Source: Pedobacter ginsengisoli
GTDB lineage: Bacteria; Bacteroidota; Bacteroidia; Sphingobacteriales; Sphingobacteriaceae
Direction: 5' to 3'
DNA: 64,000 nt
Assembly: GCF_002736205.1 (NCBI RefSeq)
Contig: NZ_CP024091.1
Coordinates: forward strand, 4,027,555-4,091,554
The stretch's first letter is position 1; every line of letters starts with the position of its first letter. Made by a program: the position numbers and the translations under genes. A model generated the notes under the pieces. It worked only from the letters and a program-made list of their open reading frames with translations. It made no database searches and was not told where the DNA came from. Below, piece by piece: positions 1 to 64,000 of this stretch.

Positions 1-1340
1 GTTAACAGATTACTGTAATCAGTCGTCGAATTTGAAACACCAAATTTCTTGGCTAGTGTTGTTCCAGATAGTCCTCCAGAGCTTGCGATATACTTAACTA
101 GAGCAGTCGTCTTTTTCAAAGATGGCAATATCATTGCACTTGTAAAATTACCAGCTCCAATAATACCTACAACCCCATTACTTCCTGAAAACTGTTTGCT
201 ATCATATGTTATTACTCTTTCTGGTTCCTGTTCTTTATTCTCATAAACAAGAATAGAAGCTATCGATTTAGAACCAGACATATTGCCATAGATATTCTCA
301 AAATCACTCAAGTCAACATGTTCAGTGATTAACGGAAGTACGTTAATATTTTTCTTACTGATGGACTGTAGAACTGCTTCAAAATTTCTTTTTTCAGTCC
401 ACCGAACAAATGCTAGAGGATAGTCGCGCCCTTTCTGTTCATAATCTTCATCATACCTACCTGGACCATAGGAGCAAGAAACTTGGAAGGTTAATTCTTT
501 TTCATAAAAATCTGCCCTACTAATATCCAAACCAACAACACCAACTAGTATTATACGTCCACGTTTTCTAGACATCTTTGCAGATTGAGCAATTATTTCA
601 TTGCCCTTATTTGAAGCTGTTATGATAACACCATCGGCTCCAATTCCATTTGTAAATGATTCAACAAATTGAACCTGATCATTACCATCGGCAGGATTTA
701 CTGCAGTAATTCCAAGGCTTTTAGCCAAAGTGATTTTTTGAGGATCAAAATCAAAGCCAATAACAGTACATCCATTTGCTATTAAAAGCTGTGCTGTTAA
801 AAGGCCAATTAGCCCCAGCCCAACAACAACAAAGGTTTCTCCTAGGGTAGGGTTTGCCAAACGGATACCTTGCAAACCTATCGCGCCTATAACAGTGAAT
901 GCCGCCTCATCATCTGAAACATCATCCGGAATTTTTGCAACTAAGTTCTGTGGTATTGAAACATATTCCGCATGGTTTCCGTTAGAAGCCACTCGATCAC
1001 CCACTTTAAAGTCACTAACTCCTTTACCAACCGCAATGACTTTTCCGACATTACAATAACCTAAAGGTAAAGGCTGCCCAAGCTTATTGAAAACAGCATC
1101 GAGAGTTGGTTTTAACCCATCGGTTTTTACCTTATCTAGAACCTGCTTTACCTTATCAGGTTGCTGGCGGGCTTTCTGTAAAAAATTAGCTTTTCCAAAT
1201 TCAACTAACATTCTCTCGGTCCCTAATGAGACTAAGCTTCTTGTAGTTTGGATCAACACTTGACCAGCCTTAACAACTGGCGCAGGTACTTCTTCTAAAA
1301 TAGTATTTCCGTTCTTGAGATCCTGAATAATTTGTTTCAT
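1..1340 (-). CDS. Bi-domain oxidoreductase (zinc-type alcohol dehydrogenase plus GFO/IDH/MocA), 3' end cut by the window
   Basis: I translated this frame by hand. It opens with ATG at 1338-1340 (MKQIIQDLKNGNTILEEVPA) and stays open to base 1, giving about 446 residues without a stop. Residues ~1-340 are a medium-chain dehydrogenase: a GroES-like part with PLGYCNVGKVIAVG, then a Rossmann fold with VVVGLGLIGLL. A second Rossmann motif, VGIIGAGNF, at ~395 opens a GFO/IDH/MocA domain that runs off the left edge. Full-length relatives are about 700 residues and are common in exopolysaccharide loci, where they are thought to oxidise or reduce a sugar nucleotide or sugar acid; the substrate is not known here. 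It lies 7 bases after the CapK-like gene and is the last visible gene of module A. Confidence 0.85.
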   Translation of the reverse strand, partial: MKQIIQDLKNGNTILEEVPAPVVKAGQVLIQTTRSLVSLGTERMLVEFGKANFLQKARQQPDKVKQVLDKVKTDGLKPTLDAVFNKLGQPLPLGYCNVGKVIAVGKGVSDFKVGDRVASNGNHAEYVSIPQNLVAKIPDDVSDDEAAFTVIGAIGLQGIRLANPTLGETFVVVGLGLIGLLTAQLLIANGCTVIGFDFDPQKITLAKSLGITAVNPADGNDQVQFVESFTNGIGADGVIITASNKGNEIIAQSAKMSRKRGRIILVGVVGLDISRADFYEKELTFQVSCSYGPGRYDEDYEQKGRDYPLAFVRWTEKRNFEAVLQSISKKNINVLPLITEHVDLSDFENIYGNMSGSKSIASILVYENKEQEPERVITYDSKQFSGSNGVVGIIGAGNFTSAMILPSLKKTTALVKYIASSGGLSGTTLAKKFGVSNSTTDYSNLL

Positions 1341-1347
1341 TATGTTA

Positions 1348-2685
1348 TTATTTAATAAGTAAAGCGGTCTTGCCTGAACTTGTTCTATATGGTTGATCTC
1401 GCTTTACATAAGTTATTTCTAGATTCAGATTCCTTTCGTCAAAAAATTTACTGGCTTCATCTACCTCAATTGAATCAGAAACAAAATGAATTTCAATCTT
1501 TCCTACTGAGATTTGTTTTACTTGAATAAATTTTGAATAATTAAAAATTTCGTGATGTCTTCCAAATATCAATCCTGTGAGATTAATCATTTTACCATTA
1601 TTATCCAATATGAATTCTCCTTCTCTGCCTTTTGTTATTTTGAAACTATTAAGAATTCCTTCATCCGTTTCAATTTCCGATATTCTATCTCCTGTATCAT
1701 ACCTTATTAAAGGTGAAGCAAAATTATAATAACTTGTGGCAATTAACCGATAATCATTTTCCTCTGAGTTTAGAGCTTCTGAAAAACCATAAGTTCCAAA
1801 AGGCTCGTACTTAAATCGTTCCTCTTTCTCATAAGCTAAAATTGCCCTTTCAGTATGTCCATACCAAGAGATGGTCTTAACATTAAAAATTTCTTCAATA
1901 ATTGCTCTATAATGCTCATGAGGATATTCAGAGCCCAAAAAAACCCCCCTAAGTCCTTTTTTTAACAAGGCTCCAAGTTCATTATTTTCATTTTTACAAT
2001 AAATAGCAAAATCATAAATTGAACTAGGATAGCCATGGAGATAGCTAATTGTATGTTTTTTTAGAATTCTTTTTAGTTGATCTGCAACCAATTTGTACTC
2101 CGCATATATATCGACCGCAAAATGATTCCTAACAACATCATATTCGATCGCTTTCCTTAAATCACTTCTTCCTCCAAACATCAATTTAAAATCAGACACT
2201 TTATAATTTAACTTGCCCCATACATGATGCATATGGGCCCATTCATGACCCATTGAACTTGGTTGTATGTAAAAACTAAAGGGAGTACCAGAGGATCCAC
2301 CAGTATTCACAATATATTTATCTGAAACGTATGAACTTCTGTCTTCAATGTCATATTCATTTAATATTGATTTTGATGTTAGAGGTATTTTTTGAATATC
2401 ATCAAATAATTTCAATTTACTAGGGTGAAATCCTTTACTATCATAGTAATTTTTATAAAACTTGGTATTAGAATAGCTAAATTCCGTTAAATCTTTTATT
2501 CTATTCAATATAAAGGTCTGCTTTTCCCTTGCTGAAAGTCTCTCAAACTTCTTTATTTCTACTGCTCTCTTTTTATAAATAGTGGCAAGTCCCGGCCTTA
2601 ACGAATAAGGAATTTTATTAACCAGCATTCCTATACTGGGTGGGATACATCTTAAATTTTCTTTAAGAAAAACGGCTATGCTCAT
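1348..2685 (-). CDS. CapK/PaaK-like adenylate-forming enzyme
   Basis: A 445-residue cytoplasmic protein of the phenylacetate-CoA ligase/CapK family. The phosphate-binding loop TGGSSGTPFSFY lies near residue 128, the ATP-binding motif RYDTGD near 328, and a C-terminal lysine occurs in SSGKTALLIK, so the adenylation machinery looks intact. Family members activate a carboxylate as an acyl-AMP and usually pass it to CoA; CapK homologues in capsule loci have no settled substrate. Its place between a glycosyltransferase and the bi-domain oxidoreductase suggests that it activates a carboxylic acid (an acyl group or possibly a uronic acid) for polysaccharide decoration, which is inference. No acyl-carrier protein or acyl-CoA dehydrogenase is visible nearby. 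Confidence 0.8.
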   Translation of the reverse strand: MSIAVFLKENLRCIPPSIGMLVNKIPYSLRPGLATIYKKRAVEIKKFERLSAREKQTFILNRIKDLTEFSYSNTKFYKNYYDSKGFHPSKLKLFDDIQKIPLTSKSILNEYDIEDRSSYVSDKYIVNTGGSSGTPFSFYIQPSSMGHEWAHMHHVWGKLNYKVSDFKLMFGGRSDLRKAIEYDVVRNHFAVDIYAEYKLVADQLKRILKKHTISYLHGYPSSIYDFAIYCKNENNELGALLKKGLRGVFLGSEYPHEHYRAIIEEIFNVKTISWYGHTERAILAYEKEERFKYEPFGTYGFSEALNSEENDYRLIATSYYNFASPLIRYDTGDRISEIETDEGILNSFKITKGREGEFILDNNGKMINLTGLIFGRHHEIFNYSKFIQVKQISVGKIEIHFVSDSIEVDEASKFFDERNLNLEITYVKRDQPYRTSSGKTALLIK

Positions 2686-2710
2686 TATTGGGATTTATAA
2701 TCATTAAATA

Positions 2711-3660
2711 TTAATGTATGGTCTTATATAATTCCATTACCTGATCTGCACTATTTTGAATAAAAACAGGCATTCGATTTTTATTTTCATATAGACAATC
2801 TAAAAAAGATTCTTTACTTGAATTTACGTAAATAAAACAACCTTCTGGGCGATCTACACAATCAGAAGCTATTACCTTTGTATTTAAATATAATGCTTCC
2901 TTAACCGATAACGAATCTCCATCAGATGTTGTTGCCCTTATAAATACATTTGACTTTTTTATTATTTCTACAAAAGAATGAGGTTCAGAAATAAATAGAA
3001 TATTGTCGCTAGAAGCAAAAGCTGAATACTGTTCCTTTAATTTTCCCGATGGATCTGAAATTAAAAGACATGAATTAGGTATTGTCACGAAAATATTGAG
3101 CAAAAAATCGATCCCATATAAATCATTTCCATTCTCATCAAGCACATAATTATGAGCATTGGTGCAAGCTATTATATCCTTCTCATTTATTTTAAGGCAA
3201 AGTAGTTCATTTATCTTATTTGAAAGTTCATACTCGCTTTCCATTGGTGGGATAAATGCTGATATAAGTTGTACTTTATTTCGGCTATTAATTTTTTTTA
3301 GAGCATTTCTGTAGCTATAATCGTTTAATACTAAATTGCAAGATGAAAATTTAAGAGTCATAACATCAAAGAAACTATTAAATGAATATTTTCCGTGAAA
3401 AGTTATTATGACTTTCTTATTCATACATCTAAATAAAAATGTAGTTAAAAGTCTAACTATTTTATTGCTAAAGTGAGTATGAATTATTTTTGCTTTTATT
3501 ATCTTACTGAAAGCTTCCCTCAACTTCTCCTTTTTATAATCAAAAAAGTCACATGGAACCTCCTTATTTAGCAATGTATAAACAAGTCTTGACAAATGAA
3601 CAGTCACCCCCCCAATGGAGGTGGCATTGTTCCGACTAACAATATCCTCTTATCCGTCAT
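2711..3660 (-). CDS. Glycosyltransferase (family 4-like), frameshifted in a G7 tract near its start
   Basis: The uninterrupted frame is 2711-3607 from a GTG, 298 residues beginning TVHLSRLVY. The real start is probably ATG at 3658-3660, directly after the upstream stop codon: it reads MTDKRILLVGTMPPPLGG, the classic N-terminus of a GT-B glycosyltransferase, and then hits TGA at 3604-3606. The two frames join exactly at seven G residues (3607-3613); eight G would give an intact 316-residue enzyme with the expected GGVTVHLSRL loop. The C-terminal half keeps a donor-site-like DGDSLSVKEALYLNTKVIAS. It would transfer a sugar from a nucleotide donor onto the lipid-linked repeat unit. It may be a true off-state, a pseudogene or a sequencing error; translation from the GTG would lack the sugar-nucleotide loop. 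Confidence 0.75.
3607..3613 (-). repeat. G7 homopolymer at the frameshift of the glycosyltransferase
   Basis: Seven consecutive C on the + strand (G on the coding strand) sit exactly where the N-terminal frame and the body frame of the glycosyltransferase meet. Gain of one G restores the full-length protein. Such tracts are slippage-prone, so the gene could switch, but a base-calling error is equally possible. Confidence 0.8.
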
Positions 3661-5106
3661 CTAGAATCCAATTAAAACCTGGTATTTAATAGATTCCCAT
3701 TCCTTAGCATCAATCGCTCCAGATAGCAATTTATTTACAAGGGAATTTGATAAATTTTCTCCGTGATTCAATTTGTAAATATTAAGAAATGCATATTCCT
3801 CCATTCCATAACTTAGAGCCTCCCACCTTAAGCTAGAAAAAATCTCATTACCTTTTCTATATATCAATGTATTATCGCTTGTAGGGATTTTTGTACTAAT
3901 ATCCCAAGAACCTCGTCCCTCGCTAAACTGTTTTAGACCAAGAGAGCCAACGGCAGAATTAACATCTGCATAATTCCATGCTCCTATACCCATTGCGTTT
4001 AAAGAAAAGGCCTTAATTCCAATCTTTTGATATAAGGAGGCCATTATATTCCGGCTACCAGCTGGAATTTCATACAACCAAAGAGCGGTAGTAGGCTTTT
4101 TAAGCTCATTAATTTTTTTTACGAACTCCATGCTACCAGAGTATACTTGTAAATACTCCAGTTTCTTTGCTAAAGGAATCGCATCGTAATTGCCTATTGT
4201 TGCAAAAAAAGGATTATTAATATTCTCTGATCTACACCAATCATATAATTCGCTTAGTGTTTTTACACTATTGCCTTTTGGCTCATCATAAGGATAGAGT
4301 AAAACATTTTGAGCTGGGATATTCAGATCGGCGAATATATTGGATACAACTTTATTCCATTTAAGAAAACTATCTTTCCACGAACTTGTTAAAACACTCT
4401 TTGTATTTTGATTATAACCAAGGTACAGTAAATAGTACTTAAATCTATTATTAGTTCCCTTCAAATACCCCCTTAACTTACTTAACCCTGCTTCACTAAT
4501 ATTCCCAACAGCGGGGAATAAGCCTGGAGGGATAACTAACACATTGGAGTTATGGCTAATTAAATCATCAACAATTTTTGATTTATTCCCCTTTGTCAAG
4601 AAGTTATAATCAAAATACGCCCATACATTCAAACTTAATGGATTTTGAAACTTAATATCAGATACTTTGATTTCTTTAGTTAGGATACAAGAGTCCTCGT
4701 CTGTATTTATCGTAATCTTTAAAGTCTCATTACCATATTTTACACCATAAAAACGAACTAAAAAATATTGGGTCTTGTTATAAGGTTGGAGTTCAGAACC
4801 CTCAACCGGAACCATTCTATCTAAAATATTTCTATTCTTATAGTCCGTCATAAGGGGTAAATAGTATATTTTCACACTTGCAAATTTTGAAAGTACATTT
4901 ATGCCCTCAACTCTTTTTCCCTTTAAATTATTTACAGCTAGAAGTCTATAATTGGAACCACTTAATAAGACTGGAATAACATCATTTAACTTAACTTTTT
5001 GGAGATTATCCAAACGGTTATTCCATGGATAGTACCAGTTGCTTTTTTGTGCAAACGAAGATTCAATAAAAAAGAAGCTACACAATAATAAAAGTATTTT
5101 TTTCAT
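3661..5106 (-). CDS. Secreted glycosidase-like protein of unassigned family
   Basis: I place the start at ATG 5104-5106 rather than the TTG 12 bases upstream, because it gives a clean signal peptide, MKKILLLLCSFFFIESSFAQ. The mature protein is about 460 residues. N-terminal beta-rich sequence is followed by a region that looks like a TIM-barrel hydrolase, with NVWAYFDYNF, LLYPYDEP and LWLYEIPAG; the acidic DEP and YE positions would suit catalytic residues. This resembles the DUF4091-type glycoside-hydrolase-like group, but I cannot assign a family. Sitting between the Wzy-like gene and the frameshifted glycosyltransferase, it may trim or remodel the exported polysaccharide in the periplasm or outside; that role is inferred. 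Confidence 0.6.
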   Translation of the reverse strand: MKKILLLLCSFFFIESSFAQKSNWYYPWNNRLDNLQKVKLNDVIPVLLSGSNYRLLAVNNLKGKRVEGINVLSKFASVKIYYLPLMTDYKNRNILDRMVPVEGSELQPYNKTQYFLVRFYGVKYGNETLKITINTDEDSCILTKEIKVSDIKFQNPLSLNVWAYFDYNFLTKGNKSKIVDDLISHNSNVLVIPPGLFPAVGNISEAGLSKLRGYLKGTNNRFKYYLLYLGYNQNTKSVLTSSWKDSFLKWNKVVSNIFADLNIPAQNVLLYPYDEPKGNSVKTLSELYDWCRSENINNPFFATIGNYDAIPLAKKLEYLQVYSGSMEFVKKINELKKPTTALWLYEIPAGSRNIMASLYQKIGIKAFSLNAMGIGAWNYADVNSAVGSLGLKQFSEGRGSWDISTKIPTSDNTLIYRKGNEIFSSLRWEALSYGMEEYAFLNIYKLNHGENLSNSLVNKLLSGAIDAKEWESIKYQVLIGF

Positions 5107-5123
5107 ATTATTTTTCAAAGTGG

Positions 5124-6467
5124 TTAACCCTTAATTACAAAATACATCCCAAGTAGTGACAGATATAAAAATAATGTTAAGAGAGCCAAATTTAATCTCA
5201 TAGTTTTAGTAGCTCCCAAATAAACATTCATACTGGCTATCAAAATTATTGGATTGATCGCCATAATCCTTCTGGTGTCTGCGTTTACTGAAGCGCCAAG
5301 AATTAGGATGAGTGCAATAATAAAAAGAACAAAAAGTCTTCTATCTATTAATGCTCTAAGCTTTGCGGAATAAAGAAGTAGCAATAATTGGGCCCAAATA
5401 AAAAACCAAAATAAAGCGGCTATACTCAATGGAATAAACCCTAATCCTTCCTTATCTAAACCTACATAAAATGGGAAAGGCAACGTTTGTGAAAACAGTC
5501 CCGCAGCTATGTGGCGAATCCCCCAAGGCAATTTCAAAAGAGACGCACCCAAAGAATCCCCTGAAGCGACATCTTTTGAATAACCAAGATACACATCTGA
5601 GGTTGTATTTAACATATTGAAGAAATTTCCAATTTGATTACTAATTGCTAAAATCGCCAGTAAAAAAATTGGAAGGACAAGAACAAACTTATATTTTGAA
5701 TCATTTTCTTCTAAATAAAGATATAAATAAGCGAATAGGAATATCAATGAAAATATACCATGTTCCGGGCGGAACAAAAACACTATTACCGATAAAGCCA
5801 AAAATAATGGAACTTTACTTAAGCTTTGCTTTGTGTAAAACAAATAGATCAATAATATAAAACAAAAACCAATAGGAACGTCTCTTACTAAAACGGCAGA
5901 GTAGAACAAAGAATAAGAAAGAAAGCCATATAATAAAGTAACAAAAAGTGCTTTTCTTTTATCAAAATAATGAGTGGCTATTATAAAAACATAAGGTAAA
6001 ATCATTGATGAAAAAAACACAATGATTAATTTTTGAACAATAATACTGTTCCCATCTATATGATTTGTAACAAAAGCAATCATTCCAGAAATTAAGGCAA
6101 AAGCTTTCCAATCTGCACAGACGAAATCAGTGAAAGAAGTCAAAATCACATTCCACATTGTTGGCAACTCTCCTAGCATCGAAGCGTAATTGTAAAAATG
6201 CACAGAGTCCTTTGCATAAAAATAATCAACAAGCGGGCTTGACACATATGAATAATTACACGCTATCGAATATATACTATAAATAAGAAAAAACAGATAA
6301 AAAACATTAACAGAGGTAGTTTTATACTTTTTTATGGTTGTGGAAATTATTAATCTTCCTGTGAAAATCCAGAAACATGCCCAAATAAAAATTGACAGCC
6401 TATGCTCTAGAAACATCACTAGAGAAAAAAATAAAACGGAAAGCACCAAAATCAAAGTTCTATTCAT
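5124..6467 (-). CDS. Multi-pass membrane protein, probable Wzy-type polymerase of module A
   Basis: 447 residues with roughly eleven hydrophobic segments and short loops; a larger loop around residues 75-110 contains the sequence YYAKDSVHFYNYASML. FLFRPEHGIF lies around residue 235. There is no sequence motif that fixes the function, but module A has a flippase (10011-11471) and needs a polymerase, and this is its only other polytopic protein. Wzy proteins join repeat units on the periplasmic face of the inner membrane. A GT-C or ArnT-like glycosyltransferase is an alternative. The ATG abuts the stop of the upstream GT4 gene, so the two are probably translationally coupled. Confidence 0.55.
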   Translation of the reverse strand: MNRTLILVLSVLFFSLVMFLEHRLSIFIWACFWIFTGRLIISTTIKKYKTTSVNVFYLFFLIYSIYSIACNYSYVSSPLVDYFYAKDSVHFYNYASMLGELPTMWNVILTSFTDFVCADWKAFALISGMIAFVTNHIDGNSIIVQKLIIVFFSSMILPYVFIIATHYFDKRKALFVTLLYGFLSYSLFYSAVLVRDVPIGFCFILLIYLFYTKQSLSKVPLFLALSVIVFLFRPEHGIFSLIFLFAYLYLYLEENDSKYKFVLVLPIFLLAILAISNQIGNFFNMLNTTSDVYLGYSKDVASGDSLGASLLKLPWGIRHIAAGLFSQTLPFPFYVGLDKEGLGFIPLSIAALFWFFIWAQLLLLLYSAKLRALIDRRLFVLFIIALILILGASVNADTRRIMAINPIILIASMNVYLGATKTMRLNLALLTLFLYLSLLGMYFVIKG

Positions 6468-7649
6468 CTACTGTTTTCTCAAATTTACAATCAAATTATG
6501 CGCCATAACCTTACTAGTAAAGCTACTTTTAAATTTCTTCAATGCATTCTGACCTAATTCCCTTCTAGCAGAATTATTAATTAATAGATATTTCATTTTC
6601 CCTTCTAGTTCATCCACATTAAATGAATCTACAATTGCACCTGTTAAACCATCTTTAACTGCCTCAAACACTCCACCCAAGTTCCCTGAAATTGATGGCA
6701 CTCCACATGCAGCCGCTTCTATATATACTAGACCAAAGGATTCTTCCAACCTACTTGGCAAGACAAAAAGGTCCGCAATAGCATAATATTTAGAAAGTGT
6801 TTCTCTATCTACACCGCCAACAAAATTGACACTATTGCTTATTCCTAAACTTTCTGCCTGTTTCTTCAAACTTTCAAGATAACATCCATCACCAACAATC
6901 AGGAGAAAAACGTCGGAAAGTTCACTTAAAATCCTTGAATAGGCATCTAACACCTTATCTTGCCCTTTCATTTGAATTAACCGGGAAGCAGAAAGAAGTA
7001 CTTTTTTACCTAAGGGTATCCCAAAAAAATTCTTTAATTCACTAATTTCATCTGGAGTTCTTACATAAAAGGTATTTTCATTTACCCCGTGCTGAACCAA
7101 AGCAATTTTATTTTTAAGTTCTGGCATAAACTTATTCCAAGTTTGTTTCTCATTTTCACTTACGGTAATCAAAAGTCTTTGTCTAGAAAATAATCGTTTT
7201 AATTTTCCACTTAAGCTAAAAAAGCGTATAAGCCTAGAAGGCTTGACAAAAAAAGAATTAATTTCATTTCCATGAAAAACACTAATAGACTTTGGAATTT
7301 CTTTCTTAAAGGACTGACTAAATACAGAAAATATTTTTTTTGCTCTACCATCGCTTAAAATAATAAAGTCATATTCTTTTATTCTTATAATTTTCTTTAT
7401 TAAAAAGAAAAACTGCAAAAAATGCAGCCCATTTCGAGGGATAAAATCAAAGACATTAATATCATAGGAGGATTTTAAGCGATTTTTGATAACGGAACTT
7501 TCTTGCAAATGATTATATGTTACGATGTCAACATTACATTGATTCGATGCTAGACCTATTGCCATATCATGAGCATAAACTCCGGCCCCTCCAATAATAG
7601 GAGGGAATTCGTATGTTATAATAAGTACATTCTGACTATTCATTTCCAT
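6468..7649 (-). CDS. Glycosyltransferase family 4
   Basis: A GT-B fold enzyme of about 393 residues. The N-terminus has the acceptor-domain loop ITYEFPPIIGGAGVYAHD, and the donor domain carries FGIPLGKKVLLSASRL and ESFGLVYIEAAACGVPSISG, the E-x7-E nucleotide-sugar site of GT4. A TTG six bases upstream is in frame, but ATG at 7647-7649 or 7641-7643 is more likely; both overlap the 3' end of the acyltransferase gene, as expected for coupled translation. It adds one sugar of the module A repeat unit on the cytoplasmic face; donor and linkage cannot be read from the sequence. Confidence 0.85.
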   Translation of the reverse strand: MEMNSQNVLIITYEFPPIIGGAGVYAHDMAIGLASNQCNVDIVTYNHLQESSVIKNRLKSSYDINVFDFIPRNGLHFLQFFFLIKKIIRIKEYDFIILSDGRAKKIFSVFSQSFKKEIPKSISVFHGNEINSFFVKPSRLIRFFSLSGKLKRLFSRQRLLITVSENEKQTWNKFMPELKNKIALVQHGVNENTFYVRTPDEISELKNFFGIPLGKKVLLSASRLIQMKGQDKVLDAYSRILSELSDVFLLIVGDGCYLESLKKQAESLGISNSVNFVGGVDRETLSKYYAIADLFVLPSRLEESFGLVYIEAAACGVPSISGNLGGVFEAVKDGLTGAIVDSFNVDELEGKMKYLLINNSARRELGQNALKKFKSSFTSKVMAHNLIVNLRKQ

Positions 7650-8208
7650 CTTCAACTAACCAAGCATTACAAACATAACCTTCTACACCTCGACTACTAC
7701 TAATTTCACAGGGGTTCCCTCTTACTAAAGAGAAATCTGGGACATCAGTTGTAACATACGTTCCTGGGGCAATCAAAACATTATTTCCGACCTTTATATT
7801 TCCCACAATAACCACATTACTTCCAATCCAAACATTATTCCCAATTTTAGGAACTCCTTTAAGCCTACCCCTACTTACCTGACCTATGACCACACCTGGA
7901 GATATATTAACATTATCACCTATATGAGTCCCTCCATTTATTATTATATTCCCAAAATGGCCGATATAGAATCCCTTTCCAATTTTGGCTGAAAAAAACT
8001 GAAAACCATATTTATAGCTATAATGTCTAACGATTATGTAAAAGAGCCAATACAGAGGATTTTTTTTAGACAAAGTGGACTTAATTCTATAGAAAAACAT
8101 AAATCTAAATCCTTCTACTAAAAAAAATGATTTTAAAAAAGTCCTTTTGTCAGTCTTTCCATAATAACGATAAAGATCTGATTTTATCAATTCAAAAACT
8201 CGTATCAT
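7636..8208 (-). CDS. Serine-acetyltransferase-like hexapeptide acyltransferase (WcaB-like)
   Basis: 190 residues. A helical N-terminal part of about 85 residues (DLYRYYGKTDKRTFLKSFF) is followed by left-handed beta-helix hexapeptide repeats, including GTHIGDNVNISPGVVIGQ, IGNNVWIGSNVVIVG and VGNNVLIAPGTYVTTDVP. This is the architecture of CysE-like proteins recruited to exopolysaccharide O-acetylation, such as the colanic-acid WcaB group. It probably transfers acetyl from acetyl-CoA to a repeat-unit sugar hydroxyl before flipping. A housekeeping CysE is unlikely because the gene is embedded in the glycosyltransferase operon and overlaps its neighbour. Confidence 0.8.
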   Translation of the reverse strand: MIRVFELIKSDLYRYYGKTDKRTFLKSFFLVEGFRFMFFYRIKSTLSKKNPLYWLFYIIVRHYSYKYGFQFFSAKIGKGFYIGHFGNIIINGGTHIGDNVNISPGVVIGQVSRGRLKGVPKIGNNVWIGSNVVIVGNIKVGNNVLIAPGTYVTTDVPDFSLVRGNPCEISSSRGVEGYVCNAWLVEDGNE

Positions 8209-8253
8209 ATTTTTAATTAAAGCATTATATTGATATTCAATTTGAATGTTATC

Positions 8254-9447
8254 CTATTTAAACAATTTTATAATCTTCCCAACAAATCGAGTTCTTAAGC
8301 TTGAAGCATGGCTTTCTTTTCCCGAAAAATTAACAGAATGCATCATCACATAGCAACGATCCAAGATATTAACTAAAGCATTCTTATCAATTTTAATTGT
8401 TTTGTAATCCAAAACAGAGGCCAGATTATTAAAAACCCAAGCATCTGATCTAACCATATAAACATCACTCATCTTGTTGCCTTGAATACTGACAACGGGA
8501 TAAAAATATTTCCCATTCCATCCACTGTCTATAATAAACTTGACTACCGATTCAATTACACGATCTATAGATTTAGGGTTATCTTTGAGAACACGATTTG
8601 CTAAAATTAAACCTGACAAGATTGAGCTAAATCCCCATAGATGAATGCCTCCACCAAAATCCTTAGGATTATTTGTATATGGAACTATCCCTTCTTGATC
8701 AAAAATATCAACTACATAATTTGCGGCATCCCTAATTAGTTTATCTTGCCTAAATGCCGGACATACCCTTTCAGCATATGAATGCATCTCTACCTGCTGC
8801 ATTTGGTGATAGTTATCAATTTTATCTTTTTGAGGAGATTTTATATCCGTTCTCTTTTGGTCATAATATGGCCAAAATCTACCTAAATATCTATCTGAAT
8901 TTAACAGATTTATATCCAAATACTTTACCATTCCATTATATATACAAATTAACTCACTATCATTAGTTATATTTAATATTCCAAGGTAGTATCCTAATGC
9001 CCCACAAACAAAACTGGTTCCATTATAAACCATTACATTAGACGTTGAATATGGAGCATACGGAATATAATATCCTTCGTCACCACAGTTTATTGCATAT
9101 TTCTTAATCCAGTTTATGGATTTGTCACAAGAATCCCTAACCTTATCATTAAACCCAAAAACCCGACCATATTCTACTGTGGCTAATAGTCCAATCATTT
9201 CTGGAGATGTACTTTCTCCCTTTTTGTGAAGCAAGCCAAAATTAAAATCATATCCAATATCATAACCTCCGTCCTCTTGTTGTATGGTGTATAATATCTC
9301 GAAAATATCATCCGCCCTAAACTTCCATTTAGAATCACTAGTGAATTCATAAAGCTTAATACAACCCAATAGACTTTGGTAAATTGTCTGGCTACACCAT
9401 TTCACAAATGGCGGGTTTAATATCGCCTTCTTTATAAGTTGTTTCAT
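8254..9447 (-). CDS. Unidentified protein, possibly an alpha/alpha-toroid polysaccharide enzyme
   Basis: I do not recognise a named family. The 397 residues have no signal peptide and look mainly helical, with recurrent short motifs of the kind seen in (alpha/alpha)6 toroid folds: QQEDGGYDIGYDFNFGL near residue 55, PEMIGLLATVEYG, GYYIPYAP and GGGIHLWGFSSILSGLILA. Such folds occur in polysaccharide lyases, epimerases and unsaturated-glucuronyl hydrolases. Without a secretion signal it would work in the cytoplasm, perhaps on a lipid-linked intermediate. The ATG overlaps the upstream acyltransferase stop by four bases (ATGA), so it belongs to the same biosynthetic operon. Confidence 0.5.
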   Translation of the reverse strand: MKQLIKKAILNPPFVKWCSQTIYQSLLGCIKLYEFTSDSKWKFRADDIFEILYTIQQEDGGYDIGYDFNFGLLHKKGESTSPEMIGLLATVEYGRVFGFNDKVRDSCDKSINWIKKYAINCGDEGYYIPYAPYSTSNVMVYNGTSFVCGALGYYLGILNITNDSELICIYNGMVKYLDINLLNSDRYLGRFWPYYDQKRTDIKSPQKDKIDNYHQMQQVEMHSYAERVCPAFRQDKLIRDAANYVVDIFDQEGIVPYTNNPKDFGGGIHLWGFSSILSGLILANRVLKDNPKSIDRVIESVVKFIIDSGWNGKYFYPVVSIQGNKMSDVYMVRSDAWVFNNLASVLDYKTIKIDKNALVNILDRCYVMMHSVNFSGKESHASSLRTRFVGKIIKLFK

Positions 9448-10004
9448 TTACAATATTTTTCTGATACTTTACCTATTATTCTACCTGGAATACCAACAAC
9501 GATTGAATCCTCTTCTATGTTTTTTGTTATTACAGACGATGCGGCTAACAAACATGATTTTCCAATTTTAACACCAGAAGTTATGGTAACCCCACTAGCG
9601 ATCCAAGAACCAAAACCAACTATGATAGCCTCACCTACTCCTGGGGCAAAACGAGCACTACCATCTTTAAAGGTATGGTTACTACTAATTATTCTAACAT
9701 ATGGCCCTATAAGCACCTGATCCTCAAGAGTTACCCCCCCTCTCAACCCGCTTATCCAAGACCCGTGACCTATATATACATCATTCCCAATATTAATGTT
9801 ATTTAGATGTTCGAGTTTAACTTGCAGGCCAACTTGAAAATTAGAACCACATTGTTTTAAAAAAGGTCTATACAGAAATCCCCTAATCATGCATCCGTAA
9901 GAATTTTCTGGGAACAACTGACCAAACAATTCAATAAATCTTAAAGGAAAGTATTTGAATGATAGAAGTAACCCAAAAATAAAAACTAATATTTTTTTTA
10001 TCAT
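9444..10004 (-). CDS. Hexapeptide (LbH) acyltransferase, WcaF/maltose-acetyltransferase type
   Basis: 186 residues. After a hydrophobic N-terminal stretch (KKILVFIFGLLLSFKYFPL) come the repeats of a left-handed beta-helix: INIGNDVYIGHGSWISG, EDQVLIGPYVRIISSNHTF and GVKIGKSCLLAASSVITKNI, then the typical C-terminal SIVVGIPGRIIGKV. The His in SSNHTF fits the catalytic histidine of this acetyltransferase group. It probably O-acetylates a sugar of module A. The coding strand contains a G7 tract (plus-strand C7 at 9734-9740) in frame, encoding part of RGGVT, a spot where slippage would inactivate the gene. Confidence 0.8.
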   Translation of the reverse strand: MIKKILVFIFGLLLSFKYFPLRFIELFGQLFPENSYGCMIRGFLYRPFLKQCGSNFQVGLQVKLEHLNNINIGNDVYIGHGSWISGLRGGVTLEDQVLIGPYVRIISSNHTFKDGSARFAPGVGEAIIVGFGSWIASGVTITSGVKIGKSCLLAASSVITKNIEEDSIVVGIPGRIIGKVSEKYCK

Positions 10005-10010
10005 GATGTA

Positions 10011-11471
10011 TTATTTTGATTTTATTAACGATCTTAATTCTCCGAACGAAAATTTATAATATTTGAAAACTATTATAAGTGAGCTCATTAGTATAATTAA
10101 TCGGAAAAGAAGATTAATATCCGCAACTGTAAAAATGCAAACAGCAATAACCACTAGAATAGCTTGACTAAATAAATAATCTCGATTTATCCCTATTTTG
10201 TTATTTATATATTTATTAATTAAATAAAAAAGTCCCACTTGGCCAATAAAAATAGAAATAGATTTACCTATAACAATTCCTATCAATTTATAAGTACTCA
10301 ACAAATAAACACTCCCCATTAAAGTGATGATAACTAGGCAACTATTAAGAAAGAAAGATTTACTAAGATTTTTAGCCAATAAGATCATACTATTTATATT
10401 CCCAATACAGGCAATATTGTATCCAATTAATAATACACAAAAGGACAAATCATAAATCCGTCCTTTAATGTGAAAAGTGTTTAAGATATAGGAAGAAAAA
10501 CACATTAAAATTACAGATATAACTAAATTTATAACAATAATTATGCGCCCAACCTTATTATAAGTTTGAATTAGAAGTTTTTCATCTCCTTGATGAATTA
10601 TTTTAGAAAATGATGCTAATAAAACTTGCCCAATTTTTAGCGGAATAAATCTTACTGTTTCGACTAATTGTATTATAATAAAGTATCTTCCTAGTTCTTT
10701 AACATTTAATATTTTTAAGACAAAGATTTGATCTATATTTTGATATAAAAACGTAATTATTGTCATTAAATGAATAAAAAGTGAAAATGACCAAAAACCC
10801 CTAGGAATAAAGAAACCAACAGAGTTTGAATTAAAATGCCTTCGAATCTTGAAGGTTCCAATAATAATCATTAACACACTTGACAGGATAATAATACTTG
10901 ATAGAAACATTATCAGCGAATCTTGATATTTCAAATTCAATATTGGTATTTTCAAGAAAATTAGGAGCAATATAATTCCTGTATTTAAAAAATTAGGCAG
11001 TTGAGTTATAAACGAAGCTGATTTATAATCTGCTTCCCCTTGCAAAAAATAAACCAAAATCTGCGCAACAATTACAGGCACCGACATTAATAATACATAT
11101 ATATTTTGGGATGACTTAATCTTATTATTCGTCAGATATTCAATAGACTGAGGGAATAACAACAAGACTAAAATGCAAATTAATAACAGCAACATGCATA
11201 CGGCAGAATAAAATGTCAAAAAAGAGAATCTATCCTTCTTTAGGTCTATTTTAGGAACAAGATTAGTTAAAACTGATGATCCACCGAAAACAAAAAAAGA
11301 AGTTATCAAATTAAAGAGAATCATTGTTAAGGCAAAATCAGCAACATATGATCCTGTTGGATCATAGTAAGTAAAAAGCCAATTTCGTAATATAGCAATT
11401 GGACCTCCAATGAAAGAAAATAACAATACCCAAAAAGCTCCCCTTTTTATTTCTTTTGTAATATTTGTCAT
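10011..11471 (-). CDS. wzx: Wzx-type oligosaccharide flippase of module A
   Basis: 486 residues with about fourteen predicted transmembrane segments and an N-terminal cytoplasmic start, TKEIKRGAFWVLLFSFIGG, typical of the polysaccharide-transport (MOP) superfamily. Wzx proteins move undecaprenyl-diphosphate-linked repeat units across the inner membrane. The gene sits between a GT4 gene and an acyltransferase with gaps of 0 and 6 bases. It is noticeably more A/T-rich than the flanking export genes, as is usual for the variable core of such loci. Family assignment is solid; the symbol denotes function only. Confidence 0.85.
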   Translation of the reverse strand: MTNITKEIKRGAFWVLLFSFIGGPIAILRNWLFTYYDPTGSYVADFALTMILFNLITSFFVFGGSSVLTNLVPKIDLKKDRFSFLTFYSAVCMLLLLICILVLLLFPQSIEYLTNNKIKSSQNIYVLLMSVPVIVAQILVYFLQGEADYKSASFITQLPNFLNTGIILLLIFLKIPILNLKYQDSLIMFLSSIIILSSVLMIIIGTFKIRRHFNSNSVGFFIPRGFWSFSLFIHLMTIITFLYQNIDQIFVLKILNVKELGRYFIIIQLVETVRFIPLKIGQVLLASFSKIIHQGDEKLLIQTYNKVGRIIIVINLVISVILMCFSSYILNTFHIKGRIYDLSFCVLLIGYNIACIGNINSMILLAKNLSKSFFLNSCLVIITLMGSVYLLSTYKLIGIVIGKSISIFIGQVGLFYLINKYINNKIGINRDYLFSQAILVVIAVCIFTVADINLLFRLIILMSSLIIVFKYYKFSFGELRSLIKSK

Positions 11472-12659
11472 TTACTCCAACTTTAACGTTTCATTTACCA
11501 TAGTATTCCAGCAAAAATGTTTTTCAATATATTCGATATTTTTGGCCCGCATATTTTCTTTAATGCTAGGATCTATCGCTATTAATGCTTGTATGGCATT
11601 TGATAATTCTATTGCAGAAAATTCGTTTACAACGATTCCATTATAATCGTTAATGACAATTTCATCGATGGCAGTTTTAAAGTCAGGATTCTTCCCAAAA
11701 CCAACTACTGGTGTTCCACAAGATAACGATTCAATAAGGACTTGTCCAAAAGTCTCAATTTTGGTCGGTAAAACAGTAAGTTCGGCCTTTGAATATAACA
11801 ATGGTAAATACTTTTTATGTGCTCCCAAGAAAAAAACTTTATTTTTCATTCCTTTACTCTGAACATACTGTTTTAAAAAAGGTAAATAAGGCCCATCACC
11901 CACAATATTTAATCTAACACCATTTAAATTTATAAAGCTATCTATTAATATTTCTAAGTTTTTCGCTGGAGCAATTCTTCCAACATATAGAACATACTTA
12001 TCCTTTATTAGAGGAATTTCATTCAGTACTTCCTCAGGATATTGCTGTACATCGAAAATAGTTCTATCTACACCTGGCTGAATAACATGAATTACTTTAC
12101 TCTTAATTCCTGTTTCTTCTAAAAGTTGTTTTTTCATCATCTTACTAAAAACAACACCAATTATTTTTGGGGATCCCATTAGGTTCCTATCAATACGCGA
12201 TAACGAATATCTGTCCAAAATTTTTAACCCCTTAAAAATAGTTCTCTTAAAAAAACGATAACTACTTAAGTTTGAATACAAGCCATCAACGTTTAAGTTA
12301 CTTGTAGTAGAAAAAATATGCTTAACCACCTTAACTCTATTACATCTTATAAGTCCAGCAGCAACAATCGAATTTCTAGACCAAATTTGGTCCGGATTAT
12401 ATGAATCTATTACTTTTTCAATTGCTATGGACGCTATATTTTTTATCCGTTTATGTAAAATATATGAAATTTTACTGCTCTCAAATGCGTACCTATAAAC
12501 TGGAATTCCATCAACATTTGGATATTCATAAGCTCCATCAAAAGCTAATATAGCAACCTCATAACCCTGCTCCTTTAAACTCTTGGCTATATACCTTAAA
12601 GATGTTTCTACACCCCCGACTTTTGGAAAATAATATAGGCTGACTAATAAAATTTTCAT
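11472..12659 (-). CDS. Glycosyltransferase family 4
   Basis: 395 residues, GT-B fold. The N-terminal loop PKVGGVETSLRYIAKSL and the donor-side YVGRIAPAKNLEILIDSF and ETFGQVLIESLSCGTPVVGF mark a GT4 retaining glycosyltransferase. It is the first glycosyltransferase after the sugar-nucleotide dehydrogenase in transcription order, so it could use the UDP-uronic acid made by that enzyme, but this is a guess from position. The 109 bases between this gene and the dehydrogenase gene are the largest gap inside the operon; I found no clear promoter in them. Confidence 0.85.
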   Translation of the reverse strand: MKILLVSLYYFPKVGGVETSLRYIAKSLKEQGYEVAILAFDGAYEYPNVDGIPVYRYAFESSKISYILHKRIKNIASIAIEKVIDSYNPDQIWSRNSIVAAGLIRCNRVKVVKHIFSTTSNLNVDGLYSNLSSYRFFKRTIFKGLKILDRYSLSRIDRNLMGSPKIIGVVFSKMMKKQLLEETGIKSKVIHVIQPGVDRTIFDVQQYPEEVLNEIPLIKDKYVLYVGRIAPAKNLEILIDSFINLNGVRLNIVGDGPYLPFLKQYVQSKGMKNKVFFLGAHKKYLPLLYSKAELTVLPTKIETFGQVLIESLSCGTPVVGFGKNPDFKTAIDEIVINDYNGIVVNEFSAIELSNAIQALIAIDPSIKENMRAKNIEYIEKHFCWNTMVNETLKLE

Positions 12660-12768
12660 ATTCCTTTTTTCCCATATAATACTACCACATGGATAAACAC
12701 CCTTTCGTAGTAACTTACATCACCAAAACGCTATAAATAAAGATTCAAGAGATAATATACTACTGAAA

Positions 12769-14070
12769 TTATAGCCTGCCGTCTACTATCGCTCTATCTA
12801 GGCACGCCTTTGTATCAAAAATTACCCCATTATCTCGTTTTATCTTGTTATAGTCAATTTTTAAAAAATCACTATGTGCAACAGCAACTATAATAGAATC
12901 ATAGATGTTTCCATCTATTAAACTATTTAAAATATCGATTCCATACTCGTGCTTAACCTCGTTAGCATCCGCCCAAGGATCGTAAACATCAACATCCAAT
13001 CCAAATTGAACTAGTTCATGATAAATGTCAACCACCCTTGTATTGCGTACATCGGGACAGTTTTCTTTGAAAGTAATTCCTAATATTAACGCTTTTGATC
13101 CTTTAATTTTATGGTCCTTCTGGATCATTAATTTGACTACTTTATCCGCGACAAAGGGGCCCATATTATCATTAACACGACGTCCCGATAAAATCACTTG
13201 GGGGTGATATCCTAATGACTGAGCTTTATGAGCCAGATAATAAGGATCAACTCCAATACAATGGCCACCTACCAATCCAGGTTGATATTTGAGAAAATTC
13301 CATTTAGTTCCCGCTGCATCTATTACATCATTAGTATCGATCCCAATTCTGTCAAAAATCAAAGACAATTCATTAACAAATGAAATGTTTACGTCTCGTT
13401 GTGCGTTTTCAATTGCCTTAGAAGCTTCTGCTACTTTGATACTAGGAGCTTTGTGTGTTCCAGCAGTTATTATAGATCCATATAAATCGTCAACAAGATT
13501 GGCAATCTCAATTGTTGAGCCAGAGGTGACCTTTTTAATCTTTGTCAATGTATTTATTTTATCGCCAGGATTTATTCTCTCTGGCGAATATCCCGCGAAA
13601 AAATCTTTATTGAATTTCAATCCTGAAACTCTTTCCAATACAGGAACACATTCATCTTCTGTACAACCTGGGTAAACAGTAGATTCATAGATAACTAAAT
13701 CTCCTATTTTCAAAATGCTCCCTAGCATCTCTGAAGCCTTAATCAATGGCTTCAAATCTGGTGCTTTAAATTGATCTATAGGCGTGGGTACAGTAACTAT
13801 AAATATGTTATAATTCCTCAAGTCTTCCTTGTTAAAAGAGAACGACAGACCAATACCTAATGTCTCCTTTTTTTTATTGATTGCGTTACTCAAGTCTTGA
13901 AGGTTTGCTTCTTTAGTTCGATCTTCTCCCTGACTAAGCTCATAAACTCTAGACTTGTTGATATCAAATCCCAAGACATCATAGTTTTTACTAAATTCTA
14001 TCGCTAGTGGCAATCCCACATATCCTAAGCCAATAACGGCAATTTTTGAACTACGAACAGTTATTTGCAT
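12769..14070 (-). CDS. UDP-N-acetylhexosamine 6-dehydrogenase (TviB/WbpO type)
   Basis: 433 residues of the UDP-glucose/GDP-mannose dehydrogenase family. The NAD motif is [38 protein letters not shown] and the catalytic cysteine loop [15 protein letters not shown] are intact; the segment [14 protein letters not shown] is characteristic of the Vi-antigen TviB/WbpO branch, which oxidises UDP-GlcNAc or UDP-GalNAc to the uronic acid. The module A polysaccharide therefore probably contains an N-acetylhexosaminuronic acid. A UDP-ManNAc dehydrogenase (WecC) is less likely, and no 2-epimerase is in the window. The gene follows wzc by 12 bases. Confidence 0.85.
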
Positions 14071-14082
14071 TGTTGATTAATA

Positions 14083-16485
14083 TTAAAATCGTTTAATTAT
14101 ATCTTTAAAAATAGCCTTGATTGTTCTATTACTATATTGGTTATCATCAGAATAATAACCGTAACCATATCCATATCCATATCCATATCCATATCCATGG
14201 CTTCCTCCCAATTTTACCCCATTTAGAATTATATTGAGCTTAGGAAATTTTTTATTGCGAAATAATACATTCATATTACTTATCTGATTCTTAAAGGTTA
14301 CATTTTGTCTAACTAAATAAAATGTAGCATCTGCTAACTTGGCAAGAATCTGTGCATCTGTAACTAACCCAACTGGTGGGGTATCAATAAATACTTCATC
14401 AAAGTTTTCCTTTAAGTAATTTATCAAAATATCGATTTCAGGTTGAATCAACAACTCAGATGGGTTAGGCGGAATTGGACCAGATCCTATTACGAATAAA
14501 TTCGAATTTATTCCAGAAGGCTGAATTATATCTTCTATTTCGGCCTTCCCAATTAAATAATTGCTTAAGCCAGTTTTATTTGCTAAATTAAGATACTTAC
14601 TTACCTTGGGTTTACGTAAATCCAACTCTAACAGTACTGTTTTTCTATCACTAATAGCTAAAGCAGCCGCAATGTTAGTAGAGACAAAACTCTTCCCTTC
14701 CCCAGACATACTAGATGTCAATAGTGTGACACGTCCCTTACCTGAAGGATTTTGTTTTCCGTGCAAGAATTGCATATTAGTACGAATTGCGCGAAACTGT
14801 TCTGCAATTGCTTTACGACTATGTGCATTGACAACAATCGATTCGGTCCCTTCATTGTACAAAATTTCCCCCAAGATAGGTGCTTCTGTTAATTTATTTA
14901 TATCAGATGAACTTTCTATTTTATTGCTCAATAAATCCTTGGCGTATAAATAACCAATAGGCAAAATAACTCCTAGAATCAGTGCAGTTAAAAACACAAT
15001 TTTTCGCTTAGGATTAATGGGAGTTTTTGATGCAAATGCAGGATCTACAGTTCGACTATCCGCAACCGTAGAGGCATAAGATAACACAGCTTCTTCCTTT
15101 TTTTGTAACAAATAAAGATATAGTGTTTCCTTTATTGATTGTTGCCGTTTAATACTAATAAATTGACGTTCTTGACCAGGTAATCGTTTGATAGAATTTT
15201 GATATTGATCATTATAGCCTTGGAGTTCCCTTTTGGTATTAAGTAGTGAATTTGAGATATTTTCTACTGTTGAAAGAATTCCTGCTCTAGTAGTTTCAAT
15301 TTGCTTCTCTATTGGCCCTAACAATGGATTCCCGGGTTGAGTGGTGGCCAATAATTTATCATGCTTGAGTTGCAAGTCACTCAATTGAGTGACTTGGCCT
15401 AACAATACAGGATCATTAATCCCCATAATACTAGGCAATTTCTCTCCTGCAGAATTAGATGTCACATACCTTTGAATATCTTTAACAACACTTATTTGCA
15501 ATTCAACTTCATTAATCTTAGCATCATTTGACTTAACATTTTCCAAATACAATTGGGCGTCACTAGTTAGATCTGTTAATCCTCTACTACTTTTGAAACC
15601 TTCCACATCTTTTTCCACATCATTAAGCTCCCCGCTAATAAGCTTCAACCTCTCATCAATAAATACCATGGTACTTTGGGTAGTTTTATTTTTATCTGCT
15701 AGCGAAGCTTCATTATATACCTGGATCAAAGTATTCAAAATATCTTTCCCTCTTTTAGGAACAGTTGTTTCAAAGCCTAAATTTAGTACAGTTGACTGCT
15801 TGCTAGATAAAGCAACATTCAGAAAGCCTAAATAACGATCCACAACAAGTTGCGGATCATAAATGGTTATATTTAGTTCTTTCTTCTTCCACCCCTTAAA
15901 ATTCTGATTAGTTGATATTTTATAAATACCTAGCGAGTTACGTTGCAACTCATTTAAGGTTCCGGTTATTCTTTTTCCAGTCTCTTGTTCTTCCAATAAA
16001 TAAGTATCCTTAGATGGGAAAGTTAAAGCCAATACCTTACCATACCACAAACTATCCATTTGAACTACACCAATATCCACTGGCTTAATAGAATATGCAT
16101 CGGAATTGATCACGCGCCCCTCTGCTTTGTAACCAATACTAAGATTCAGCCTATCTACAACTTTACGCATTAACGTTTTAGATTTAAGGATTTCAATCTC
16201 ATTATCAACCACCTTTGAGCTACCGAAAAGATCTAACTCATTTAATAAATCCCCCCCACTAGGCACACCACCTTTTTTGTCGTCCTTAATAAGTAAAGTA
16301 CTATTTACTACATAAACAGGCTCAGCATATCGCAAATAAAAGAATGCGAGCACTAGAAATAGCAATATGCTCAACATAAATACAGGCCAATGAAAAATAT
16401 ATTTGTTTAGAGTTTCTCTGATATTAATTGTCTGCTCATTCTCAGTAATAACGGAATTACCGTTGACATTATCTTCACTATTCAT
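14083..16485 (-). CDS. wzc: Wzc-type tyrosine-protein kinase/polysaccharide co-polymerase
   Basis: 800 residues. TM1 is at about 32-52 (VFMLSILLFLVLAFFYL), a periplasmic Wzz-like domain with coiled-coil follows, and TM2 is at about 492-513. The cytoplasmic BY-kinase has Walker A SGEGKSF near 596, Walker A' LLELDLRKP near 620 and Walker B FIDTPPVGLVTDAQ near 702. The C-terminus holds a tyrosine cluster of seven Gly-Tyr pairs plus one more Tyr, then SDDNQYSNRT. Autophosphorylation of this tail controls chain length and export with the Wza partner encoded just upstream; the CpsB-like phosphatase at 17476 is the likely counter-enzyme. A plus-strand C7 tract (16251-16257) lies in frame near the N-terminus. 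Confidence 0.9.
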   Translation of the reverse strand: MNSEDNVNGNSVITENEQTINIRETLNKYIFHWPVFMLSILLFLVLAFFYLRYAEPVYVVNSTLLIKDDKKGGVPSGGDLLNELDLFGSSKVVDNEIEILKSKTLMRKVVDRLNLSIGYKAEGRVINSDAYSIKPVDIGVVQMDSLWYGKVLALTFPSKDTYLLEEQETGKRITGTLNELQRNSLGIYKISTNQNFKGWKKKELNITIYDPQLVVDRYLGFLNVALSSKQSTVLNLGFETTVPKRGKDILNTLIQVYNEASLADKNKTTQSTMVFIDERLKLISGELNDVEKDVEGFKSSRGLTDLTSDAQLYLENVKSNDAKINEVELQISVVKDIQRYVTSNSAGEKLPSIMGINDPVLLGQVTQLSDLQLKHDKLLATTQPGNPLLGPIEKQIETTRAGILSTVENISNSLLNTKRELQGYNDQYQNSIKRLPGQERQFISIKRQQSIKETLYLYLLQKKEEAVLSYASTVADSRTVDPAFASKTPINPKRKIVFLTALILGVILPIGYLYAKDLLSNKIESSSDINKLTEAPILGEILYNEGTESIVVNAHSRKAIAEQFRAIRTNMQFLHGKQNPSGKGRVTLLTSSMSGEGKSFVSTNIAAALAISDRKTVLLELDLRKPKVSKYLNLANKTGLSNYLIGKAEIEDIIQPSGINSNLFVIGSGPIPPNPSELLIQPEIDILINYLKENFDEVFIDTPPVGLVTDAQILAKLADATFYLVRQNVTFKNQISNMNVLFRNKKFPKLNIILNGVKLGGSHGYGYGYGYGYGYGYYSDDNQYSNRTIKAIFKDIIKRF
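14165..14198 (-). repeat. Hexanucleotide tandem repeat encoding the Gly-Tyr tail of Wzc
   Basis: On the + strand CCATAT occurs five times in perfect tandem, followed by CCAT. On the coding strand this is GGATAT, that is Gly-Tyr, and the tail continues with synonymous GGTTAC and GGTTAT. Because the unit is six bases, gain or loss of copies changes the number of phosphorylatable tyrosines without changing frame. Confidence 0.9.
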
Positions 16486-16494
16486 AAATCAATC

Positions 16495-17271
16495 TTAAAA
16501 ACGGGAAATTAATAATGCAAGTACAGACAAAGCAGAAAGTATAATACTTACATTCCTATAACTTGAATCAACACTAGCATATTTAGCATTACCAGGCTGA
16601 ACATATAACAGATCATTATTTTGCATATAATAATAAGGAGAATTAAAGAGTTCTTTACTTTGCATATTTAATCTAATGTATTCTCTTTTGCCTTGTTTCT
16701 CCCTAATTAGAAGCACATTAGTTCTAACAGCTGTAATATTTAAATCACCCGCCATGCTTATAGCCTCAGAAACAGTAACTCTCTCATTTTGAATAGGATA
16801 AACCCCGGGACGCGCCACATCTCCTAGCACATTAACTTTAAAATTCACTAAGCGTAGGCTCACTACTGGTTCTTTTAAATAAGCTAACAACTTATTTTGA
16901 ATTAACTCTCGAGCTTTTATTGTTGTTAAACCTTCTACTTTAATATCACCAATTAAAGGCAACTGAATAGCCCCCTCTTGATCTACTGCAAATCCATTTG
17001 CTGTAAGCATTGGATCAATGGATGACGATCCATTTCCTTGAGAAGAACTTGTATTACCTAAATTAAAAATTGCGGATGCTTCTGGATTCAAACTAGAAAC
17101 TGTAATTGCCAAGATATCATTCTTCTCGATCTTTAATACAGTTTTATTGCTAATCTGTTCTGTAAGTACGCTATCAACTGGCAAGTCCTGAAAATAAGGC
17201 ACCGACTTATATTTTACGCCGCAAGAACTCATAAATAGAATTGCAGCAATCAAGTAAAAGGATTTTCTCAT
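16495..17271 (-). CDS. wza: Wza-type polysaccharide export lipoprotein
   Basis: 258 residues. The signal sequence ends in a lipobox, LFMSSC, with the lipidated Cys at position 17. A Poly_export domain (ILAITVSSLNPEASAIFNLG) is followed by an SLBB domain containing VNVLGDVARPGVYPIQNERVT. The C-terminus ends in a hydrophobic segment, VSIILSALSVLALLISRF, fitting the outer-membrane helix of OPX proteins. It should form the outer-membrane exit channel working with the Wzc-type protein encoded 10 bases downstream. It is the first gene of the module A operon, and the promoter-like element and palindrome at 17301-17348 lie just upstream. Confidence 0.85.
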   Translation of the reverse strand: MRKSFYLIAAILFMSSCGVKYKSVPYFQDLPVDSVLTEQISNKTVLKIEKNDILAITVSSLNPEASAIFNLGNTSSSQGNGSSSIDPMLTANGFAVDQEGAIQLPLIGDIKVEGLTTIKARELIQNKLLAYLKEPVVSLRLVNFKVNVLGDVARPGVYPIQNERVTVSEAISMAGDLNITAVRTNVLLIREKQGKREYIRLNMQSKELFNSPYYYMQNNDLLYVQPGNAKYASVDSSYRNVSIILSALSVLALLISRF

Positions 17272-17300
17272 AGGCTTTCTAGCACATTTTTTAAATTTTT

Positions 17301-17308
17301 CAAAGATA
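17301..17308 (-). promoter_or_regulatory. Candidate -7 promoter element for the module A operon
   Basis: Reading leftwards the sequence is TATCTTTG, a full match to the Bacteroidota -7 consensus TAnnTTTG, about 30 bases before the wza start codon. No TTTG -33 box is present at the right distance; that position is occupied by the palindrome at 17326-17348. Predicted by eye only. Confidence 0.4.
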
Positions 17309-17325
17309 ACACTTAAAATTTACTC

Positions 17326-17348
17326 ATTAATGATAAATAATCATTAAT
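17326..17348. promoter_or_regulatory. Perfect interrupted palindrome, candidate operator between wza and cpsB
   Basis: Nine-base arms ATTAATGAT and ATCATTAAT flank a five-base AAATA spacer. The element lies in the divergent intergenic region and covers the place where the -33 box of the leftward promoter should be. A dimeric regulator could bind here. The A/T-rich background makes chance palindromes more likely, so the assignment is tentative. Confidence 0.4.
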
Positions 17349-17475
17349 TCAGAGTACAACACTATACAAATTGTCTTTGTTTATAATTCAAACCCCCATT
17401 CACAAATTCCATACCATAAAGTCTTAAATTTTATACTTAGCTTCGTATTTGATTAATTATTCTAAAAAAAAGAAC

Positions 17476-18204
17476 ATGTTTTTTTTCAACAGATCCAGTA
17501 AATCCAAGTACACAGATTTTAGCTCAATTGGCATTGATATGCACTCACACCTGATTCCAGGAGTGGATGATGGTGCAAAGGACGTACAAGATAGTATTCA
17601 ATTAATTTCCGGATTAAAAGAGTTAGGCTTTCAACATCTCATTACTACACCGCATACTTTACAAGACATACATCCCAATACTTCTGAAACCTTAAAGGAC
17701 GGACATTCAAAATTGGAAGGTAAACTACCTGATGGAATTACATTAAATCTCTCCTCAGAGTATTACCTTGATGAACAGTTTCAGAATCAGCTAAATGAGG
17801 GTGGTATAATGCCCCTACATGGCAACCGGTTATTGGTTGAATTTAGTCAAATATCAAGACCTCACGATCTTGAAGAAGTATTCTTTGACCTAGGGATTAA
17901 AGGATATCAAGTAGTACTGGCTCACCCAGAACGATATTTGTTCTTTCACAAACAATTCGATTATTACAAACGAATTAAAGAAATGGGAGTAGAATTGCAG
18001 GTTAATGCATTATCCTTTACTGAGCATTATGGTAAGCACATCAAAGCAATTGCTGAAAAGTTAATCGAAAAGGATATGATTGATTTTATCGGTACAGATA
18101 TTCATCATGTGAGACACTTGGACAGTCTAAAGAAAGTCCCAACCAGCAAACACTTTGCAAAATTGGTAGAAAGCGGGTTACTTAAAAACAGAGAATTAAT
18201 ATAA
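17476..18204 (+). CDS. CpsB/CapC-type protein-tyrosine phosphatase (PHP fold)
   Basis: I choose ATG 17476 (MFFFNRSSKSKYTDF) over the in-frame TTG at 17449, giving 242 residues, a normal length for the family. Metal-ligand motifs of the PHP domain are all visible: DMHSHLIPGVDDGA near the N-terminus, TTPH, LAHPERY and the C-terminal GTDIHH. These enzymes use a metal cluster to remove phosphate from the tyrosine tail of Wzc-type kinases in the cytoplasm. It is divergent from wza-wzc, whose product it presumably regulates, and converges on the WcaJ-type gene seven bases away. Confidence 0.88.
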   Translation: MFFFNRSSKSKYTDFSSIGIDMHSHLIPGVDDGAKDVQDSIQLISGLKELGFQHLITTPHTLQDIHPNTSETLKDGHSKLEGKLPDGITLNLSSEYYLDEQFQNQLNEGGIMPLHGNRLLVEFSQISRPHDLEEVFFDLGIKGYQVVLAHPERYLFFHKQFDYYKRIKEMGVELQVNALSFTEHYGKHIKAIAEKLIEKDMIDFIGTDIHHVRHLDSLKKVPTSKHFAKLVESGLLKNRELI

Positions 18205-18210
18205 AAGCAT

Positions 18211-19602
18211 TTACCAGGCGTTTTTATTCCCAACAAGAATTTGCCATATGGTTAAGAAAGTAATCTTTAGATCCAAAAGGAGCGACCAATTCTCAAGGTA
18301 CCAGATATCTGCATCAACCCGTTCCTCCATAGAGCCATCCTCTCTGGTTTCACCACGCAATCCATTCACCTGTGCCCATCCGGTTATTCCAGGTAATAGA
18401 AAATGGCGTACCATAAACTGATCTATAAGTGCCGAATACTCTGCGGTATGCTGTAACATGTGCGGCCTTGGCCCTACAACCGACATATCACCCATTAACA
18501 CATTAAAGAACTGTGGCATCTCATCAATACTATTCCTTCGCATAAAAGCCCCGATCTTTGTAATCCTGCTATCTTCCTTACTTGCTTGCTTAATATCAGA
18601 ATCACCATTCACACACATACTCCTGAACTTCCAGCAATAGAAAGGTTCATTATGTTTTCCTGACCTTAGCTGCTTGAAAAAAACAGGACCCTTCGACTCC
18701 ATCTTAATCAAAATAGCCATTAACGGTACCAACCAGCTCATCACAAAAATTACAACCAGCAACGAAAAAACAATATCAAAAATCCTCTTCACAACCTGGT
18801 TGATCATGATCTCTAAAGGCTCTGTTCGCGGACTAAGCACCGGCAAATGACCATACAACTGAACCATTACGTTCTTCTTAAAATAGTCTTTTACATCTGG
18901 CACCAGTTTAAAACGGATCATTTCCTTATCCGCACGGCGCATCAACTGGTTGATTTTACCAATAGCCCGATCGGGCAAAGCACAATAAACTTCCCTTATA
19001 CTGCTCTCACGCACATAATCAATACATTCTTCAACACTTCCAAGAATATTCACCTCGTTACTCTTAAGAGCCGGATTGTCATCAAAAAAGCCAACCACCC
19101 GGTATCCCAGATGCGTATTCTTCTCCATGTACTTTCTCAGGTCAACGCCCAATGGCCCTGCCCCCACTATAACCACCTTTTTGTAATTGATCATTTTTGT
19201 CCTGCGCGAACGGCGAAGTAAAAGGAACCCTATTTTCACAAACAAAAGCAATGGAATAAATACCAGCAATGCAATTCCCATCAGCTTCCCGGAAATGCTA
19301 AAGTCTTTTATTGCAAATAATAAAATTGAAATAACGACTATAAAAAGCAATAATGACCCTAAAGTTTGCCTGATGGTTGGGATGGCATCTTTAACGAAAA
19401 TGTCATTGTACAAACGGGTGATCTGGGTTACATTAAACCAGACAAAGTTAATCAGCAAAATATGAAGCAGGCTCGGATCTACACCTGTATACCCTAAAGT
19501 ATGGTGCGTAATTGAATATCCAAAAAAGATAGACAGGTTAACCAGAAAAAGATCTAATAATATACTTATGGCTTTGTAGTAAGTACCGTACTTATCTATC
19601 AT
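18211..19602 (-). CDS. Undecaprenyl-phosphate sugar-1-phosphate transferase (WcaJ-type initiating enzyme)
   Basis: 463 residues. The N-terminal half has four membrane helices and then a Rossmann-like CoA-binding domain (YKKVVIVGAGPLGVDLRKYM). Another hydrophobic segment (IVFSLLVVIFVMSWLVPLMA) leads into the bacterial sugar-transferase domain with KQLRSGKHNEPFYCWKFRSM, SIDEMPQFFNVLMGDMSVVG and PRPHM. Polyprenyl-phosphate glucose phosphotransferases of this class start repeat-unit synthesis on the inner membrane. It is read towards cpsB and away from the flippase at 19747, so it can serve module A, module B or both. Confidence 0.88.
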   Translation of the reverse strand: MIDKYGTYYKAISILLDLFLVNLSIFFGYSITHHTLGYTGVDPSLLHILLINFVWFNVTQITRLYNDIFVKDAIPTIRQTLGSLLLFIVVISILLFAIKDFSISGKLMGIALLVFIPLLLFVKIGFLLLRRSRRTKMINYKKVVIVGAGPLGVDLRKYMEKNTHLGYRVVGFFDDNPALKSNEVNILGSVEECIDYVRESSIREVYCALPDRAIGKINQLMRRADKEMIRFKLVPDVKDYFKKNVMVQLYGHLPVLSPRTEPLEIMINQVVKRIFDIVFSLLVVIFVMSWLVPLMAILIKMESKGPVFFKQLRSGKHNEPFYCWKFRSMCVNGDSDIKQASKEDSRITKIGAFMRRNSIDEMPQFFNVLMGDMSVVGPRPHMLQHTAEYSALIDQFMVRHFLLPGITGWAQVNGLRGETREDGSMEERVDADIWYLENWSLLLDLKITFLTIWQILVGNKNAW

Positions 19603-19636
19603 TTATCTGAATTTTGTTCTATTTTAATTTTATTTG

Positions 19637-19698
19637 GCCAAAAATATGGATTAAATCCACAAATGAAGCGTTTTAATTAGGCAAAATATATGGATTAA
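19637..19698. repeat. Pair of direct repeats in a divergent promoter region
   Basis: The core ATATGGATTAA occurs at 19644-19654 and 19688-19698, 44 bases apart, each preceded by a GGC/GCC-A-rich stretch. The first copy extends into GGATTAAATCC, an inverted repeat at 19648-19658. The pair lies between the divergent WcaJ-type and Wzx genes and could bind a regulator shared by both. Confidence 0.4.
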
Positions 19699-19716
19699 TT
19701 ATTGCTGATAATATCC

Positions 19717-19724
19717 TAAATTTG
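19717..19724 (+). promoter_or_regulatory. Candidate -7 element upstream of the module B flippase
   Basis: TAAATTTG matches TAnnTTTG and lies 22 bases before the TTG start codon of the flippase gene. A properly spaced TTTG -33 box is not visible, so this is a weak prediction. Confidence 0.3.
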
Positions 19725-19746
19725 TCCGTCATCTATTATAAAAAAC

Positions 19747-21021
19747 TTGAAGCAATACTTTATAGGTTCTTACAAGCGCCTTAAACAAACCAACATTTTA
19801 TCTAACTTCATCAACCTAAGTAGCATACAGCTTTCCAACGCCTTGTTACTCATGCTGATCTATCCTATAATTACGCATATTATAGGAATTGAAGCCTTTG
19901 GGTTTGTTATGCTTGCCAATACCTTTTCAGGGCTCGCTAGTATCGCTATCAATTATGGTACCAATCAATCAGGAATAAGAGACGTCGCGATAAATATAAA
20001 AAATCCTTACGAGCTCCGAAATGTTTTTTATGTAACGTTCTGGATGAGAGTCCTCATTTTTATCCTGTTTATATTAACAGTTATTGGAATGCAATGGCTA
20101 AACATTAAATATTATACATTTATTGTTTTAGCCATACCCATAGTTATAGCCGAGGTTTTAAATCCTTTATTCTTCTTTACCGGAACCGAAAAGCTAAAAC
20201 TATATAATATAGCCAACCTGATCTCTAAAGCGGCCATCATTGTATTGGTTATTGTAGTGATAAAAGGGCCGGAGGATGCTAAATGGGTAAACCTGATTAT
20301 GGGTACCTCTTCATCCTTAACCTATATCGCGCTTTTGGGATATGCCATGTATCAGCATAAACTCACTTTTTTGATTCCCAAAAAGCAGGAAATGTTAAAA
20401 ATCGGCAAGGAGAACTTTTACTTAACCATCAATAGCGTTTCCGTTCAGCTTCAGCAATCCTTAATGGTTTTTGCCCTCGCCAAATGGGGAAGCCCGGCCT
20501 GGCTTGGCGCCTACTCGCTTTGTGATAAAATTATATGGTCGTCCAGGATCATGATCATCTCTGTATCAAACGCCATCTACCCTAAAGCAGCCCAGTTTTA
20601 TCAGGAAGGACCCAAATTATGGGAGGCATATATGAAGCGCATGAAAGGCTTGATGGCAATGATATTTTCTTTCGGATCACTCCTGCTGTTTATTATGCCC
20701 GGCTTTTTTATTCACTTAATTTCGGGTGAACATAATGATATGGCCATCAGTTTTCTCAGAATTATGGCTTTTGTTCCCGCTGTTGCAGCCTTTAATTCAC
20801 TCAACGTTGTTGATCTGCTTCTGAAAAACAATACAAGGTCTATTTTTAACATCTCTATAATTCTTTTTATTATAGCATGCGTTGCCTGTTTCTTTCTGAT
20901 GAACATTGCCAACTACCACTGGCTGGGGCTATATACTTTAATCGTAGAATGCAGTGCTTTAGCAATGTACGAGTATGTTATAAAAAAATCCGTAAACTAT
21001 GACGCCCACAAACTTGCCTAA
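19747..21021 (+). CDS. wzx: Wzx-type flippase of module B
   Basis: 424 residues, about twelve transmembrane segments, MOP superfamily. The N-terminus LSNFINLSSIQLSNALLLML and the early YPIITHIIGIEAFGFV are typical of O-antigen flippases related to the RfbX/WzxE group. The start is a TTG; the in-frame sequence back to the upstream stop has no ATG, and the next Met (19852) would delete the first helix, so TTG is preferred. It transports lipid-linked repeat units of module B. The 3' end overlaps the following GT2 gene by 23 bases. Confidence 0.85.
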   Translation: MKQYFIGSYKRLKQTNILSNFINLSSIQLSNALLLMLIYPIITHIIGIEAFGFVMLANTFSGLASIAINYGTNQSGIRDVAINIKNPYELRNVFYVTFWMRVLIFILFILTVIGMQWLNIKYYTFIVLAIPIVIAEVLNPLFFFTGTEKLKLYNIANLISKAAIIVLVIVVIKGPEDAKWVNLIMGTSSSLTYIALLGYAMYQHKLTFLIPKKQEMLKIGKENFYLTINSVSVQLQQSLMVFALAKWGSPAWLGAYSLCDKIIWSSRIMIISVSNAIYPKAAQFYQEGPKLWEAYMKRMKGLMAMIFSFGSLLLFIMPGFFIHLISGEHNDMAISFLRIMAFVPAVAAFNSLNVVDLLLKNNTRSIFNISIILFIIACVACFFLMNIANYHWLGLYTLIVECSALAMYEYVIKKSVNYDAHKLA

Positions 21022-21952
21022 ATCAATCGCCGTTATTTTAATAAACTGGAATAGTTATGAATATACCCACAACTGCATCCGGTCTTTAAACAATATGGGT
21101 TTTAAAGATTTTGACATCATACTTGTTGACAATGGATCAATGGATGGTTCGGATAACAAACTGGTTAAAGATTTTCCGGACATTATTTTTCTGAAGATAG
21201 TACACAATATAGGCTTTACAGGGAGCAATAACCTTGCGCTAAACTATTGCATTAACAGAGGGTACAAGTATTCAATGATGTTAAACAATGATACTATTGT
21301 TGAACCTGACTTTTTAGAGGTCCTCTACAACTACATAGAAAACAATCCTGATGTGGCTGCCGTACAACCTAAAATTTATTTTGAGCACGACAGGGGTCTG
21401 TTATGGAATGCAGGTTCCTATTTTAACAATTGGACAGGCCAGGCATCAACAGAAGGTTACAACAAAAGAACAACACCCAATTCAGATAAACTTAAAGAGG
21501 TAGACTGGATTACCGGCTGTGGCCTTTTAGTACATACGGACCTTTTAAGAACTGCAGGACTGTTAGACGAAAGCCTGTTTATGTATTATGAGGATGTTGA
21601 CCTGTCTTTCAGAATAAAAAAATCAGGACTTAAATTAATGTACGTGCCCGATAGCGTTATATACCACATTGCGGGGGCTGCCTATAAAACAAAAAAGAAA
21701 ACCAAAGAGGGAATTGTAAATCCTATTGTGCATTATCATAATGCACGCAATCAAATATGGATGATCAAAAGGTATTTAACCCCCTTGCAAAAGCTCACTG
21801 CATATCCTTATACATTTATGTACTTTGGGGCTGTACTTGTTTATTTCCTGTTAAGGTGGCGTCTGGTAAAATTTAAAACTTACCTGAAAGCAATTAAAGA
21901 TGGCCTAAGTGGAAACATGACTGATAAATACGCTTTCGATCCTGAAGTTTAA
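20999..21952 (+). CDS. Glycosyltransferase family 2 (WbbL/rhamnosyltransferase-like)
   Basis: 317 residues, GT-A fold. IAVILINWNSYEYTHNC opens the nucleotide-binding region, MMLNNDTIVEPDFL supplies the acidic metal-binding segment, and LDESLFMYYEDVDLSFRIK is the ED/xED catalytic region of inverting GT2 enzymes of the WbbL type. The C-terminal hydrophobic segment (TFMYFGAVLVYFLL) may anchor it to the membrane. Many relatives transfer rhamnose or another deoxy sugar, which would fit the adjacent CDP-deoxysugar cassette, but donor use is inferred. It converges on the SDR gene at 21949 with a four-base overlap. Confidence 0.85.
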   Translation: MTPTNLPKSIAVILINWNSYEYTHNCIRSLNNMGFKDFDIILVDNGSMDGSDNKLVKDFPDIIFLKIVHNIGFTGSNNLALNYCINRGYKYSMMLNNDTIVEPDFLEVLYNYIENNPDVAAVQPKIYFEHDRGLLWNAGSYFNNWTGQASTEGYNKRTTPNSDKLKEVDWITGCGLLVHTDLLRTAGLLDESLFMYYEDVDLSFRIKKSGLKLMYVPDSVIYHIAGAAYKTKKKTKEGIVNPIVHYHNARNQIWMIKRYLTPLQKLTAYPYTFMYFGAVLVYFLLRWRLVKFKTYLKAIKDGLSGNMTDKYAFDPEV

Positions 21953-22884
21953 CCTGCCATATAGAAAGCGGCAAGCTCATCCCATGCTTTTTGGGCATCA
22001 AAACGGCTTTCTATTTCCACAATCTTATCTGAATTAAACAAGGTTAAGGGTTCAGAAAAATCCTTCTGCTCATTGTTCAGCACTATACAGTCTTTATTAA
22101 GCCGTGTACTCATTTCATAAGCTACCCTTGCAGCAAAGTCACCCTGTGTCTCTATATATCCTGAAGGAGCTAAGCTCATTACCGGATCCTTTGACACCGC
22201 TACCTGCTCTATAAAATAAGCGTAATAACTAGCCAGCAATTCCACATGAATGTTGTCTCTTACATAGTCAGGAGTATTTACTGACCTGCTTTCATTATTT
22301 AACCAACCCGTGATCAGGTAATTCAGAAACCTCTTCTCTTCAAAGGCACCAAATGGGTTACTGATAATGAACTTGCCAATATTTACATCAAACTGCCTTG
22401 CATAGTAATGAAAAAGATCGGAGCTGATAGATTTTGAAAGTCCATAGCCCGAAAAATGCTTTTGGGACTGGTTGCTATCATCAACCTTGTTAATATCTTC
22501 AAATACGGAACCGGTAATAACAAGTTTACAGCCCGTATCTTTAAGCGCTACAAAAACAGTATGGATATTTAAGGTATTTGCAGCAACTGCTTTTACAATA
22601 TCGAAATCTGCTTGCTTGTAATTGGTAACTTCTGCTGCATGGTGACAAAGCACATCAAACTTTTCTTCTTTAAGCAGTTTAATAAATGTATTGTCGCCAA
22701 ATTTACATCCATACACCGCATGCACATCTTTACCTAATAACCCGATCCTTTTTAAACGTTCTGGCGGATATGCCCCTGCATTTTCCCTGGTAAAAATAGC
22801 AGTAACATCATGCCCTTCAGAAATCAGTTTAGTCGCAAACCAATATCCTGTAAAAGAGCTGGCACCGGTTAATAATATCTTCAT
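21949..22884 (-). CDS. SDR-family sugar-nucleotide epimerase/reductase of the CDP-sugar cassette
   Basis: 311 residues, extended short-chain dehydrogenase fold. The NAD(P) motif is ILLTGASSFTGYWFA and the catalytic YxxxK is in GYGLSKSI, with an upstream TGSVFED serine region. In CDP-deoxysugar pathways the last enzyme is usually a C4 reductase or epimerase of this type (compare the abequose synthase and RfbJ groups), so I infer that it completes the activated sugar. It is the final gene of the leftward four-gene run that begins with rfbF, two bases after the RmlC-like gene. Confidence 0.75.
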   Translation of the reverse strand: MKILLTGASSFTGYWFATKLISEGHDVTAIFTRENAGAYPPERLKRIGLLGKDVHAVYGCKFGDNTFIKLLKEEKFDVLCHHAAEVTNYKQADFDIVKAVAANTLNIHTVFVALKDTGCKLVITGSVFEDINKVDDSNQSQKHFSGYGLSKSISSDLFHYYARQFDVNIGKFIISNPFGAFEEKRFLNYLITGWLNNESRSVNTPDYVRDNIHVELLASYYAYFIEQVAVSKDPVMSLAPSGYIETQGDFAARVAYEMSTRLNKDCIVLNNEQKDFSEPLTLFNSDKIVEIESRFDAQKAWDELAAFYMAG

Positions 22885-22886
22885 GA

Positions 22887-23432
22887 TTACTTCAAATGAT
22901 AGTCTTCATTAAAATCAGGATGATTCAGGTCTTTCTCTGAAACCACAACAGGCGTTGCAGGCCACTGTATATTGAATTTAGGATCGTTGTAACGAACTCC
23001 TCTTTCATATTCAGGTGCATAAAAGCCAGTACTCAGGTAAAATGCTTCTGTATCTTCTTCTAAAGTGATAAATCCATGCGCAAATCCTTCAGGCACATAC
23101 ATCATGGTCCTGTTCTCGGCACTAAGCTCCTGACCAAACGATTGGCCAAAGGTTTCTGAGTCTATTCTAAGGTCTAATATCACATCATACAAAGCCCCCT
23201 TAATGCAGCGTACCATTTTTACTTCCGCTTTTGGTGCAAGCTGATAATGCATCCCTCTAAGTGTCCCTTTATCTTTACTTAAAGAATTATTGATCTGTAC
23301 TATTGCCGGATTCAACCCATGTGCTTCAAATTCGTTTACACAAAAAGCCCTGGCGAAAAAGCCCCTCTCATCTTCCCGCTTTTCCAAATGGATCAGGTAA
23401 GCTCCTTTAAGTGGTGTTTCTACAAATTTCAT
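22887..23432 (-). CDS. RmlC-like 4-keto-6-deoxysugar 3,5-epimerase
   Basis: 181 residues, the normal size of dTDP-4-dehydrorhamnose 3,5-epimerase (cupin fold). The motif EDERGFFARAFCVNEFEAHGL, the catalytic-His segment GTLRGMHYQL and the later MYVPEGFAHGFITLEEDTEA are all present. RmlC-like proteins linked to cytidylyltransferases act on CDP- rather than dTDP-activated 4-keto-6-deoxy sugars, so the substrate here is probably a CDP sugar; this rests on context. The start overlaps the upstream SDR stop by four bases. Confidence 0.82.
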   Translation of the reverse strand: MKFVETPLKGAYLIHLEKREDERGFFARAFCVNEFEAHGLNPAIVQINNSLSKDKGTLRGMHYQLAPKAEVKMVRCIKGALYDVILDLRIDSETFGQSFGQELSAENRTMMYVPEGFAHGFITLEEDTEAFYLSTGFYAPEYERGVRYNDPKFNIQWPATPVVVSEKDLNHPDFNEDYHLK

Positions 23433-24436
23433 GCTTCTGCTTTGATCTTATTAATGGTGTGTTTCAATTTCCTTAACCTTACATACTTGTCGCCATCAAA
23501 ATCATCCTGATTAAAACCGTTCGCAATGTATTTTTTATACAGCTCATCCATTCCCGAACGTAAGGTATAATCAAGTTTAAAATCAGGTACCAGCGTATTT
23601 AACAGGTCAAAATTGACCCGGTAATTTCTTGGATCGTCACCCACTTCTCCGGTAAATTTAATAAGTGCCGATGGCATAAGCTCCTGAACATAGTCGGCAA
23701 CATCTTTTACCTGGTAATTTTCCCGGTTGTCACCAATATTGATTGCTTTATTAAATACCAGTTCTTTATTGGCCATCATCAAATGAACGAATGCCTTTGC
23801 AATATCACTGCAATGAATCAAAGGGCGCCATGGTGATCCGTCACTCATAATTCTGATCTCTCCTTTCGAATGGGCACAACCCAGCAGGTTATTCACTACC
23901 AGATCTATCCGCAGCATTGGCGAATACCCATAAGCAGTAGCATTTCTAAGATATACCGGTGTAAAATCATCATCTGCCATTAAAGAGATCTGTTTCTCAG
24001 CCTCTATCTTGGATACCGCATAGGCAGATACCGGATTAAGCGGATCTGTTTCCGAAAGGTCAAGCTTATCGCCCTTTCCATAAACCGAACAGCTGCCCGA
24101 GAAAAGGAACCTTTTAACTCCTGCCTGCTTTGCCAGCCTGGCGAGCTCAACCGATCCTTTTAAATTCACATCGTAAGTGATTTGTTCATCTAGATCCCCC
24201 ATCGGGTCATTAGAAATTGCCGCAAGATGCATCACACAATCATGCCCGCTCAGCTCTTCAGGGGTTAAATCCCGGATGTCTTTTATCAATTCCTTATCAG
24301 GTCTTGTAAAAGGTTCAAATTCACATCCTTCAAAAAGATCAATATCACATCCGGTTACCTGATGCCCAAGGTCCTTTAGCTGCTTTACCAAATGCACACC
24401 TATATATCCCAGATGGCCGGTTACAAATACATTCAT
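23429..24436 (-). CDS. SDR-family sugar-nucleotide dehydratase/epimerase of the CDP-sugar cassette
   Basis: 335 residues. The nucleotide-binding motif is VFVTGHLGYIGVHLVKQL, the active-site region is GSCSVYGKG followed by AYAVSKIEAEK, and PWRPLIHCSDIAKAFVHL fits the sugar-binding side. It is one gene after the glucose-1-phosphate cytidylyltransferase, where a CDP-glucose 4,6-dehydratase is expected, but the hallmark GHTGFKGSWL-type N-terminus of RfbG is not there. It may still supply the dehydratase step, or act as a 4-epimerase on an imported intermediate. The exact reaction is open. Confidence 0.72.
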   Translation of the reverse strand: MNVFVTGHLGYIGVHLVKQLKDLGHQVTGCDIDLFEGCEFEPFTRPDKELIKDIRDLTPEELSGHDCVMHLAAISNDPMGDLDEQITYDVNLKGSVELARLAKQAGVKRFLFSGSCSVYGKGDKLDLSETDPLNPVSAYAVSKIEAEKQISLMADDDFTPVYLRNATAYGYSPMLRIDLVVNNLLGCAHSKGEIRIMSDGSPWRPLIHCSDIAKAFVHLMMANKELVFNKAINIGDNRENYQVKDVADYVQELMPSALIKFTGEVGDDPRNYRVNFDLLNTLVPDFKLDYTLRSGMDELYKKYIANGFNQDDFDGDKYVRLRKLKHTINKIKAEA

Positions 24437-24445
24437 AATTATTAA

Positions 24446-25231
24446 TTAAATCCAGGGAGCTTCATTTTTTTCAAGAAGCTCTGTGAGGTAATCTCTGTCT
24501 CTTTGGGTATCCATACATGCCCAAAATCCTTTATGTTTAAAAAGGTTAAGCTGACTGTCTTTAGCAAGATTTACAAGCGGATTTTTCTCTAACACGCAGT
24601 CTTTATCTTTAGAAAGGTATCCTAAGAATTCCTTTTTAAAAAAGAAGAACCCCCCGTTAATCCACTTTTCATTAAATGCAGGCTTTTCAGAAAACTCCAC
24701 TACCGTGTCCTGATCAAGCTTAATTTCTCCAAACCTTGATGGTGGATTTACCCCAAGCACGGTACCGATCTTATTGTGCGACAAATGATAGTCGAAATGT
24801 TCGTTCAGATCTGCATCGCATAAACCATCTCCATAGGTAACACCAAAATGTTCTGATCCGTTCAGGTATTTCTCTGCCGCAATCGCAATCCTTCCTCCGG
24901 TCATGGTTTCCGCACCTGTATAAGCAAGGGTAACATCCCAGTCAAGATTATGGTCTATAGATAAAATCTTTTTGGTATTCGTATTGAAATCAATAGAAAA
25001 GTCGCTGTTCAATTCAGAATAACGCAAAAAATAGTCTTTTATAACTTCCGATTTAAACCCGGTACACAATACAAATCTCTTAAAGCCATATTTGGCATAA
25101 GAATTCATAATATGAATTAAGATTGGGTTTTCTCCAATTGGAACCATTGGTTTCGGACGAAATTCCGTTTCTTCTTTGATTCGTGTTCCAAGGCCTCCGC
25201 ATAATATAAAAATTGGAATATTGTTTCTCAT
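24446..25231 (-). CDS. rfbF: Glucose-1-phosphate cytidylyltransferase
   Basis: 261 residues, a normal length for RfbF/DdhA. The nucleotidyltransferase signature GGLGTRIKEETEFRPKPMVP, the CTP-specific region with VTYGDGLCDADLNEHF, and FSEKPAFNEKWINGGFF are all recognisable. It makes CDP-glucose from CTP and glucose-1-phosphate, the entry to CDP-activated deoxysugars such as paratose, abequose or tyvelose. It is the first gene of the leftward cassette 25231-21949, divergent from the Wzy gene across a 113-base spacer. Confidence 0.9.
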   Translation of the reverse strand: MRNNIPIFILCGGLGTRIKEETEFRPKPMVPIGENPILIHIMNSYAKYGFKRFVLCTGFKSEVIKDYFLRYSELNSDFSIDFNTNTKKILSIDHNLDWDVTLAYTGAETMTGGRIAIAAEKYLNGSEHFGVTYGDGLCDADLNEHFDYHLSHNKIGTVLGVNPPSRFGEIKLDQDTVVEFSEKPAFNEKWINGGFFFFKKEFLGYLSKDKDCVLEKNPLVNLAKDSQLNLFKHKGFWACMDTQRDRDYLTELLEKNEAPWI

Positions 25232-25268
25232 AAGCGCCGGTAAAGTTATTTATTCTGATCAATATATT

Positions 25269-25298
25269 TATAGTTTTAGGTTTTATCGTATAGTTTTA
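25269..25298. repeat. Two TATAGTTTTA direct repeats between rfbF and the polymerase gene
   Basis: TATAGTTTTA is present at 25269-25278 and 25289-25298, exactly 20 bases apart, about two helical turns. They lie in the divergent spacer, where a regulator could act on both operons. The sequence is A/T-rich, so chance is possible. Confidence 0.3.
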
Positions 25299-25344
25299 AC
25301 TTATTTTGCAAAACTTATAAATAAAGAGGACAAAAAAACCGGTA

Positions 25345-26703
25345 ATGATAATTTTCCCCCTGATATTTCTTTTATCCTTTATGTATGCTACTGCAGACAT
25401 TTTTAAGGGCAACAGACAGGGCGTATTGTTATTTTTCATTTTCGGGCTCTCTATTTATACCACAACCATGTCCCTCTCTTTTGTATTGGGATTTAAGTTT
25501 TTGATTCCCGTATTTCAGCCTTTTAAAGAACTGCTGGTGCTTACCATTTTAGGATTGGGTATTTACCAGATGAAAGAAAAAATTAAGCTGAACATGGTGG
25601 ATTACCTTCTGGGGGGATATTTCTTTTACACTTTACTGTATGTAGTAATACCTCTTGGCGATTTTGGCCTTTCAGATCGCTTATCGGCTTTCAAGAGCAT
25701 GTCCTTTTTTCCTTTAATTTACGCTTCCGGACGACTCATTGCTGCCGAAAAAGTAAACCTGGGCAAATACTTCCATTATATCCTGATTGTTGCCGTTGCA
25801 GCCACAGGGGTACTCATTTATGAGCTGATTTCAGATCAGCATTTCCAGACGGTTACCGGGTATGCTGATTACAACTTCTATTATTTTGGTCAGGAACCAA
25901 CCGGTAACTACGGCTTAACATGGACATTTGAAACAGAAACCGGATTTCGCAGATTTGCCAGTTTCTTCTCCAATCCGCTTGAATATGCCGCTGCCACACT
26001 CCTGGCGCTTGCCGTTATTGCAGCATTATATACAGACGATGACAATAATTTAAAAATCAGTGCATTTGGTCAGCTCGCCCTGGCATCAAGCTTTATCGCT
26101 ATTGTTGCCGCCTTATCAAGAGCTCCCCTCGCCAGCTACTTTGCCATGATTTATGTGTATGCATTTATTACCAGCAAGCGTAATATCCTGAAAACTTTCC
26201 ATTACGGGTTTATAGCAGCTGTGCTTTATTTTATTTTTCTGATCCAAAATGAGGACATTTATAGTTTCGTAGTAGATACAATCACCTTTCAGAACGCATC
26301 CAGCGTAGGACACATTATAGAATGGCTTGCCGGAATAGATGCAATGATAAGACAGCCATTAGGCTTGGGATTGGGAAGTTCCGGAAAAGTAGCCGGTATG
26401 CTTGGGCTTAATGTTGGTGGCGAGAACCAGTTTATCATTATTGGTGTGCAGGCCGGAATAATTGCTTTGATACTTTATTTGCTAATACATGCCTACCTGA
26501 TGGTTTACACTTATAAATGGATTAAAATATTAAAAGGGAACGAAAGAAAAATTGCGATCATGCTCTTCCTTTTTAAAATTGGAAGTATTGTTCCCCTGCT
26601 AACCACAAACTTCGAAAACTATTCTTATGTAATTTATATCAGCTGGTTTTTGTCGGGTATTTTTATCAACAGCATCACCGCTAAAAGTATTTCCAATGGC
26701 TAA
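25345..26703 (+). CDS. wzy: O-antigen polymerase/ligase-type membrane protein (Wzy of module B)
   Basis: 452 residues with about eleven transmembrane helices and a large loop near residues 160-205 (DYNFYYFGQEPTGNYGLTW and FRRFASFFSNPLEYAAAT), the pattern of the Wzy/WaaL O-antigen ligase superfamily. The FSNP segment and ALSRAPLASYF are typical of that group. It should polymerise repeat units on the periplasmic face. It heads a rightward operon, overlapping the next GT4 gene by eight bases. WaaL-like ligase activity cannot be excluded by eye. Confidence 0.8.
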   Translation: MIIFPLIFLLSFMYATADIFKGNRQGVLLFFIFGLSIYTTTMSLSFVLGFKFLIPVFQPFKELLVLTILGLGIYQMKEKIKLNMVDYLLGGYFFYTLLYVVIPLGDFGLSDRLSAFKSMSFFPLIYASGRLIAAEKVNLGKYFHYILIVAVAATGVLIYELISDQHFQTVTGYADYNFYYFGQEPTGNYGLTWTFETETGFRRFASFFSNPLEYAAATLLALAVIAALYTDDDNNLKISAFGQLALASSFIAIVAALSRAPLASYFAMIYVYAFITSKRNILKTFHYGFIAAVLYFIFLIQNEDIYSFVVDTITFQNASSVGHIIEWLAGIDAMIRQPLGLGLGSSGKVAGMLGLNVGGENQFIIIGVQAGIIALILYLLIHAYLMVYTYKWIKILKGNERKIAIMLFLFKIGSIVPLLTTNFENYSYVIYISWFLSGIFINSITAKSISNG

Positions 26704-27808
26704 AACAATTGTAGTAGGCCTGGATATTAGAGACCTGAGGATTGCCAAAACAGGCGCCAGAACTTATCTTGAAGAGATTTACAAAGAGTTTCAGAAAGGC
26801 CGTCCGGGTTTCAGGTTTCATTTTTTTGACACTTCAATTCCTGTATATACCGGACGTAATAAATTTTTCAAACTAATAGAGCAGGCGCGGTTTATTTTCT
26901 GGAAGCAGATAGTATTGCCGGCGAAAGCTGCTGCATATGGTTGCGACATCCTCTTTTGTACTGACTATTTTGTTCCTGTGATGACCCTGAACTATAAAAC
27001 AGTCCCGGTTTTTCACGATGCTTTCTTTTGGGAGTACCCCGAACATTATAACAAGTACTGGCTCATGACCTTTAATTTTTTAGGGGTATGGGCAGCCAAA
27101 AGAGCGGCAGTGATTACCACACCTACCGAGTATGCAAAAACTACCGTGCTAAGCTATTTGCAGATCCCGGCCGATAAAGTGATCCCAATCCCGGAGGCAC
27201 CAAAAACACTAATGCGCCTTAGCGGCAATGCAACTCAAAGTCTTACGCTAAAAACAGGAAAGTACCTGTTGCATATCGGGGTTTTTGAAAAAAGGAAAAA
27301 TCTGATTGTATTGCTCGAGGCATTTTCCATGCTCCGCACTGCAGGATACCTGGATTTCTCCTTAGTACTGGCCGGACAGTTTAGTCCAAAAAGTGATATG
27401 GACGGAAGTGCAGAAATTATTAATGCCATAAATCATTACCAGCTACAGGACTATGTGCTTATGCCCGGCTATATTCACGACAGGGATCTTGCCGCTTATT
27501 ATCTAAATGCGGAGTTATATGTTTTTCCATCCGTAAATGAAGGCTTTGGTTTGCCTGTTTTAGAGGCTTTTCAGCACGATCTTCCGGTTATTGTTGCCAA
27601 CAATACTTCATTGCCCGAGGTTGGCGGAGATGCAGTACTTCAGTTTGACCCCTATGATGTTACCGATCTGCTTAACAAAATGAAAATGATTATTGACAAT
27701 GCAGCACTAAGATCGGAAATGATCCAAAAAGGAAGAAAACGCCTCGAGGATTTCTCCTGGGAAAAGACTGCAAATGAATTATTGAACTTATTTAAGAAAG
27801 TAAAATAG
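26696..27808 (+). CDS. Glycosyltransferase family 4 (mannosyltransferase-like)
   Basis: 370 residues, GT-B. The N-terminus VVGLDIRDLRIAKTGARTYLEE resembles WbaZ/WbpY-type mannosyltransferases. The donor domain has LLHIGVFEKRKNLIVLLEAF and EGFGLPVLEAFQHDLPVIVANN, with the conserved E-x7-E. SLPEVGGDAVLQFDP is the usual continuation. It adds one sugar, possibly mannose from GDP-mannose, to the module B unit; a link with the Gmd pathway at the right of the window is not demonstrated. Confidence 0.85.
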   Translation: MAKTIVVGLDIRDLRIAKTGARTYLEEIYKEFQKGRPGFRFHFFDTSIPVYTGRNKFFKLIEQARFIFWKQIVLPAKAAAYGCDILFCTDYFVPVMTLNYKTVPVFHDAFFWEYPEHYNKYWLMTFNFLGVWAAKRAAVITTPTEYAKTTVLSYLQIPADKVIPIPEAPKTLMRLSGNATQSLTLKTGKYLLHIGVFEKRKNLIVLLEAFSMLRTAGYLDFSLVLAGQFSPKSDMDGSAEIINAINHYQLQDYVLMPGYIHDRDLAAYYLNAELYVFPSVNEGFGLPVLEAFQHDLPVIVANNTSLPEVGGDAVLQFDPYDVTDLLNKMKMIIDNAALRSEMIQKGRKRLEDFSWEKTANELLNLFKKVK

Positions 27809-27848
27809 TAGATTTGCAGAATCTAACCTATAAAACGACACTACCTAG

Positions 27849-28541
27849 ATGCCGCCAGATCAAAAAAAATCTTACTTCTCCTACATCAATTCCAGGTTTA
27901 ACAATGAGTGGAGCAAAAGCAATACGGCAATCACCTTATACAGAATGCTCATCTACTTATTAAGGGGTTTCTGGCACCGATTATTTTTCGGTTCAGCAAG
28001 CGGCCTGGTTTTTGTTGGGAAGGGAGCATCGATACGTTATGCAAAATACCTGAACGTGGGCAAAGACTTTATTGTTGAGGATTACGCAGAAGTGAACTGC
28101 ATGGCGTATAAAAAAATTATGATCGGAGACAGGGTAACTATAGGAAAATTTGCATTGGTAAGACCTACAAATTCTTACGGAGGAGCTATTGGTGAAGGTC
28201 TTAAAATTGGAAACAATTCCAGCATCGGCCCCTATGCTTATATTGGCTGCTCAGGCATGATTGAAATTGGCGACAATGTAATGATGTCTCCGCGGGTAAG
28301 TATATATGCCGAAAACCATGTTTTTGACAGAACAGACATTACCATTAAGGATCAGGGTGTGAAAAGAGAATTCGTTAAAATTGAAGACGATTGCTGGATT
28401 GCTGCCAATAGCATCATTCTGGCTGGCGTTACTATAGGAAAAGGATCCATAATTGCAGCAGGGAGCGTAGTTACGCGCGACGTTCCCCCATATAGTATAG
28501 TTGCGGGGGTACCGGCAACTGTTATAAAATCCAGAATTTAA
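27849..28541 (+). CDS. Hexapeptide (LbH) O-acyltransferase of module B
   Basis: 230 residues. An N-terminal helical region of about 60 residues is followed by beta-helix repeats ([52 protein letters not shown]) and the closing [18 protein letters not shown] with [12 protein letters not shown]. The AENHVF histidine fits the acetyltransferase active site. The protein should place an acetyl or similar group on a sugar of the repeat unit. It is flanked by two GT4 genes, two bases before the second. Confidence 0.8.
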
Positions 28542-28543
28542 TT

Positions 28544-29740
28544 ATGAATATACTTATACTGCATAGTTCATCAGATTTATACGGAGCAAGTAACGTACTT
28601 TTTAATGTCATTAAAGTACTTAAAAACAATGGAAACAACCCCATTGTGGTACTTTCTGAAGAAGGCCCGCTTTCAGACAAATTACGCAATCACCATATTG
28701 AAGTGCACATCATCAGGCTGGGAATTCTGCGACGCAAATATTTCTCGCTGACCGGAATAATCAACAGACTGCTTATACTCAGGAAAGCAGACAAGAGCTT
28801 GCGTGAGCTGATCGCTGAAAAAAACATTAAACTGGTTTATTCTCATACTACTGCGGTACTTGTTGGTGCATTGGTTGCGCACAGATTAAAATTAAAGCAC
28901 ATCTGGCATGTGCTGGAAATTACCACAAAGCCACTATTCTTTGTCCGCACGATGGGCTGGCTTTTGAACAAATACAGTACCTCAGTAATTACCGCATCAG
29001 ATGCCGTGAAAGCCCACTGGTCGCAATGGGTGGAACCTAAAAAACTGAAAACCATTTACAATGGACTGGACTGTAGTCCTTTTACAAATAAAACCGGGGA
29101 TTTAAAAAAGGAACTTAACCTCTCAGAGCAGACCTTGCTTATCGGAATGATAGGCCGTGTCCACTTCTGGAAAGGACAGGATTATTTTATCAGAATAGCT
29201 GCTGAAATACTGAAAATAGCTCCGAATGCCAAATTCGTTATGGCTGGAGATGCTTTCCCTGGATATGAATACCTGTACAAGCAAAATCAACAGATCATAG
29301 ACGAAAAAGGCATCAACGACAAGATCTTTAACCTGGGATACAGAACGGATATTGTTAACATTATGAATTCTCTGGACGTTTTTGTTCTGCCTTCCTTGTT
29401 ACCTGACCCTTTTCCAACGGTTGTATTGGAGGCTATGGCAGCTGGTAAAGCTATTGCGGCCACCAGACAAGGTGGTGCTGTAGAAATGATAGCAGATAGC
29501 GACAGCGGATTGCTGATTCCAATTGACGATGCAAAAGCCGCAGCTGTAAAAATGTTCCAATTGATCAATTCCGCACAAGAGCGGGAACGGATGGGTAACA
29601 ATGCTGCTATACGCGTAAGAAAACTGTTTTCTGAAAAAGCATTTGAAATGGCCATTATTGAAACATTTACCGGTGCTCCTAAACGCGAACCGGTAAGAAA
29701 AGAGCCGGTACAGGATATTTCCTTAATTTTACAGGACTAA
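28544..29740 (+). CDS. Glycosyltransferase family 4
   Basis: 398 residues, GT-B. The N-terminus ILILHSSSDLYGASNVLFNV supplies the acceptor loop; IGMIGRVHFWKGQDYFIRIA and DPFPTVVLEAMAAGKAIAAT form the donor site. The C-terminal ~20 residues (REPVRKEPVQDI) are charged and low in complexity, beyond the usual fold. Its position between the acyltransferase and the DUF1972-type GT gene makes it one of the three GT4 enzymes building the module B repeat unit; its donor is unknown. Confidence 0.85.
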   Translation: MNILILHSSSDLYGASNVLFNVIKVLKNNGNNPIVVLSEEGPLSDKLRNHHIEVHIIRLGILRRKYFSLTGIINRLLILRKADKSLRELIAEKNIKLVYSHTTAVLVGALVAHRLKLKHIWHVLEITTKPLFFVRTMGWLLNKYSTSVITASDAVKAHWSQWVEPKKLKTIYNGLDCSPFTNKTGDLKKELNLSEQTLLIGMIGRVHFWKGQDYFIRIAAEILKIAPNAKFVMAGDAFPGYEYLYKQNQQIIDEKGINDKIFNLGYRTDIVNIMNSLDVFVLPSLLPDPFPTVVLEAMAAGKAIAATRQGGAVEMIADSDSGLLIPIDDAKAAAVKMFQLINSAQERERMGNNAAIRVRKLFSEKAFEMAIIETFTGAPKREPVRKEPVQDISLILQD

Positions 29741-29756
29741 ACTCCTCCTGTTACAG

Positions 29757-30866
29757 ATGAAGATTGCAATTATAGGTACACGAGGCTATCCATACGTTTA
29801 TGGTGGTTTCGAAACAATGGTGAGAGAGCTGAGTGAACGTCTCGTAAAAAAAGATGTTGAAGTCCATGTTTATTGTCAGAAGAATTTATTTAATCCCCGT
29901 CCGCCCCAGGTGAATGGTGTGCATTTACATTATCTGCCAACCATTAAGGGAAAGTCTGTAAACCAAATTATACATTGCTTTCTTTCTGTTATCCATGCCA
30001 CATTCAGTTCTGCTGACGTTATTTTTGTGGTGAACCTGGCTGCCGGCCCTATGGGATGGATTCCTAAATTGACCGGTAAAAAAACAATCATAAATGTAGA
30101 CGGACTGGAATGGCTGCGCCCCAAATGGAAAGGATTGGGTGGAATGTACTTCTATTTTGCAGCAAAAATGGCGGTCAGATTATTTGACCGCATCATTACA
30201 GATGCGGAAGCCATGCGCAAAATATATCTGGAAGAGTTCCATACAGATTCAAAGGTAATTGCTTATGGAGCACCTCCCTTTAAACCAGCCGGAGAGGAGC
30301 TGATTGAACGGTTCAGGCTTAACAAAGGCGAATATTACCTGATTGTTGGCCGGCTCATCCCCGATAATAACGCAGACCTGATCATTAAGGGTTTTCTTAA
30401 TTCAAAATCGACAAAAAAACTGGTTGTTGTTGGAGATGTGCCTTATGCAGATGTATTTGCAGAAGGATTGAAAAGCCTTCAAAATGAAAGATTAATATTT
30501 CCAGGATATGTTACTGACCAGCAGGAGCTTGCTGCATTGTATCAAAATTCATTTGCCTATATTCATGGTCACAAATACGGTGGAACCAATCCGGCTATGC
30601 TAAAAGCAATGTCTAATAAATGTGCCATTCTTGCTCTTGACACGGTGTTTAACCGTGAAATGCTTAGTGATGGAGAATTTGGTCTGTTTTTTGGGGAACG
30701 TGAGAATTCTGTTGCAACTTGCTTACAATTGCTGGAAGAGCATCCCGATCAGCTGGAAACATTACGATCAAAAGTGAGTTCCGGTTTAACAGATAAATAT
30801 AATTGGGATCATGTAGCCGACAACTACTATGAAACAATAAAGGCATTAATACGGCCTTCAAAATAA
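29757..30866 (+). CDS. Glycosyltransferase family 4 with DUF1972 N-terminus (rhamnosyltransferase-like)
   Basis: 369 residues. The start, KIAIIGTRGYPYVYGGFETM, is the signature of the DUF1972 group, whose characterised members (the WchF/Cps2T type) add L-rhamnose to the first sugar of the lipid-linked unit. The donor region has YYLIVGRLIPDNNADLIIKG and GGTNPAMLKAMSNKCAILAL. It may therefore catalyse the second sugar addition, following the WcaJ-type initiating enzyme; this is family-based inference. No dTDP-rhamnose genes are in the window. The gene precedes wzi by 11 bases. Confidence 0.85.
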   Translation: MKIAIIGTRGYPYVYGGFETMVRELSERLVKKDVEVHVYCQKNLFNPRPPQVNGVHLHYLPTIKGKSVNQIIHCFLSVIHATFSSADVIFVVNLAAGPMGWIPKLTGKKTIINVDGLEWLRPKWKGLGGMYFYFAAKMAVRLFDRIITDAEAMRKIYLEEFHTDSKVIAYGAPPFKPAGEELIERFRLNKGEYYLIVGRLIPDNNADLIIKGFLNSKSTKKLVVVGDVPYADVFAEGLKSLQNERLIFPGYVTDQQELAALYQNSFAYIHGHKYGGTNPAMLKAMSNKCAILALDTVFNREMLSDGEFGLFFGERENSVATCLQLLEEHPDQLETLRSKVSSGLTDKYNWDHVADNYYETIKALIRPSK

Positions 30867-30877
30867 ATTACCTATAT

Positions 30878-32539
30878 ATGAAACTAAATTTACCGCTGTA
30901 TACCAAAGTCATTATTCTGATCCTGCTGCTTGGTGCCGGAATTACGGCTAACGCTCAGGTTGTATTTGAAAACCCAAATAACCCTGTTTACAAATACCTT
31001 TCACGACAGGCCCAAAAAGGAAATATAGAATTTAATGACCTCATTCAACCTGTTAGCAGGAAGCAAATCGCCTCCTTATTGCATACCTTAAAGGATTCAA
31101 CGGATAAACTTTCGCTTACAGAACAAAAGGAACTGACATTTTACCTTCAGGAATTCAGTGAATTTGATTCCGCTATTAATGACAGTACCACATTTTTCAA
31201 AAACGACCCATACGGGAGGTGGCGCTTCTTATCTGTCACTAAAGATGACTTTCTTCTCCGTGGAGATCCGGCACTTACATTTGAGACTTTTCAGGGCAAG
31301 GGAAAAAGTGTTGCACGTGTAGGTACAGGACTAACCTTTTGGGGACATGCAGGTAAGCACATTAGCTTTCAGTTTTATTTTCAGGACATCACAGACCGCG
31401 GAAAAGGAATTGACAGCAACAGAATATTTACACCTGAAACCGGAATTATCAGAACTGCCAATATAAACCCAAATGCAAAAACTGTTAATTACAGTGATTT
31501 TAGGGGAAATTTAACCTACAGCTGGAAGAACGGATCTTTTAGTATAGGGAAAGACCAGTTGCTTTGGGGCTATGGCCAGGGCGGAAGGATGGTTTTATCT
31601 GACAAAGTTCCCGCCTATCCGAATATCAGATTGGATTATCAGCCCCTTGCCTGGCTGCGCTTCAATTATACACATGCATGGCTAAATTCTGCGGTAATTG
31701 ATTCGGCCAGATCCTATCCTAAAGGAAATGGTGTATACGGCACTGAACGTGAGCTCTATGTACAAAAATATATGGCTTCTCATACGCTGAGTTTTTTACC
31801 GGTTAAAGGCCTGGACCTGAGTGTAGGAGAATCAATGGTATATAGCGACAATTTTGATGCAGGATACCTTATTCCAATCATGTTTTTTAAAGCGTACGAC
31901 CAATACCAGAGCCGTTATAAGTTAACTACGGGCTCTAACAGCCAGTTTTTCTTTTCAGTAAGTTCAAGAAACCATCTGCCCAAAACGCACCTTTACGGAA
32001 CGCTGTTTATTGACGAAATACGGACAGCTGAAATTTTTAATAAAGCAAAAAGCAGAAACCAGCTTGGTTATAATTTAGGAGCATCGCTAACTGATGTAGC
32101 AGGGATCTCCTATCTGACTATCGGAGCTGAATACACGCATATCAATCCTTTTGTTTACAACAATGTAATGCAGGCGCAGACGTATACCAATCAGAGCTAT
32201 GCTCTTGGCGATTGGATAGGCCAGAATGCAGATAGGTTTACAGCATGGTTAAGTTATACCCCTATACCACGACTGATCACCAGATTTGAGTTTAATACCA
32301 TAAGAAAAGGAAGGGATGGCAGCCTTGAAGATCAATACTTTGCGGAACCACAGCCGGGATTTTTGAGCCAGGGACCTGTTGAAAATCAACAGCAGTTTTT
32401 ACTGGAAGCCAACTATCAGCTGTTAAACAAATTGCAGGTAAAAGCAGCCTTTATGCATCAAAATGGTGTGATCCGCCCTGATATACAAACCTCAGCAGTT
32501 CCTAATGAGTTTAAGTTCGGTGTATCATATGGCTTTTAA
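30878..32539 (+). CDS. wzi: Wzi-family outer-membrane capsule assembly protein
   Basis: 553 residues with a signal peptide ending in ITANAQ. A short helical N-terminal region is followed by a long run of amphipathic beta strands, as in the 18-stranded barrel of Wzi, with SIGKDQLLWGYGQGGRMVLS and WLRFNYTHAWLNS as family-type segments; the last residues FKFGVSYGF end in an aromatic residue, suiting BAM insertion. Wzi binds exported polysaccharide to the cell surface. It is more distant from the two paralogs at 35962-39338 than those are from each other. Confidence 0.82.
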   Translation: MKLNLPLYTKVIILILLLGAGITANAQVVFENPNNPVYKYLSRQAQKGNIEFNDLIQPVSRKQIASLLHTLKDSTDKLSLTEQKELTFYLQEFSEFDSAINDSTTFFKNDPYGRWRFLSVTKDDFLLRGDPALTFETFQGKGKSVARVGTGLTFWGHAGKHISFQFYFQDITDRGKGIDSNRIFTPETGIIRTANINPNAKTVNYSDFRGNLTYSWKNGSFSIGKDQLLWGYGQGGRMVLSDKVPAYPNIRLDYQPLAWLRFNYTHAWLNSAVIDSARSYPKGNGVYGTERELYVQKYMASHTLSFLPVKGLDLSVGESMVYSDNFDAGYLIPIMFFKAYDQYQSRYKLTTGSNSQFFFSVSSRNHLPKTHLYGTLFIDEIRTAEIFNKAKSRNQLGYNLGASLTDVAGISYLTIGAEYTHINPFVYNNVMQAQTYTNQSYALGDWIGQNADRFTAWLSYTPIPRLITRFEFNTIRKGRDGSLEDQYFAEPQPGFLSQGPVENQQQFLLEANYQLLNKLQVKAAFMHQNGVIRPDIQTSAVPNEFKFGVSYGF

Positions 32540-32551
32540 GCCTTAATACTT

Positions 32552-32559
32552 TATATTTG
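32552..32559 (+). promoter_or_regulatory. Candidate -7 element before the 778-residue exporter gene
   Basis: TATATTTG fits TAnnTTTG and lies 20 bases before the ATG at 32580, in the only sizeable gap between wzi and the export gene. No good -33 box accompanies it, so an internal promoter is only suggested. Confidence 0.3.
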
Positions 32560-32579
32560 TCGTTTATCATAACATCTTC

Positions 32580-34916
32580 ATGAATATTAAATTCCGTTAC
32601 TACATCCTATTGATTTTACTGGTTATTGGCTATTCCACCAGCCGGGCACAAACAATTTCAATGAGTGACATTCAGAATGTGAAAGTCAGCCAATTATCTG
32701 ACGATCAGATTACCCAGGCCTGGAATAAATTAAAGGAAAGCGGGGTTCCGGAACAGGAAGCTTACAAAATGATGTTACAGAAGGGCATGCCGGCAACTGA
32801 GGTGCAGGCATTTAAAGACCGTGTAACGTTGCTTGGATTGAATAAAAAAGCGGCAGTTGGAGCTGCAAATACAGAAAAAGAAAAAATAGACTTTAGTCGT
32901 GATACGACCAATACCCTGGTAAAACCTAAGCCAATAGTAGTTGAAAAACCTGCTCCAGAGCCGGTTTTAAATATTTATGGATTGGAATTCTTTAACCAGA
33001 CCTCGATTAAATTTGAACCTAACTTTAGCCTGGCTACACCTAAAAGCTATGTGCTTGGTCCGGGAGATGAGCTGATTGTATTGGTAACGGGTCTTAATGA
33101 AAGCAGCATCCGTACAAAAATATCTTCTGAAGGCAATCTGCAGATTCCATATGCAGGACTAGTATACCTAAATGGCTTTACCATAGAACAGGCCACAAAT
33201 CTGATCCGTACTAAACTGACAAAAGTCTATCCTGCCATACGGGGTGGACAAACCCAGGTAGCGGTAAATCTGGGCAATACAAGAAGTATTAAGATCACAT
33301 TGGTGGGTGAAGTAAAAACCCCGGGATCATACACTTTATCTTCTTTATCAACTGTATTTAATGCATTGTACAATTCCGGAGGTCCAAATGCCAATGGCTC
33401 ACTGCGCTACATTGAGTTGCTGAGAAACAATAAGGTTTATAAAACCATCGATTTCTATAGCTTTTTGCAAAATGGCCTGATGGATGGCAATATCAGGCTT
33501 GAAGACCAGGATGTGATCAGAATTCCTGTTTACAGAAAAAGGGTTGGTATAAAGGGTGAAGTTAAACGTCCGGCAATTTATGAACTTAAAGAAAATGAGC
33601 AGCTGGAAGACCTGATTAAGTACGCCGGAGGCTTTACGGATATTGCGTACCGTGGAATTGCCAAGGTAGATCAGGTTAATGAACTGGAAAGAGAAGTAAA
33701 GGACGTACCTGCAAATTTGTTCGGAAACTTTACCCCTCATAATGGCGACCTGATCCAGATTGGGGCCATCACCAATAGATACACCAATAGAGTTGTTCTG
33801 GAGGGCGCTGTAAACAGACCGGGCGTCTATGAGTTAACGGCAGGTTTAAGCTTGTCAGAGCTCCTAAAAACAGCCCAGGGCTTAAAGGTTGAAGCGTATA
33901 TGGAGAGAGGATATATTAAAAGAACCCTTCCCAACCTGGAAAGGGAAATGATCTCTTTTATTCCTACAGATATTATTAATGGAAAAAACGATATTCCCTT
34001 GATGAGAGAGGATTCAATTACGATTCCCGACCGGGCCGTTTTTGTTTCTCAGCAGAATGTTACCGTTAATGGCTTTGTAAAGAAACCTGCTAGTTTTACT
34101 TACCGAAAAGGAATGAAATTAGGAGATATTATTGCAATGGCCGGTGGCTTTCAGGATGAAGCGGCAGAGCATCATGTTGAAATTTCAAGAATCATTAAAA
34201 ATACTTCCGACAGTGTAGCAAACCAGTTGGTAAAAACCTTTACCATAGACGTAAACAATAACTCACTGGCAGATCAGGAGCTGGAACTGGAGCCTATGGA
34301 TTACATTTATGTACCAAGACTGGTAAATTACCGTGCGCTAGGTAACATTAGCGTAAAGGGAGAGGTATTGTTCCCGGGTGACTATGCGGTCCAGAGAAGA
34401 GATGAAACCGCATTGGACCTGTTGCAAAGAGCAGGCGGACTTAGCCCATATGGCGCGCTTGAAAATGCCCAGGTATACAGAAAAGGTGTTAGACTGAACC
34501 TGGATTTAACCAATAAGACCAATGATCCGAATGTAAAAAGGACAATGATCTTATTACCCGGCGACAGCATTTTCATACCAAGGGCCATTTCTCTGGTAGA
34601 AGTTTCGGGAGCTGTAAATAATCCGCAGTTAATTAGTTATAAAGGAAAGCGCTTTAAATATTATATCAATGCGGCGGCAGGGACTACAGAAAATGCCCGT
34701 TTGAAAGGCGCATATGTGCAATATCCTGATGGGTTGAATAAACCGGTAGGACATTTTCTCTTCTTCCGAAACTACCCTCCTGTTAAGCCGGGAAGTAAAA
34801 TTGTTGTTCCGGCAAAAGATCCAAACAATAAATTCAGGCTTGGTTTTGCTGAAATAAGTGGAATTACTTCTGCAATTACCGCATTAATAGGATTGATCGC
34901 AATTTTAGCAAAATAA
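32580..34916 (+). CDS. Large multi-SLBB polysaccharide export protein of module B
   Basis: 778 residues with signal peptide SRAQ, a helical N-terminal region (KVSQLSDDQITQAWNKL), then a Poly_export domain from about 155 (ATPKSYVLGPGDELIVLVTG) and several SLBB repeats, recognisable by their repeated openings: LVGEVKTPGSYTL, IKGEVKRPAIYEL, LEGAVNRPGVYEL, VNGFVKKPASFTY and VKGEVLFPGDYAV. The C-terminus has a hydrophobic helix, ITALIGLIAILAK. This long OPX type is common in Bacteroidota and replaces the short Wza. It pairs with the Wzz protein two bases on and is a paralog of 58876-61446. Confidence 0.85.
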   Translation: MNIKFRYYILLILLVIGYSTSRAQTISMSDIQNVKVSQLSDDQITQAWNKLKESGVPEQEAYKMMLQKGMPATEVQAFKDRVTLLGLNKKAAVGAANTEKEKIDFSRDTTNTLVKPKPIVVEKPAPEPVLNIYGLEFFNQTSIKFEPNFSLATPKSYVLGPGDELIVLVTGLNESSIRTKISSEGNLQIPYAGLVYLNGFTIEQATNLIRTKLTKVYPAIRGGQTQVAVNLGNTRSIKITLVGEVKTPGSYTLSSLSTVFNALYNSGGPNANGSLRYIELLRNNKVYKTIDFYSFLQNGLMDGNIRLEDQDVIRIPVYRKRVGIKGEVKRPAIYELKENEQLEDLIKYAGGFTDIAYRGIAKVDQVNELEREVKDVPANLFGNFTPHNGDLIQIGAITNRYTNRVVLEGAVNRPGVYELTAGLSLSELLKTAQGLKVEAYMERGYIKRTLPNLEREMISFIPTDIINGKNDIPLMREDSITIPDRAVFVSQQNVTVNGFVKKPASFTYRKGMKLGDIIAMAGGFQDEAAEHHVEISRIIKNTSDSVANQLVKTFTIDVNNNSLADQELELEPMDYIYVPRLVNYRALGNISVKGEVLFPGDYAVQRRDETALDLLQRAGGLSPYGALENAQVYRKGVRLNLDLTNKTNDPNVKRTMILLPGDSIFIPRAISLVEVSGAVNNPQLISYKGKRFKYYINAAAGTTENARLKGAYVQYPDGLNKPVGHFLFFRNYPPVKPGSKIVVPAKDPNNKFRLGFAEISGITSAITALIGLIAILAK

Positions 34917-34917
34917 A

Positions 34918-35961
34918 ATGACTCAGGAATTTTCTATACGCAATTTAATCCGCGAACGCATAAACGATGTGAAATATGTGTTTCAGTTCAAGAAACAATT
35001 ATTTATTGTTGTTTTGGCCGGTGGTATACTGGGTGCTTTACTGGCATGGATGAAACCTGCCAATTATACCGCACGATTAACTTTTGTAGTGGATGATTCT
35101 AAAGCCGGAGGTGCCGGTGCCGGTTTGGCCGGACTTGCCGGTCAGCTGGGCTTTAATCTGGACGGACTTTCCGGTGCGGGGGGCGTACTTGCCGGAGATA
35201 ACGTACAGGAGCTTTTAAAAAGCCGGAAATTGATTAAAGCGACACTTTTAACCCCTTATGATTCGACGGGTAAACAATCCATTGCAGATCGTTACACCAA
35301 GGTGTATGAACTGGATAAGAAATGGAGCAAATACCTCAAATCAGGTGAACGACTAACTTTCCCCGTTGGAGGCAAGAACAATAGCCGGTTACAGGATAGT
35401 TTGTTACATGAAATGTCGATCCTTATTTTAAAGGATGAATTTGGGATTTCAAAAACCGACAAAAAATTAAGCTTTTTTGAGATAAATACCACTATGCGCG
35501 ACGAGAGACTAGCGCATTTATTTGGTGCAAGGATGCTGGCGCAGGCAGCGGATTTCTTTATCAGTACAAAAACCCTGCGTTTGAGGAATAATGTGAGCAG
35601 GCTTCAACACCGTGCTGATAGTATAAGCATGATCTTAAACCGTAAAACTTATGCTGCTTCGGCAGCTAACCAGAGTCTTTTAGACCTAAACCCAGCTTAT
35701 TCAGCCCCCAATGCTACTGCTGAACTAAAAGAAAGAGATAAAATTATATTAAATACTATTTTTACAGAAACTGTTAAGAACCTGGAATTGAGTAAAACAA
35801 TGCTTGCTCAGGAAACGCCAACTGTACAAATTGTTGATGAACCTGAGCTTCCGCTTAAAAAAAATAAACTAAAATATCCCTATACCATCCTTATCGGAAT
35901 GCTACTTTCTGGTGTTTTATTTGGGGTTTATTTAACTCTGATTAAGAAAGACTGCAATTAA
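34918..35961 (+). CDS. wzz: Wzz-type chain-length determinant of module B
   Basis: 347 residues, no kinase domain. TM1 lies near residues 27-46 (FIVVLAGGILGALLAWM), then a glycine/alanine-rich loop (GGAGAGLAGLAGQLGF), a periplasmic helical region and TM2 near the C-terminus (TILIGMLLSGVLFGVYL), preceded by VDEPELPLKKNKLK. It regulates chain length with Wzy and contacts the SLBB exporter. It is clearly related to 57772-58839: both share GDN, EL-KSR and TLLTP blocks. It ends head-to-head with the Wzi gene at 35962 with no gap. Confidence 0.85.
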   Translation: MTQEFSIRNLIRERINDVKYVFQFKKQLFIVVLAGGILGALLAWMKPANYTARLTFVVDDSKAGGAGAGLAGLAGQLGFNLDGLSGAGGVLAGDNVQELLKSRKLIKATLLTPYDSTGKQSIADRYTKVYELDKKWSKYLKSGERLTFPVGGKNNSRLQDSLLHEMSILILKDEFGISKTDKKLSFFEINTTMRDERLAHLFGARMLAQAADFFISTKTLRLRNNVSRLQHRADSISMILNRKTYAASAANQSLLDLNPAYSAPNATAELKERDKIILNTIFTETVKNLELSKTMLAQETPTVQIVDEPELPLKKNKLKYPYTILIGMLLSGVLFGVYLTLIKKDCN

Positions 35962-37653
35962 CTAGAAACGATAGCTAACACCAAATTCACCATGGATATT
36001 ATACTTATCATTATAAGGTATATAATAGGCATTGGGAGTATAACCTCTCATGTACCACTGCGAATTTAAAGATTTAATGGCTTGGAATTTGGCATTGAAC
36101 AATAAATTCCTATAGTTCCACTCGCCCTGGGCAGCAAGTGCAAAATCAACCCATTTGCGGCTTACCCCATTAAGATCTCCAATTGAATTATTATAAAAAT
36201 CCATATTATGCTCATAACGTTCAAAGGTAAACCCGAGTTTCTTTAAGCCATTAACCCAATTAATATCCAGAGACTGTAAATTACCATCTGTTCCTGCACC
36301 AAGTCGTTGTCCAAGATGGGTATACCCCTCATGAACTCTGGAATGGGTATAAAAATTACCTGCATCTTTAATTGTACGGATTAGAGGCTGCGATAATTGC
36401 GTAAGCTCTCCATTAATCTGAATAAACTCATTATCATTTCCTTTTAAAGGCACCAGCTTTCTGATACCAAACAAATAAGCCCTTGAATGGTCCGGTGAGG
36501 TTAAAAATTCCCTGAAGTTGTATGCGTTGTCGTTTTTTCCATATTCAAAATAAACTTCAGCCTTAGCCCTGGTAAAAACCCATCTGGCATATAAAGAGGT
36601 TCTCTGATCCCGGTCAAATGGATCATCAAAAGTGGCAACTGCATTCTTTTGAAATGGAACAAAAAATGGAAAATAATCGCCAAAGCTATTAACATCCTTA
36701 CCATAGGCGGCAAATGTTCTGGTAAAACCAAGAAATAAGCCAGGAACCCATTTAGGCTGATATGCCAGGTTAAACCCAGCTAAATATCTCCAGCTTCCAT
36801 CCTTAGGCCTGTATACATTTTTCCCTGTTGATAATGTTGTTTGCAACAGAGGAGAATATCCCGAAGAAGTTAACCTGCCTCCTATTACCTGAGCTTCCAA
36901 GGAACCAATATAGATATTTACAGGCTTAACCGTATTCAAAGTAAGATGCCTGAAACCCGGTGCACTATTACCCATAATGAGAGAATTACGCACGCCAGGC
37001 CCCCACCATAAATTCTCGTTAGAAAATCCAAAAGAGGCAGGACCAAAGGTTAAACGAATACTGCTTTGCCCTAATAACAGTTTATTATAAGCCCCGGTTC
37101 CAAATCTTTCAGGTGCATCTATTGTATTATACGCATTATAATACCTCTGAATCTCGGCATCAGATTTACCTTTTGCAAAGCCATCAAAATCAGTATTTAT
37201 AGCATGAACATATTCCGGCCTAAGTTGGATACTCAATGGACCAAATTTTACAAAAAAACCTCCGGAAACCAAGGTCTGATATCCCTTAGCCGGAATCATC
37301 GCACCATCACTCCATCCATAAGGTCTTTGCGAGTTAATTTGCTGCTGCCAGCTAACAGGCAGGATCTGAAATTTACCCTTCCCATTGGCAAAGGTAAAGG
37401 GTTTACTAAAATTCAACCAGCTTTCTTCGGCCAGGGTACTATTAGGATCAAATACATTGCTTACCTTTAGCCCTTCTGCAGATAAGGGACGAACACTAAA
37501 TGAAATGCCGGAATCTAACTTCCCTATCATTTGCATTCTTCTGTAATAATCTTCCAATATTTGCGTACCCACAGGTATAGTTTGGGCAGAGACAATGCTC
37601 AACAGTCCACTGAAAATAATAAATCCGGGAATTAAAAAAAATAACTTCTTCAT
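35962..37653 (-). CDS. Wzi-family outer-membrane protein, tandem paralog 1
   Basis: 563 residues with signal peptide (IVSAQ), a short PVGTQILEDYYRRMQMIGKL region and a long beta-barrel portion ending in GVSYRF. WWGPGVRNSLIMGNSAPGF and PYGWSDGAMIPAKGYQ are shared almost unchanged with the gene at 37665-39338, so the two arose by tandem duplication. Wzi proteins hold polysaccharide at the outer surface. The gene follows its paralog by 11 bases and is read leftwards, opposite to module B. Confidence 0.82.
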   Translation of the reverse strand: MKKLFFLIPGFIIFSGLLSIVSAQTIPVGTQILEDYYRRMQMIGKLDSGISFSVRPLSAEGLKVSNVFDPNSTLAEESWLNFSKPFTFANGKGKFQILPVSWQQQINSQRPYGWSDGAMIPAKGYQTLVSGGFFVKFGPLSIQLRPEYVHAINTDFDGFAKGKSDAEIQRYYNAYNTIDAPERFGTGAYNKLLLGQSSIRLTFGPASFGFSNENLWWGPGVRNSLIMGNSAPGFRHLTLNTVKPVNIYIGSLEAQVIGGRLTSSGYSPLLQTTLSTGKNVYRPKDGSWRYLAGFNLAYQPKWVPGLFLGFTRTFAAYGKDVNSFGDYFPFFVPFQKNAVATFDDPFDRDQRTSLYARWVFTRAKAEVYFEYGKNDNAYNFREFLTSPDHSRAYLFGIRKLVPLKGNDNEFIQINGELTQLSQPLIRTIKDAGNFYTHSRVHEGYTHLGQRLGAGTDGNLQSLDINWVNGLKKLGFTFERYEHNMDFYNNSIGDLNGVSRKWVDFALAAQGEWNYRNLLFNAKFQAIKSLNSQWYMRGYTPNAYYIPYNDKYNIHGEFGVSYRF

Positions 37654-37664
37654 CTGTCTTGCCC

Positions 37665-39338
37665 TTAAAATCTATAAGTTAAACCCGCTTGTAATTGTAA
37701 ATTAAATGCATCTTTCCCCGGAACCATGTATTTTTCCCCTGGCTTCTGAATGAGGTACCATTGGTAATTTAAAGACTGTATGGCCTGAAGTTTTGCATTA
37801 AAGATGAAATTCTTATAATTCCATTCTCCGTTGGCTGCGAGACTAAAATCAGTCCAGTTTCGTCTAAAGTCTTTAGAATCGATATAGGCATAATAATAAA
37901 AATCAGTATTGTGCACATAACGTTCCAGCTGTAGTCCCAGGCGCTTTAAGCTACTGATCCAGCTCACCTCAATAGACTGCATGTTGCCACCAGGACCAAT
38001 GCCAGCACCTAAAACTTCTCCCCTGTTCGTATAACCATGAGGAATGCCGGAACTATTGTACCATCCTGAAGCCTTCAACACATTCTTCAAAGAAGGGTCA
38101 CCCATTTGTGTGACCTCGACCCCTAATAAAATATTTTCATTACGGGAACGGTTAAATGGCAGCAATTTCCTAACCCCAAAAATATATGCTCTTGCAGTGG
38201 CCGGATCTAAAAGAAAATCACCAGAATAGTTGTTATGCCCATATTCAAAATACATTTCGGCTTTTTCTTCCGGCCACAACCACCTTAGGAATATTGACCC
38301 TCTCTCATCACGTTTATTAATTGGTTCATCGGCAGTGACAACCTTGTTGGAAGAGAAAAGTGGCAAATAATCAGAGAAGCCCTTCAAATCTTTACTATAG
38401 GTTTGCGAACTTTTTGTCAGGCCTAAAAATAATCCGGGAACCCATTTAGGCTGCCAGGTTAAAACTACTCCGGATAAATAACGCCAGTCTTTTGGCTTGG
38501 GTATATAGAGATTCGACCCCATATAAATCTTATCCGGCTCCAAAGGCCCAAATCCAGAACCTTCTAATCGGCCTGCGATCAATTGTCCTTCAAATGATCC
38601 GATAGAAGTTTTGATTGGTTTGGTTGTATTTAAAGTAAGGTGCTTAAACCCTGGTGCTGAATTACTCATCAAAAGAGAATTTCTCATTCCAGGCCCCCAC
38701 CAAAGATTCTCGGTTGATACACCTACAGACATCCCTTTATAATTTAGCCTGATGCTGCTTTGCCCCCAGTAGGCCTTAGAATATTCTTTATTCCCAAATC
38801 TTGCCGGAAGATCTATTTTGTTATAAAAATCATAGTAACGGGCAAAAATAATATCATAATGATCTTCATTTAAAGTAACAAACTTCGGATTTCCCGCTAC
38901 TACGATTTCTGGCTGAAATTGAATACTTAATGGACCGTACTCTGCGTATATGCCAGGACTTAACAACATCTGGAGTCCTTTTGCCGGAATCATGGCACCA
39001 TCATTCCATCCATATGGGTGATGTGTATTAAACTGGGTTTGAAAACTAAAAGGTAAAAGCTTCGCTCGAAATTTGCCTTCTATCCATTCGCTATCTGTCT
39101 CGAGTAGGTTATACCTTATCTCGGTAGAATCTGGATAGGCTCCATCCTTTACCTTAAAAGCTGAATATGGCACCAATGGCCTCACTGTAAAGGAAACCGA
39201 AGAATCCAGATCTCCTTTCAACTGTTCTCTACGGTAATAATCTTCAAGCGCCTTTGTACCTACCGGTAAAGTTTGAGCATTAAGCAAAATAGTGCTTAAC
39301 ATTAATGAGGGTAATACAAGATAATTTAGCCACCTCAT
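37665..39338 (-). CDS. Wzi-family outer-membrane protein, tandem paralog 2
   Basis: 557 residues, signal peptide ILLNAQ, then the paralog-typical LPVGTKALEDYYRREQLKG and, further on, WWGPGMRNSLLMSNSAPGF. It ends in LTYRF, an aromatic C-terminus suitable for outer-membrane insertion. The ATG overlaps the stop codon of the small lipoprotein gene (ATGA), so lipoprotein and both Wzi proteins are co-expressed. Two Wzi copies next to each other may recognise different polysaccharides of this locus; that is inference. Confidence 0.82.
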   Translation of the reverse strand: MRWLNYLVLPSLMLSTILLNAQTLPVGTKALEDYYRREQLKGDLDSSVSFTVRPLVPYSAFKVKDGAYPDSTEIRYNLLETDSEWIEGKFRAKLLPFSFQTQFNTHHPYGWNDGAMIPAKGLQMLLSPGIYAEYGPLSIQFQPEIVVAGNPKFVTLNEDHYDIIFARYYDFYNKIDLPARFGNKEYSKAYWGQSSIRLNYKGMSVGVSTENLWWGPGMRNSLLMSNSAPGFKHLTLNTTKPIKTSIGSFEGQLIAGRLEGSGFGPLEPDKIYMGSNLYIPKPKDWRYLSGVVLTWQPKWVPGLFLGLTKSSQTYSKDLKGFSDYLPLFSSNKVVTADEPINKRDERGSIFLRWLWPEEKAEMYFEYGHNNYSGDFLLDPATARAYIFGVRKLLPFNRSRNENILLGVEVTQMGDPSLKNVLKASGWYNSSGIPHGYTNRGEVLGAGIGPGGNMQSIEVSWISSLKRLGLQLERYVHNTDFYYYAYIDSKDFRRNWTDFSLAANGEWNYKNFIFNAKLQAIQSLNYQWYLIQKPGEKYMVPGKDAFNLQLQAGLTYRF

Positions 39339-39973
39339 AAGCCAATCGCTTTAACATTAATATTATCAATAGACCAACTCTCGTCACAAAGTGGATCATT
39401 CGTATTGGTCTGTACCAGTTTATCCATACACTTTATCAGGATGCTTGATTTTGAATGTGAGATGCGCTTCTTTATTCTGTACAAAGTCGTTTTACCAACA
39501 GTATGACATACTGTTGGTAAATTTATTTTGAAAGCCCCTGTTTTAGGATTGTTATTAAAATTTGGATAATCATTAGGATAAGATTGTGGAGAACAATTCA
39601 TTCCAACTCCACAGGTATTATTTGAAAATGTGGTATTAATGTATTCCTTGCCATCTAAAATTAGTTTCCAGATATCCGGTCCGTCTATATTGTCATTATT
39701 TTGATTCCCATCCCAGCTGTCATGAATGTAGAGGTCAAAAGTAACTTCTACCAGATCATGCTTAGGCAGATCAGTAAGTGAAAGTTCAAAACCACCATTA
39801 TTATATTGGCCCAGAACTTTAGAATTATTGTAGGTTGTTAAAATTCCACCAGTGATGCCTTTAAGGTCACCTTGTTCAAAATCATTGCTATAAACATTCA
39901 CCCGACTGGTAACATCTTTAGTGCAGGAGGAAAACAAAATGAGGCAAAGTACAATTAGTATATTTTTATTCAT
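39335..39973 (-). CDS. Small surface lipoprotein, beta-sandwich-like, function unknown
   Basis: I take the ATG at 39971-39973 rather than the TTG one codon upstream. The 212-residue product has a lipobox, LILFSSC, with Cys at position 17. The rest looks beta-rich, with NDFEQGDLKGI, FDLYIHDSWDGNQ, DGPDIWKLILDGKEY and the C-terminal SWSIDNINVKAIG; Asp/Asn-rich loops could bind calcium or sugars, as in carbohydrate-binding or laminin-G-like modules. I do not recognise a family. Translational coupling to the two Wzi genes points to a role in surface attachment of polysaccharide. Confidence 0.6.
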   Translation of the reverse strand: MNKNILIVLCLILFSSCTKDVTSRVNVYSNDFEQGDLKGITGGILTTYNNSKVLGQYNNGGFELSLTDLPKHDLVEVTFDLYIHDSWDGNQNNDNIDGPDIWKLILDGKEYINTTFSNNTCGVGMNCSPQSYPNDYPNFNNNPKTGAFKINLPTVCHTVGKTTLYRIKKRISHSKSSILIKCMDKLVQTNTNDPLCDESWSIDNINVKAIGL

Positions 39974-40094
39974 CAATCACTTTTTTATTTGCATAAAATA
40001 TCAATCAAATGCCACACACAACTATAGTGCCGTTTTTAAAAAACAAAAACAGCTGATTAGCTGCGGCAAACTTAGCGTTTAATAAGGAAGGATT

Positions 40095-41243
40095 TTAATT
40101 TTCTGAGATTTTCTCCAAAACACGCTCTGCAAAACTCTTTTCAGATCTAGCCGGCTTAGTACGTTTCACGGAGCCAGCCAATGATGCGGTTTTTTTGAAC
40201 CTATTTATAAATAAGCTTAGAATACCATTCAAGGTTAGCATTAAGAGCATTGTAAAACTGACTAATTCCGCATCACCCATATTTTGTAGTGAAAGCGCCG
40301 CAATAATAAAAACAACATTTACAGAAGAAAGTACTAATGTAGCCTGCACATGGCTTAAACCCAGAGAAAGCAAGCGATGATGAATGTGGTTGCTATCTGC
40401 AGTAAATGGGGATGTGCCACGCAGAATTCTTAGAGTAAAAACACGTAAGGTATCAAAAACCGGTATGATCAAAATTGCAGAAACCAGTCCTATCCCTGAG
40501 GTAATTTGAAAGGGGCCTGTCATTACATTCTCTGAAAGGCTGACATTTATAAATTTAATACTCAAGACTGCTGCAATAAAGCCCAGAAGAAGTGAGCCTG
40601 AATCACCCATAAAGATCCTGGCTGGGGTAACATTGAAGAACAGGAAGCCCAATAGTGCACCTGCCAAACTGGTGGCCAGGTATGCCCAACCAAGGTCTCC
40701 GGACTTATAAAAAAGGACACCAAATATCATGCTCAAAACTAGTCCTATAGAACCGGCTAATCCATCAATACCATCTATCAGATTAAAGGCATTAACAATG
40801 CCCACAATAAAAAAAACGGTTAAGGTTATACTTGCATAATAAGGAATATCATAAACCCCAAAAACACCATGCAAATCACTAATTCTTATGTTGGCTACTA
40901 TAGCTACTATACAAGCACTTAAGAATTGTGCAACAAATTTGATACCCGGGCCTAAACCTATAATATCATCCTTTAAACCAATCATAAAAAGCACGAGACC
41001 ACCGGCCATCAAAACATTTGCTTCAGGAAGCACCTGAGATGGAATAAATATAGAGCAGGAAAAAAGAAATCCTGTAAAAATTGCTACACCACCAAAATTT
41101 GGAATAATGCGTTTATGGATCTTACGAGACTCATTTGGATCATCAAATAACCGCTTTCTAAGAGATACAGTAATAATAGGCGGAATAGCAAAGGCTACTA
41201 TTAGTAAGCTGGTTAAATAGATCAGCGTAAAAAGCATAGGCAT
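40095..41243 (-). CDS. wecA: WecA/TagO-type undecaprenyl-phosphate HexNAc-1-phosphate transferase
   Basis: 382 residues with about eleven transmembrane segments. The catalytic motifs of the MraY/WecA superfamily are present: GLKDDIIGLG, NAFNLIDGIDGLAGS, RIFMGDSGSLLLGF and the histidine box DSNHIHHRLLSLG. It transfers GlcNAc-1-phosphate or a related sugar to undecaprenyl phosphate and so starts repeat-unit synthesis. It is the initiating enzyme expected for module C, complementing the WcaJ-type enzyme at 18211. The C-terminal tail (KRTKPARSEKSF) is basic and cytoplasmic. The gene has 121 bases upstream with a promoter-like element. Confidence 0.9.
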   Translation of the reverse strand: MPMLFTLIYLTSLLIVAFAIPPIITVSLRKRLFDDPNESRKIHKRIIPNFGGVAIFTGFLFSCSIFIPSQVLPEANVLMAGGLVLFMIGLKDDIIGLGPGIKFVAQFLSACIVAIVANIRISDLHGVFGVYDIPYYASITLTVFFIVGIVNAFNLIDGIDGLAGSIGLVLSMIFGVLFYKSGDLGWAYLATSLAGALLGFLFFNVTPARIFMGDSGSLLLGFIAAVLSIKFINVSLSENVMTGPFQITSGIGLVSAILIIPVFDTLRVFTLRILRGTSPFTADSNHIHHRLLSLGLSHVQATLVLSSVNVVFIIAALSLQNMGDAELVSFTMLLMLTLNGILSLFINRFKKTASLAGSVKRTKPARSEKSFAERVLEKISEN

Positions 41244-41279
41244 AATGGTTTGTTTGAGAGCCGAGAACTAGATTAATGC

Positions 41280-41287
41280 CAAAGTTA
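41280..41287 (-). promoter_or_regulatory. Candidate -7 element upstream of wecA
   Basis: Leftward TAACTTTG matches TAnnTTTG and would start transcription about 30 bases before the wecA ATG. A TTTG -33 box at 19-21 bases is missing. It suggests that wecA can be expressed independently of the long operon above it. Confidence 0.35.
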
Positions 41288-41364
41288 ATCTTTTTAATCA
41301 GAAAAGCGATTATATATCCTTTATTTTACTTAAGACAAGTTATAAGCCTTATTTAAATCATTTT

Positions 41365-42360
41365 TTAAGCAAACAATTCAGTTAACCAACCCTCTAATGA
41401 ATATTTACATTTCAATGCATGCTCTGGGGGACAATACTGAGTTTCGAAAAAAGATTTAGGGATCACCGGACGATCCCTGTTTACGACACATATGTTGTGA
41501 GGATTATAAAAATCATATTCTTTTATGTGAACATTTGTTGTAATCAACTTTTTATTGGCTCCCAAAGCTTCTATTGTCCTGATCGTTAATCCAGTTTGAG
41601 ATGGATGCTGAATATCTAAAACCGCGAATGACTCACCGATGCACTGGATTGTTTTATGTTGAGAAAAAGACCGAAAACTAAATTCCTTAAACCTGGCATT
41701 GTAGAACTTTATATCCACCATCTTTTTATAAAAAAAGAGAATGGGGCTAGAAAAAAACATAAAAAAATAAGTGTTCAATGATAATTGTGCCAATTGTTTT
41801 CTGATCTCAGATATGAGTTGGTATCTATCGCTATGCACTGTCCCAATAAAGCAAAGGGCATTTTTGATTGGAATATTGGTTTTTATCTCAGCATATGAAT
41901 CTATATAAAAAAGGGGTCTGAAATTAACTCCTGGAATGGCGTCAGCATCAGTTTTATCGAATGAATATATACGATCAAAAAATGGCAAATAGTCTAAAGT
42001 ATATTTCTTATTCTGAAGAGAATCCCACATATATAAAACAAAGATTGCTGAAGATTGTTGCTGTTTCAATGTTTTTAAAAGTGAGGGAAGCATCGCTTCA
42101 ATATTAATCACAAAAACATAGTCATACCGTTTTCTTTCAGTTTTCTTAAATATAGTCCCATAATAAGAAAGAATTTTCCTCCTAAGCAGATTCTTATTTA
42201 TTCTGATACTTGCTTTTGTAACAAAATTATTCTTCGGCCTTTCATCAAAGTAATCGACTTCCGCACCCATCTTCTTAAGCTTATTAGATATTTCCAACTC
42301 ATAACCAAAGAAATTTGGAGCAAACAATAATACTTTTTTATCTGCAAGACCGGCCATCAT
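41365..42360 (-). CDS. CgeB-like GT-B glycosyltransferase, paralog 1
   Basis: 331 residues. KVLLFAPNFFGYELEISNKL and KKMGAEVDYFDERPKNNF open the protein; YDYVFVINIEAMLP, MWDSLQNK and the later DIQHPSQTGLTIRTIEALG with KLITTN fit a GT-B fold with a CgeB/GT1-like donor domain. It shares this layout with 46827-47810 (GKRILFVGPVFHDYHLIIIN; VSNPNQTGLAMRVIESLA). These proteins are usually annotated only as hypothetical or lipopolysaccharide biosynthesis proteins. It should add a sugar to the module C unit. The ATG overlaps the epimerase stop by four bases. Confidence 0.65.
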   Translation of the reverse strand: MMAGLADKKVLLFAPNFFGYELEISNKLKKMGAEVDYFDERPKNNFVTKASIRINKNLLRRKILSYYGTIFKKTERKRYDYVFVINIEAMLPSLLKTLKQQQSSAIFVLYMWDSLQNKKYTLDYLPFFDRIYSFDKTDADAIPGVNFRPLFYIDSYAEIKTNIPIKNALCFIGTVHSDRYQLISEIRKQLAQLSLNTYFFMFFSSPILFFYKKMVDIKFYNARFKEFSFRSFSQHKTIQCIGESFAVLDIQHPSQTGLTIRTIEALGANKKLITTNVHIKEYDFYNPHNICVVNRDRPVIPKSFFETQYCPPEHALKCKYSLEGWLTELFA

Positions 42361-43493
42361 TTATATAAACCCCTGGTTTTCATCTCATTTATAGATTCAG
42401 CAGAATTATCTGACTCTACTTCCTGCAAATTTACCCAATCAGTAAATAACCTCAATCCTTCACTAAATGTGAATTTTGGTTCAAAACCCAGTTTTGACTT
42501 AATTTTAGTTAGGTCAGCATAGTTGTGACGGATATCGCCTAAGCGATAATTTCCAGTTATAGTGATAGGAACTTCGACTTCATAATTTTTCAGCAGTTCT
42601 TTTGCCACAGTCACCACATCAACGGCAACACCTGACCCTACGTTAAAAACCTCTCCATCTGCTTCAGAACTCTCTATACCCAAAATAGTTGCATCAACTA
42701 TATCATCAATAAAAACAAAATCTCGTGTTTCCTTTCCATCTTCAAAGATATTTATTCCGTTACCGTTTTTTATCTGGGTTGAGAATATTGAGAGTATGCC
42801 AGTATATGGATTTTTTAAGGATTGGCCAGGTCCGTAAACATTCTGATATCTGAATGCCACAGGTGCTATTCCAAGTGTTGGACAAACAGTCATAATCATT
42901 TGTTCCTGATTTTGTTTTGTTATGCCATATACTGATGATGGATGAATTTTCGATTCTTCGTCTGTGGCCATTACTATTAACTGCTCTCCACTATCGCCAT
43001 ATTTAACATCAAAATCACCATTATCCATATATCGTGCAACACGATGCTTAGGATAGACAATTCCATGTTCATCACTATTATATTTCCCCTCACCATAAAT
43101 TGAGCGTGAAGAGGCAATGATCACCTTTTTTACTTGATTTTCCTGATTTGCCAAAATATCAAGCAAAATTGCCGTCCCGTTAATATTGACGTCAACATAT
43201 TTCTGAATTTCATACATCGACTGACCGGTTCCTGTTTCTGCAGCAAAATGAACCACAACATCCTGCCCGTTCAAGGCTCGTTGCCAGTCATTTTTTGAAG
43301 TCACTGACCCCTGAACAAAGTTAACCTTATCTTTTATACTCCTGTAAAGCGGAGAAGTTTCAGCGGGATTATCTCCATGGATTTGCCGGGATAAATTATC
43401 AAGGACAGTAACTTCATATCCTTTACCCATCAGTTTCAAAGCCAATTTAGAACCTATAAATCCTGCTCCACCTGTTATTAATATTCTATTCAT
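42357..43493 (-). CDS. SDR-family sugar-nucleotide 4-epimerase (dTDP-L-rhamnose 4-epimerase-like)
   Basis: 378 residues. The NAD motif ILITGGAGFIGSKLALKL, the characteristic HFAAETGTGQSMYEI, an active-site region SSRSIYGEG and SSVYGITKQNQEQ, and DGKETRDFVFIDDIVDA identify an extended SDR. The AAETGTGQSMYEI segment is the one I associate with dTDP-L-rhamnose 4-epimerases that make dTDP-6-deoxy-L-talose. No rml genes lie in the window, so dTDP-rhamnose would have to come from elsewhere in the genome. A UDP-hexose 4-epimerase is the alternative. Confidence 0.7.
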   Translation of the reverse strand: MNRILITGGAGFIGSKLALKLMGKGYEVTVLDNLSRQIHGDNPAETSPLYRSIKDKVNFVQGSVTSKNDWQRALNGQDVVVHFAAETGTGQSMYEIQKYVDVNINGTAILLDILANQENQVKKVIIASSRSIYGEGKYNSDEHGIVYPKHRVARYMDNGDFDVKYGDSGEQLIVMATDEESKIHPSSVYGITKQNQEQMIMTVCPTLGIAPVAFRYQNVYGPGQSLKNPYTGILSIFSTQIKNGNGINIFEDGKETRDFVFIDDIVDATILGIESSEADGEVFNVGSGVAVDVVTVAKELLKNYEVEVPITITGNYRLGDIRHNYADLTKIKSKLGFEPKFTFSEGLRLFTDWVNLQEVESDNSAESINEMKTRGLYK

Positions 43494-43507
43494 GTTTTAT
43501 TCCTCTC

Positions 43508-44080
43508 TTAAATAAGAAATGAGCCGTCCGGGGCGGTTCTTTCCCATTTCATGGTATTTAAATTATATCTTTTGACAACCTTTGCAGGAGCGCCCACAAT
43601 TACTGAATAGTCCGGAAAATATCCTCTTACAACTGAACTTGCACCCACCACACATTGTTTACCGAGTACGGTTCCGGCCTGAATTGCTACACCGTATCCT
43701 ATAAAGCAATTGCTGCCTATTTTAGTATCATTTACTATCATTTTTTGATCAAGAATATGTGTCCCGATTTCTTGATAATCATGATCAATGTTTGTAACAA
43801 ATACATTTCCAGAAATTGTAGTATTGCTCCCAATTATGAGATTTCCCGCAGAAGTTATATGAAAATTCTGCCCGATCGAAACCCCCTGTTCAAATGTCAC
43901 TGTCCCCTCGCCATGTGTCTCAATCCTTAATCCGGGAAATATCCTAACCCTTTTATTTACAATAACTCTTTTAAGTCCTAATGTAAAAAGAGGCAAACCA
44001 ATGTAAGATGGGAATGAGAACTTTTTAAAGAACGGAGCATAACAAATAGAAATAAATCCCCAATACAGCTTATAAATCAT
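43508..44080 (-). CDS. Hexapeptide (LbH) acyltransferase
   Basis: 190 residues with beta-helix repeats (GTVTFEQGVSIGQNFHI, IIGSNTTISGNVFVTNIDHDY, IGSNCFIGYGVAIQAGTVLG) and the typical end, YSVIVGAPAKVVKRYN. The NIDHDY histidine corresponds to the acetyl-transfer position of the WcaF/maltose-O-acetyltransferase group. It probably O-acetylates a module C sugar in the cytoplasm. It overlaps the following GT2 gene by four bases, so both are co-translated. Confidence 0.8.
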   Translation of the reverse strand: MIYKLYWGFISICYAPFFKKFSFPSYIGLPLFTLGLKRVIVNKRVRIFPGLRIETHGEGTVTFEQGVSIGQNFHITSAGNLIIGSNTTISGNVFVTNIDHDYQEIGTHILDQKMIVNDTKIGSNCFIGYGVAIQAGTVLGKQCVVGASSVVRGYFPDYSVIVGAPAKVVKRYNLNTMKWERTAPDGSFLI

Positions 44081-44886
44081 TTTGTTCTGGTTAATATTAT
44101 CAACAGCCTTCTTACATATTTTAGTTTTGCAAATATGTACAAAACACTGAAAACAGGAAGACTAATTAGTTTAGCTTTTTTTGCCTCTTTTAAAGTAAAC
44201 TCGTTACCTTTTTGCATCTCAATTAAGTTGGCGGATAACCCACTGTGCCCAAAACTTGGCTTCCCCCCACCCGTAATAACCAATGATTCTGGTAGATAGT
44301 AGAAATTAGAGTTAGCACAATACCGTATCCAAAGATTCCCATCCTCCGCATGGGTCATCGCTTCATTATATCCCCCAAATTTTTCATAAAGTGCTCTCTT
44401 AAAAATGGCAGTTGAAGTTTGAGGATACATCTTAATCAATAATTCTTTTATAGAGGCCTTATGTAATACTTCAATCTTCTTGAAAAATATTTTCAATACT
44501 TCATTATTCCTACTAGATCCAAGAAAATCAATTAATGGATTGTCTAGTAATACCTTCATTTGTCTTTCTAATTTATTAGGCAACCAAACATCATCTGAAT
44601 CGAGCAAAGCAAAGAAGCTACTTTTTGCAATTTGCATACCCGCATTTCTGGCAGATGACACACCTCCATTTGTTTTCTCAATCACCTTGATATTTTGATC
44701 TGAATGCCTTGCAGCAAAATCCCTTACAATCCCCAATGAATTATCTATGCTGCCATCATCAACAACAATGATTTCAGATGCCTTATTTGTTTGATTTACT
44801 ACAGAATGTAGCGTTTCTTCGATTGTATCAGCTGCATTATACATTGGTATTATTACAGAAACCGTTTGGTTGTTGTTAAGCAACAT
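44077..44886 (-). CDS. Glycosyltransferase family 2
   Basis: 269 residues, GT-A. VSVIIPMYNAADTIEETLHS begins the fold, IIVVDDGSIDNS is the nucleotide-binding DD region, GGVSSARNAGMQIAKSS and FALLDSDDVWLPNKL hold the DxD metal site. The acceptor region has AEDGNLWIRYC, the acidic catalytic-base segment. It is an inverting glycosyltransferase for one linkage of the module C unit. A basic, hydrophobic C-terminus (VFSVLYIFAKLKYVRRLL) probably associates with the membrane. Confidence 0.87.
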   Translation of the reverse strand: MLLNNNQTVSVIIPMYNAADTIEETLHSVVNQTNKASEIIVVDDGSIDNSLGIVRDFAARHSDQNIKVIEKTNGGVSSARNAGMQIAKSSFFALLDSDDVWLPNKLERQMKVLLDNPLIDFLGSSRNNEVLKIFFKKIEVLHKASIKELLIKMYPQTSTAIFKRALYEKFGGYNEAMTHAEDGNLWIRYCANSNFYYLPESLVITGGGKPSFGHSGLSANLIEMQKGNEFTLKEAKKAKLISLPVFSVLYIFAKLKYVRRLLIILTRTK

Positions 44887-44921
44887 AACTTATTTAAATT
44901 CTTTATTCAACATTGAAAATC

Positions 44922-45566
44922 TTAACTCCAGGTTACCTCGTTCATAATGACCTTAGCCGGATTCCCAGCAATAATCGAATTTGGAGTAGCAAAAACACCT
45001 CTTACAACTGAATTTGATGCAATAACACAGCCACTAGGAATAACTGTGCCCTTGTAAATAGAAACACCACAACCAATCCAGACATTATCTCCAATTATAA
45101 TTCCATTCTCTGTTTTCTTCTTTCCCTTGTATTGGACCTCATGAAAATCATCATCTAAAAATTGGCAATTCCAGGAAATTATACAATTATCTCCAATTTC
45201 CAATTTCCTGGTAATGATAAGGGTATTGTTCACATTAATGAAGCCTCCCTTTCCAATTTTCACAACTGCATTTACTCCAATATCTAATCGACTACCTCTT
45301 CCAATATAGTAATCACCATTTAAAACTAGCTTGCCCCTTATATTAAGATACGTTTTATCCGATCTGTGGCTAAACCCAACATCCATTACACCAACATTCA
45401 ATCTATAGGCAGTCTCAATATTCTTTATACCCTTAATCTTAACTCTTGGATGAAGTATAAAAAATCTATTATAAAGTATTTTAACAAATAAAGCTCTGAA
45501 TAGTACTATAAAAAAATTGCTTTGAGACATACGGCATCGATTGAAAAGCAAGACTAAATTATTCAT
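44922..45566 (-). CDS. Hexapeptide (LbH) acyltransferase
   Basis: 214 residues. After about 60 residues with hydrophobic and basic character, beta-helix repeats run through LVLNGDYYIGRGSRLDIG, IGKGGFINVNNTLIITRK and IIIGDNVWIGCGVSIYKG, closing with NSVVRGVFATPNSIIAGNPAKVI. The FLDDDFHEVQY segment carries the usual His. It resembles the colanic-acid WcaF-like family and likely acylates a repeat-unit sugar. It lies between the module C polymerase and GT2 genes. Confidence 0.78.
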   Translation of the reverse strand: MNNLVLLFNRCRMSQSNFFIVLFRALFVKILYNRFFILHPRVKIKGIKNIETAYRLNVGVMDVGFSHRSDKTYLNIRGKLVLNGDYYIGRGSRLDIGVNAVVKIGKGGFINVNNTLIITRKLEIGDNCIISWNCQFLDDDFHEVQYKGKKKTENGIIIGDNVWIGCGVSIYKGTVIPSGCVIASNSVVRGVFATPNSIIAGNPAKVIMNEVTWS

Positions 45567-45614
45567 CTACTTTTCTCCAAAAAATCTTAAACATTTACCT
45601 CTCATTTCATAAAT

Positions 45615-46823
45615 CTATTTTGCTCTCTTTAACAAATCTCTGAATTTTATTTTTGATATCAGCGTTGCTAATATCGGCCAAAATAATATTGTCCCTGCAG
45701 TAGCCCACATATTACTAAATATATTCAATAATATGATGGTTGCCAAACAAGCCCACCCTGTTATATAATATTTCGAACTTTTGCTAATCGCAAAAGAATA
45801 AAAGAGCATAATTAATGCAGAATAAATATACATAGACCATACTCCAAACCAACCCAGCAGATAATAAGATCTAAAATAAACGGTTGGGGCGTTCAATATT
45901 CTAATGACATAAAAATCCTCGGCACGATCTGCCCCTCTATTCTTGTCTAAGGAGAATAATGAGACTACCCTTTTTGATATAAAATCGGGCAATAATTCAG
46001 TACCTACAAAATAAGGAATGTTTCCAGGATTAAATTGCTCATTTCTCTGATTAACTATATTTTGCATATTGCCAATCGGCGTGGCGATATATAGGTAACC
46101 CCAATAGTATTCGGGTGGAATATTACTCCTTATAAATTCTTCTGATGCCCCCCCTATCCTCAAAATATAGGCTTTATCTTCTTTACTTGCCTTATACCTT
46201 ATATTTCCTATAATTCCAAAAAAATATATCAGCAGAAATAGTGATAGTACAATAGTCAACACCTTCTTAATTCCCACTTTACCGATTTCCATTAAATAAA
46301 TGAAAAGGCTTGCGATTAAGATAATCACAACAGCCCCTCGATTTATTACCAAAATATTGGGTATCACAGAAACTAAATATAAAATAAACGCTTTCTTTTT
46401 TTCTTCTGAGCAGATGTATTGGTGGAATAAATAAATGCTGTAAAAAATACCATATGTCCCTAATATAACATGGAAAGTAGGAATTCCTGTAAAATCCTTA
46501 TAGCTGTAGGCTGGATTTATTATTGTTAGAATAATTGGGATACCACCTGAATATACAAATTCTAAGAAATATCCTGCATATATACTAAACACAATAAACA
46601 TTCTATTTTTATCAGGATCAATTTTCTCAAATTCATTCCTTTTAAATTTTTCGAGAATGAAGGCAAGAAAAAATGAAATTAAAAATGTTGTAAAAAGAAA
46701 CAAAATAAGATTTGCTGAAAGGGCTGGATATTTGTCAGACCAACGCAGGGTGTATACCAAAAATACTAGTAAGAACCCTAATGAATAAATAAAGAAAGGA
46801 TTAGTCAGCCATTTAGTATTCAT
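45615..46823 (-). CDS. wzy: Oligosaccharide repeat-unit polymerase (Wzy of module C)
   Basis: 402 residues with ten to eleven membrane helices and a large loop between about residues 205 and 330 (IRYKASKEDKAYILRIGG, NIPPEYYWGYLYIATP, FLSLDKNRGADRAEDFYV-like stretch), the arrangement of the oligosaccharide repeat-unit polymerase (O-antigen polysaccharide polymerase) group. It should polymerise the pseudaminic-acid-containing unit in the periplasm. A plus-strand C7 tract (46148-46154) lies in frame within the segment encoding RIGGAS. It is spaced three bases from the CgeB-like gene upstream. Confidence 0.8.
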   Translation of the reverse strand: MNTKWLTNPFFIYSLGFLLVFLVYTLRWSDKYPALSANLILFLFTTFLISFFLAFILEKFKRNEFEKIDPDKNRMFIVFSIYAGYFLEFVYSGGIPIILTIINPAYSYKDFTGIPTFHVILGTYGIFYSIYLFHQYICSEEKKKAFILYLVSVIPNILVINRGAVVIILIASLFIYLMEIGKVGIKKVLTIVLSLFLLIYFFGIIGNIRYKASKEDKAYILRIGGASEEFIRSNIPPEYYWGYLYIATPIGNMQNIVNQRNEQFNPGNIPYFVGTELLPDFISKRVVSLFSLDKNRGADRAEDFYVIRILNAPTVYFRSYYLLGWFGVWSMYIYSALIMLFYSFAISKSSKYYITGWACLATIILLNIFSNMWATAGTILFWPILATLISKIKFRDLLKRAK

Positions 46824-46826
46824 AGA

Positions 46827-47810
46827 TCAACCCTTCATAAAAATTAATTCCAGCCAGTGCTTTATAGATAAAACACGATTTCTTAAATCTTCCTGATCGA
46901 CCTTTAGAAAGCTACTATCCACGATGGGAGCGTTATCATCAAAAAAAGCAATAGATGTCTGGTCGTAAATTTTTGAATCCTCCATGAGCCTAAAATTATT
47001 AGTGAGCACCTTTGTGTTTGTTGCCAATGATTCTATTACTCTCATTGCCAAACCAGTCTGATTAGGATTACTTACATCCACCATGACTTTTGTATTTCCA
47101 AGAAATGCTAAATAATCATTTCTCCTCATAGGTTTTAAAGATACGACAGTCCTGTCTATTTTAGCGCCCTTTAATATTTCTTTAATGTAAGAAGTTAAAG
47201 GCATATACAGAAAACCCTTTAGCTTGTAATTATTGGCCGTAGCAAAATCGCGGAATCTAAGAAGTGCTTTATATCTTTCAGGGAAAAAGAATCCCATAAA
47301 AAAAAAGTCGAATTCAGCATTGGTTTTATTCTTTGCATAATTAGTTACATCATCTGAGTAAAATAAAGGTAAGTACTTCAATCCAGGAAAAGTTTTACAA
47401 TCTTCAAAATCGAAGGAGTAAGTGAAGTCGAACAGTTCAAGTAAGTGAGAAAAAGGGTTAGCTATCTCAGAGTCCCACTGATACATAATTAATTTAGCTA
47501 AGGGATTTAGTTCTTTAAATTTATTTACAAATTCAGCAGGCATCATAAAGCCTCGGATTACAAATAAATAATCATAATTACTTGAAAGATTCGCTTTCCT
47601 GTAGTGTATTTTCTGATAAGTCCCTAACTGCTGAGGCAATAAATTATTAATTAGTTTAAAGCCCATTTTATAGCTACGTTCTGGGAAAAAGGACACCTCA
47701 GCCCCCATTTCCTTCAACTTATTTATAATTATCAGATGGTAATCATGGAATACCGGCCCTACAAATAGAATCCGCTTTCCCCTCAGGCCGTGTCCCATAT
47801 TATTCATCAT
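46827..47810 (-). CDS. CgeB-like GT-B glycosyltransferase, paralog 2
   Basis: 327 residues, starting MMNNMGHGLRGKRILFVG and sharing with 41365-42360 the early KLKEMGAEVSFFPERSYK region and the later SNPNQTGLAMRVIESLATN with KVLTNNFR. YDYLFVIRGFMMPAEFV and MYQWDSEIANPFSH mark the inner GT-B region. Both look like nucleotide-sugar-dependent transferases, but no donor can be named. The start overlaps the end of the sialyltransferase-like gene by 11 bases. Confidence 0.65.
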   Translation of the reverse strand: MMNNMGHGLRGKRILFVGPVFHDYHLIIINKLKEMGAEVSFFPERSYKMGFKLINNLLPQQLGTYQKIHYRKANLSSNYDYLFVIRGFMMPAEFVNKFKELNPLAKLIMYQWDSEIANPFSHLLELFDFTYSFDFEDCKTFPGLKYLPLFYSDDVTNYAKNKTNAEFDFFFMGFFFPERYKALLRFRDFATANNYKLKGFLYMPLTSYIKEILKGAKIDRTVVSLKPMRRNDYLAFLGNTKVMVDVSNPNQTGLAMRVIESLATNTKVLTNNFRLMEDSKIYDQTSIAFFDDNAPIVDSSFLKVDQEDLRNRVLSIKHWLELIFMKG

Positions 47811-48879
47811 TCTTTAATAAAGTAACTTTTTCCCAATAGAAATCCATATTACGGCCAATCATTCCTTTATACTTGTCCTTATCTTCTAAAAGATCATAAA
47901 TTGAATAGGCCTTGTGGCCCATTATGCTTGCATAATAGAGTAAGCTTGAATAGGTGCCAAATAAAATAGAATTGATTGATTTATTTAATTCAAGTTCCAT
48001 TATTGTGGGGTTGGAGATTTCCTGAATCTGAATATTAAACTTAGTATATAAATCTCTCTGCGCCTGCCTAACGAATTCACTTTCTAAACGATGAAATTTT
48101 ATAAAAATTTGTTTTATGTTATTTTTTATTAAGTATTTAATAACACCTTGTTCAATTCCACGTAAATATAATTCACAGCTATAATAATAAAAATCAACAC
48201 AGCAGTCCCCAATATAAACTATTGAATTATTGAAATTATAACCATTTGATTGCAAAGTTCTGTCATCGGAAATTTTTACTGTATGCTTTTTTGATTGGTT
48301 TATCAGCGGAAAAACCTCTTCTGTAATCCCGAAAAAATTGACTTGTTTAAAATTCGCATAACATGAGTATGAAAAGGGCAATGATTGTAATCGGGGGCTA
48401 TACCCTCTTAACAATGATAGAATAGCGGGGATCATTCGTTTCAAATCGAAACTCGAAGTACGCCATGAATCTCTGGCATATGCTACAGTGTGGCTATCGA
48501 TTGTTTCTTCAGGGAAATAATGAACTAATCCCTCTTCTATAAAATTGAAATTTATACATTTCTCATGGGTGACTACAACTTTCTCAAGGTAGTTTAATAC
48601 CGGAACATATGCAGTAAATTTCTCTGATCCCACGAAATCTCTTATTATTGAATCAATTAACTTATTTCTATTGAAAAATTTAAAGCTATTAATAATAGTC
48701 CCTATTTTACTGTTACTATTGTAAAATGAGCTGATATCAACCATTTTAAAATTATGATCTTTGTTTGTAAAGGCATTAGTGATTATCAGAACATCCTTGT
48801 CTGGAATGCCAAGATGAGTGATAACCGCCTTTGATACTAAAAACGTAATTGGAGAATGGACTAAAAAAATATTTTTCAC
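47800..48879 (-). CDS. Sialyltransferase-like glycosyltransferase (GT52/polysialyltransferase type)
   Basis: 359 residues. Three motifs of bacterial sialyltransferases appear in order: FIEEGLVHYF near residue 113 (the D/E-D/E-G motif), IKFHRLE near 260 (in place of the usual HP), and FGTYSSLLYY near 308 (the SS motif). Such enzymes use CMP-activated nonulosonic acids, and the pseudaminic-acid operon is only 2 kb away in the same transcription unit. I therefore infer that it transfers CMP-Pse (or its modified form) to the repeat unit. FHR instead of HP is an oddity that weakens the assignment. Confidence 0.55.
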   Translation of the reverse strand: MKNIFLVHSPITFLVSKAVITHLGIPDKDVLIITNAFTNKDHNFKMVDISSFYNSNSKIGTIINSFKFFNRNKLIDSIIRDFVGSEKFTAYVPVLNYLEKVVVTHEKCINFNFIEEGLVHYFPEETIDSHTVAYARDSWRTSSFDLKRMIPAILSLLRGYSPRLQSLPFSYSCYANFKQVNFFGITEEVFPLINQSKKHTVKISDDRTLQSNGYNFNNSIVYIGDCCVDFYYYSCELYLRGIEQGVIKYLIKNNIKQIFIKFHRLESEFVRQAQRDLYTKFNIQIQEISNPTIMELELNKSINSILFGTYSSLLYYASIMGHKAYSIYDLLEDKDKYKGMIGRNMDFYWEKVTLLKNDE

Positions 48880-48959
48880 AATATGTTATATATAAAGAAA
48901 GCTAAATGTAAATACTTTGATCCTATTTACCTTTTAAATTGTCTTTTCTAAATTTTAAG

Positions 48960-50435
48960 TTACTTTCTAAGAATTAATATCTCTTCATTATTTAGCATCT
49001 TGAAGCAATCTTTAATTATATTCTTTAAATCTTTATAATTTAATATTAAATAAAGGCCTATGGTTAATGAAATAACTAAATACGTCCCTTTTATTAGGAA
49101 TGATAAAAAGATATAAAATAATACTGGGGCAAACAGCTCTATTTTGTAAATATATTTAAGCAAAGAAAAAAAAGAACTAAACTGCTGTGTCAGCTTATTA
49201 CCATAATAAATTACTAAGAAATTATACACCAGGACTGCTATTACAACCGCGAGAGCAACTGATTCAAAAGGAAGGTGAAAGTGGTGAAATATCACCGAAA
49301 GAATCGCTACTAAGCCCGCAGCAAAACAAGCAATACCTGTAAGTAAATTCTCTTTTCCCCTTTGAACTAACAATGTTGAATAACCATAACTATTGTCTAT
49401 TAACAACTGTCCAAGCATAAGTAATTGCAGTGATAAAGAAGCTTTATAATAGTTTGGCAAATAAAAGAAAAGTACAGGCATCGCAAGCAGACTGACAAAA
49501 ACAATCAGTAAGGTAAGTGTCAAATAAAGCTTCCTTATCCTTTCAATAAAATCTATCAATTCAGTACTATCTGTTTTATGACTTATAACATTGATGAGCT
49601 TTGGGTAAAATAGATAATTTAATGACCCCAGCAGCAGAAAAATTGCCTGAGAAATGCTATTAGAAAAGTTAAAAAGAGCAAAATCTTCTATTGAATAAAA
49701 ATAACCAACTAAAGTTCTAGCTGTAATAATAATACCATAAAAACTGAGTGTATAACATAATAGGAAAAAACCACGTCTAAACAGCTGCATGACTAAATCT
49801 ATTGCAGGAATAAGACATAGGGCACCTTTAACTGGACTATAGGAAACAAACATGATTAATCCTATCACATTTGAAATTAATAATGCTAACACAATAGCCC
49901 ATAATAATAATTCTTCCCTGAAAAGCAAAATTGCTATAAGTTGCAAAACAGGAGGGATTAAGGAATAAATATTGATCGCCTTTACTTTCCCATACAATCT
50001 AAAAATCGTAATATATAAGTTATTAAAATGGACCAGGATACCAATTGCAATTATCAAAGGCCCAAGTCCTCCGAAATTGTACTTTTCAAAAAAGTTTAAA
50101 CTTTTAAACGAAAATATAAGAATAGAGGCCGAAACGATAAGAAGACTAACACTCAAAAGGCTCCAGAGTGCAGCTGCAGTTAATTTTTTCTGTTGGATCG
50201 CTGAGATCTGCTTCTCATTTGAAAAAATAACCTGATACGAATAATATATTCCAAAATTTGTGTAATTAATATATTGAAGGGCCAACGTAGTGAAGCCATA
50301 TATCCCAAAAAAATAGAGGCCAAGATATTTCGCTATTAACATAGAGTTAACAAGCTGGAGGCCAAACGTCAAGTATTTAGTAAAAATAAAACTAAATACT
50401 TTATTATTGAACATTGACCTTATAAATTTCATCAT
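48960..50435 (-). CDS. wzx: Wzx-type flippase of module C
   Basis: 491 residues and about fourteen membrane segments; the start, VFSFIFTKYLTFGLQLVNSML, and IAKYLGLYFFGIYGFTTLAL match MOP-superfamily polysaccharide flippases. It should carry the completed undecaprenyl-linked unit of module C across the inner membrane. Start alternatives are the two adjacent Met codons (MMKF). An 80-base gap separates it from the sialyltransferase-like gene downstream; no promoter consensus is evident there. Confidence 0.83.
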   Translation of the reverse strand: MMKFIRSMFNNKVFSFIFTKYLTFGLQLVNSMLIAKYLGLYFFGIYGFTTLALQYINYTNFGIYYSYQVIFSNEKQISAIQQKKLTAAALWSLLSVSLLIVSASILIFSFKSLNFFEKYNFGGLGPLIIAIGILVHFNNLYITIFRLYGKVKAINIYSLIPPVLQLIAILLFREELLLWAIVLALLISNVIGLIMFVSYSPVKGALCLIPAIDLVMQLFRRGFFLLCYTLSFYGIIITARTLVGYFYSIEDFALFNFSNSISQAIFLLLGSLNYLFYPKLINVISHKTDSTELIDFIERIRKLYLTLTLLIVFVSLLAMPVLFFYLPNYYKASLSLQLLMLGQLLIDNSYGYSTLLVQRGKENLLTGIACFAAGLVAILSVIFHHFHLPFESVALAVVIAVLVYNFLVIYYGNKLTQQFSSFFSLLKYIYKIELFAPVLFYIFLSFLIKGTYLVISLTIGLYLILNYKDLKNIIKDCFKMLNNEEILILRK

Positions 50436-50449
50436 AAAGAAATCTTAAC

Positions 50450-50959
50450 CTATTTTTTGTACCTGATTAATTTTGCTGGAACTCCTCCGACAATAGAATT
50501 TGGGGCAACGTTTTTTGTCACTACACTATTTGCACCAATAACAGAATTGTCCCCAATCAAAATTCCAGGGTTAATAAAAACATTTGCTCCAATCCAAACA
50601 CCATTACCTATAATTACGTCTCCAGATTTTGGGTTTCTACTATTATTTCCTTTTGGATTTACATCTAAGTTATCATCTGGATCGGCACTTATTGTATAAA
50701 TTCTTATATTATAGGCAAGTCTGCAATTTCTTCCAATTTTTACTATGTTATTCTTTGAAATCTGTATACAAGCCTGCCCTATGTATGAGTACTCTCCTCC
50801 TTCAAAAATGCCCGCACCATAAATATTAGTTCCCCCTTGGCTAAATGAGAACGATTCCGGCAGCTTATATTTTCGTTTATATTCGTGATAAACGTACTTC
50901 CATTTGCAATTCTCAAAAAAATTAAAAATACGGCCACAAAAAATGATAAACACATTCAT
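50450..50959 (-). CDS. Hexapeptide (LbH) acyltransferase next to pseI
   Basis: 169 residues, with NIYGAGIFEGGEYSYIG, ISKNNIVKIGRNCRLAYN, a loop with SADPDDNLDVNPKG, then VIIGNGVWIGANVFINPG, IGDNSVIGANSVVTKNVAP and NSIVGGVPAKLIRYKK. This is the short LbH acetyltransferase family. It sits 59 bases after pseI, so it may acylate pseudaminic acid or its neighbour sugar. It could in principle replace the missing PseH N-acetyltransferase, although PseH belongs to the unrelated GNAT fold; this is speculation from position. Confidence 0.75.
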   Translation of the reverse strand: MNVFIIFCGRIFNFFENCKWKYVYHEYKRKYKLPESFSFSQGGTNIYGAGIFEGGEYSYIGQACIQISKNNIVKIGRNCRLAYNIRIYTISADPDDNLDVNPKGNNSRNPKSGDVIIGNGVWIGANVFINPGILIGDNSVIGANSVVTKNVAPNSIVGGVPAKLIRYKK

Positions 50960-51018
50960 ATTCTTAATGCTTAGATATGATTACTATTTAAGGATACAGT
51001 TATTACAGTTTAATAAAT

Positions 51019-52059
51019 TTATTGATTAACATCATCTAACGAAAGTCTGTCACCCTTCTTTAAATTTCGGATTACTTTTTTTCCAAGAATTTCTTTATAA
51101 TATTTAGGATGTAATCCGAAACCAGGACGTATCGACCGTACATTTCCAGCAGTAACCACTTCGCCTGCTTTAATGTCTTCAACAACGTACAAGGATCTAG
51201 AAGAGCTTCTGCTATTCTGTTGTTTTTCATTTAGAGAATAATCTATCCCTCCAATTGCTTTTTCAGCCTCCCTCACAGCTTTTACCATTTCGGTAAATTC
51301 TTGTACATTCATAGAAAAGGATGCGTCAGGTCCGCCTATTGACCTGTCCAAGATAAAGTGCTTTTCAATTACCTTTGCACCAAAGCAAACAGAAACTATT
51401 GGCACCGTACTGCCAATAGTATGATCGGAAAGTCCTGTTAAAACACCATATTTTTCTGCCATGTCTTTAACCATGCTCATATTTGCTTCTTCAATGGGAG
51501 CTGGATAAGAAGATGTACACTTCAACAAGATAACCTGATCATTGCCCATTCTTTTGCAAGTATCTAAAGCTAGCTCGATATCCTCTTCTGAAGCGATTCC
51601 AGTTGAAATAATTACTGGTTTTCCTTTTGAAGAAACCAGTTCAATTAAAGGAATGTCAGTGATCTCGAACGAAGCTATCTTATAGGCTGGAACATTTAAT
51701 TTTTCCAGAAATTCTACCGCTGTAGGGTCAAATGGAGAAGAAAAAAAATCCAGGTTATTTTCTTGGGCAACTTTTTGTAAGTCAGCGTGCCACTCCCACG
51801 GTGTATATGCCTTTTGATATAATTCATATAAAGTTTGTCCCGCCCAAGGGCCATCTTCCTTTGTGGAGAAATCTTTGGTATTACAATCTATCGTAATCGT
51901 ATCAGCTGTATACGTTTGCAGTTTTATAGCATCGGCCCCTGCTTTTGCTGCGGCCTCAATTGTTTTAACTGCGGTTTCAAAAGAATGGTTATGATTAGCT
52001 GACAATTCAGCAATTATATAGGTTCTTCCCGTTCCTATTTCATGATTCCCTATTTTCAT
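51019..52059 (-). CDS. pseI: Pseudaminic acid synthase
   Basis: I use ATG 52057-52059 instead of the TTG two codons upstream; it overlaps the pseG stop as ATGA. 346 residues: an NeuB-type TIM barrel (TYIIAELSANHNHSFETA, DAIKLQTYTADTITIDC, FFSSPFDPTAVEFLEKL, GLSDHTIGSTVPIVS, VIEKHFILDRSIGGPDASFS) and a C-terminal SAF/antifreeze-like domain (YVVEDIKAGEVVTAGNVRS). The AELSANHN start is diagnostic for PseI rather than NeuB or LegI. It condenses phosphoenolpyruvate with the 6-deoxy-AltdiNAc product of PseG to make pseudaminic acid. Confidence 0.93.
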   Translation of the reverse strand: MKIGNHEIGTGRTYIIAELSANHNHSFETAVKTIEAAAKAGADAIKLQTYTADTITIDCNTKDFSTKEDGPWAGQTLYELYQKAYTPWEWHADLQKVAQENNLDFFSSPFDPTAVEFLEKLNVPAYKIASFEITDIPLIELVSSKGKPVIISTGIASEEDIELALDTCKRMGNDQVILLKCTSSYPAPIEEANMSMVKDMAEKYGVLTGLSDHTIGSTVPIVSVCFGAKVIEKHFILDRSIGGPDASFSMNVQEFTEMVKAVREAEKAIGGIDYSLNEKQQNSRSSSRSLYVVEDIKAGEVVTAGNVRSIRPGFGLHPKYYKEILGKKVIRNLKKGDRLSLDDVNQ

Positions 52060-53003
52060 TGACAATTTATATTTATATAATTAACAATCTGCGGCATACC
52101 TGATCCCGGATTAATTCCATCTTTTGAGCTTTTTGATCTCTTGTGTATTTCTTTTAATGAAGAAAGGCAGTCTCTCATTTCATTAGGTTTGTATATCCAT
52201 GGATAGCCTTTAAAATCGGACTCCTGCTTCACGCTCTGAGTTATTGCAATAACCGGAATTCCTACTATCATTGCTTCAAAATAAATATTGCCTGGCGAGG
52301 TGATGACAAGATCATATGAGCAAAATGTTGCAGGAAGATTATCCTGCCGACCAATAATTTTAACATTACCAGGAATTTTCTTTTCTTCTAATAAAATATT
52401 ATTTGAAACAATAGTAAAGTCGTAATTCAAATCAAGTTCTTTGATATGAGATATGACTTTTGCGGATAAATTAGCAGGATCAGTTCCTCCAAATACACAT
52501 AAAATTTTGTCCAGTTCGTTTTCTCGGGCATAAGAATTTCGAATACTTTCCAAAATAGGATTTGAAACAAAATAGGCAGATCCCTCTAAAATATCCTTTT
52601 CTACATAGGTTGGAAACGGTCCACGCCCTTCTGCAACATTCACAACAAGAGTGTTTTTATATTTTTTACCTGAATATCCAAATATTACAATAGGAATGTT
52701 TAGCCAGCTCCTTATTTCTTTCAAATTTCTTTCATTTAAATTATATACATCTATTACAAGCGCGTTAAAACCCTCATATACATCCCTTGGTACATCATCA
52801 ATAGATAGATAAGAATTCAATATTGCACCTTCAGGAAATACAGATGGGGTAACAAATTCCTTTTCTTTCAAAATTATTATTACAGCTTCACAATGGACAG
52901 GAAGCATTTCCATTAGGCTCTTCATCCTATAGAGATGCCCCAAACCGACACTATAGCCTGTCTGGATTATAAAAAGTATTTTTCTATTTTTTTGAAAGCT
53001 CAC
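52056..53003 (-). CDS. pseG: UDP-sugar hydrolase of the pseudaminic-acid pathway
   Basis: 315 residues from a GTG start. The GT-B-like N-terminus has GYSVGLGHLYRMKSLME, the GxGHxxR motif whose His is catalytic in PseG, and the C-terminal half has LCVFGGTDPANLSAKVI, the UDP-binding GGTDP segment. PseG removes UDP from UDP-2,4-diacetamido-2,4,6-trideoxy-L-altrose. Unlike some fused relatives it has no GNAT domain attached. It overlaps the methyltransferase gene by 20 bases and pseI by four. Confidence 0.85.
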   Translation of the reverse strand: MSFQKNRKILFIIQTGYSVGLGHLYRMKSLMEMLPVHCEAVIIILKEKEFVTPSVFPEGAILNSYLSIDDVPRDVYEGFNALVIDVYNLNERNLKEIRSWLNIPIVIFGYSGKKYKNTLVVNVAEGRGPFPTYVEKDILEGSAYFVSNPILESIRNSYARENELDKILCVFGGTDPANLSAKVISHIKELDLNYDFTIVSNNILLEEKKIPGNVKIIGRQDNLPATFCSYDLVITSPGNIYFEAMIVGIPVIAITQSVKQESDFKGYPWIYKPNEMRDCLSSLKEIHKRSKSSKDGINPGSGMPQIVNYININCQ

Positions 53004-53667
53004 AAATGTACCATGAATTTCTCTCCTCTAATTGATTTTTCCAAAGATCAATCCTCTCTATACACTCGATTTTCAACCCAACTTCAGAAATTAAAGTCTT
53101 TATCTCGTCTAGACTTAAAAAAGTATAAACGTAACCCTTATAAGCCCTAGCTCTTTCATCTAACAAATACGTATTTTTATCTACTTCTTTCCCAAGACCA
53201 TAAAACCAATTTTCAGTTGTTCTGAAGTTTAAAATCACACGGCCATTATCATTTACAGCATTTGCCATTGCGATCAGATCTTTTTGCATTTCGGAATATG
53301 TACTGTAAAATATAAGTCCCCAAGCTATTACAAGGTCAAACTTCACATCAAATTTATATGTTCTATAATCTCCCAATAATAATTTTTGCAGGCTATTTTC
53401 ACTTCTGAACCTCTTTGCTGTTACAGCAATAGCTTCCTCAGTATATTCAATCCCATAGGTTTTAAAGCAAAAATCAATTAATAGTTGTATATGACGTCCC
53501 GAACCAAATCCAATGTCTAAGGCATTTTTTGTTTTATTATTGTCTCTATCTCCAAAACTTCGCTGTAAAAAAGCCACTAATCTCTCATCAGGATAAGTAA
53601 TGGGGCTTGAATTTACATGCTTGGCTGATTCAGCATGGGTTGACTGGTCGATTTCTTTAAGTTTCAT
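52984..53667 (-). CDS. Class I SAM-dependent methyltransferase inside the pseudaminic-acid operon
   Basis: 227 residues. Motif I is ALDIGFGSGRHIQLLIDF, followed by YGIEYTEEAIAVTAKRF and FDLVIAWGLIFYSTY, then VILNFRTTENWFYGLG, a normal Rossmann methyltransferase. It has no membrane segment. It overlaps pseG and stands five bases after the ATP-grasp gene, so it is translated with the nonulosonic-acid enzymes. It could methylate a hydroxyl, or an acyl or amino-acid substituent, of the sugar; the target is unknown. It is not PseH, which is a GNAT. Confidence 0.75.
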   Translation of the reverse strand: MKLKEIDQSTHAESAKHVNSSPITYPDERLVAFLQRSFGDRDNNKTKNALDIGFGSGRHIQLLIDFCFKTYGIEYTEEAIAVTAKRFRSENSLQKLLLGDYRTYKFDVKFDLVIAWGLIFYSTYSEMQKDLIAMANAVNDNGRVILNFRTTENWFYGLGKEVDKNTYLLDERARAYKGYVYTFLSLDEIKTLISEVGLKIECIERIDLWKNQLEERNSWYICELSKK

Positions 53668-53672
53668 AGTTA

Positions 53673-54863
53673 CTATGTTAATTTTTTTAAAAAGTCTTTG
53701 GCATTAAAAAATGCACTATTTAAGTTTTCACCATTAACAATAAAATATCCATTCTCTATTATATCAGACATGCTGGTGGGGGTACTATGCGCATTAGCAA
53801 TTAACCCAGAATTATATTCAATAACATATTGAGGACGAGATTGTTCGTCAATTCCAAATCTTACAGCTTTATGTTTAGAATTCTGAGGAATAATATATTG
53901 CAATACAAATGAGCCATGGTTTTGGATTTTAGCTTCAACAGGTCGATTTGTAATTATTTGCAAGCCAACATTCAATATTGAAACCCCAGTTACCCTTTTC
54001 ACAAGATTCCTTGAGATCATTAGTCCCGAAGGCCTGGGCGCCATCTCAATCAGCCACACATCATTATTTGGATCCAGAATAAGATCCGCATGAAAAATGC
54101 CATTTGCAAGCCCTATTGCCCTTACCGCATTTTCCATGAGGACACAAATCTTATCTTGAACTATTTTTGGAAGTTCCATAGGTGCTCCAAAAGCATATTC
54201 TACCCGATAGGGTAGCGGAGTTAATTTCTTTTCTCTAACGCATAGCACACTTACCTGATTATTCTCCACCCATCCATCAATCCCTAAAGAAATCCCGGTA
54301 ATGAAATCTTCAATAAGAACGCCATCTTGATAAATTTCATCTGACAATTCCAGCCAATCTGCAGTTCTCATGATAACTTTTACACCGCGTGATCCAGATC
54401 CGTGAGTAGGTTTTATCACAAAAGGAGTCGAATTTTCAATGTTAACATTATCTTTAGCTTCTTTTAGGTTGCGATATGAAGTTTGGGCAGGTACAAGTAT
54501 ATTTAAACCTTGAACAGCATCATAAAATGCAGCTTTATCTGTACAAATTTGGCATGTTTTTTCAGAAGGTCCAATTAGCCCTAAAGCATCATTTATATAT
54601 CCTACGGAAGTCAAAAACCTCCCCAAAGGTACTGGAATAACGCCCGCTATATTAAATTCTTTACTTATAGCTAAAATTGCTTCCTTATTCTTAATATCAA
54701 TAACCTCGTATTTATCTGCTAAAGCAAAACCAACAGCATCTGGATTATAATCAACTGCCAAAACGCTATAACCCATTTTTTTTGCCGCAATAATTCCACC
54801 TTCCTGCTCTGACCCAGCACCAATACACAATAACCAAACAGAAGATGTATCAATTTTATTCAT
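53673..54863 (-). CDS. ATP-grasp ligase inside the pseudaminic-acid operon
   Basis: 396 residues. A pre-ATP-grasp Rossmann domain (WLLCIGAGSEQEGGIIAAKK) is followed by the ATP-grasp fold: KPTHGSGSRGVKVIM is the glycine-rich loop, DGVLIEDFITGISLGIDGWV lies in the adenine pocket, and HADLILDPNNDVWLIEMAPRPSG supplies Mg-binding acids. Members form amide or ester bonds through acyl-phosphates. Here it replaces a clear PseH, so it may attach an amino acid or other carboxylate to the C4 amine left by PseC, with the neighbouring methyltransferase modifying the product. This is inference; only the fold and operon are seen. Confidence 0.75.
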   Translation of the reverse strand: MNKIDTSSVWLLCIGAGSEQEGGIIAAKKMGYSVLAVDYNPDAVGFALADKYEVIDIKNKEAILAISKEFNIAGVIPVPLGRFLTSVGYINDALGLIGPSEKTCQICTDKAAFYDAVQGLNILVPAQTSYRNLKEAKDNVNIENSTPFVIKPTHGSGSRGVKVIMRTADWLELSDEIYQDGVLIEDFITGISLGIDGWVENNQVSVLCVREKKLTPLPYRVEYAFGAPMELPKIVQDKICVLMENAVRAIGLANGIFHADLILDPNNDVWLIEMAPRPSGLMISRNLVKRVTGVSILNVGLQIITNRPVEAKIQNHGSFVLQYIIPQNSKHKAVRFGIDEQSRPQYVIEYNSGLIANAHSTPTSMSDIIENGYFIVNGENLNSAFFNAKDFLKKLT

Positions 54864-55554
54864 GTTTTAATTGTTTAAAATATTGATATTTAAATTCGGC
54901 AATCCTCCAATCATGCTCATTGTCAATATCTTGATATTCCCAATCATTAAGAAAAATAGCACCAGTATTCTCTCCCTGTAAAAATCCTCTTTCCATAAAA
55001 GGCTGTACTTTAAAGAAATAAAACTGTCCACAATCCTGATATGCTCTTTCTAGATCCTGTGTTCTTGTCTGCATATGTGTCGGAAAGAAATTAGAAACCC
55101 CCGCCCTTTCGACCTTCAGCGCCCTTTGAATTGGAGAAGAAAATTCTGCAACCGGAAATACGGTAGAGAATTTGCTATTCTCCATCATTTGAAATGCCTC
55201 CGTCAACTTCTCGGAAGCAATTAGAGGTGCGGCAGGATAAATACAACAACCGTATTCAAAAATCCTATTGTTTTTCTCATAATAAGTTATTACTTCTTTT
55301 AAAACATCTGCGGTGCTTGCAAAATCATCTGAATTCTGATTCGATCTCAAAAATGGAACACTTGCCCCACAACTGTCCGCTATTGATGCAATTTCCTCGT
55401 CATCCGTTGAAACCATTACTTCATCAAAGAGATTGGATTTTAAGGCGGCCTCAATTGAATAACTAATTATTGGCTTACCTAAAAAATCCTTAATATTCTT
55501 TCGGGGAATACGTTTGCTACCCCCACGAGCCGGAATAATTGCTAGCCTAGTCAT
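54856..55554 (-). CDS. pseF: Pseudaminic acid cytidylyltransferase
   Basis: 232 residues, CMP-NeuAc-synthetase fold: LAIIPARGGSKRIPRKNIKDF is the CTP-binding loop, VSTDDEEIASIA and FASTADVLKEVI follow, and the C-terminal end carries FLNDWEYQDIDNEHDWRIAE, the family hallmark. It makes CMP-pseudaminic acid, the donor for the sialyltransferase-like enzyme. It overlaps both neighbours by eight bases. A LegF or NeuA would be the alternative, but the operon with PseB, PseC and PseI decides for PseF. Confidence 0.88.
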   Translation of the reverse strand: MTRLAIIPARGGSKRIPRKNIKDFLGKPIISYSIEAALKSNLFDEVMVSTDDEEIASIADSCGASVPFLRSNQNSDDFASTADVLKEVITYYEKNNRIFEYGCCIYPAAPLIASEKLTEAFQMMENSKFSTVFPVAEFSSPIQRALKVERAGVSNFFPTHMQTRTQDLERAYQDCGQFYFFKVQPFMERGFLQGENTGAIFLNDWEYQDIDNEHDWRIAEFKYQYFKQLKHE

Positions 55555-56734
55555 TATAAAAGGTTAATATTTTATCAATCACAAATTGCTGCTCTTCTCT
55601 GGTTAATGTTGGATACATTGGCAGACTGATGCAATGTTTATAAAAAGTTTCTGCAAACAGGCGATCGCCTTCTTCCCATCCTCGCTCCCTGTAATATGGC
55701 ATGAGATGACAGGGTATATAATGAATCTGAGCAAAGATATTTTGTTCTTTAAGATAATTATAAAGGCCAAGACGATTTTCCACCTCCAAAATGTAGAGAT
55801 GGTAAGCGTGTCCATCGACAACTGCCGATTGTCCCTTGATAAATTCTTTACCATCAAAAGCTTCAAAATAAACCGCCGCAATCGCCTTTCTTTTTTCGAG
55901 CCCATCTTCGGCTCTTTTCAGTTGGCTAATCCCCAGGGCTGCCTGAAAGTCAGTTAACCGATAGTTATACCCCAGCATCTGCATCTCCATATACCATCCA
56001 GGATAAGAATTTATTCCTCCGGCAAACTCAATATTATTAGTATAAGCATCTTCAGATTTTACAATCCCATGGGTACGAAGCTGTAAAAGTTTATCATATA
56101 AATGCCTATCATTAGTCGTTATCATGCCTCCTTCTCCAGAGGCTATGTGTTTTACTGGGTGAAATGAAAAGATTGCAAGATCTGCATTAATACCATTCCC
56201 GCAGGTTTGCCTACCGCCTTTTGAATCGATAAAATATCCACCAGGGGCATGGCAAGCATCTTCAATGATCCATAAGCCATATTCGTTAGCTAATGTTTTA
56301 AACGCCTCCAAATCAATTGCTCTTCCTGCAAAATCGACGGGTATAATTCCTTTATATGTTCCTTTTGGCGAAGACTCTAAAAGTACCCTCACAGAATGGA
56401 TATCTAACAAATAAGTAGTAGGATCAATGTCCCCAAACACAACCTCACCGCCACAATATCGCACACAGTTTGCTGAAGCAGCAAATGTAATAGGTGTAGT
56501 TATAACTTTATCCCCTTCTTTCACATCTAAGGCCAATGTACATAAATGCAAAGCTGCCGTTCCATTTGAAACTGCTACGGCATATTTTGCTCCAACATAC
56601 TCTGCAAATGCGTGTTCAAACTCTGCTATTTTAGGACCCTGTGTAAGATAATCAGACTTCAAAGTATGGATTACTGCCTGAATATCTTCTTCGGTTATGT
56701 CCTGCCTACCGTAAGGAATAATTATACTTTTCAT
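55547..56734 (-). CDS. pseC: PLP-dependent UDP-sugar C4 aminotransferase
   Basis: 395 residues of the DegT/DnrJ/EryC1 family. SFHPVKHIASGEGGMITTN contains the PLP lysine, WIIEDACHAPGGYF the PLP-ring-binding region, and the N-terminal GRQDITEEDIQAVIHTLKSD the usual start. PseC aminates UDP-2-acetamido-2,6-dideoxy-L-arabino-hexos-4-ulose made by PseB, yielding UDP-4-amino-4,6-dideoxy-L-AltNAc. The free 4-amine would normally go to PseH. Its start overlaps the pseB stop by a single base. Confidence 0.9.
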   Translation of the reverse strand: MKSIIIPYGRQDITEEDIQAVIHTLKSDYLTQGPKIAEFEHAFAEYVGAKYAVAVSNGTAALHLCTLALDVKEGDKVITTPITFAASANCVRYCGGEVVFGDIDPTTYLLDIHSVRVLLESSPKGTYKGIIPVDFAGRAIDLEAFKTLANEYGLWIIEDACHAPGGYFIDSKGGRQTCGNGINADLAIFSFHPVKHIASGEGGMITTNDRHLYDKLLQLRTHGIVKSEDAYTNNIEFAGGINSYPGWYMEMQMLGYNYRLTDFQAALGISQLKRAEDGLEKRKAIAAVYFEAFDGKEFIKGQSAVVDGHAYHLYILEVENRLGLYNYLKEQNIFAQIHYIPCHLMPYYRERGWEEGDRLFAETFYKHCISLPMYPTLTREEQQFVIDKILTFYND

Positions 56735-57750
56735 TAGCTCTCAAATGTTGGGTCTACATGTTCTTTAATCAAAATTCTTAAACTCTCTATGGTTTCCCAC
56801 TCAGTATTTTCACCAGAATTGTATTTAAATCCTTCTTCAACCTTTTTAGCATTAAATTCTTCAACGAAATGTTCCAGATTCCACTTTGCTCTCTGAGGTA
56901 AAATAGCATAATATTTGCCTAAATCATAGGTGAAAAAAGAATCTGATTCTGTAATCATTTCTTCATGAATTTTTTCACCTGGTCTAATACCAACAATTTT
57001 ATGTTCACAATTAGGCCCGATAGCTGTAGCAACATCCAATATTCTATATGATGGAATTTTGGGAACAAATATCTCTCCTCCCCATGCTGTTTCTAATGCA
57101 TGAAGAACCATGTCCACGCCACCGTCTAGGGAAATGTTAAATCGCGTCATATTGGGCACAGTAATAGGTAGAACTCCTTCCTTCTTCTTCTTAAGAAAAA
57201 AAGGAATAACTGATCCATTTGACCCCATAACATTTCCATATCTTACTACTGAAAACACTATCGGATTATCTCCTTTTATATTGTTAGCTGCAACAAAAAG
57301 TTTATCAGATGCCAATTTCGTAGCTCCATATAAATTTATAGGTGCTGCAGCTTTATCCGTAGATAGTGCCACTACTTTCTTAATGGCACTATCTAGCGCT
57401 GCATTTATCACATTTTCAGCTCCATTTATATTTGTTTTTACACACTCCATAGGATTATATTCTGCAATTGGGACATGTTTCATTGCAGCAGCGTGAATAA
57501 CATAGTCTATTCCTCTAAATGCCCGTATAAGACGTTCTGAATCTCTAACATCACCAATAAAGAACCTCACTTGTGGATATAAATGATTAGGAAACTCCTG
57601 GGCCATTTCAAATTGCTTTTGTTCATCCCGCGAATAAATTACTAACCGTGATATATTTGGCCATTGAGCTAGTATCCTTCTGGTAAGTGCCTTGCCCAAA
57701 GATCCTGTACCGCCTGTGATTAAAACTTGTTTCTTATCTAAATTTAACAT
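56734..57750 (-). CDS. pseB: UDP-GlcNAc 4,6-dehydratase (inverting)
   Basis: 338 residues. Features are VLITGGTGSLGKALTRRIL, YSRDEQKQFEMAQEF, VIHAAAMKHVPIAEYNPMEC and STDKAAAPINLYGATKLASD, the signature of PseB/FlaA1 SDR enzymes, including the active-site YGATK. It converts UDP-GlcNAc to the 4-keto-6-deoxy-L-arabino sugar and commits it to pseudaminic acid. It is the first Pse gene after wzz (21 bases), so the pathway is expressed with the export genes. The AAP after STDK, in place of the more usual ANP, is a minor change. Confidence 0.92.
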   Translation of the reverse strand: MLNLDKKQVLITGGTGSLGKALTRRILAQWPNISRLVIYSRDEQKQFEMAQEFPNHLYPQVRFFIGDVRDSERLIRAFRGIDYVIHAAAMKHVPIAEYNPMECVKTNINGAENVINAALDSAIKKVVALSTDKAAAPINLYGATKLASDKLFVAANNIKGDNPIVFSVVRYGNVMGSNGSVIPFFLKKKKEGVLPITVPNMTRFNISLDGGVDMVLHALETAWGGEIFVPKIPSYRILDVATAIGPNCEHKIVGIRPGEKIHEEMITESDSFFTYDLGKYYAILPQRAKWNLEHFVEEFNAKKVEEGFKYNSGENTEWETIESLRILIKEHVDPTFES

Positions 57751-57771
57751 CTTCGATTTTTAGTATTGTTA

Positions 57772-58839
57772 TTAATTCATTATATCCCTGAATATCTTTC
57801 TTATCAATAAAAATAGACTGGCAGAGAAAACAAAAATAAATCCCCCTAATATCAAACCTTTAATCTTTCCTGTTTTTTCCTTCTGTAAAGGAAAAATGGG
57901 TTTATCAATCACCTGAATTAATGGGGTCTCTCTATTCAAAGCTATCTTGGAAAGTTCTAAATTTTTAACTAACTCACTTAACATGGCTTTATTAGCCTCA
58001 ACACTGAATTGTGAGCGTTGTACTGGAATTGTACGCTGAGCCTGGCGTGCAAGATTTAAGTTTGGTGTTGCATCTGTTGCCACTGCCCCAGTATAAATAG
58101 CACCATTCATTACGGTTCGAACAGAATCTGTCTTTCTTTGAAGAACACCTATATTTAGCAATGATTTCTTGGTTTTTGTTTGGATATAAAAGTCATTTAC
58201 ATTCTTTACAATTTGTTCGTTAAAACTTTTTGCAAAGAATTCATCCTTGGCTTTAACTTCTGCCTTAATAATATTTAACTTCTTATCTGGTTTATCAACA
58301 ATCAAATAATTCTTATTAATATCATTTACAATTGCCCCAAGTACACTGTCCTGTAAGCGAGTAAATTGTGAGCTATTTCTGAATTCAATATCTTTCAATT
58401 CTGGTCTCTTAGCCCACCCCTCTCTTAATTGATTGAAATCAATATATCTATCAATTAATAACTGTGCTTTCCCAGCATACTCAGCCGGAGTCAACAAGGT
58501 CTTGGTAATCATTGTTCTAGATTTATACAATTCCAAAATATTATCACCCTGAAATATACTTCCACCACTACTGCCACCAAGGTCAATACCAACCATCGAA
58601 GCCAAACCAGCATATTGTCCTATCCCACCACCCTTATCACCTTCCTCTAAAACAAAAGTCGTTGCGGCTGAATAAACAGGCTTATTAAACCATCCATAGG
58701 TAAATCCTAAAACTCCACCTATTATACCATAACAAAGAATAACCGCCCATTTAGATAAAAGATATCTAAACAACTCACGAAATTTAAGGATAAGATCCTT
58801 TAATGAAATCTCGTTATTTTCTTTTACTTTTTCTTCCAT
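57772..58839 (-). CDS. wzz: Wzz-type chain-length determinant of module C
   Basis: 355 residues with TM1 near residues 34-51 (AVILCYGIIGGVLGFTYG) and TM2 near the C-terminus (LILGGFIFVFSASLFLLIRK), preceded by VIDKPIFPLQKEK. Between them are FVLEEGDKGGGIGQYAGL and a GDNILELYKSRTMITKTLL block also found in 34918-35961, so the two are paralogs. It has no kinase domain. It should set chain length for module C with the neighbouring SLBB exporter, 36 bases upstream in the operon. Confidence 0.85.
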   Translation of the reverse strand: MEEKVKENNEISLKDLILKFRELFRYLLSKWAVILCYGIIGGVLGFTYGWFNKPVYSAATTFVLEEGDKGGGIGQYAGLASMVGIDLGGSSGGSIFQGDNILELYKSRTMITKTLLTPAEYAGKAQLLIDRYIDFNQLREGWAKRPELKDIEFRNSSQFTRLQDSVLGAIVNDINKNYLIVDKPDKKLNIIKAEVKAKDEFFAKSFNEQIVKNVNDFYIQTKTKKSLLNIGVLQRKTDSVRTVMNGAIYTGAVATDATPNLNLARQAQRTIPVQRSQFSVEANKAMLSELVKNLELSKIALNRETPLIQVIDKPIFPLQKEKTGKIKGLILGGFIFVFSASLFLLIRKIFRDIMN

Positions 58840-58875
58840 ATTCTGCTTTTACAAGCTTATCATTTAATACCTCAC

Positions 58876-61446
58876 CTATTTAAGTAAGGTTATAAAAATC
58901 GCTGCCAGCGATGCTATTGCAGTAGATATTCCTACAATACCTTGAATACCTATTTTCTCCCTCTCCGCACGTTTGGGAACAAAAATCTCCGCACCTGGTT
59001 TAACCTGCGGATAATTATTAAAAAATAAAAACTTCTTTGCAGCAGCAACAGATCCATTTGAATATACAATATATGCACCCCTCTTATAGGCATTATAACT
59101 AAACCCTCCGGCACCATCAACATAGCCCTTAAAGCTTCTTCCCTTAATGTAGACTATACTATTGGGTTTCAAAACCTCTCCAGTAACTCTTACTGTTTGC
59201 AGTTCTTTGGGAACGCGAATTACATCTCCATCTTCAACAATCAAATCATTTCTAGATAATGGTTTCTTTAAAATTCGCTCTAAATCAATCCCTACCAAGT
59301 CACTGCGCAAAACCTGCAAGTCTTTTTCTATAGTTGTTGTATCTTTGGCACCGGTCTGTTTCAAACGTTGCAAATTCATCAATTTTTCCTTCTCTTCCTT
59401 TCTTCTCTCCAAGCTATCTGCTGCTCTTGCCTCAGCTCCACCCGTCCGTTTTAAAGATGCTCCCTCTACATAAGCCAAAGGACTTAGCCCTCCTGCCCTT
59501 TTTATAATGTCAGAAATGCGTTCGTCCTTTTTAGTAATGGTATAAGTTCCCGGATAAAGCACCTCTCCTTCCACTTTTACTTGTCTTTGCACCTGATAGC
59601 TTTCGGAACTACGGATTGAAACAATATCAAATGGTTTTAATGTAAAATCCTTCTCCTGAATTTTCAGGTTCTGATCAACATTCACCGTAAACACCTCTGC
59701 TGTCTGTGCAGATGCCGAAGTCGCATCGCTATTTTTAATCCTTCTGGAAATTTCAATACGATTAGGCGTCGCTCCTTCTTTAAAGCCACCTGCCATTTGA
59801 ATCAAAGCCTCAAGATTCATATTGTCGCCATACTCAAAAGTACCAGGCTCCCTAACTTCACCCTGAATCGTCACCTTATACTCTTCCCTTAAATCAAATA
59901 TTGAAGAAATGGTTACCTTATCCTCTCGCTGCAACTTAATATCTGCCTGTGTACCGCCCAATACTTTCGCCACATCAAATGATAAAAGTGATAAGCTATT
60001 GTCGGCATTTAACCTTGAGATGTATCCCCTGTTTAAAAATGCATCTTCTTTTAAACCATCAGCCTTAGCAATCAGCTGTGTTAAGGTCAAGTTCTCGTCA
60101 AGCTCAAACTGTCCAGGACGAAAAACAGCACCTGAAATCTCTACCCTGTTTTCAAAGCGATCCAAAATAGCCTCCACAACATATTTGTCGCCGTTCAATG
60201 GGTTATACTTATTGTAATCATCAGCTTGCACATCGGTGATTTTACGCTCTTTATTTGTTTTTTGAAGTACCTTGATCTGCGCAGTATAGGCATCATTAGA
60301 GAAACCACCTGCAAAGCGGACCATGTCTTCTAAAGTCTCTGTATTTAAAGCTTCATACAATGCCGGGCGCTTAACCTCGCCAGACATTTCAACCCTTGTT
60401 TGATAAACCGGTACATTGATCACATCCTGATCCTGAAGCCTGATGTTGTTTTTCTGGATTCCGTTTAAAAGAAAATCATAAACATCAATAGTAGATACTA
60501 CTTTATTGTTCCTTACTACCTGAATTTTACGGAATGATCCATTTCTGTTTGGCCCTCCTGATTCATATAGTGCATTAAATACCGTAAATAACGAAGGAAC
60601 TGTATATGAACCTGGCTTAACCACTTCTCCTATTACCGTTATTTTAATGCTTCTGATATTGCCTAGTGTAATAGCAACGCTGGTTCGGCCGGATTTTAAA
60701 CTTGGGTAAGTGCTGGCCATGCTTGAGCGAATTTTAGAAATGGCCTGTTCAATAGTTAAGCCACCAACCGATATTAAGCCGACATATTGCAAACGGATAG
60801 TACCATCAGGACTTACCTTAAGCTTATAATTAGCTTCATTATCGCCACTTAAGTCGATCAACAATTCATCATCAGGGCCAATTACATAACTTTTTGGTGT
60901 AGCCATACGAAGATTTGGTTCAAAAGTCATGTTATCATTTTTAAACAAGTCTTCACCAAATATTTTTGGTTTAAGCCCTTCAAAAAGCTTTTTCATCTCC
61001 TCAAGCTTTTCCTCTTCCAGGGTCTTTTTATCTTTCAGGTTACCGTTTAAATCGGTCTTTTTATTGTTGTTTTTGGCAGTATCGCGCAAGTTTTGTTTAT
61101 CAAAACCCCTGCTTCTATCCAACTCATTTCCATTTTGCTGGTTTTTATTAGCGCCATTGTTATCTGACTTATCATTACCCTGACCACCATCCTGTTTCCT
61201 GATCTTCTCTACCCTTAGCCGGAGTTTCTCAATTTCAGTGGCATTCATGCCCTGAGCGGCTGCCATCTGCTCTAACTGTGCATCATTGTAGCCTACTGAC
61301 TCTGCTCTCTGGATTAATTGCCTGATTTGGGTATCTGTAAGGTCATCTACTTTTACATCCGCATAATTGGTTTGCGAAAATGCCGTTTGAGAAAGAACAA
61401 TGGCAAAAAAGAAAAGTAGTATTGTAAATATTTTTTTAAACTTCAT
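58876..61446 (-). CDS. Large multi-SLBB polysaccharide export protein of module C
   Basis: 856 residues. A signal peptide ends at QTAFSQ; then an N-terminal helical domain (KVDDLTDTQIRQLIQRAES) and a low-complexity Asn/Lys/Asp/Gln-rich stretch at about 85-145 that the module B paralog largely lacks. The Poly_export domain begins with ATPKSYVIGPDDELLIDLSG near 183, and SLBB openings follow (VIGEVVKPGSYTV, MSGEVKRPALYEA, ISGAVFRPGQFEL, IQGEVREPGTFEY, VEGEVLYPGTYTI). The end, GIVGISTAIASLAAIFITLLK, is hydrophobic. It forms the outer-membrane export route for module C and stands directly behind gmd. Confidence 0.86.
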   Translation of the reverse strand: MKFKKIFTILLFFFAIVLSQTAFSQTNYADVKVDDLTDTQIRQLIQRAESVGYNDAQLEQMAAAQGMNATEIEKLRLRVEKIRKQDGGQGNDKSDNNGANKNQQNGNELDRSRGFDKQNLRDTAKNNNKKTDLNGNLKDKKTLEEEKLEEMKKLFEGLKPKIFGEDLFKNDNMTFEPNLRMATPKSYVIGPDDELLIDLSGDNEANYKLKVSPDGTIRLQYVGLISVGGLTIEQAISKIRSSMASTYPSLKSGRTSVAITLGNIRSIKITVIGEVVKPGSYTVPSLFTVFNALYESGGPNRNGSFRKIQVVRNNKVVSTIDVYDFLLNGIQKNNIRLQDQDVINVPVYQTRVEMSGEVKRPALYEALNTETLEDMVRFAGGFSNDAYTAQIKVLQKTNKERKITDVQADDYNKYNPLNGDKYVVEAILDRFENRVEISGAVFRPGQFELDENLTLTQLIAKADGLKEDAFLNRGYISRLNADNSLSLLSFDVAKVLGGTQADIKLQREDKVTISSIFDLREEYKVTIQGEVREPGTFEYGDNMNLEALIQMAGGFKEGATPNRIEISRRIKNSDATSASAQTAEVFTVNVDQNLKIQEKDFTLKPFDIVSIRSSESYQVQRQVKVEGEVLYPGTYTITKKDERISDIIKRAGGLSPLAYVEGASLKRTGGAEARAADSLERRKEEKEKLMNLQRLKQTGAKDTTTIEKDLQVLRSDLVGIDLERILKKPLSRNDLIVEDGDVIRVPKELQTVRVTGEVLKPNSIVYIKGRSFKGYVDGAGGFSYNAYKRGAYIVYSNGSVAAAKKFLFFNNYPQVKPGAEIFVPKRAEREKIGIQGIVGISTAIASLAAIFITLLK

Positions 61447-61472
61447 AGGAGATTAGTAGAGTACGAAATTAC

Positions 61473-62609
61473 TTATTCGAAATAGTTCAATGTTTTAAAT
61501 CCGCCCTGTTTTAAGTACTCATCCTTTTTCATCAAATGCAGATCTGAATGAACCATATCTTTTACTAAAAGGGGAAGATCATATTTAGGTTTCCAGCCTA
61601 ATTTTGTATTGGCCTTGGTTGGGTCGCCAAGTAACAGATCAACCTCTGTTGGCCTGAAATACTTTTCATCAACCTGCACCACAACAGTACCTGGTTTTAA
61701 ATACTCATCATTTAATCCGAGCTGCGCAACCAAATCCTGGTCAATATCAATAATTACGCCGCGCTCATATTGGTCTTTTCCACTAAATTCGATTTCAATT
61801 CCCAATTCGGCAAAACTCATTTTAACAAAATCCCTGACTGTAGTGGTAACGCCGGTGGCAATCACATAGTCTTCCGGTTTTTCCTGTTGCAGAATTAACC
61901 ACATGGCTTCGATATAATCTTTTGCATGTCCCCAATCGCGTTGTGCTGATAGGTTACCAAGGTACAGACAGTTCTGTAAGCCCAATGCTATTTTACATGC
62001 TGCACGTGTGATTTTACGGGTAACAAAGGTTTCGCCTCGAACCGGACTTTCGTGATTAAACAAAATACCGTTGCAGGCAAACATATCATAAGCCTCTCTG
62101 TAGTTTACCGTAATCCAGTAAGCATACATTTTTGCTACTGCATATGGCGACCTTGGGTAGAAAGGAGTAGTTTCACTTTGAGGTACAGCCTGAACCAATC
62201 CGTATAACTCGGAGGTAGAGGCCTGGTATACCTTGGTTTTTTTGGTAAGACCTAATATGCGCACCGCTTCTAATAACCTTAGCGTTCCAACACCATCGGC
62301 ATTTGCAGTATATTCCGGAGATTCGAAACTTACCTTAACATGGCTCATTGCCGCAAGGTTATAAATCTCATCGGGCTGAATTTCCTGAACAATACGGATT
62401 AGATTGGTTGAATCAGTTAAATCGCCATAATGTAATTTGAAGTTTACATTATTTTCGTGCTGATCCTGGTAAAGGTGATCTATACGCTCTGTATTAAAAG
62501 ATGACGACCTTCTTTTCAGTCCGTGAACAAAATATCCCTTTTTTAACAAAAATTCAGCTAAATAGGCTCCATCCTGTCCCGTTACTCCCGTAATTAAGGC
62601 AATTTTCAT
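61473..62609 (-). CDS. gmd: GDP-mannose 4,6-dehydratase
   Basis: 378 residues, the normal length. [63 protein letters not shown] and [16 protein letters not shown], together with [16 protein letters not shown], are diagnostic. It makes GDP-4-keto-6-deoxy-D-mannose, precursor of GDP-L-fucose, GDP-D-rhamnose or GDP-perosamine. The next enzyme (Fcl, Rmd or Per) is not in the window, so the final sugar is open. It appears to be the first gene of the leftward module C operon, with a good promoter match 110 bases upstream. Confidence 0.95.
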
Positions 62610-62642
62610 CTGTATATCTACGCTTTAGGTGTTATGAAGCTT

Positions 62643-62684
62643 GCATGAGACTTGTTTATTTAGATCTGAGCGGTAAGCTCATGC
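62643..62684 (-). promoter_or_regulatory. Leader with two overlapping, mutually exclusive stem-loops before gmd
   Basis: In the transcript, GCATGAG can pair with a later CTCATGC (outer stem, 7 bp), while the TGAGC that overlaps the first arm can pair with GCTCA five bases on (inner stem, 5 bp). The two pairings share bases and exclude each other. The region lies between the predicted promoter and the gmd start. There is no U-tract next to either stem, so a switch or antitermination role is only a possibility. Confidence 0.3.
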
Positions 62685-62719
62685 AGTTTCATTGATAAGT
62701 GTGTTCAATTTATTCACGC

Positions 62720-62752
62720 AAACATACGGAATTATTTACTTTGTAAGCAAAA
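62720..62752 (-). promoter_or_regulatory. Bacteroidota-type promoter upstream of gmd and the module C operon
   Basis: Leftward TTTG at 62752-62749, 21 bases, then TATGTTTG at 62727-62720: a full match to TTTG-N19-21-TAnnTTTG. Transcription would start near 62713, leaving a leader of roughly 100 bases before the gmd ATG. It is the best promoter match in the window. Confidence 0.6.
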
Positions 62753-62789
62753 GATAAACACCGAATAAAGGCAGATATGAAGTAAAAAG

Positions 62790-63488
62790 CTATTTATTGC
62801 TGCCCAAATGGATTTGAATACCCACAGAAAATGGGTTCAGCAAAAATTCAGTCTTCCGGTCGTTATTAACCGTCCGTGTATTGTCAATATCCTGCAAAAT
62901 CGTTTTTTGCTTCTCAAAAGAATAGAAAAGATCCAGGTTGCCTTCAGCAAAAACAGATAACTGCGGGATCGGGCTTATTTTAACCCCTAAAACCGGTGAG
63001 ACTACGATACCTTGTTTAATGGATTCAATATCCTGCCCCACAATTGCTGCATCTGAACTCATTGCCCTCAATTGGTTTTTATTCTGCAAACTACCTTTAA
63101 ACCTGCTGTATCGATAGCCGAGATCAAATCCGAAATAGGGCTGTACACGAGAATAATTAAAGTTTTTTTCAAAGCCTACTTTAAAAGAATAATCGAGCAG
63201 CTTACCATTGGCTTCCTGACAAGTTTCACATTCATTGAAAAACCTTTTCGACTTATTATAATACGTTCCATTTAAACGATAGCTGAACTGGTTGTCGTTA
63301 AACTTAACCATCACCCCATTTAAGTAGGCATCAGTAAACCTATCTGAACTGGTTTCATTAAATACCTTAGGCATTTCTACCATGCTATACCCCCTAAAAG
63401 CAATACTATAATTATAGTCGCCATTCATTTGTGAAAATGCGGTAATGGTAGTAAACAAGAATAAAATTAGTAGTAGAGGTTTTTTCAT
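62790..63488 (-). CDS. Outer-membrane beta-barrel protein, unknown function
   Basis: 232 residues with signal peptide TAFSQ. Alternating hydrophobic strands such as VGFEKNFNYSRVQPYFGFDL and VVSPVLGVKISPIPQLSVFA fit a small porin/OmpA-like barrel of 8-10 strands; the last strand, FSVGIQIHLGSNK, is not ended by an aromatic residue. FNECETCQEANGKL contains a CxxC pair, probably in an exposed loop. It has no obvious polysaccharide motif and is separated from gmd by 180 bases, so it is probably a neighbour rather than part of module C. Confidence 0.6.
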   Translation of the reverse strand: MKKPLLLILFLFTTITAFSQMNGDYNYSIAFRGYSMVEMPKVFNETSSDRFTDAYLNGVMVKFNDNQFSYRLNGTYYNKSKRFFNECETCQEANGKLLDYSFKVGFEKNFNYSRVQPYFGFDLGYRYSRFKGSLQNKNQLRAMSSDAAIVGQDIESIKQGIVVSPVLGVKISPIPQLSVFAEGNLDLFYSFEKQKTILQDIDNTRTVNNDRKTEFLLNPFSVGIQIHLGSNK

Positions 63489-63521
63489 ATAAACAATTAA
63501 GAAGGTTATCCCTTATCAAAC

Positions 63522-63902
63522 CTACATAAAAAGTAGGGAGTTCCATATAAATTCTGCAATTGCTTTCATGCCACTATCAGATGGAGGCTCCGACACGCCA
63601 TAATTATCAAATAATCCAGTGGCTTTGTATGTTTGATCAATAGATAACTTTTTAAGGAAAACAAATTTAGAGTATTTACTCGTGACTTCATCAGCAGAAT
63701 CATTTCCCCAAAAAGATCCTGCTGCAAGGATTTTAACATTTGGGTTACTTTCTTTAAGGAAAGTAATTAATCCGGCATATTTTTCATCAATTTTAGATTG
63801 ATCAAGACCAATTTGTTCAATATACACTTGTACAGTATCCATATGATTCGACATTAATCGATCTGGTGATAACACTTCATAAGAGTATCCAATTTTGTCC
63901 TG
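63522..63902 (-). pseudogene. C-terminal remnant of an SGNH/GDSL-like hydrolase
   Basis: The frame from 63902 gives about 126 residues after an in-frame TAA at 63903-63905; possible starts are GTG 63875 or ATG 63854. NPNVKILAAGSFWGND and the end VSEPPSDSGMKAIAEFIW resemble the last third of SGNH esterases, where DxxHPxDxGM is usual; the His appears to be Pro here. The serine block (GDS) and GxND block would lie upstream but are absent from this frame, so the gene is 5'-truncated or frameshifted. Such esterases often deacetylate polysaccharides. It could also be a short unrelated protein. Confidence 0.45.
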
Positions 63903-63924
63903 TTATGGAAGCTATTTCGTACTT

Positions 63925-64000
63925 TTAACCCATTATTACGTATCTAAGCGTATGGGTAGGGAGAATATCTGCTTCTTTATCTGGAACAAAGGAATAGAAA
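63925..64000 (-). other. 3' end of an unidentified reading frame entering from the right edge
   Basis: One leftward frame is open from the edge and ends in TAA at 63925-63927, giving YSFVPDKEADILPTHTLRYVIMG. I do not recognise it. It could be the C-terminus of an upstream gene or of a mobile element inserted into the SGNH gene; 24 residues are not enough to decide. Confidence 0.3.

Follow-up and report, generated by a model that had tools for sequence, protein, structure and literature searches.

In long-read assemblies, the insertions and deletions that remain are mostly errors in homopolymer length (PMC8812927; PMC12007338; PMC9262707), and genes can be fragmented by homopolymer deletions (PMC12007338). 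With Nanopore R10.4 reads, accuracy at homopolymer lengths 8 and 9 depends on the base, especially with C (PMC9262707). Homopolymer indel rates climb with tract length (PMC5854121), and switching of glycosylation genes by polyG tracts is known, as in the pgl genes of Neisseria (PMC6959607). The gene described here lies in a window of 64,000 nucleotides from Pedobacter ginsengisoli (contig NZ_CP024091.1, positions 4,027,555 to 4,091,554) and can be compared with both systems. Like the Neisseria pgl genes, it is a glycosyltransferase-type gene with a coding G tract that sets its reading frame, but its tract is not conserved among homologues, and the genome lacks a group of surface genes with long tracts. 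Like the genes affected by long-read homopolymer errors (PMC8812927, PMC12007338), it is an otherwise intact gene frameshifted by the loss of one base, in an assembly where the same loss recurs; it differs in that long G runs are mainly hit here, whereas A/T runs are nearly all fine. We consider it likely that a tract of eight G was undercalled as seven in the consensus of this single-contig assembly, and that the gene is intact in the organism.

The gene occupies positions 2711–3660 on the minus strand and switches frame within a G7 tract at 3607–3613 (C7 on the plus strand; G000:C1:4031161-4031167). The N-terminal frame (3604–3660, minus strand) encodes MTDKRILLVGTMPPPLGG, which corresponds to the first strand and glycine-rich loop of a GT-B N-domain, and ends in a TGA immediately 3′ of the seven G. 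The minus-strand sequence reads ATG ACG ... CCA TTG GGG GGG TGA CTG TTC. The body frame (2711–3607, minus strand) starts with the GTG at 3607 and encodes the remaining 298 amino acids of the GT-B glycosyltransferase without an internal stop. The G run arises because both glycines at this site are coded GGG and are followed by GTG. With eight G at the tract, the two frames become a single 316-amino-acid frame that is colinear with ~80 homologues. The frame break at G7 is truly present in the deposited sequence, and the sequence-only reading, which had placed the meeting point of the two frames within the seven G, is correct to the base. Its proposal that one extra G restores a GT-B N-terminus is borne out by aligning the joined protein with four homologues in its bacterial family: no gap falls at the junction, and residues G17, G18, and V19 do not vary. 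The remainder of the gene is undamaged, as had also been suggested: the body contains no further frameshift or stop and retains the residues that are invariant across 43 homologues.

The four same-family homologues, each from a different genome, share 29–39% identity with the joined protein. Finding these and further relatives took the joined protein and, after it, an alignment, as a sequence-only search with the body alone returned no close relatives. From a species-level genome collection 80 homologous loci were kept, with identities up to 52%. Within the genus there were only two weak matches apart from the gene itself, and this patchy distribution suggests that the gene is probably dispensable. 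The predicted model of the body (pLDDT 94.4) has a GT-B fold, and its Foldseek matches are GT4 enzymes and related GT-B proteins (HepE, MshA, BshA; E about 1e-9 to 1e-7). The model begins almost directly at the first helix, so the part lost through the frameshift would be the first strand and glycine-rich loop, as judged from the fold. The protein also has profile matches to the BshA structures 2jjm and 3mbo. In contrast with these enzymes, it shares only ~10–14% identity with them and on its own falls below the Pfam gathering scores for glycosyltransferases (15.4 bits versus 27). Three glycosyltransferase models are each matched by one of the five aligned members, with E values of 6e-4 to 5e-5; an NCBIfam search returned no family for the protein. 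At the EX7E motif of GT4/GT-B enzymes, Asp replaces the first Glu to give DX7E; D229 and E237 (body numbering) do not vary among 43 sequences.

Downstream of the gene lies a PaaK/CapK-like adenylate-forming enzyme (1348–2685, minus strand), which weakly matches models of PaaK and F390 synthetase. Upstream is a 485-amino-acid protein (3661–5118, minus strand) that, judged by eye, is similar to the C-terminal portion of the protein located before the homologue in locus L070. The gene content of the following region (5124–16485, minus strand) is that of an exopolysaccharide cluster, with two GT4 glycosyltransferases, two hexapeptide acetyltransferases, a flippase, a UDP-sugar dehydrogenase, and a Wzc-type tyrosine kinase. 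Like GT4/GT-B enzymes, the gene sits in a polysaccharide cluster, and it would encode a GT-B (GT4-like) glycosyltransferase belonging to this exopolysaccharide cluster. A search of the first 20 kb of the window against Rfam gave no matches.

The sequence-only reading raised the possibility of a switchable enzyme. In its favor are the position of the tract, close to the beginning of a surface-polysaccharide glycosyltransferase gene, and the precedent of polyG-switched glycosylation genes. On this explanation a mixed population of G7 and G8 cells would turn the enzyme on and off and so vary the polysaccharide, and tract length does set the reading frame here, as it does in contingency genes. However, the tract is not kept at this site in homologues: in 76 of them, the longest G run at the PPxGGV site is 2 (50 sequences), 4 (22), or 5 (4), a sample in which all members were chosen to have an open frame of >200 amino acids from the site onward and in which broken homologues are under-sampled because the PPPxGGV motif was one of two search patterns. 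Because none of these homologues exceeds 5 G at the site, there is no conserved contingency tract. Nor is there, across the 5.37-Mb genome, a collection of surface genes with long G tracts: the genome has 34 exact G7 tracts, four G8, and one G9, so that runs of at least eight G number five, with at most two of them within genes. Finally, unrelated genes in the genome are likewise one G short, and these share no surface or antigen theme. Phase variation is accordingly very unlikely, and the proposed switch is not supported.

At least four further genes break at a G7 tract, with the shift in the same direction. The first is a ccsBA-type gene (G000:C1:240083; L036:3001), which is split at the tract into a ResB half and a cytochrome-c-assembly half. 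In the closest relative found, with 92% identity, ccsBA is a single frame of 1110 amino acids that reads KGGPELLK at the site (AAG GGT GGT CCT). The second encodes a GH20 hexosaminidase with a PA14 domain (G000:C1:12350; L035:3001), in which the frame change at G7 removes a conserved EGGGGYTL tail that is read in 7/7 hexosaminidase homologues. The third encodes a membrane protein (G000:C1:2352996; L048) that is colinear and gap-free with three homologues only when the tract has eight G. The fourth is an RHS-type protein gene (G000:C1:4115570; L060), whose frames are joined by 8 or 5 G alike. For three of these four genes (ccsBA, the hexosaminidase, and the membrane protein), comparison with relatives thus indicates that exactly one G is missing and that eight are needed. 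Including the glycosyltransferase, like indels affect five unrelated genes at G7, each joined by one more G, along with one gene at a G5 and one at a T5. The G5 is one base short at G000:C1:3217565 (L188:17565), where coding is continuous on both sides (SPW / GDEPATDD). The T5 is one base short in a restriction-modification-like gene (L041:3083), ~75 bases after an in-frame G7. The large ccsBA-type gene is present only in some members of the genus.

These breaks were identified by classifying tracts with a script and checking the broken ones by eye; the membrane protein tract was scored intact by the script and found to be broken on inspection. A G7 tract by itself is unremarkable, because most such tracts are harmless within intact genes: ~29 of them lie inside frames that are open across them. 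As controls, we applied the same script to the first 30 G tracts of length seven or more in each of two genomes from the same genus, G012 and G072 (60 tracts). Every coding tract that the script scored in these relatives was intact, including 13 frames with 8–10 G, and the sole flagged case (L146) proved to be the murG/murC boundary. For genes that need at least eight G, the counts are 1 intact and 5 broken in P. ginsengisoli versus 13 and 0 in the two controls (Fisher p = 0.0005). If a short gene with a C8 tract is counted, they become 2 and 5 versus 13 and 0 (Fisher p = 0.0014). That tract is carried by an ORF for a short Cys-rich peptide (GFYLGSPGSPTMASGCGTCTQDTCPPPPQWSVSTE) at L037:3001. 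A point against an undercall is that a G8 is read correctly in YidD.

The same one-G-short break in at least four unrelated genes, together with its absence from the two relatives, makes an assembly error the most likely explanation, and the data favor this part of the earlier proposal that the split marks an off-state, a pseudogene, or an error, while the off-state of a switch gains no support. The organism would then carry an intact glycosyltransferase gene with eight G, of which the assembly reports seven, and the apparent split would be one instance of a one-base undercall that recurs through the assembly, mostly in long G runs. We infer a sequencing or consensus step as the cause. In 1 Mb of long ORFs of this genome, sense runs of 4, 5, 6, 7, and 8 G number 1296, 230, 34, 11, and 0, which would fit some true eights having been recorded as seven. 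A point against an undercall is that it would need to act chiefly on G/C, because long runs of A or T nearly always stay in frame, with about 510 intact runs of at least seven A or T versus one clear break, an A9, in 1.27 Mb scanned. The coding-frame scans covered three 400-kb stretches of the genome. As a counterpoint to an undercall, the affected genes could be dispensable.

We also considered whether G8 tracts are depleted genome-wide, as a further sign of undercalling, and this sign is not clear. The ratio of G8 to G7 is 0.12 in the whole genome versus a median of 0.15 in the genus (49 genomes tallied), so G8 is not strikingly depleted overall, a comparison that is diluted because several of the runs of at least eight G in this genome fall outside genes.

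An alternative is that the strain truly has seven G and that the glycosyltransferase was recently switched off by an ordinary slippage mutation, outside any switch. The intact remainder of the gene is what a young mutation would leave, indel rates rise with homopolymer length, and the patchy, probably dispensable gene could be lost. This explanation would nonetheless require that one G was lost separately in each of at least five unrelated genes, which share no theme, despite intact MutS and MutL, and one relative keeps G9 and even G10 tracts in frame. We regard it as unlikely, though less so than phase variation. With both MutS and MutL intact there is no sign of a mutator strain, and this possibility was rejected.

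A G7 tract that is real could also be bridged during expression. In this case ribosomes would slip by −1 on G GGG GGG before the TGA, or RNA polymerase would slip, and some full-length enzyme would be made. The heptamer stands directly before the stop, lies in the right frame, and fits the X XXY YYZ pattern of slippery sites, and the shift required is −1. However, no stimulatory downstream structure is predicted, as the folding of the region is not stronger than that of shuffled sequence (z = −1.0, from a model that does not include pseudoknots), and conservation of the heptamer was not found in homologues. Strong slippage at G7 would also harm the ~29 genes of this genome that carry the tract in frame. 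Recoding at the glycosyltransferase is thus extremely improbable. A broader form of the idea, in which seven G is the true length of these tracts, the bacterium tolerates −1 frameshifts at long runs of G through transcriptional or ribosomal slippage, and several split genes including the glycosyltransferase and ccsBA yield some full-length protein, is no more credible.

With an undercall as the preferred explanation, the break is probably not a feature of the organism, and in this assembly a split at seven G calls for read support before a gene is labelled a pseudogene or a switch. Should reads confirm G7, a biological cause would have to be sought for the loss of one G in five unrelated genes of a mismatch-repair-proficient strain, and recoding could then be tested. 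Two other frame changes were seen at homopolymers. At G000:C1:1299995, an A9 stands between a long frame and a nitrite-reductase-like [2Fe-2S] segment, which 8 or 11 A would join; the A9 break among the scanned A/T runs may be one base too long. At G000:C1:4680866, the frame changes at a G6 and is joined by 5 or 8 G. In the control genome G012, loci L105 and L125 have G10 tracts in apparently intact coding frames, and these are better candidates for length variation than the G7 tract of the glycosyltransferase.
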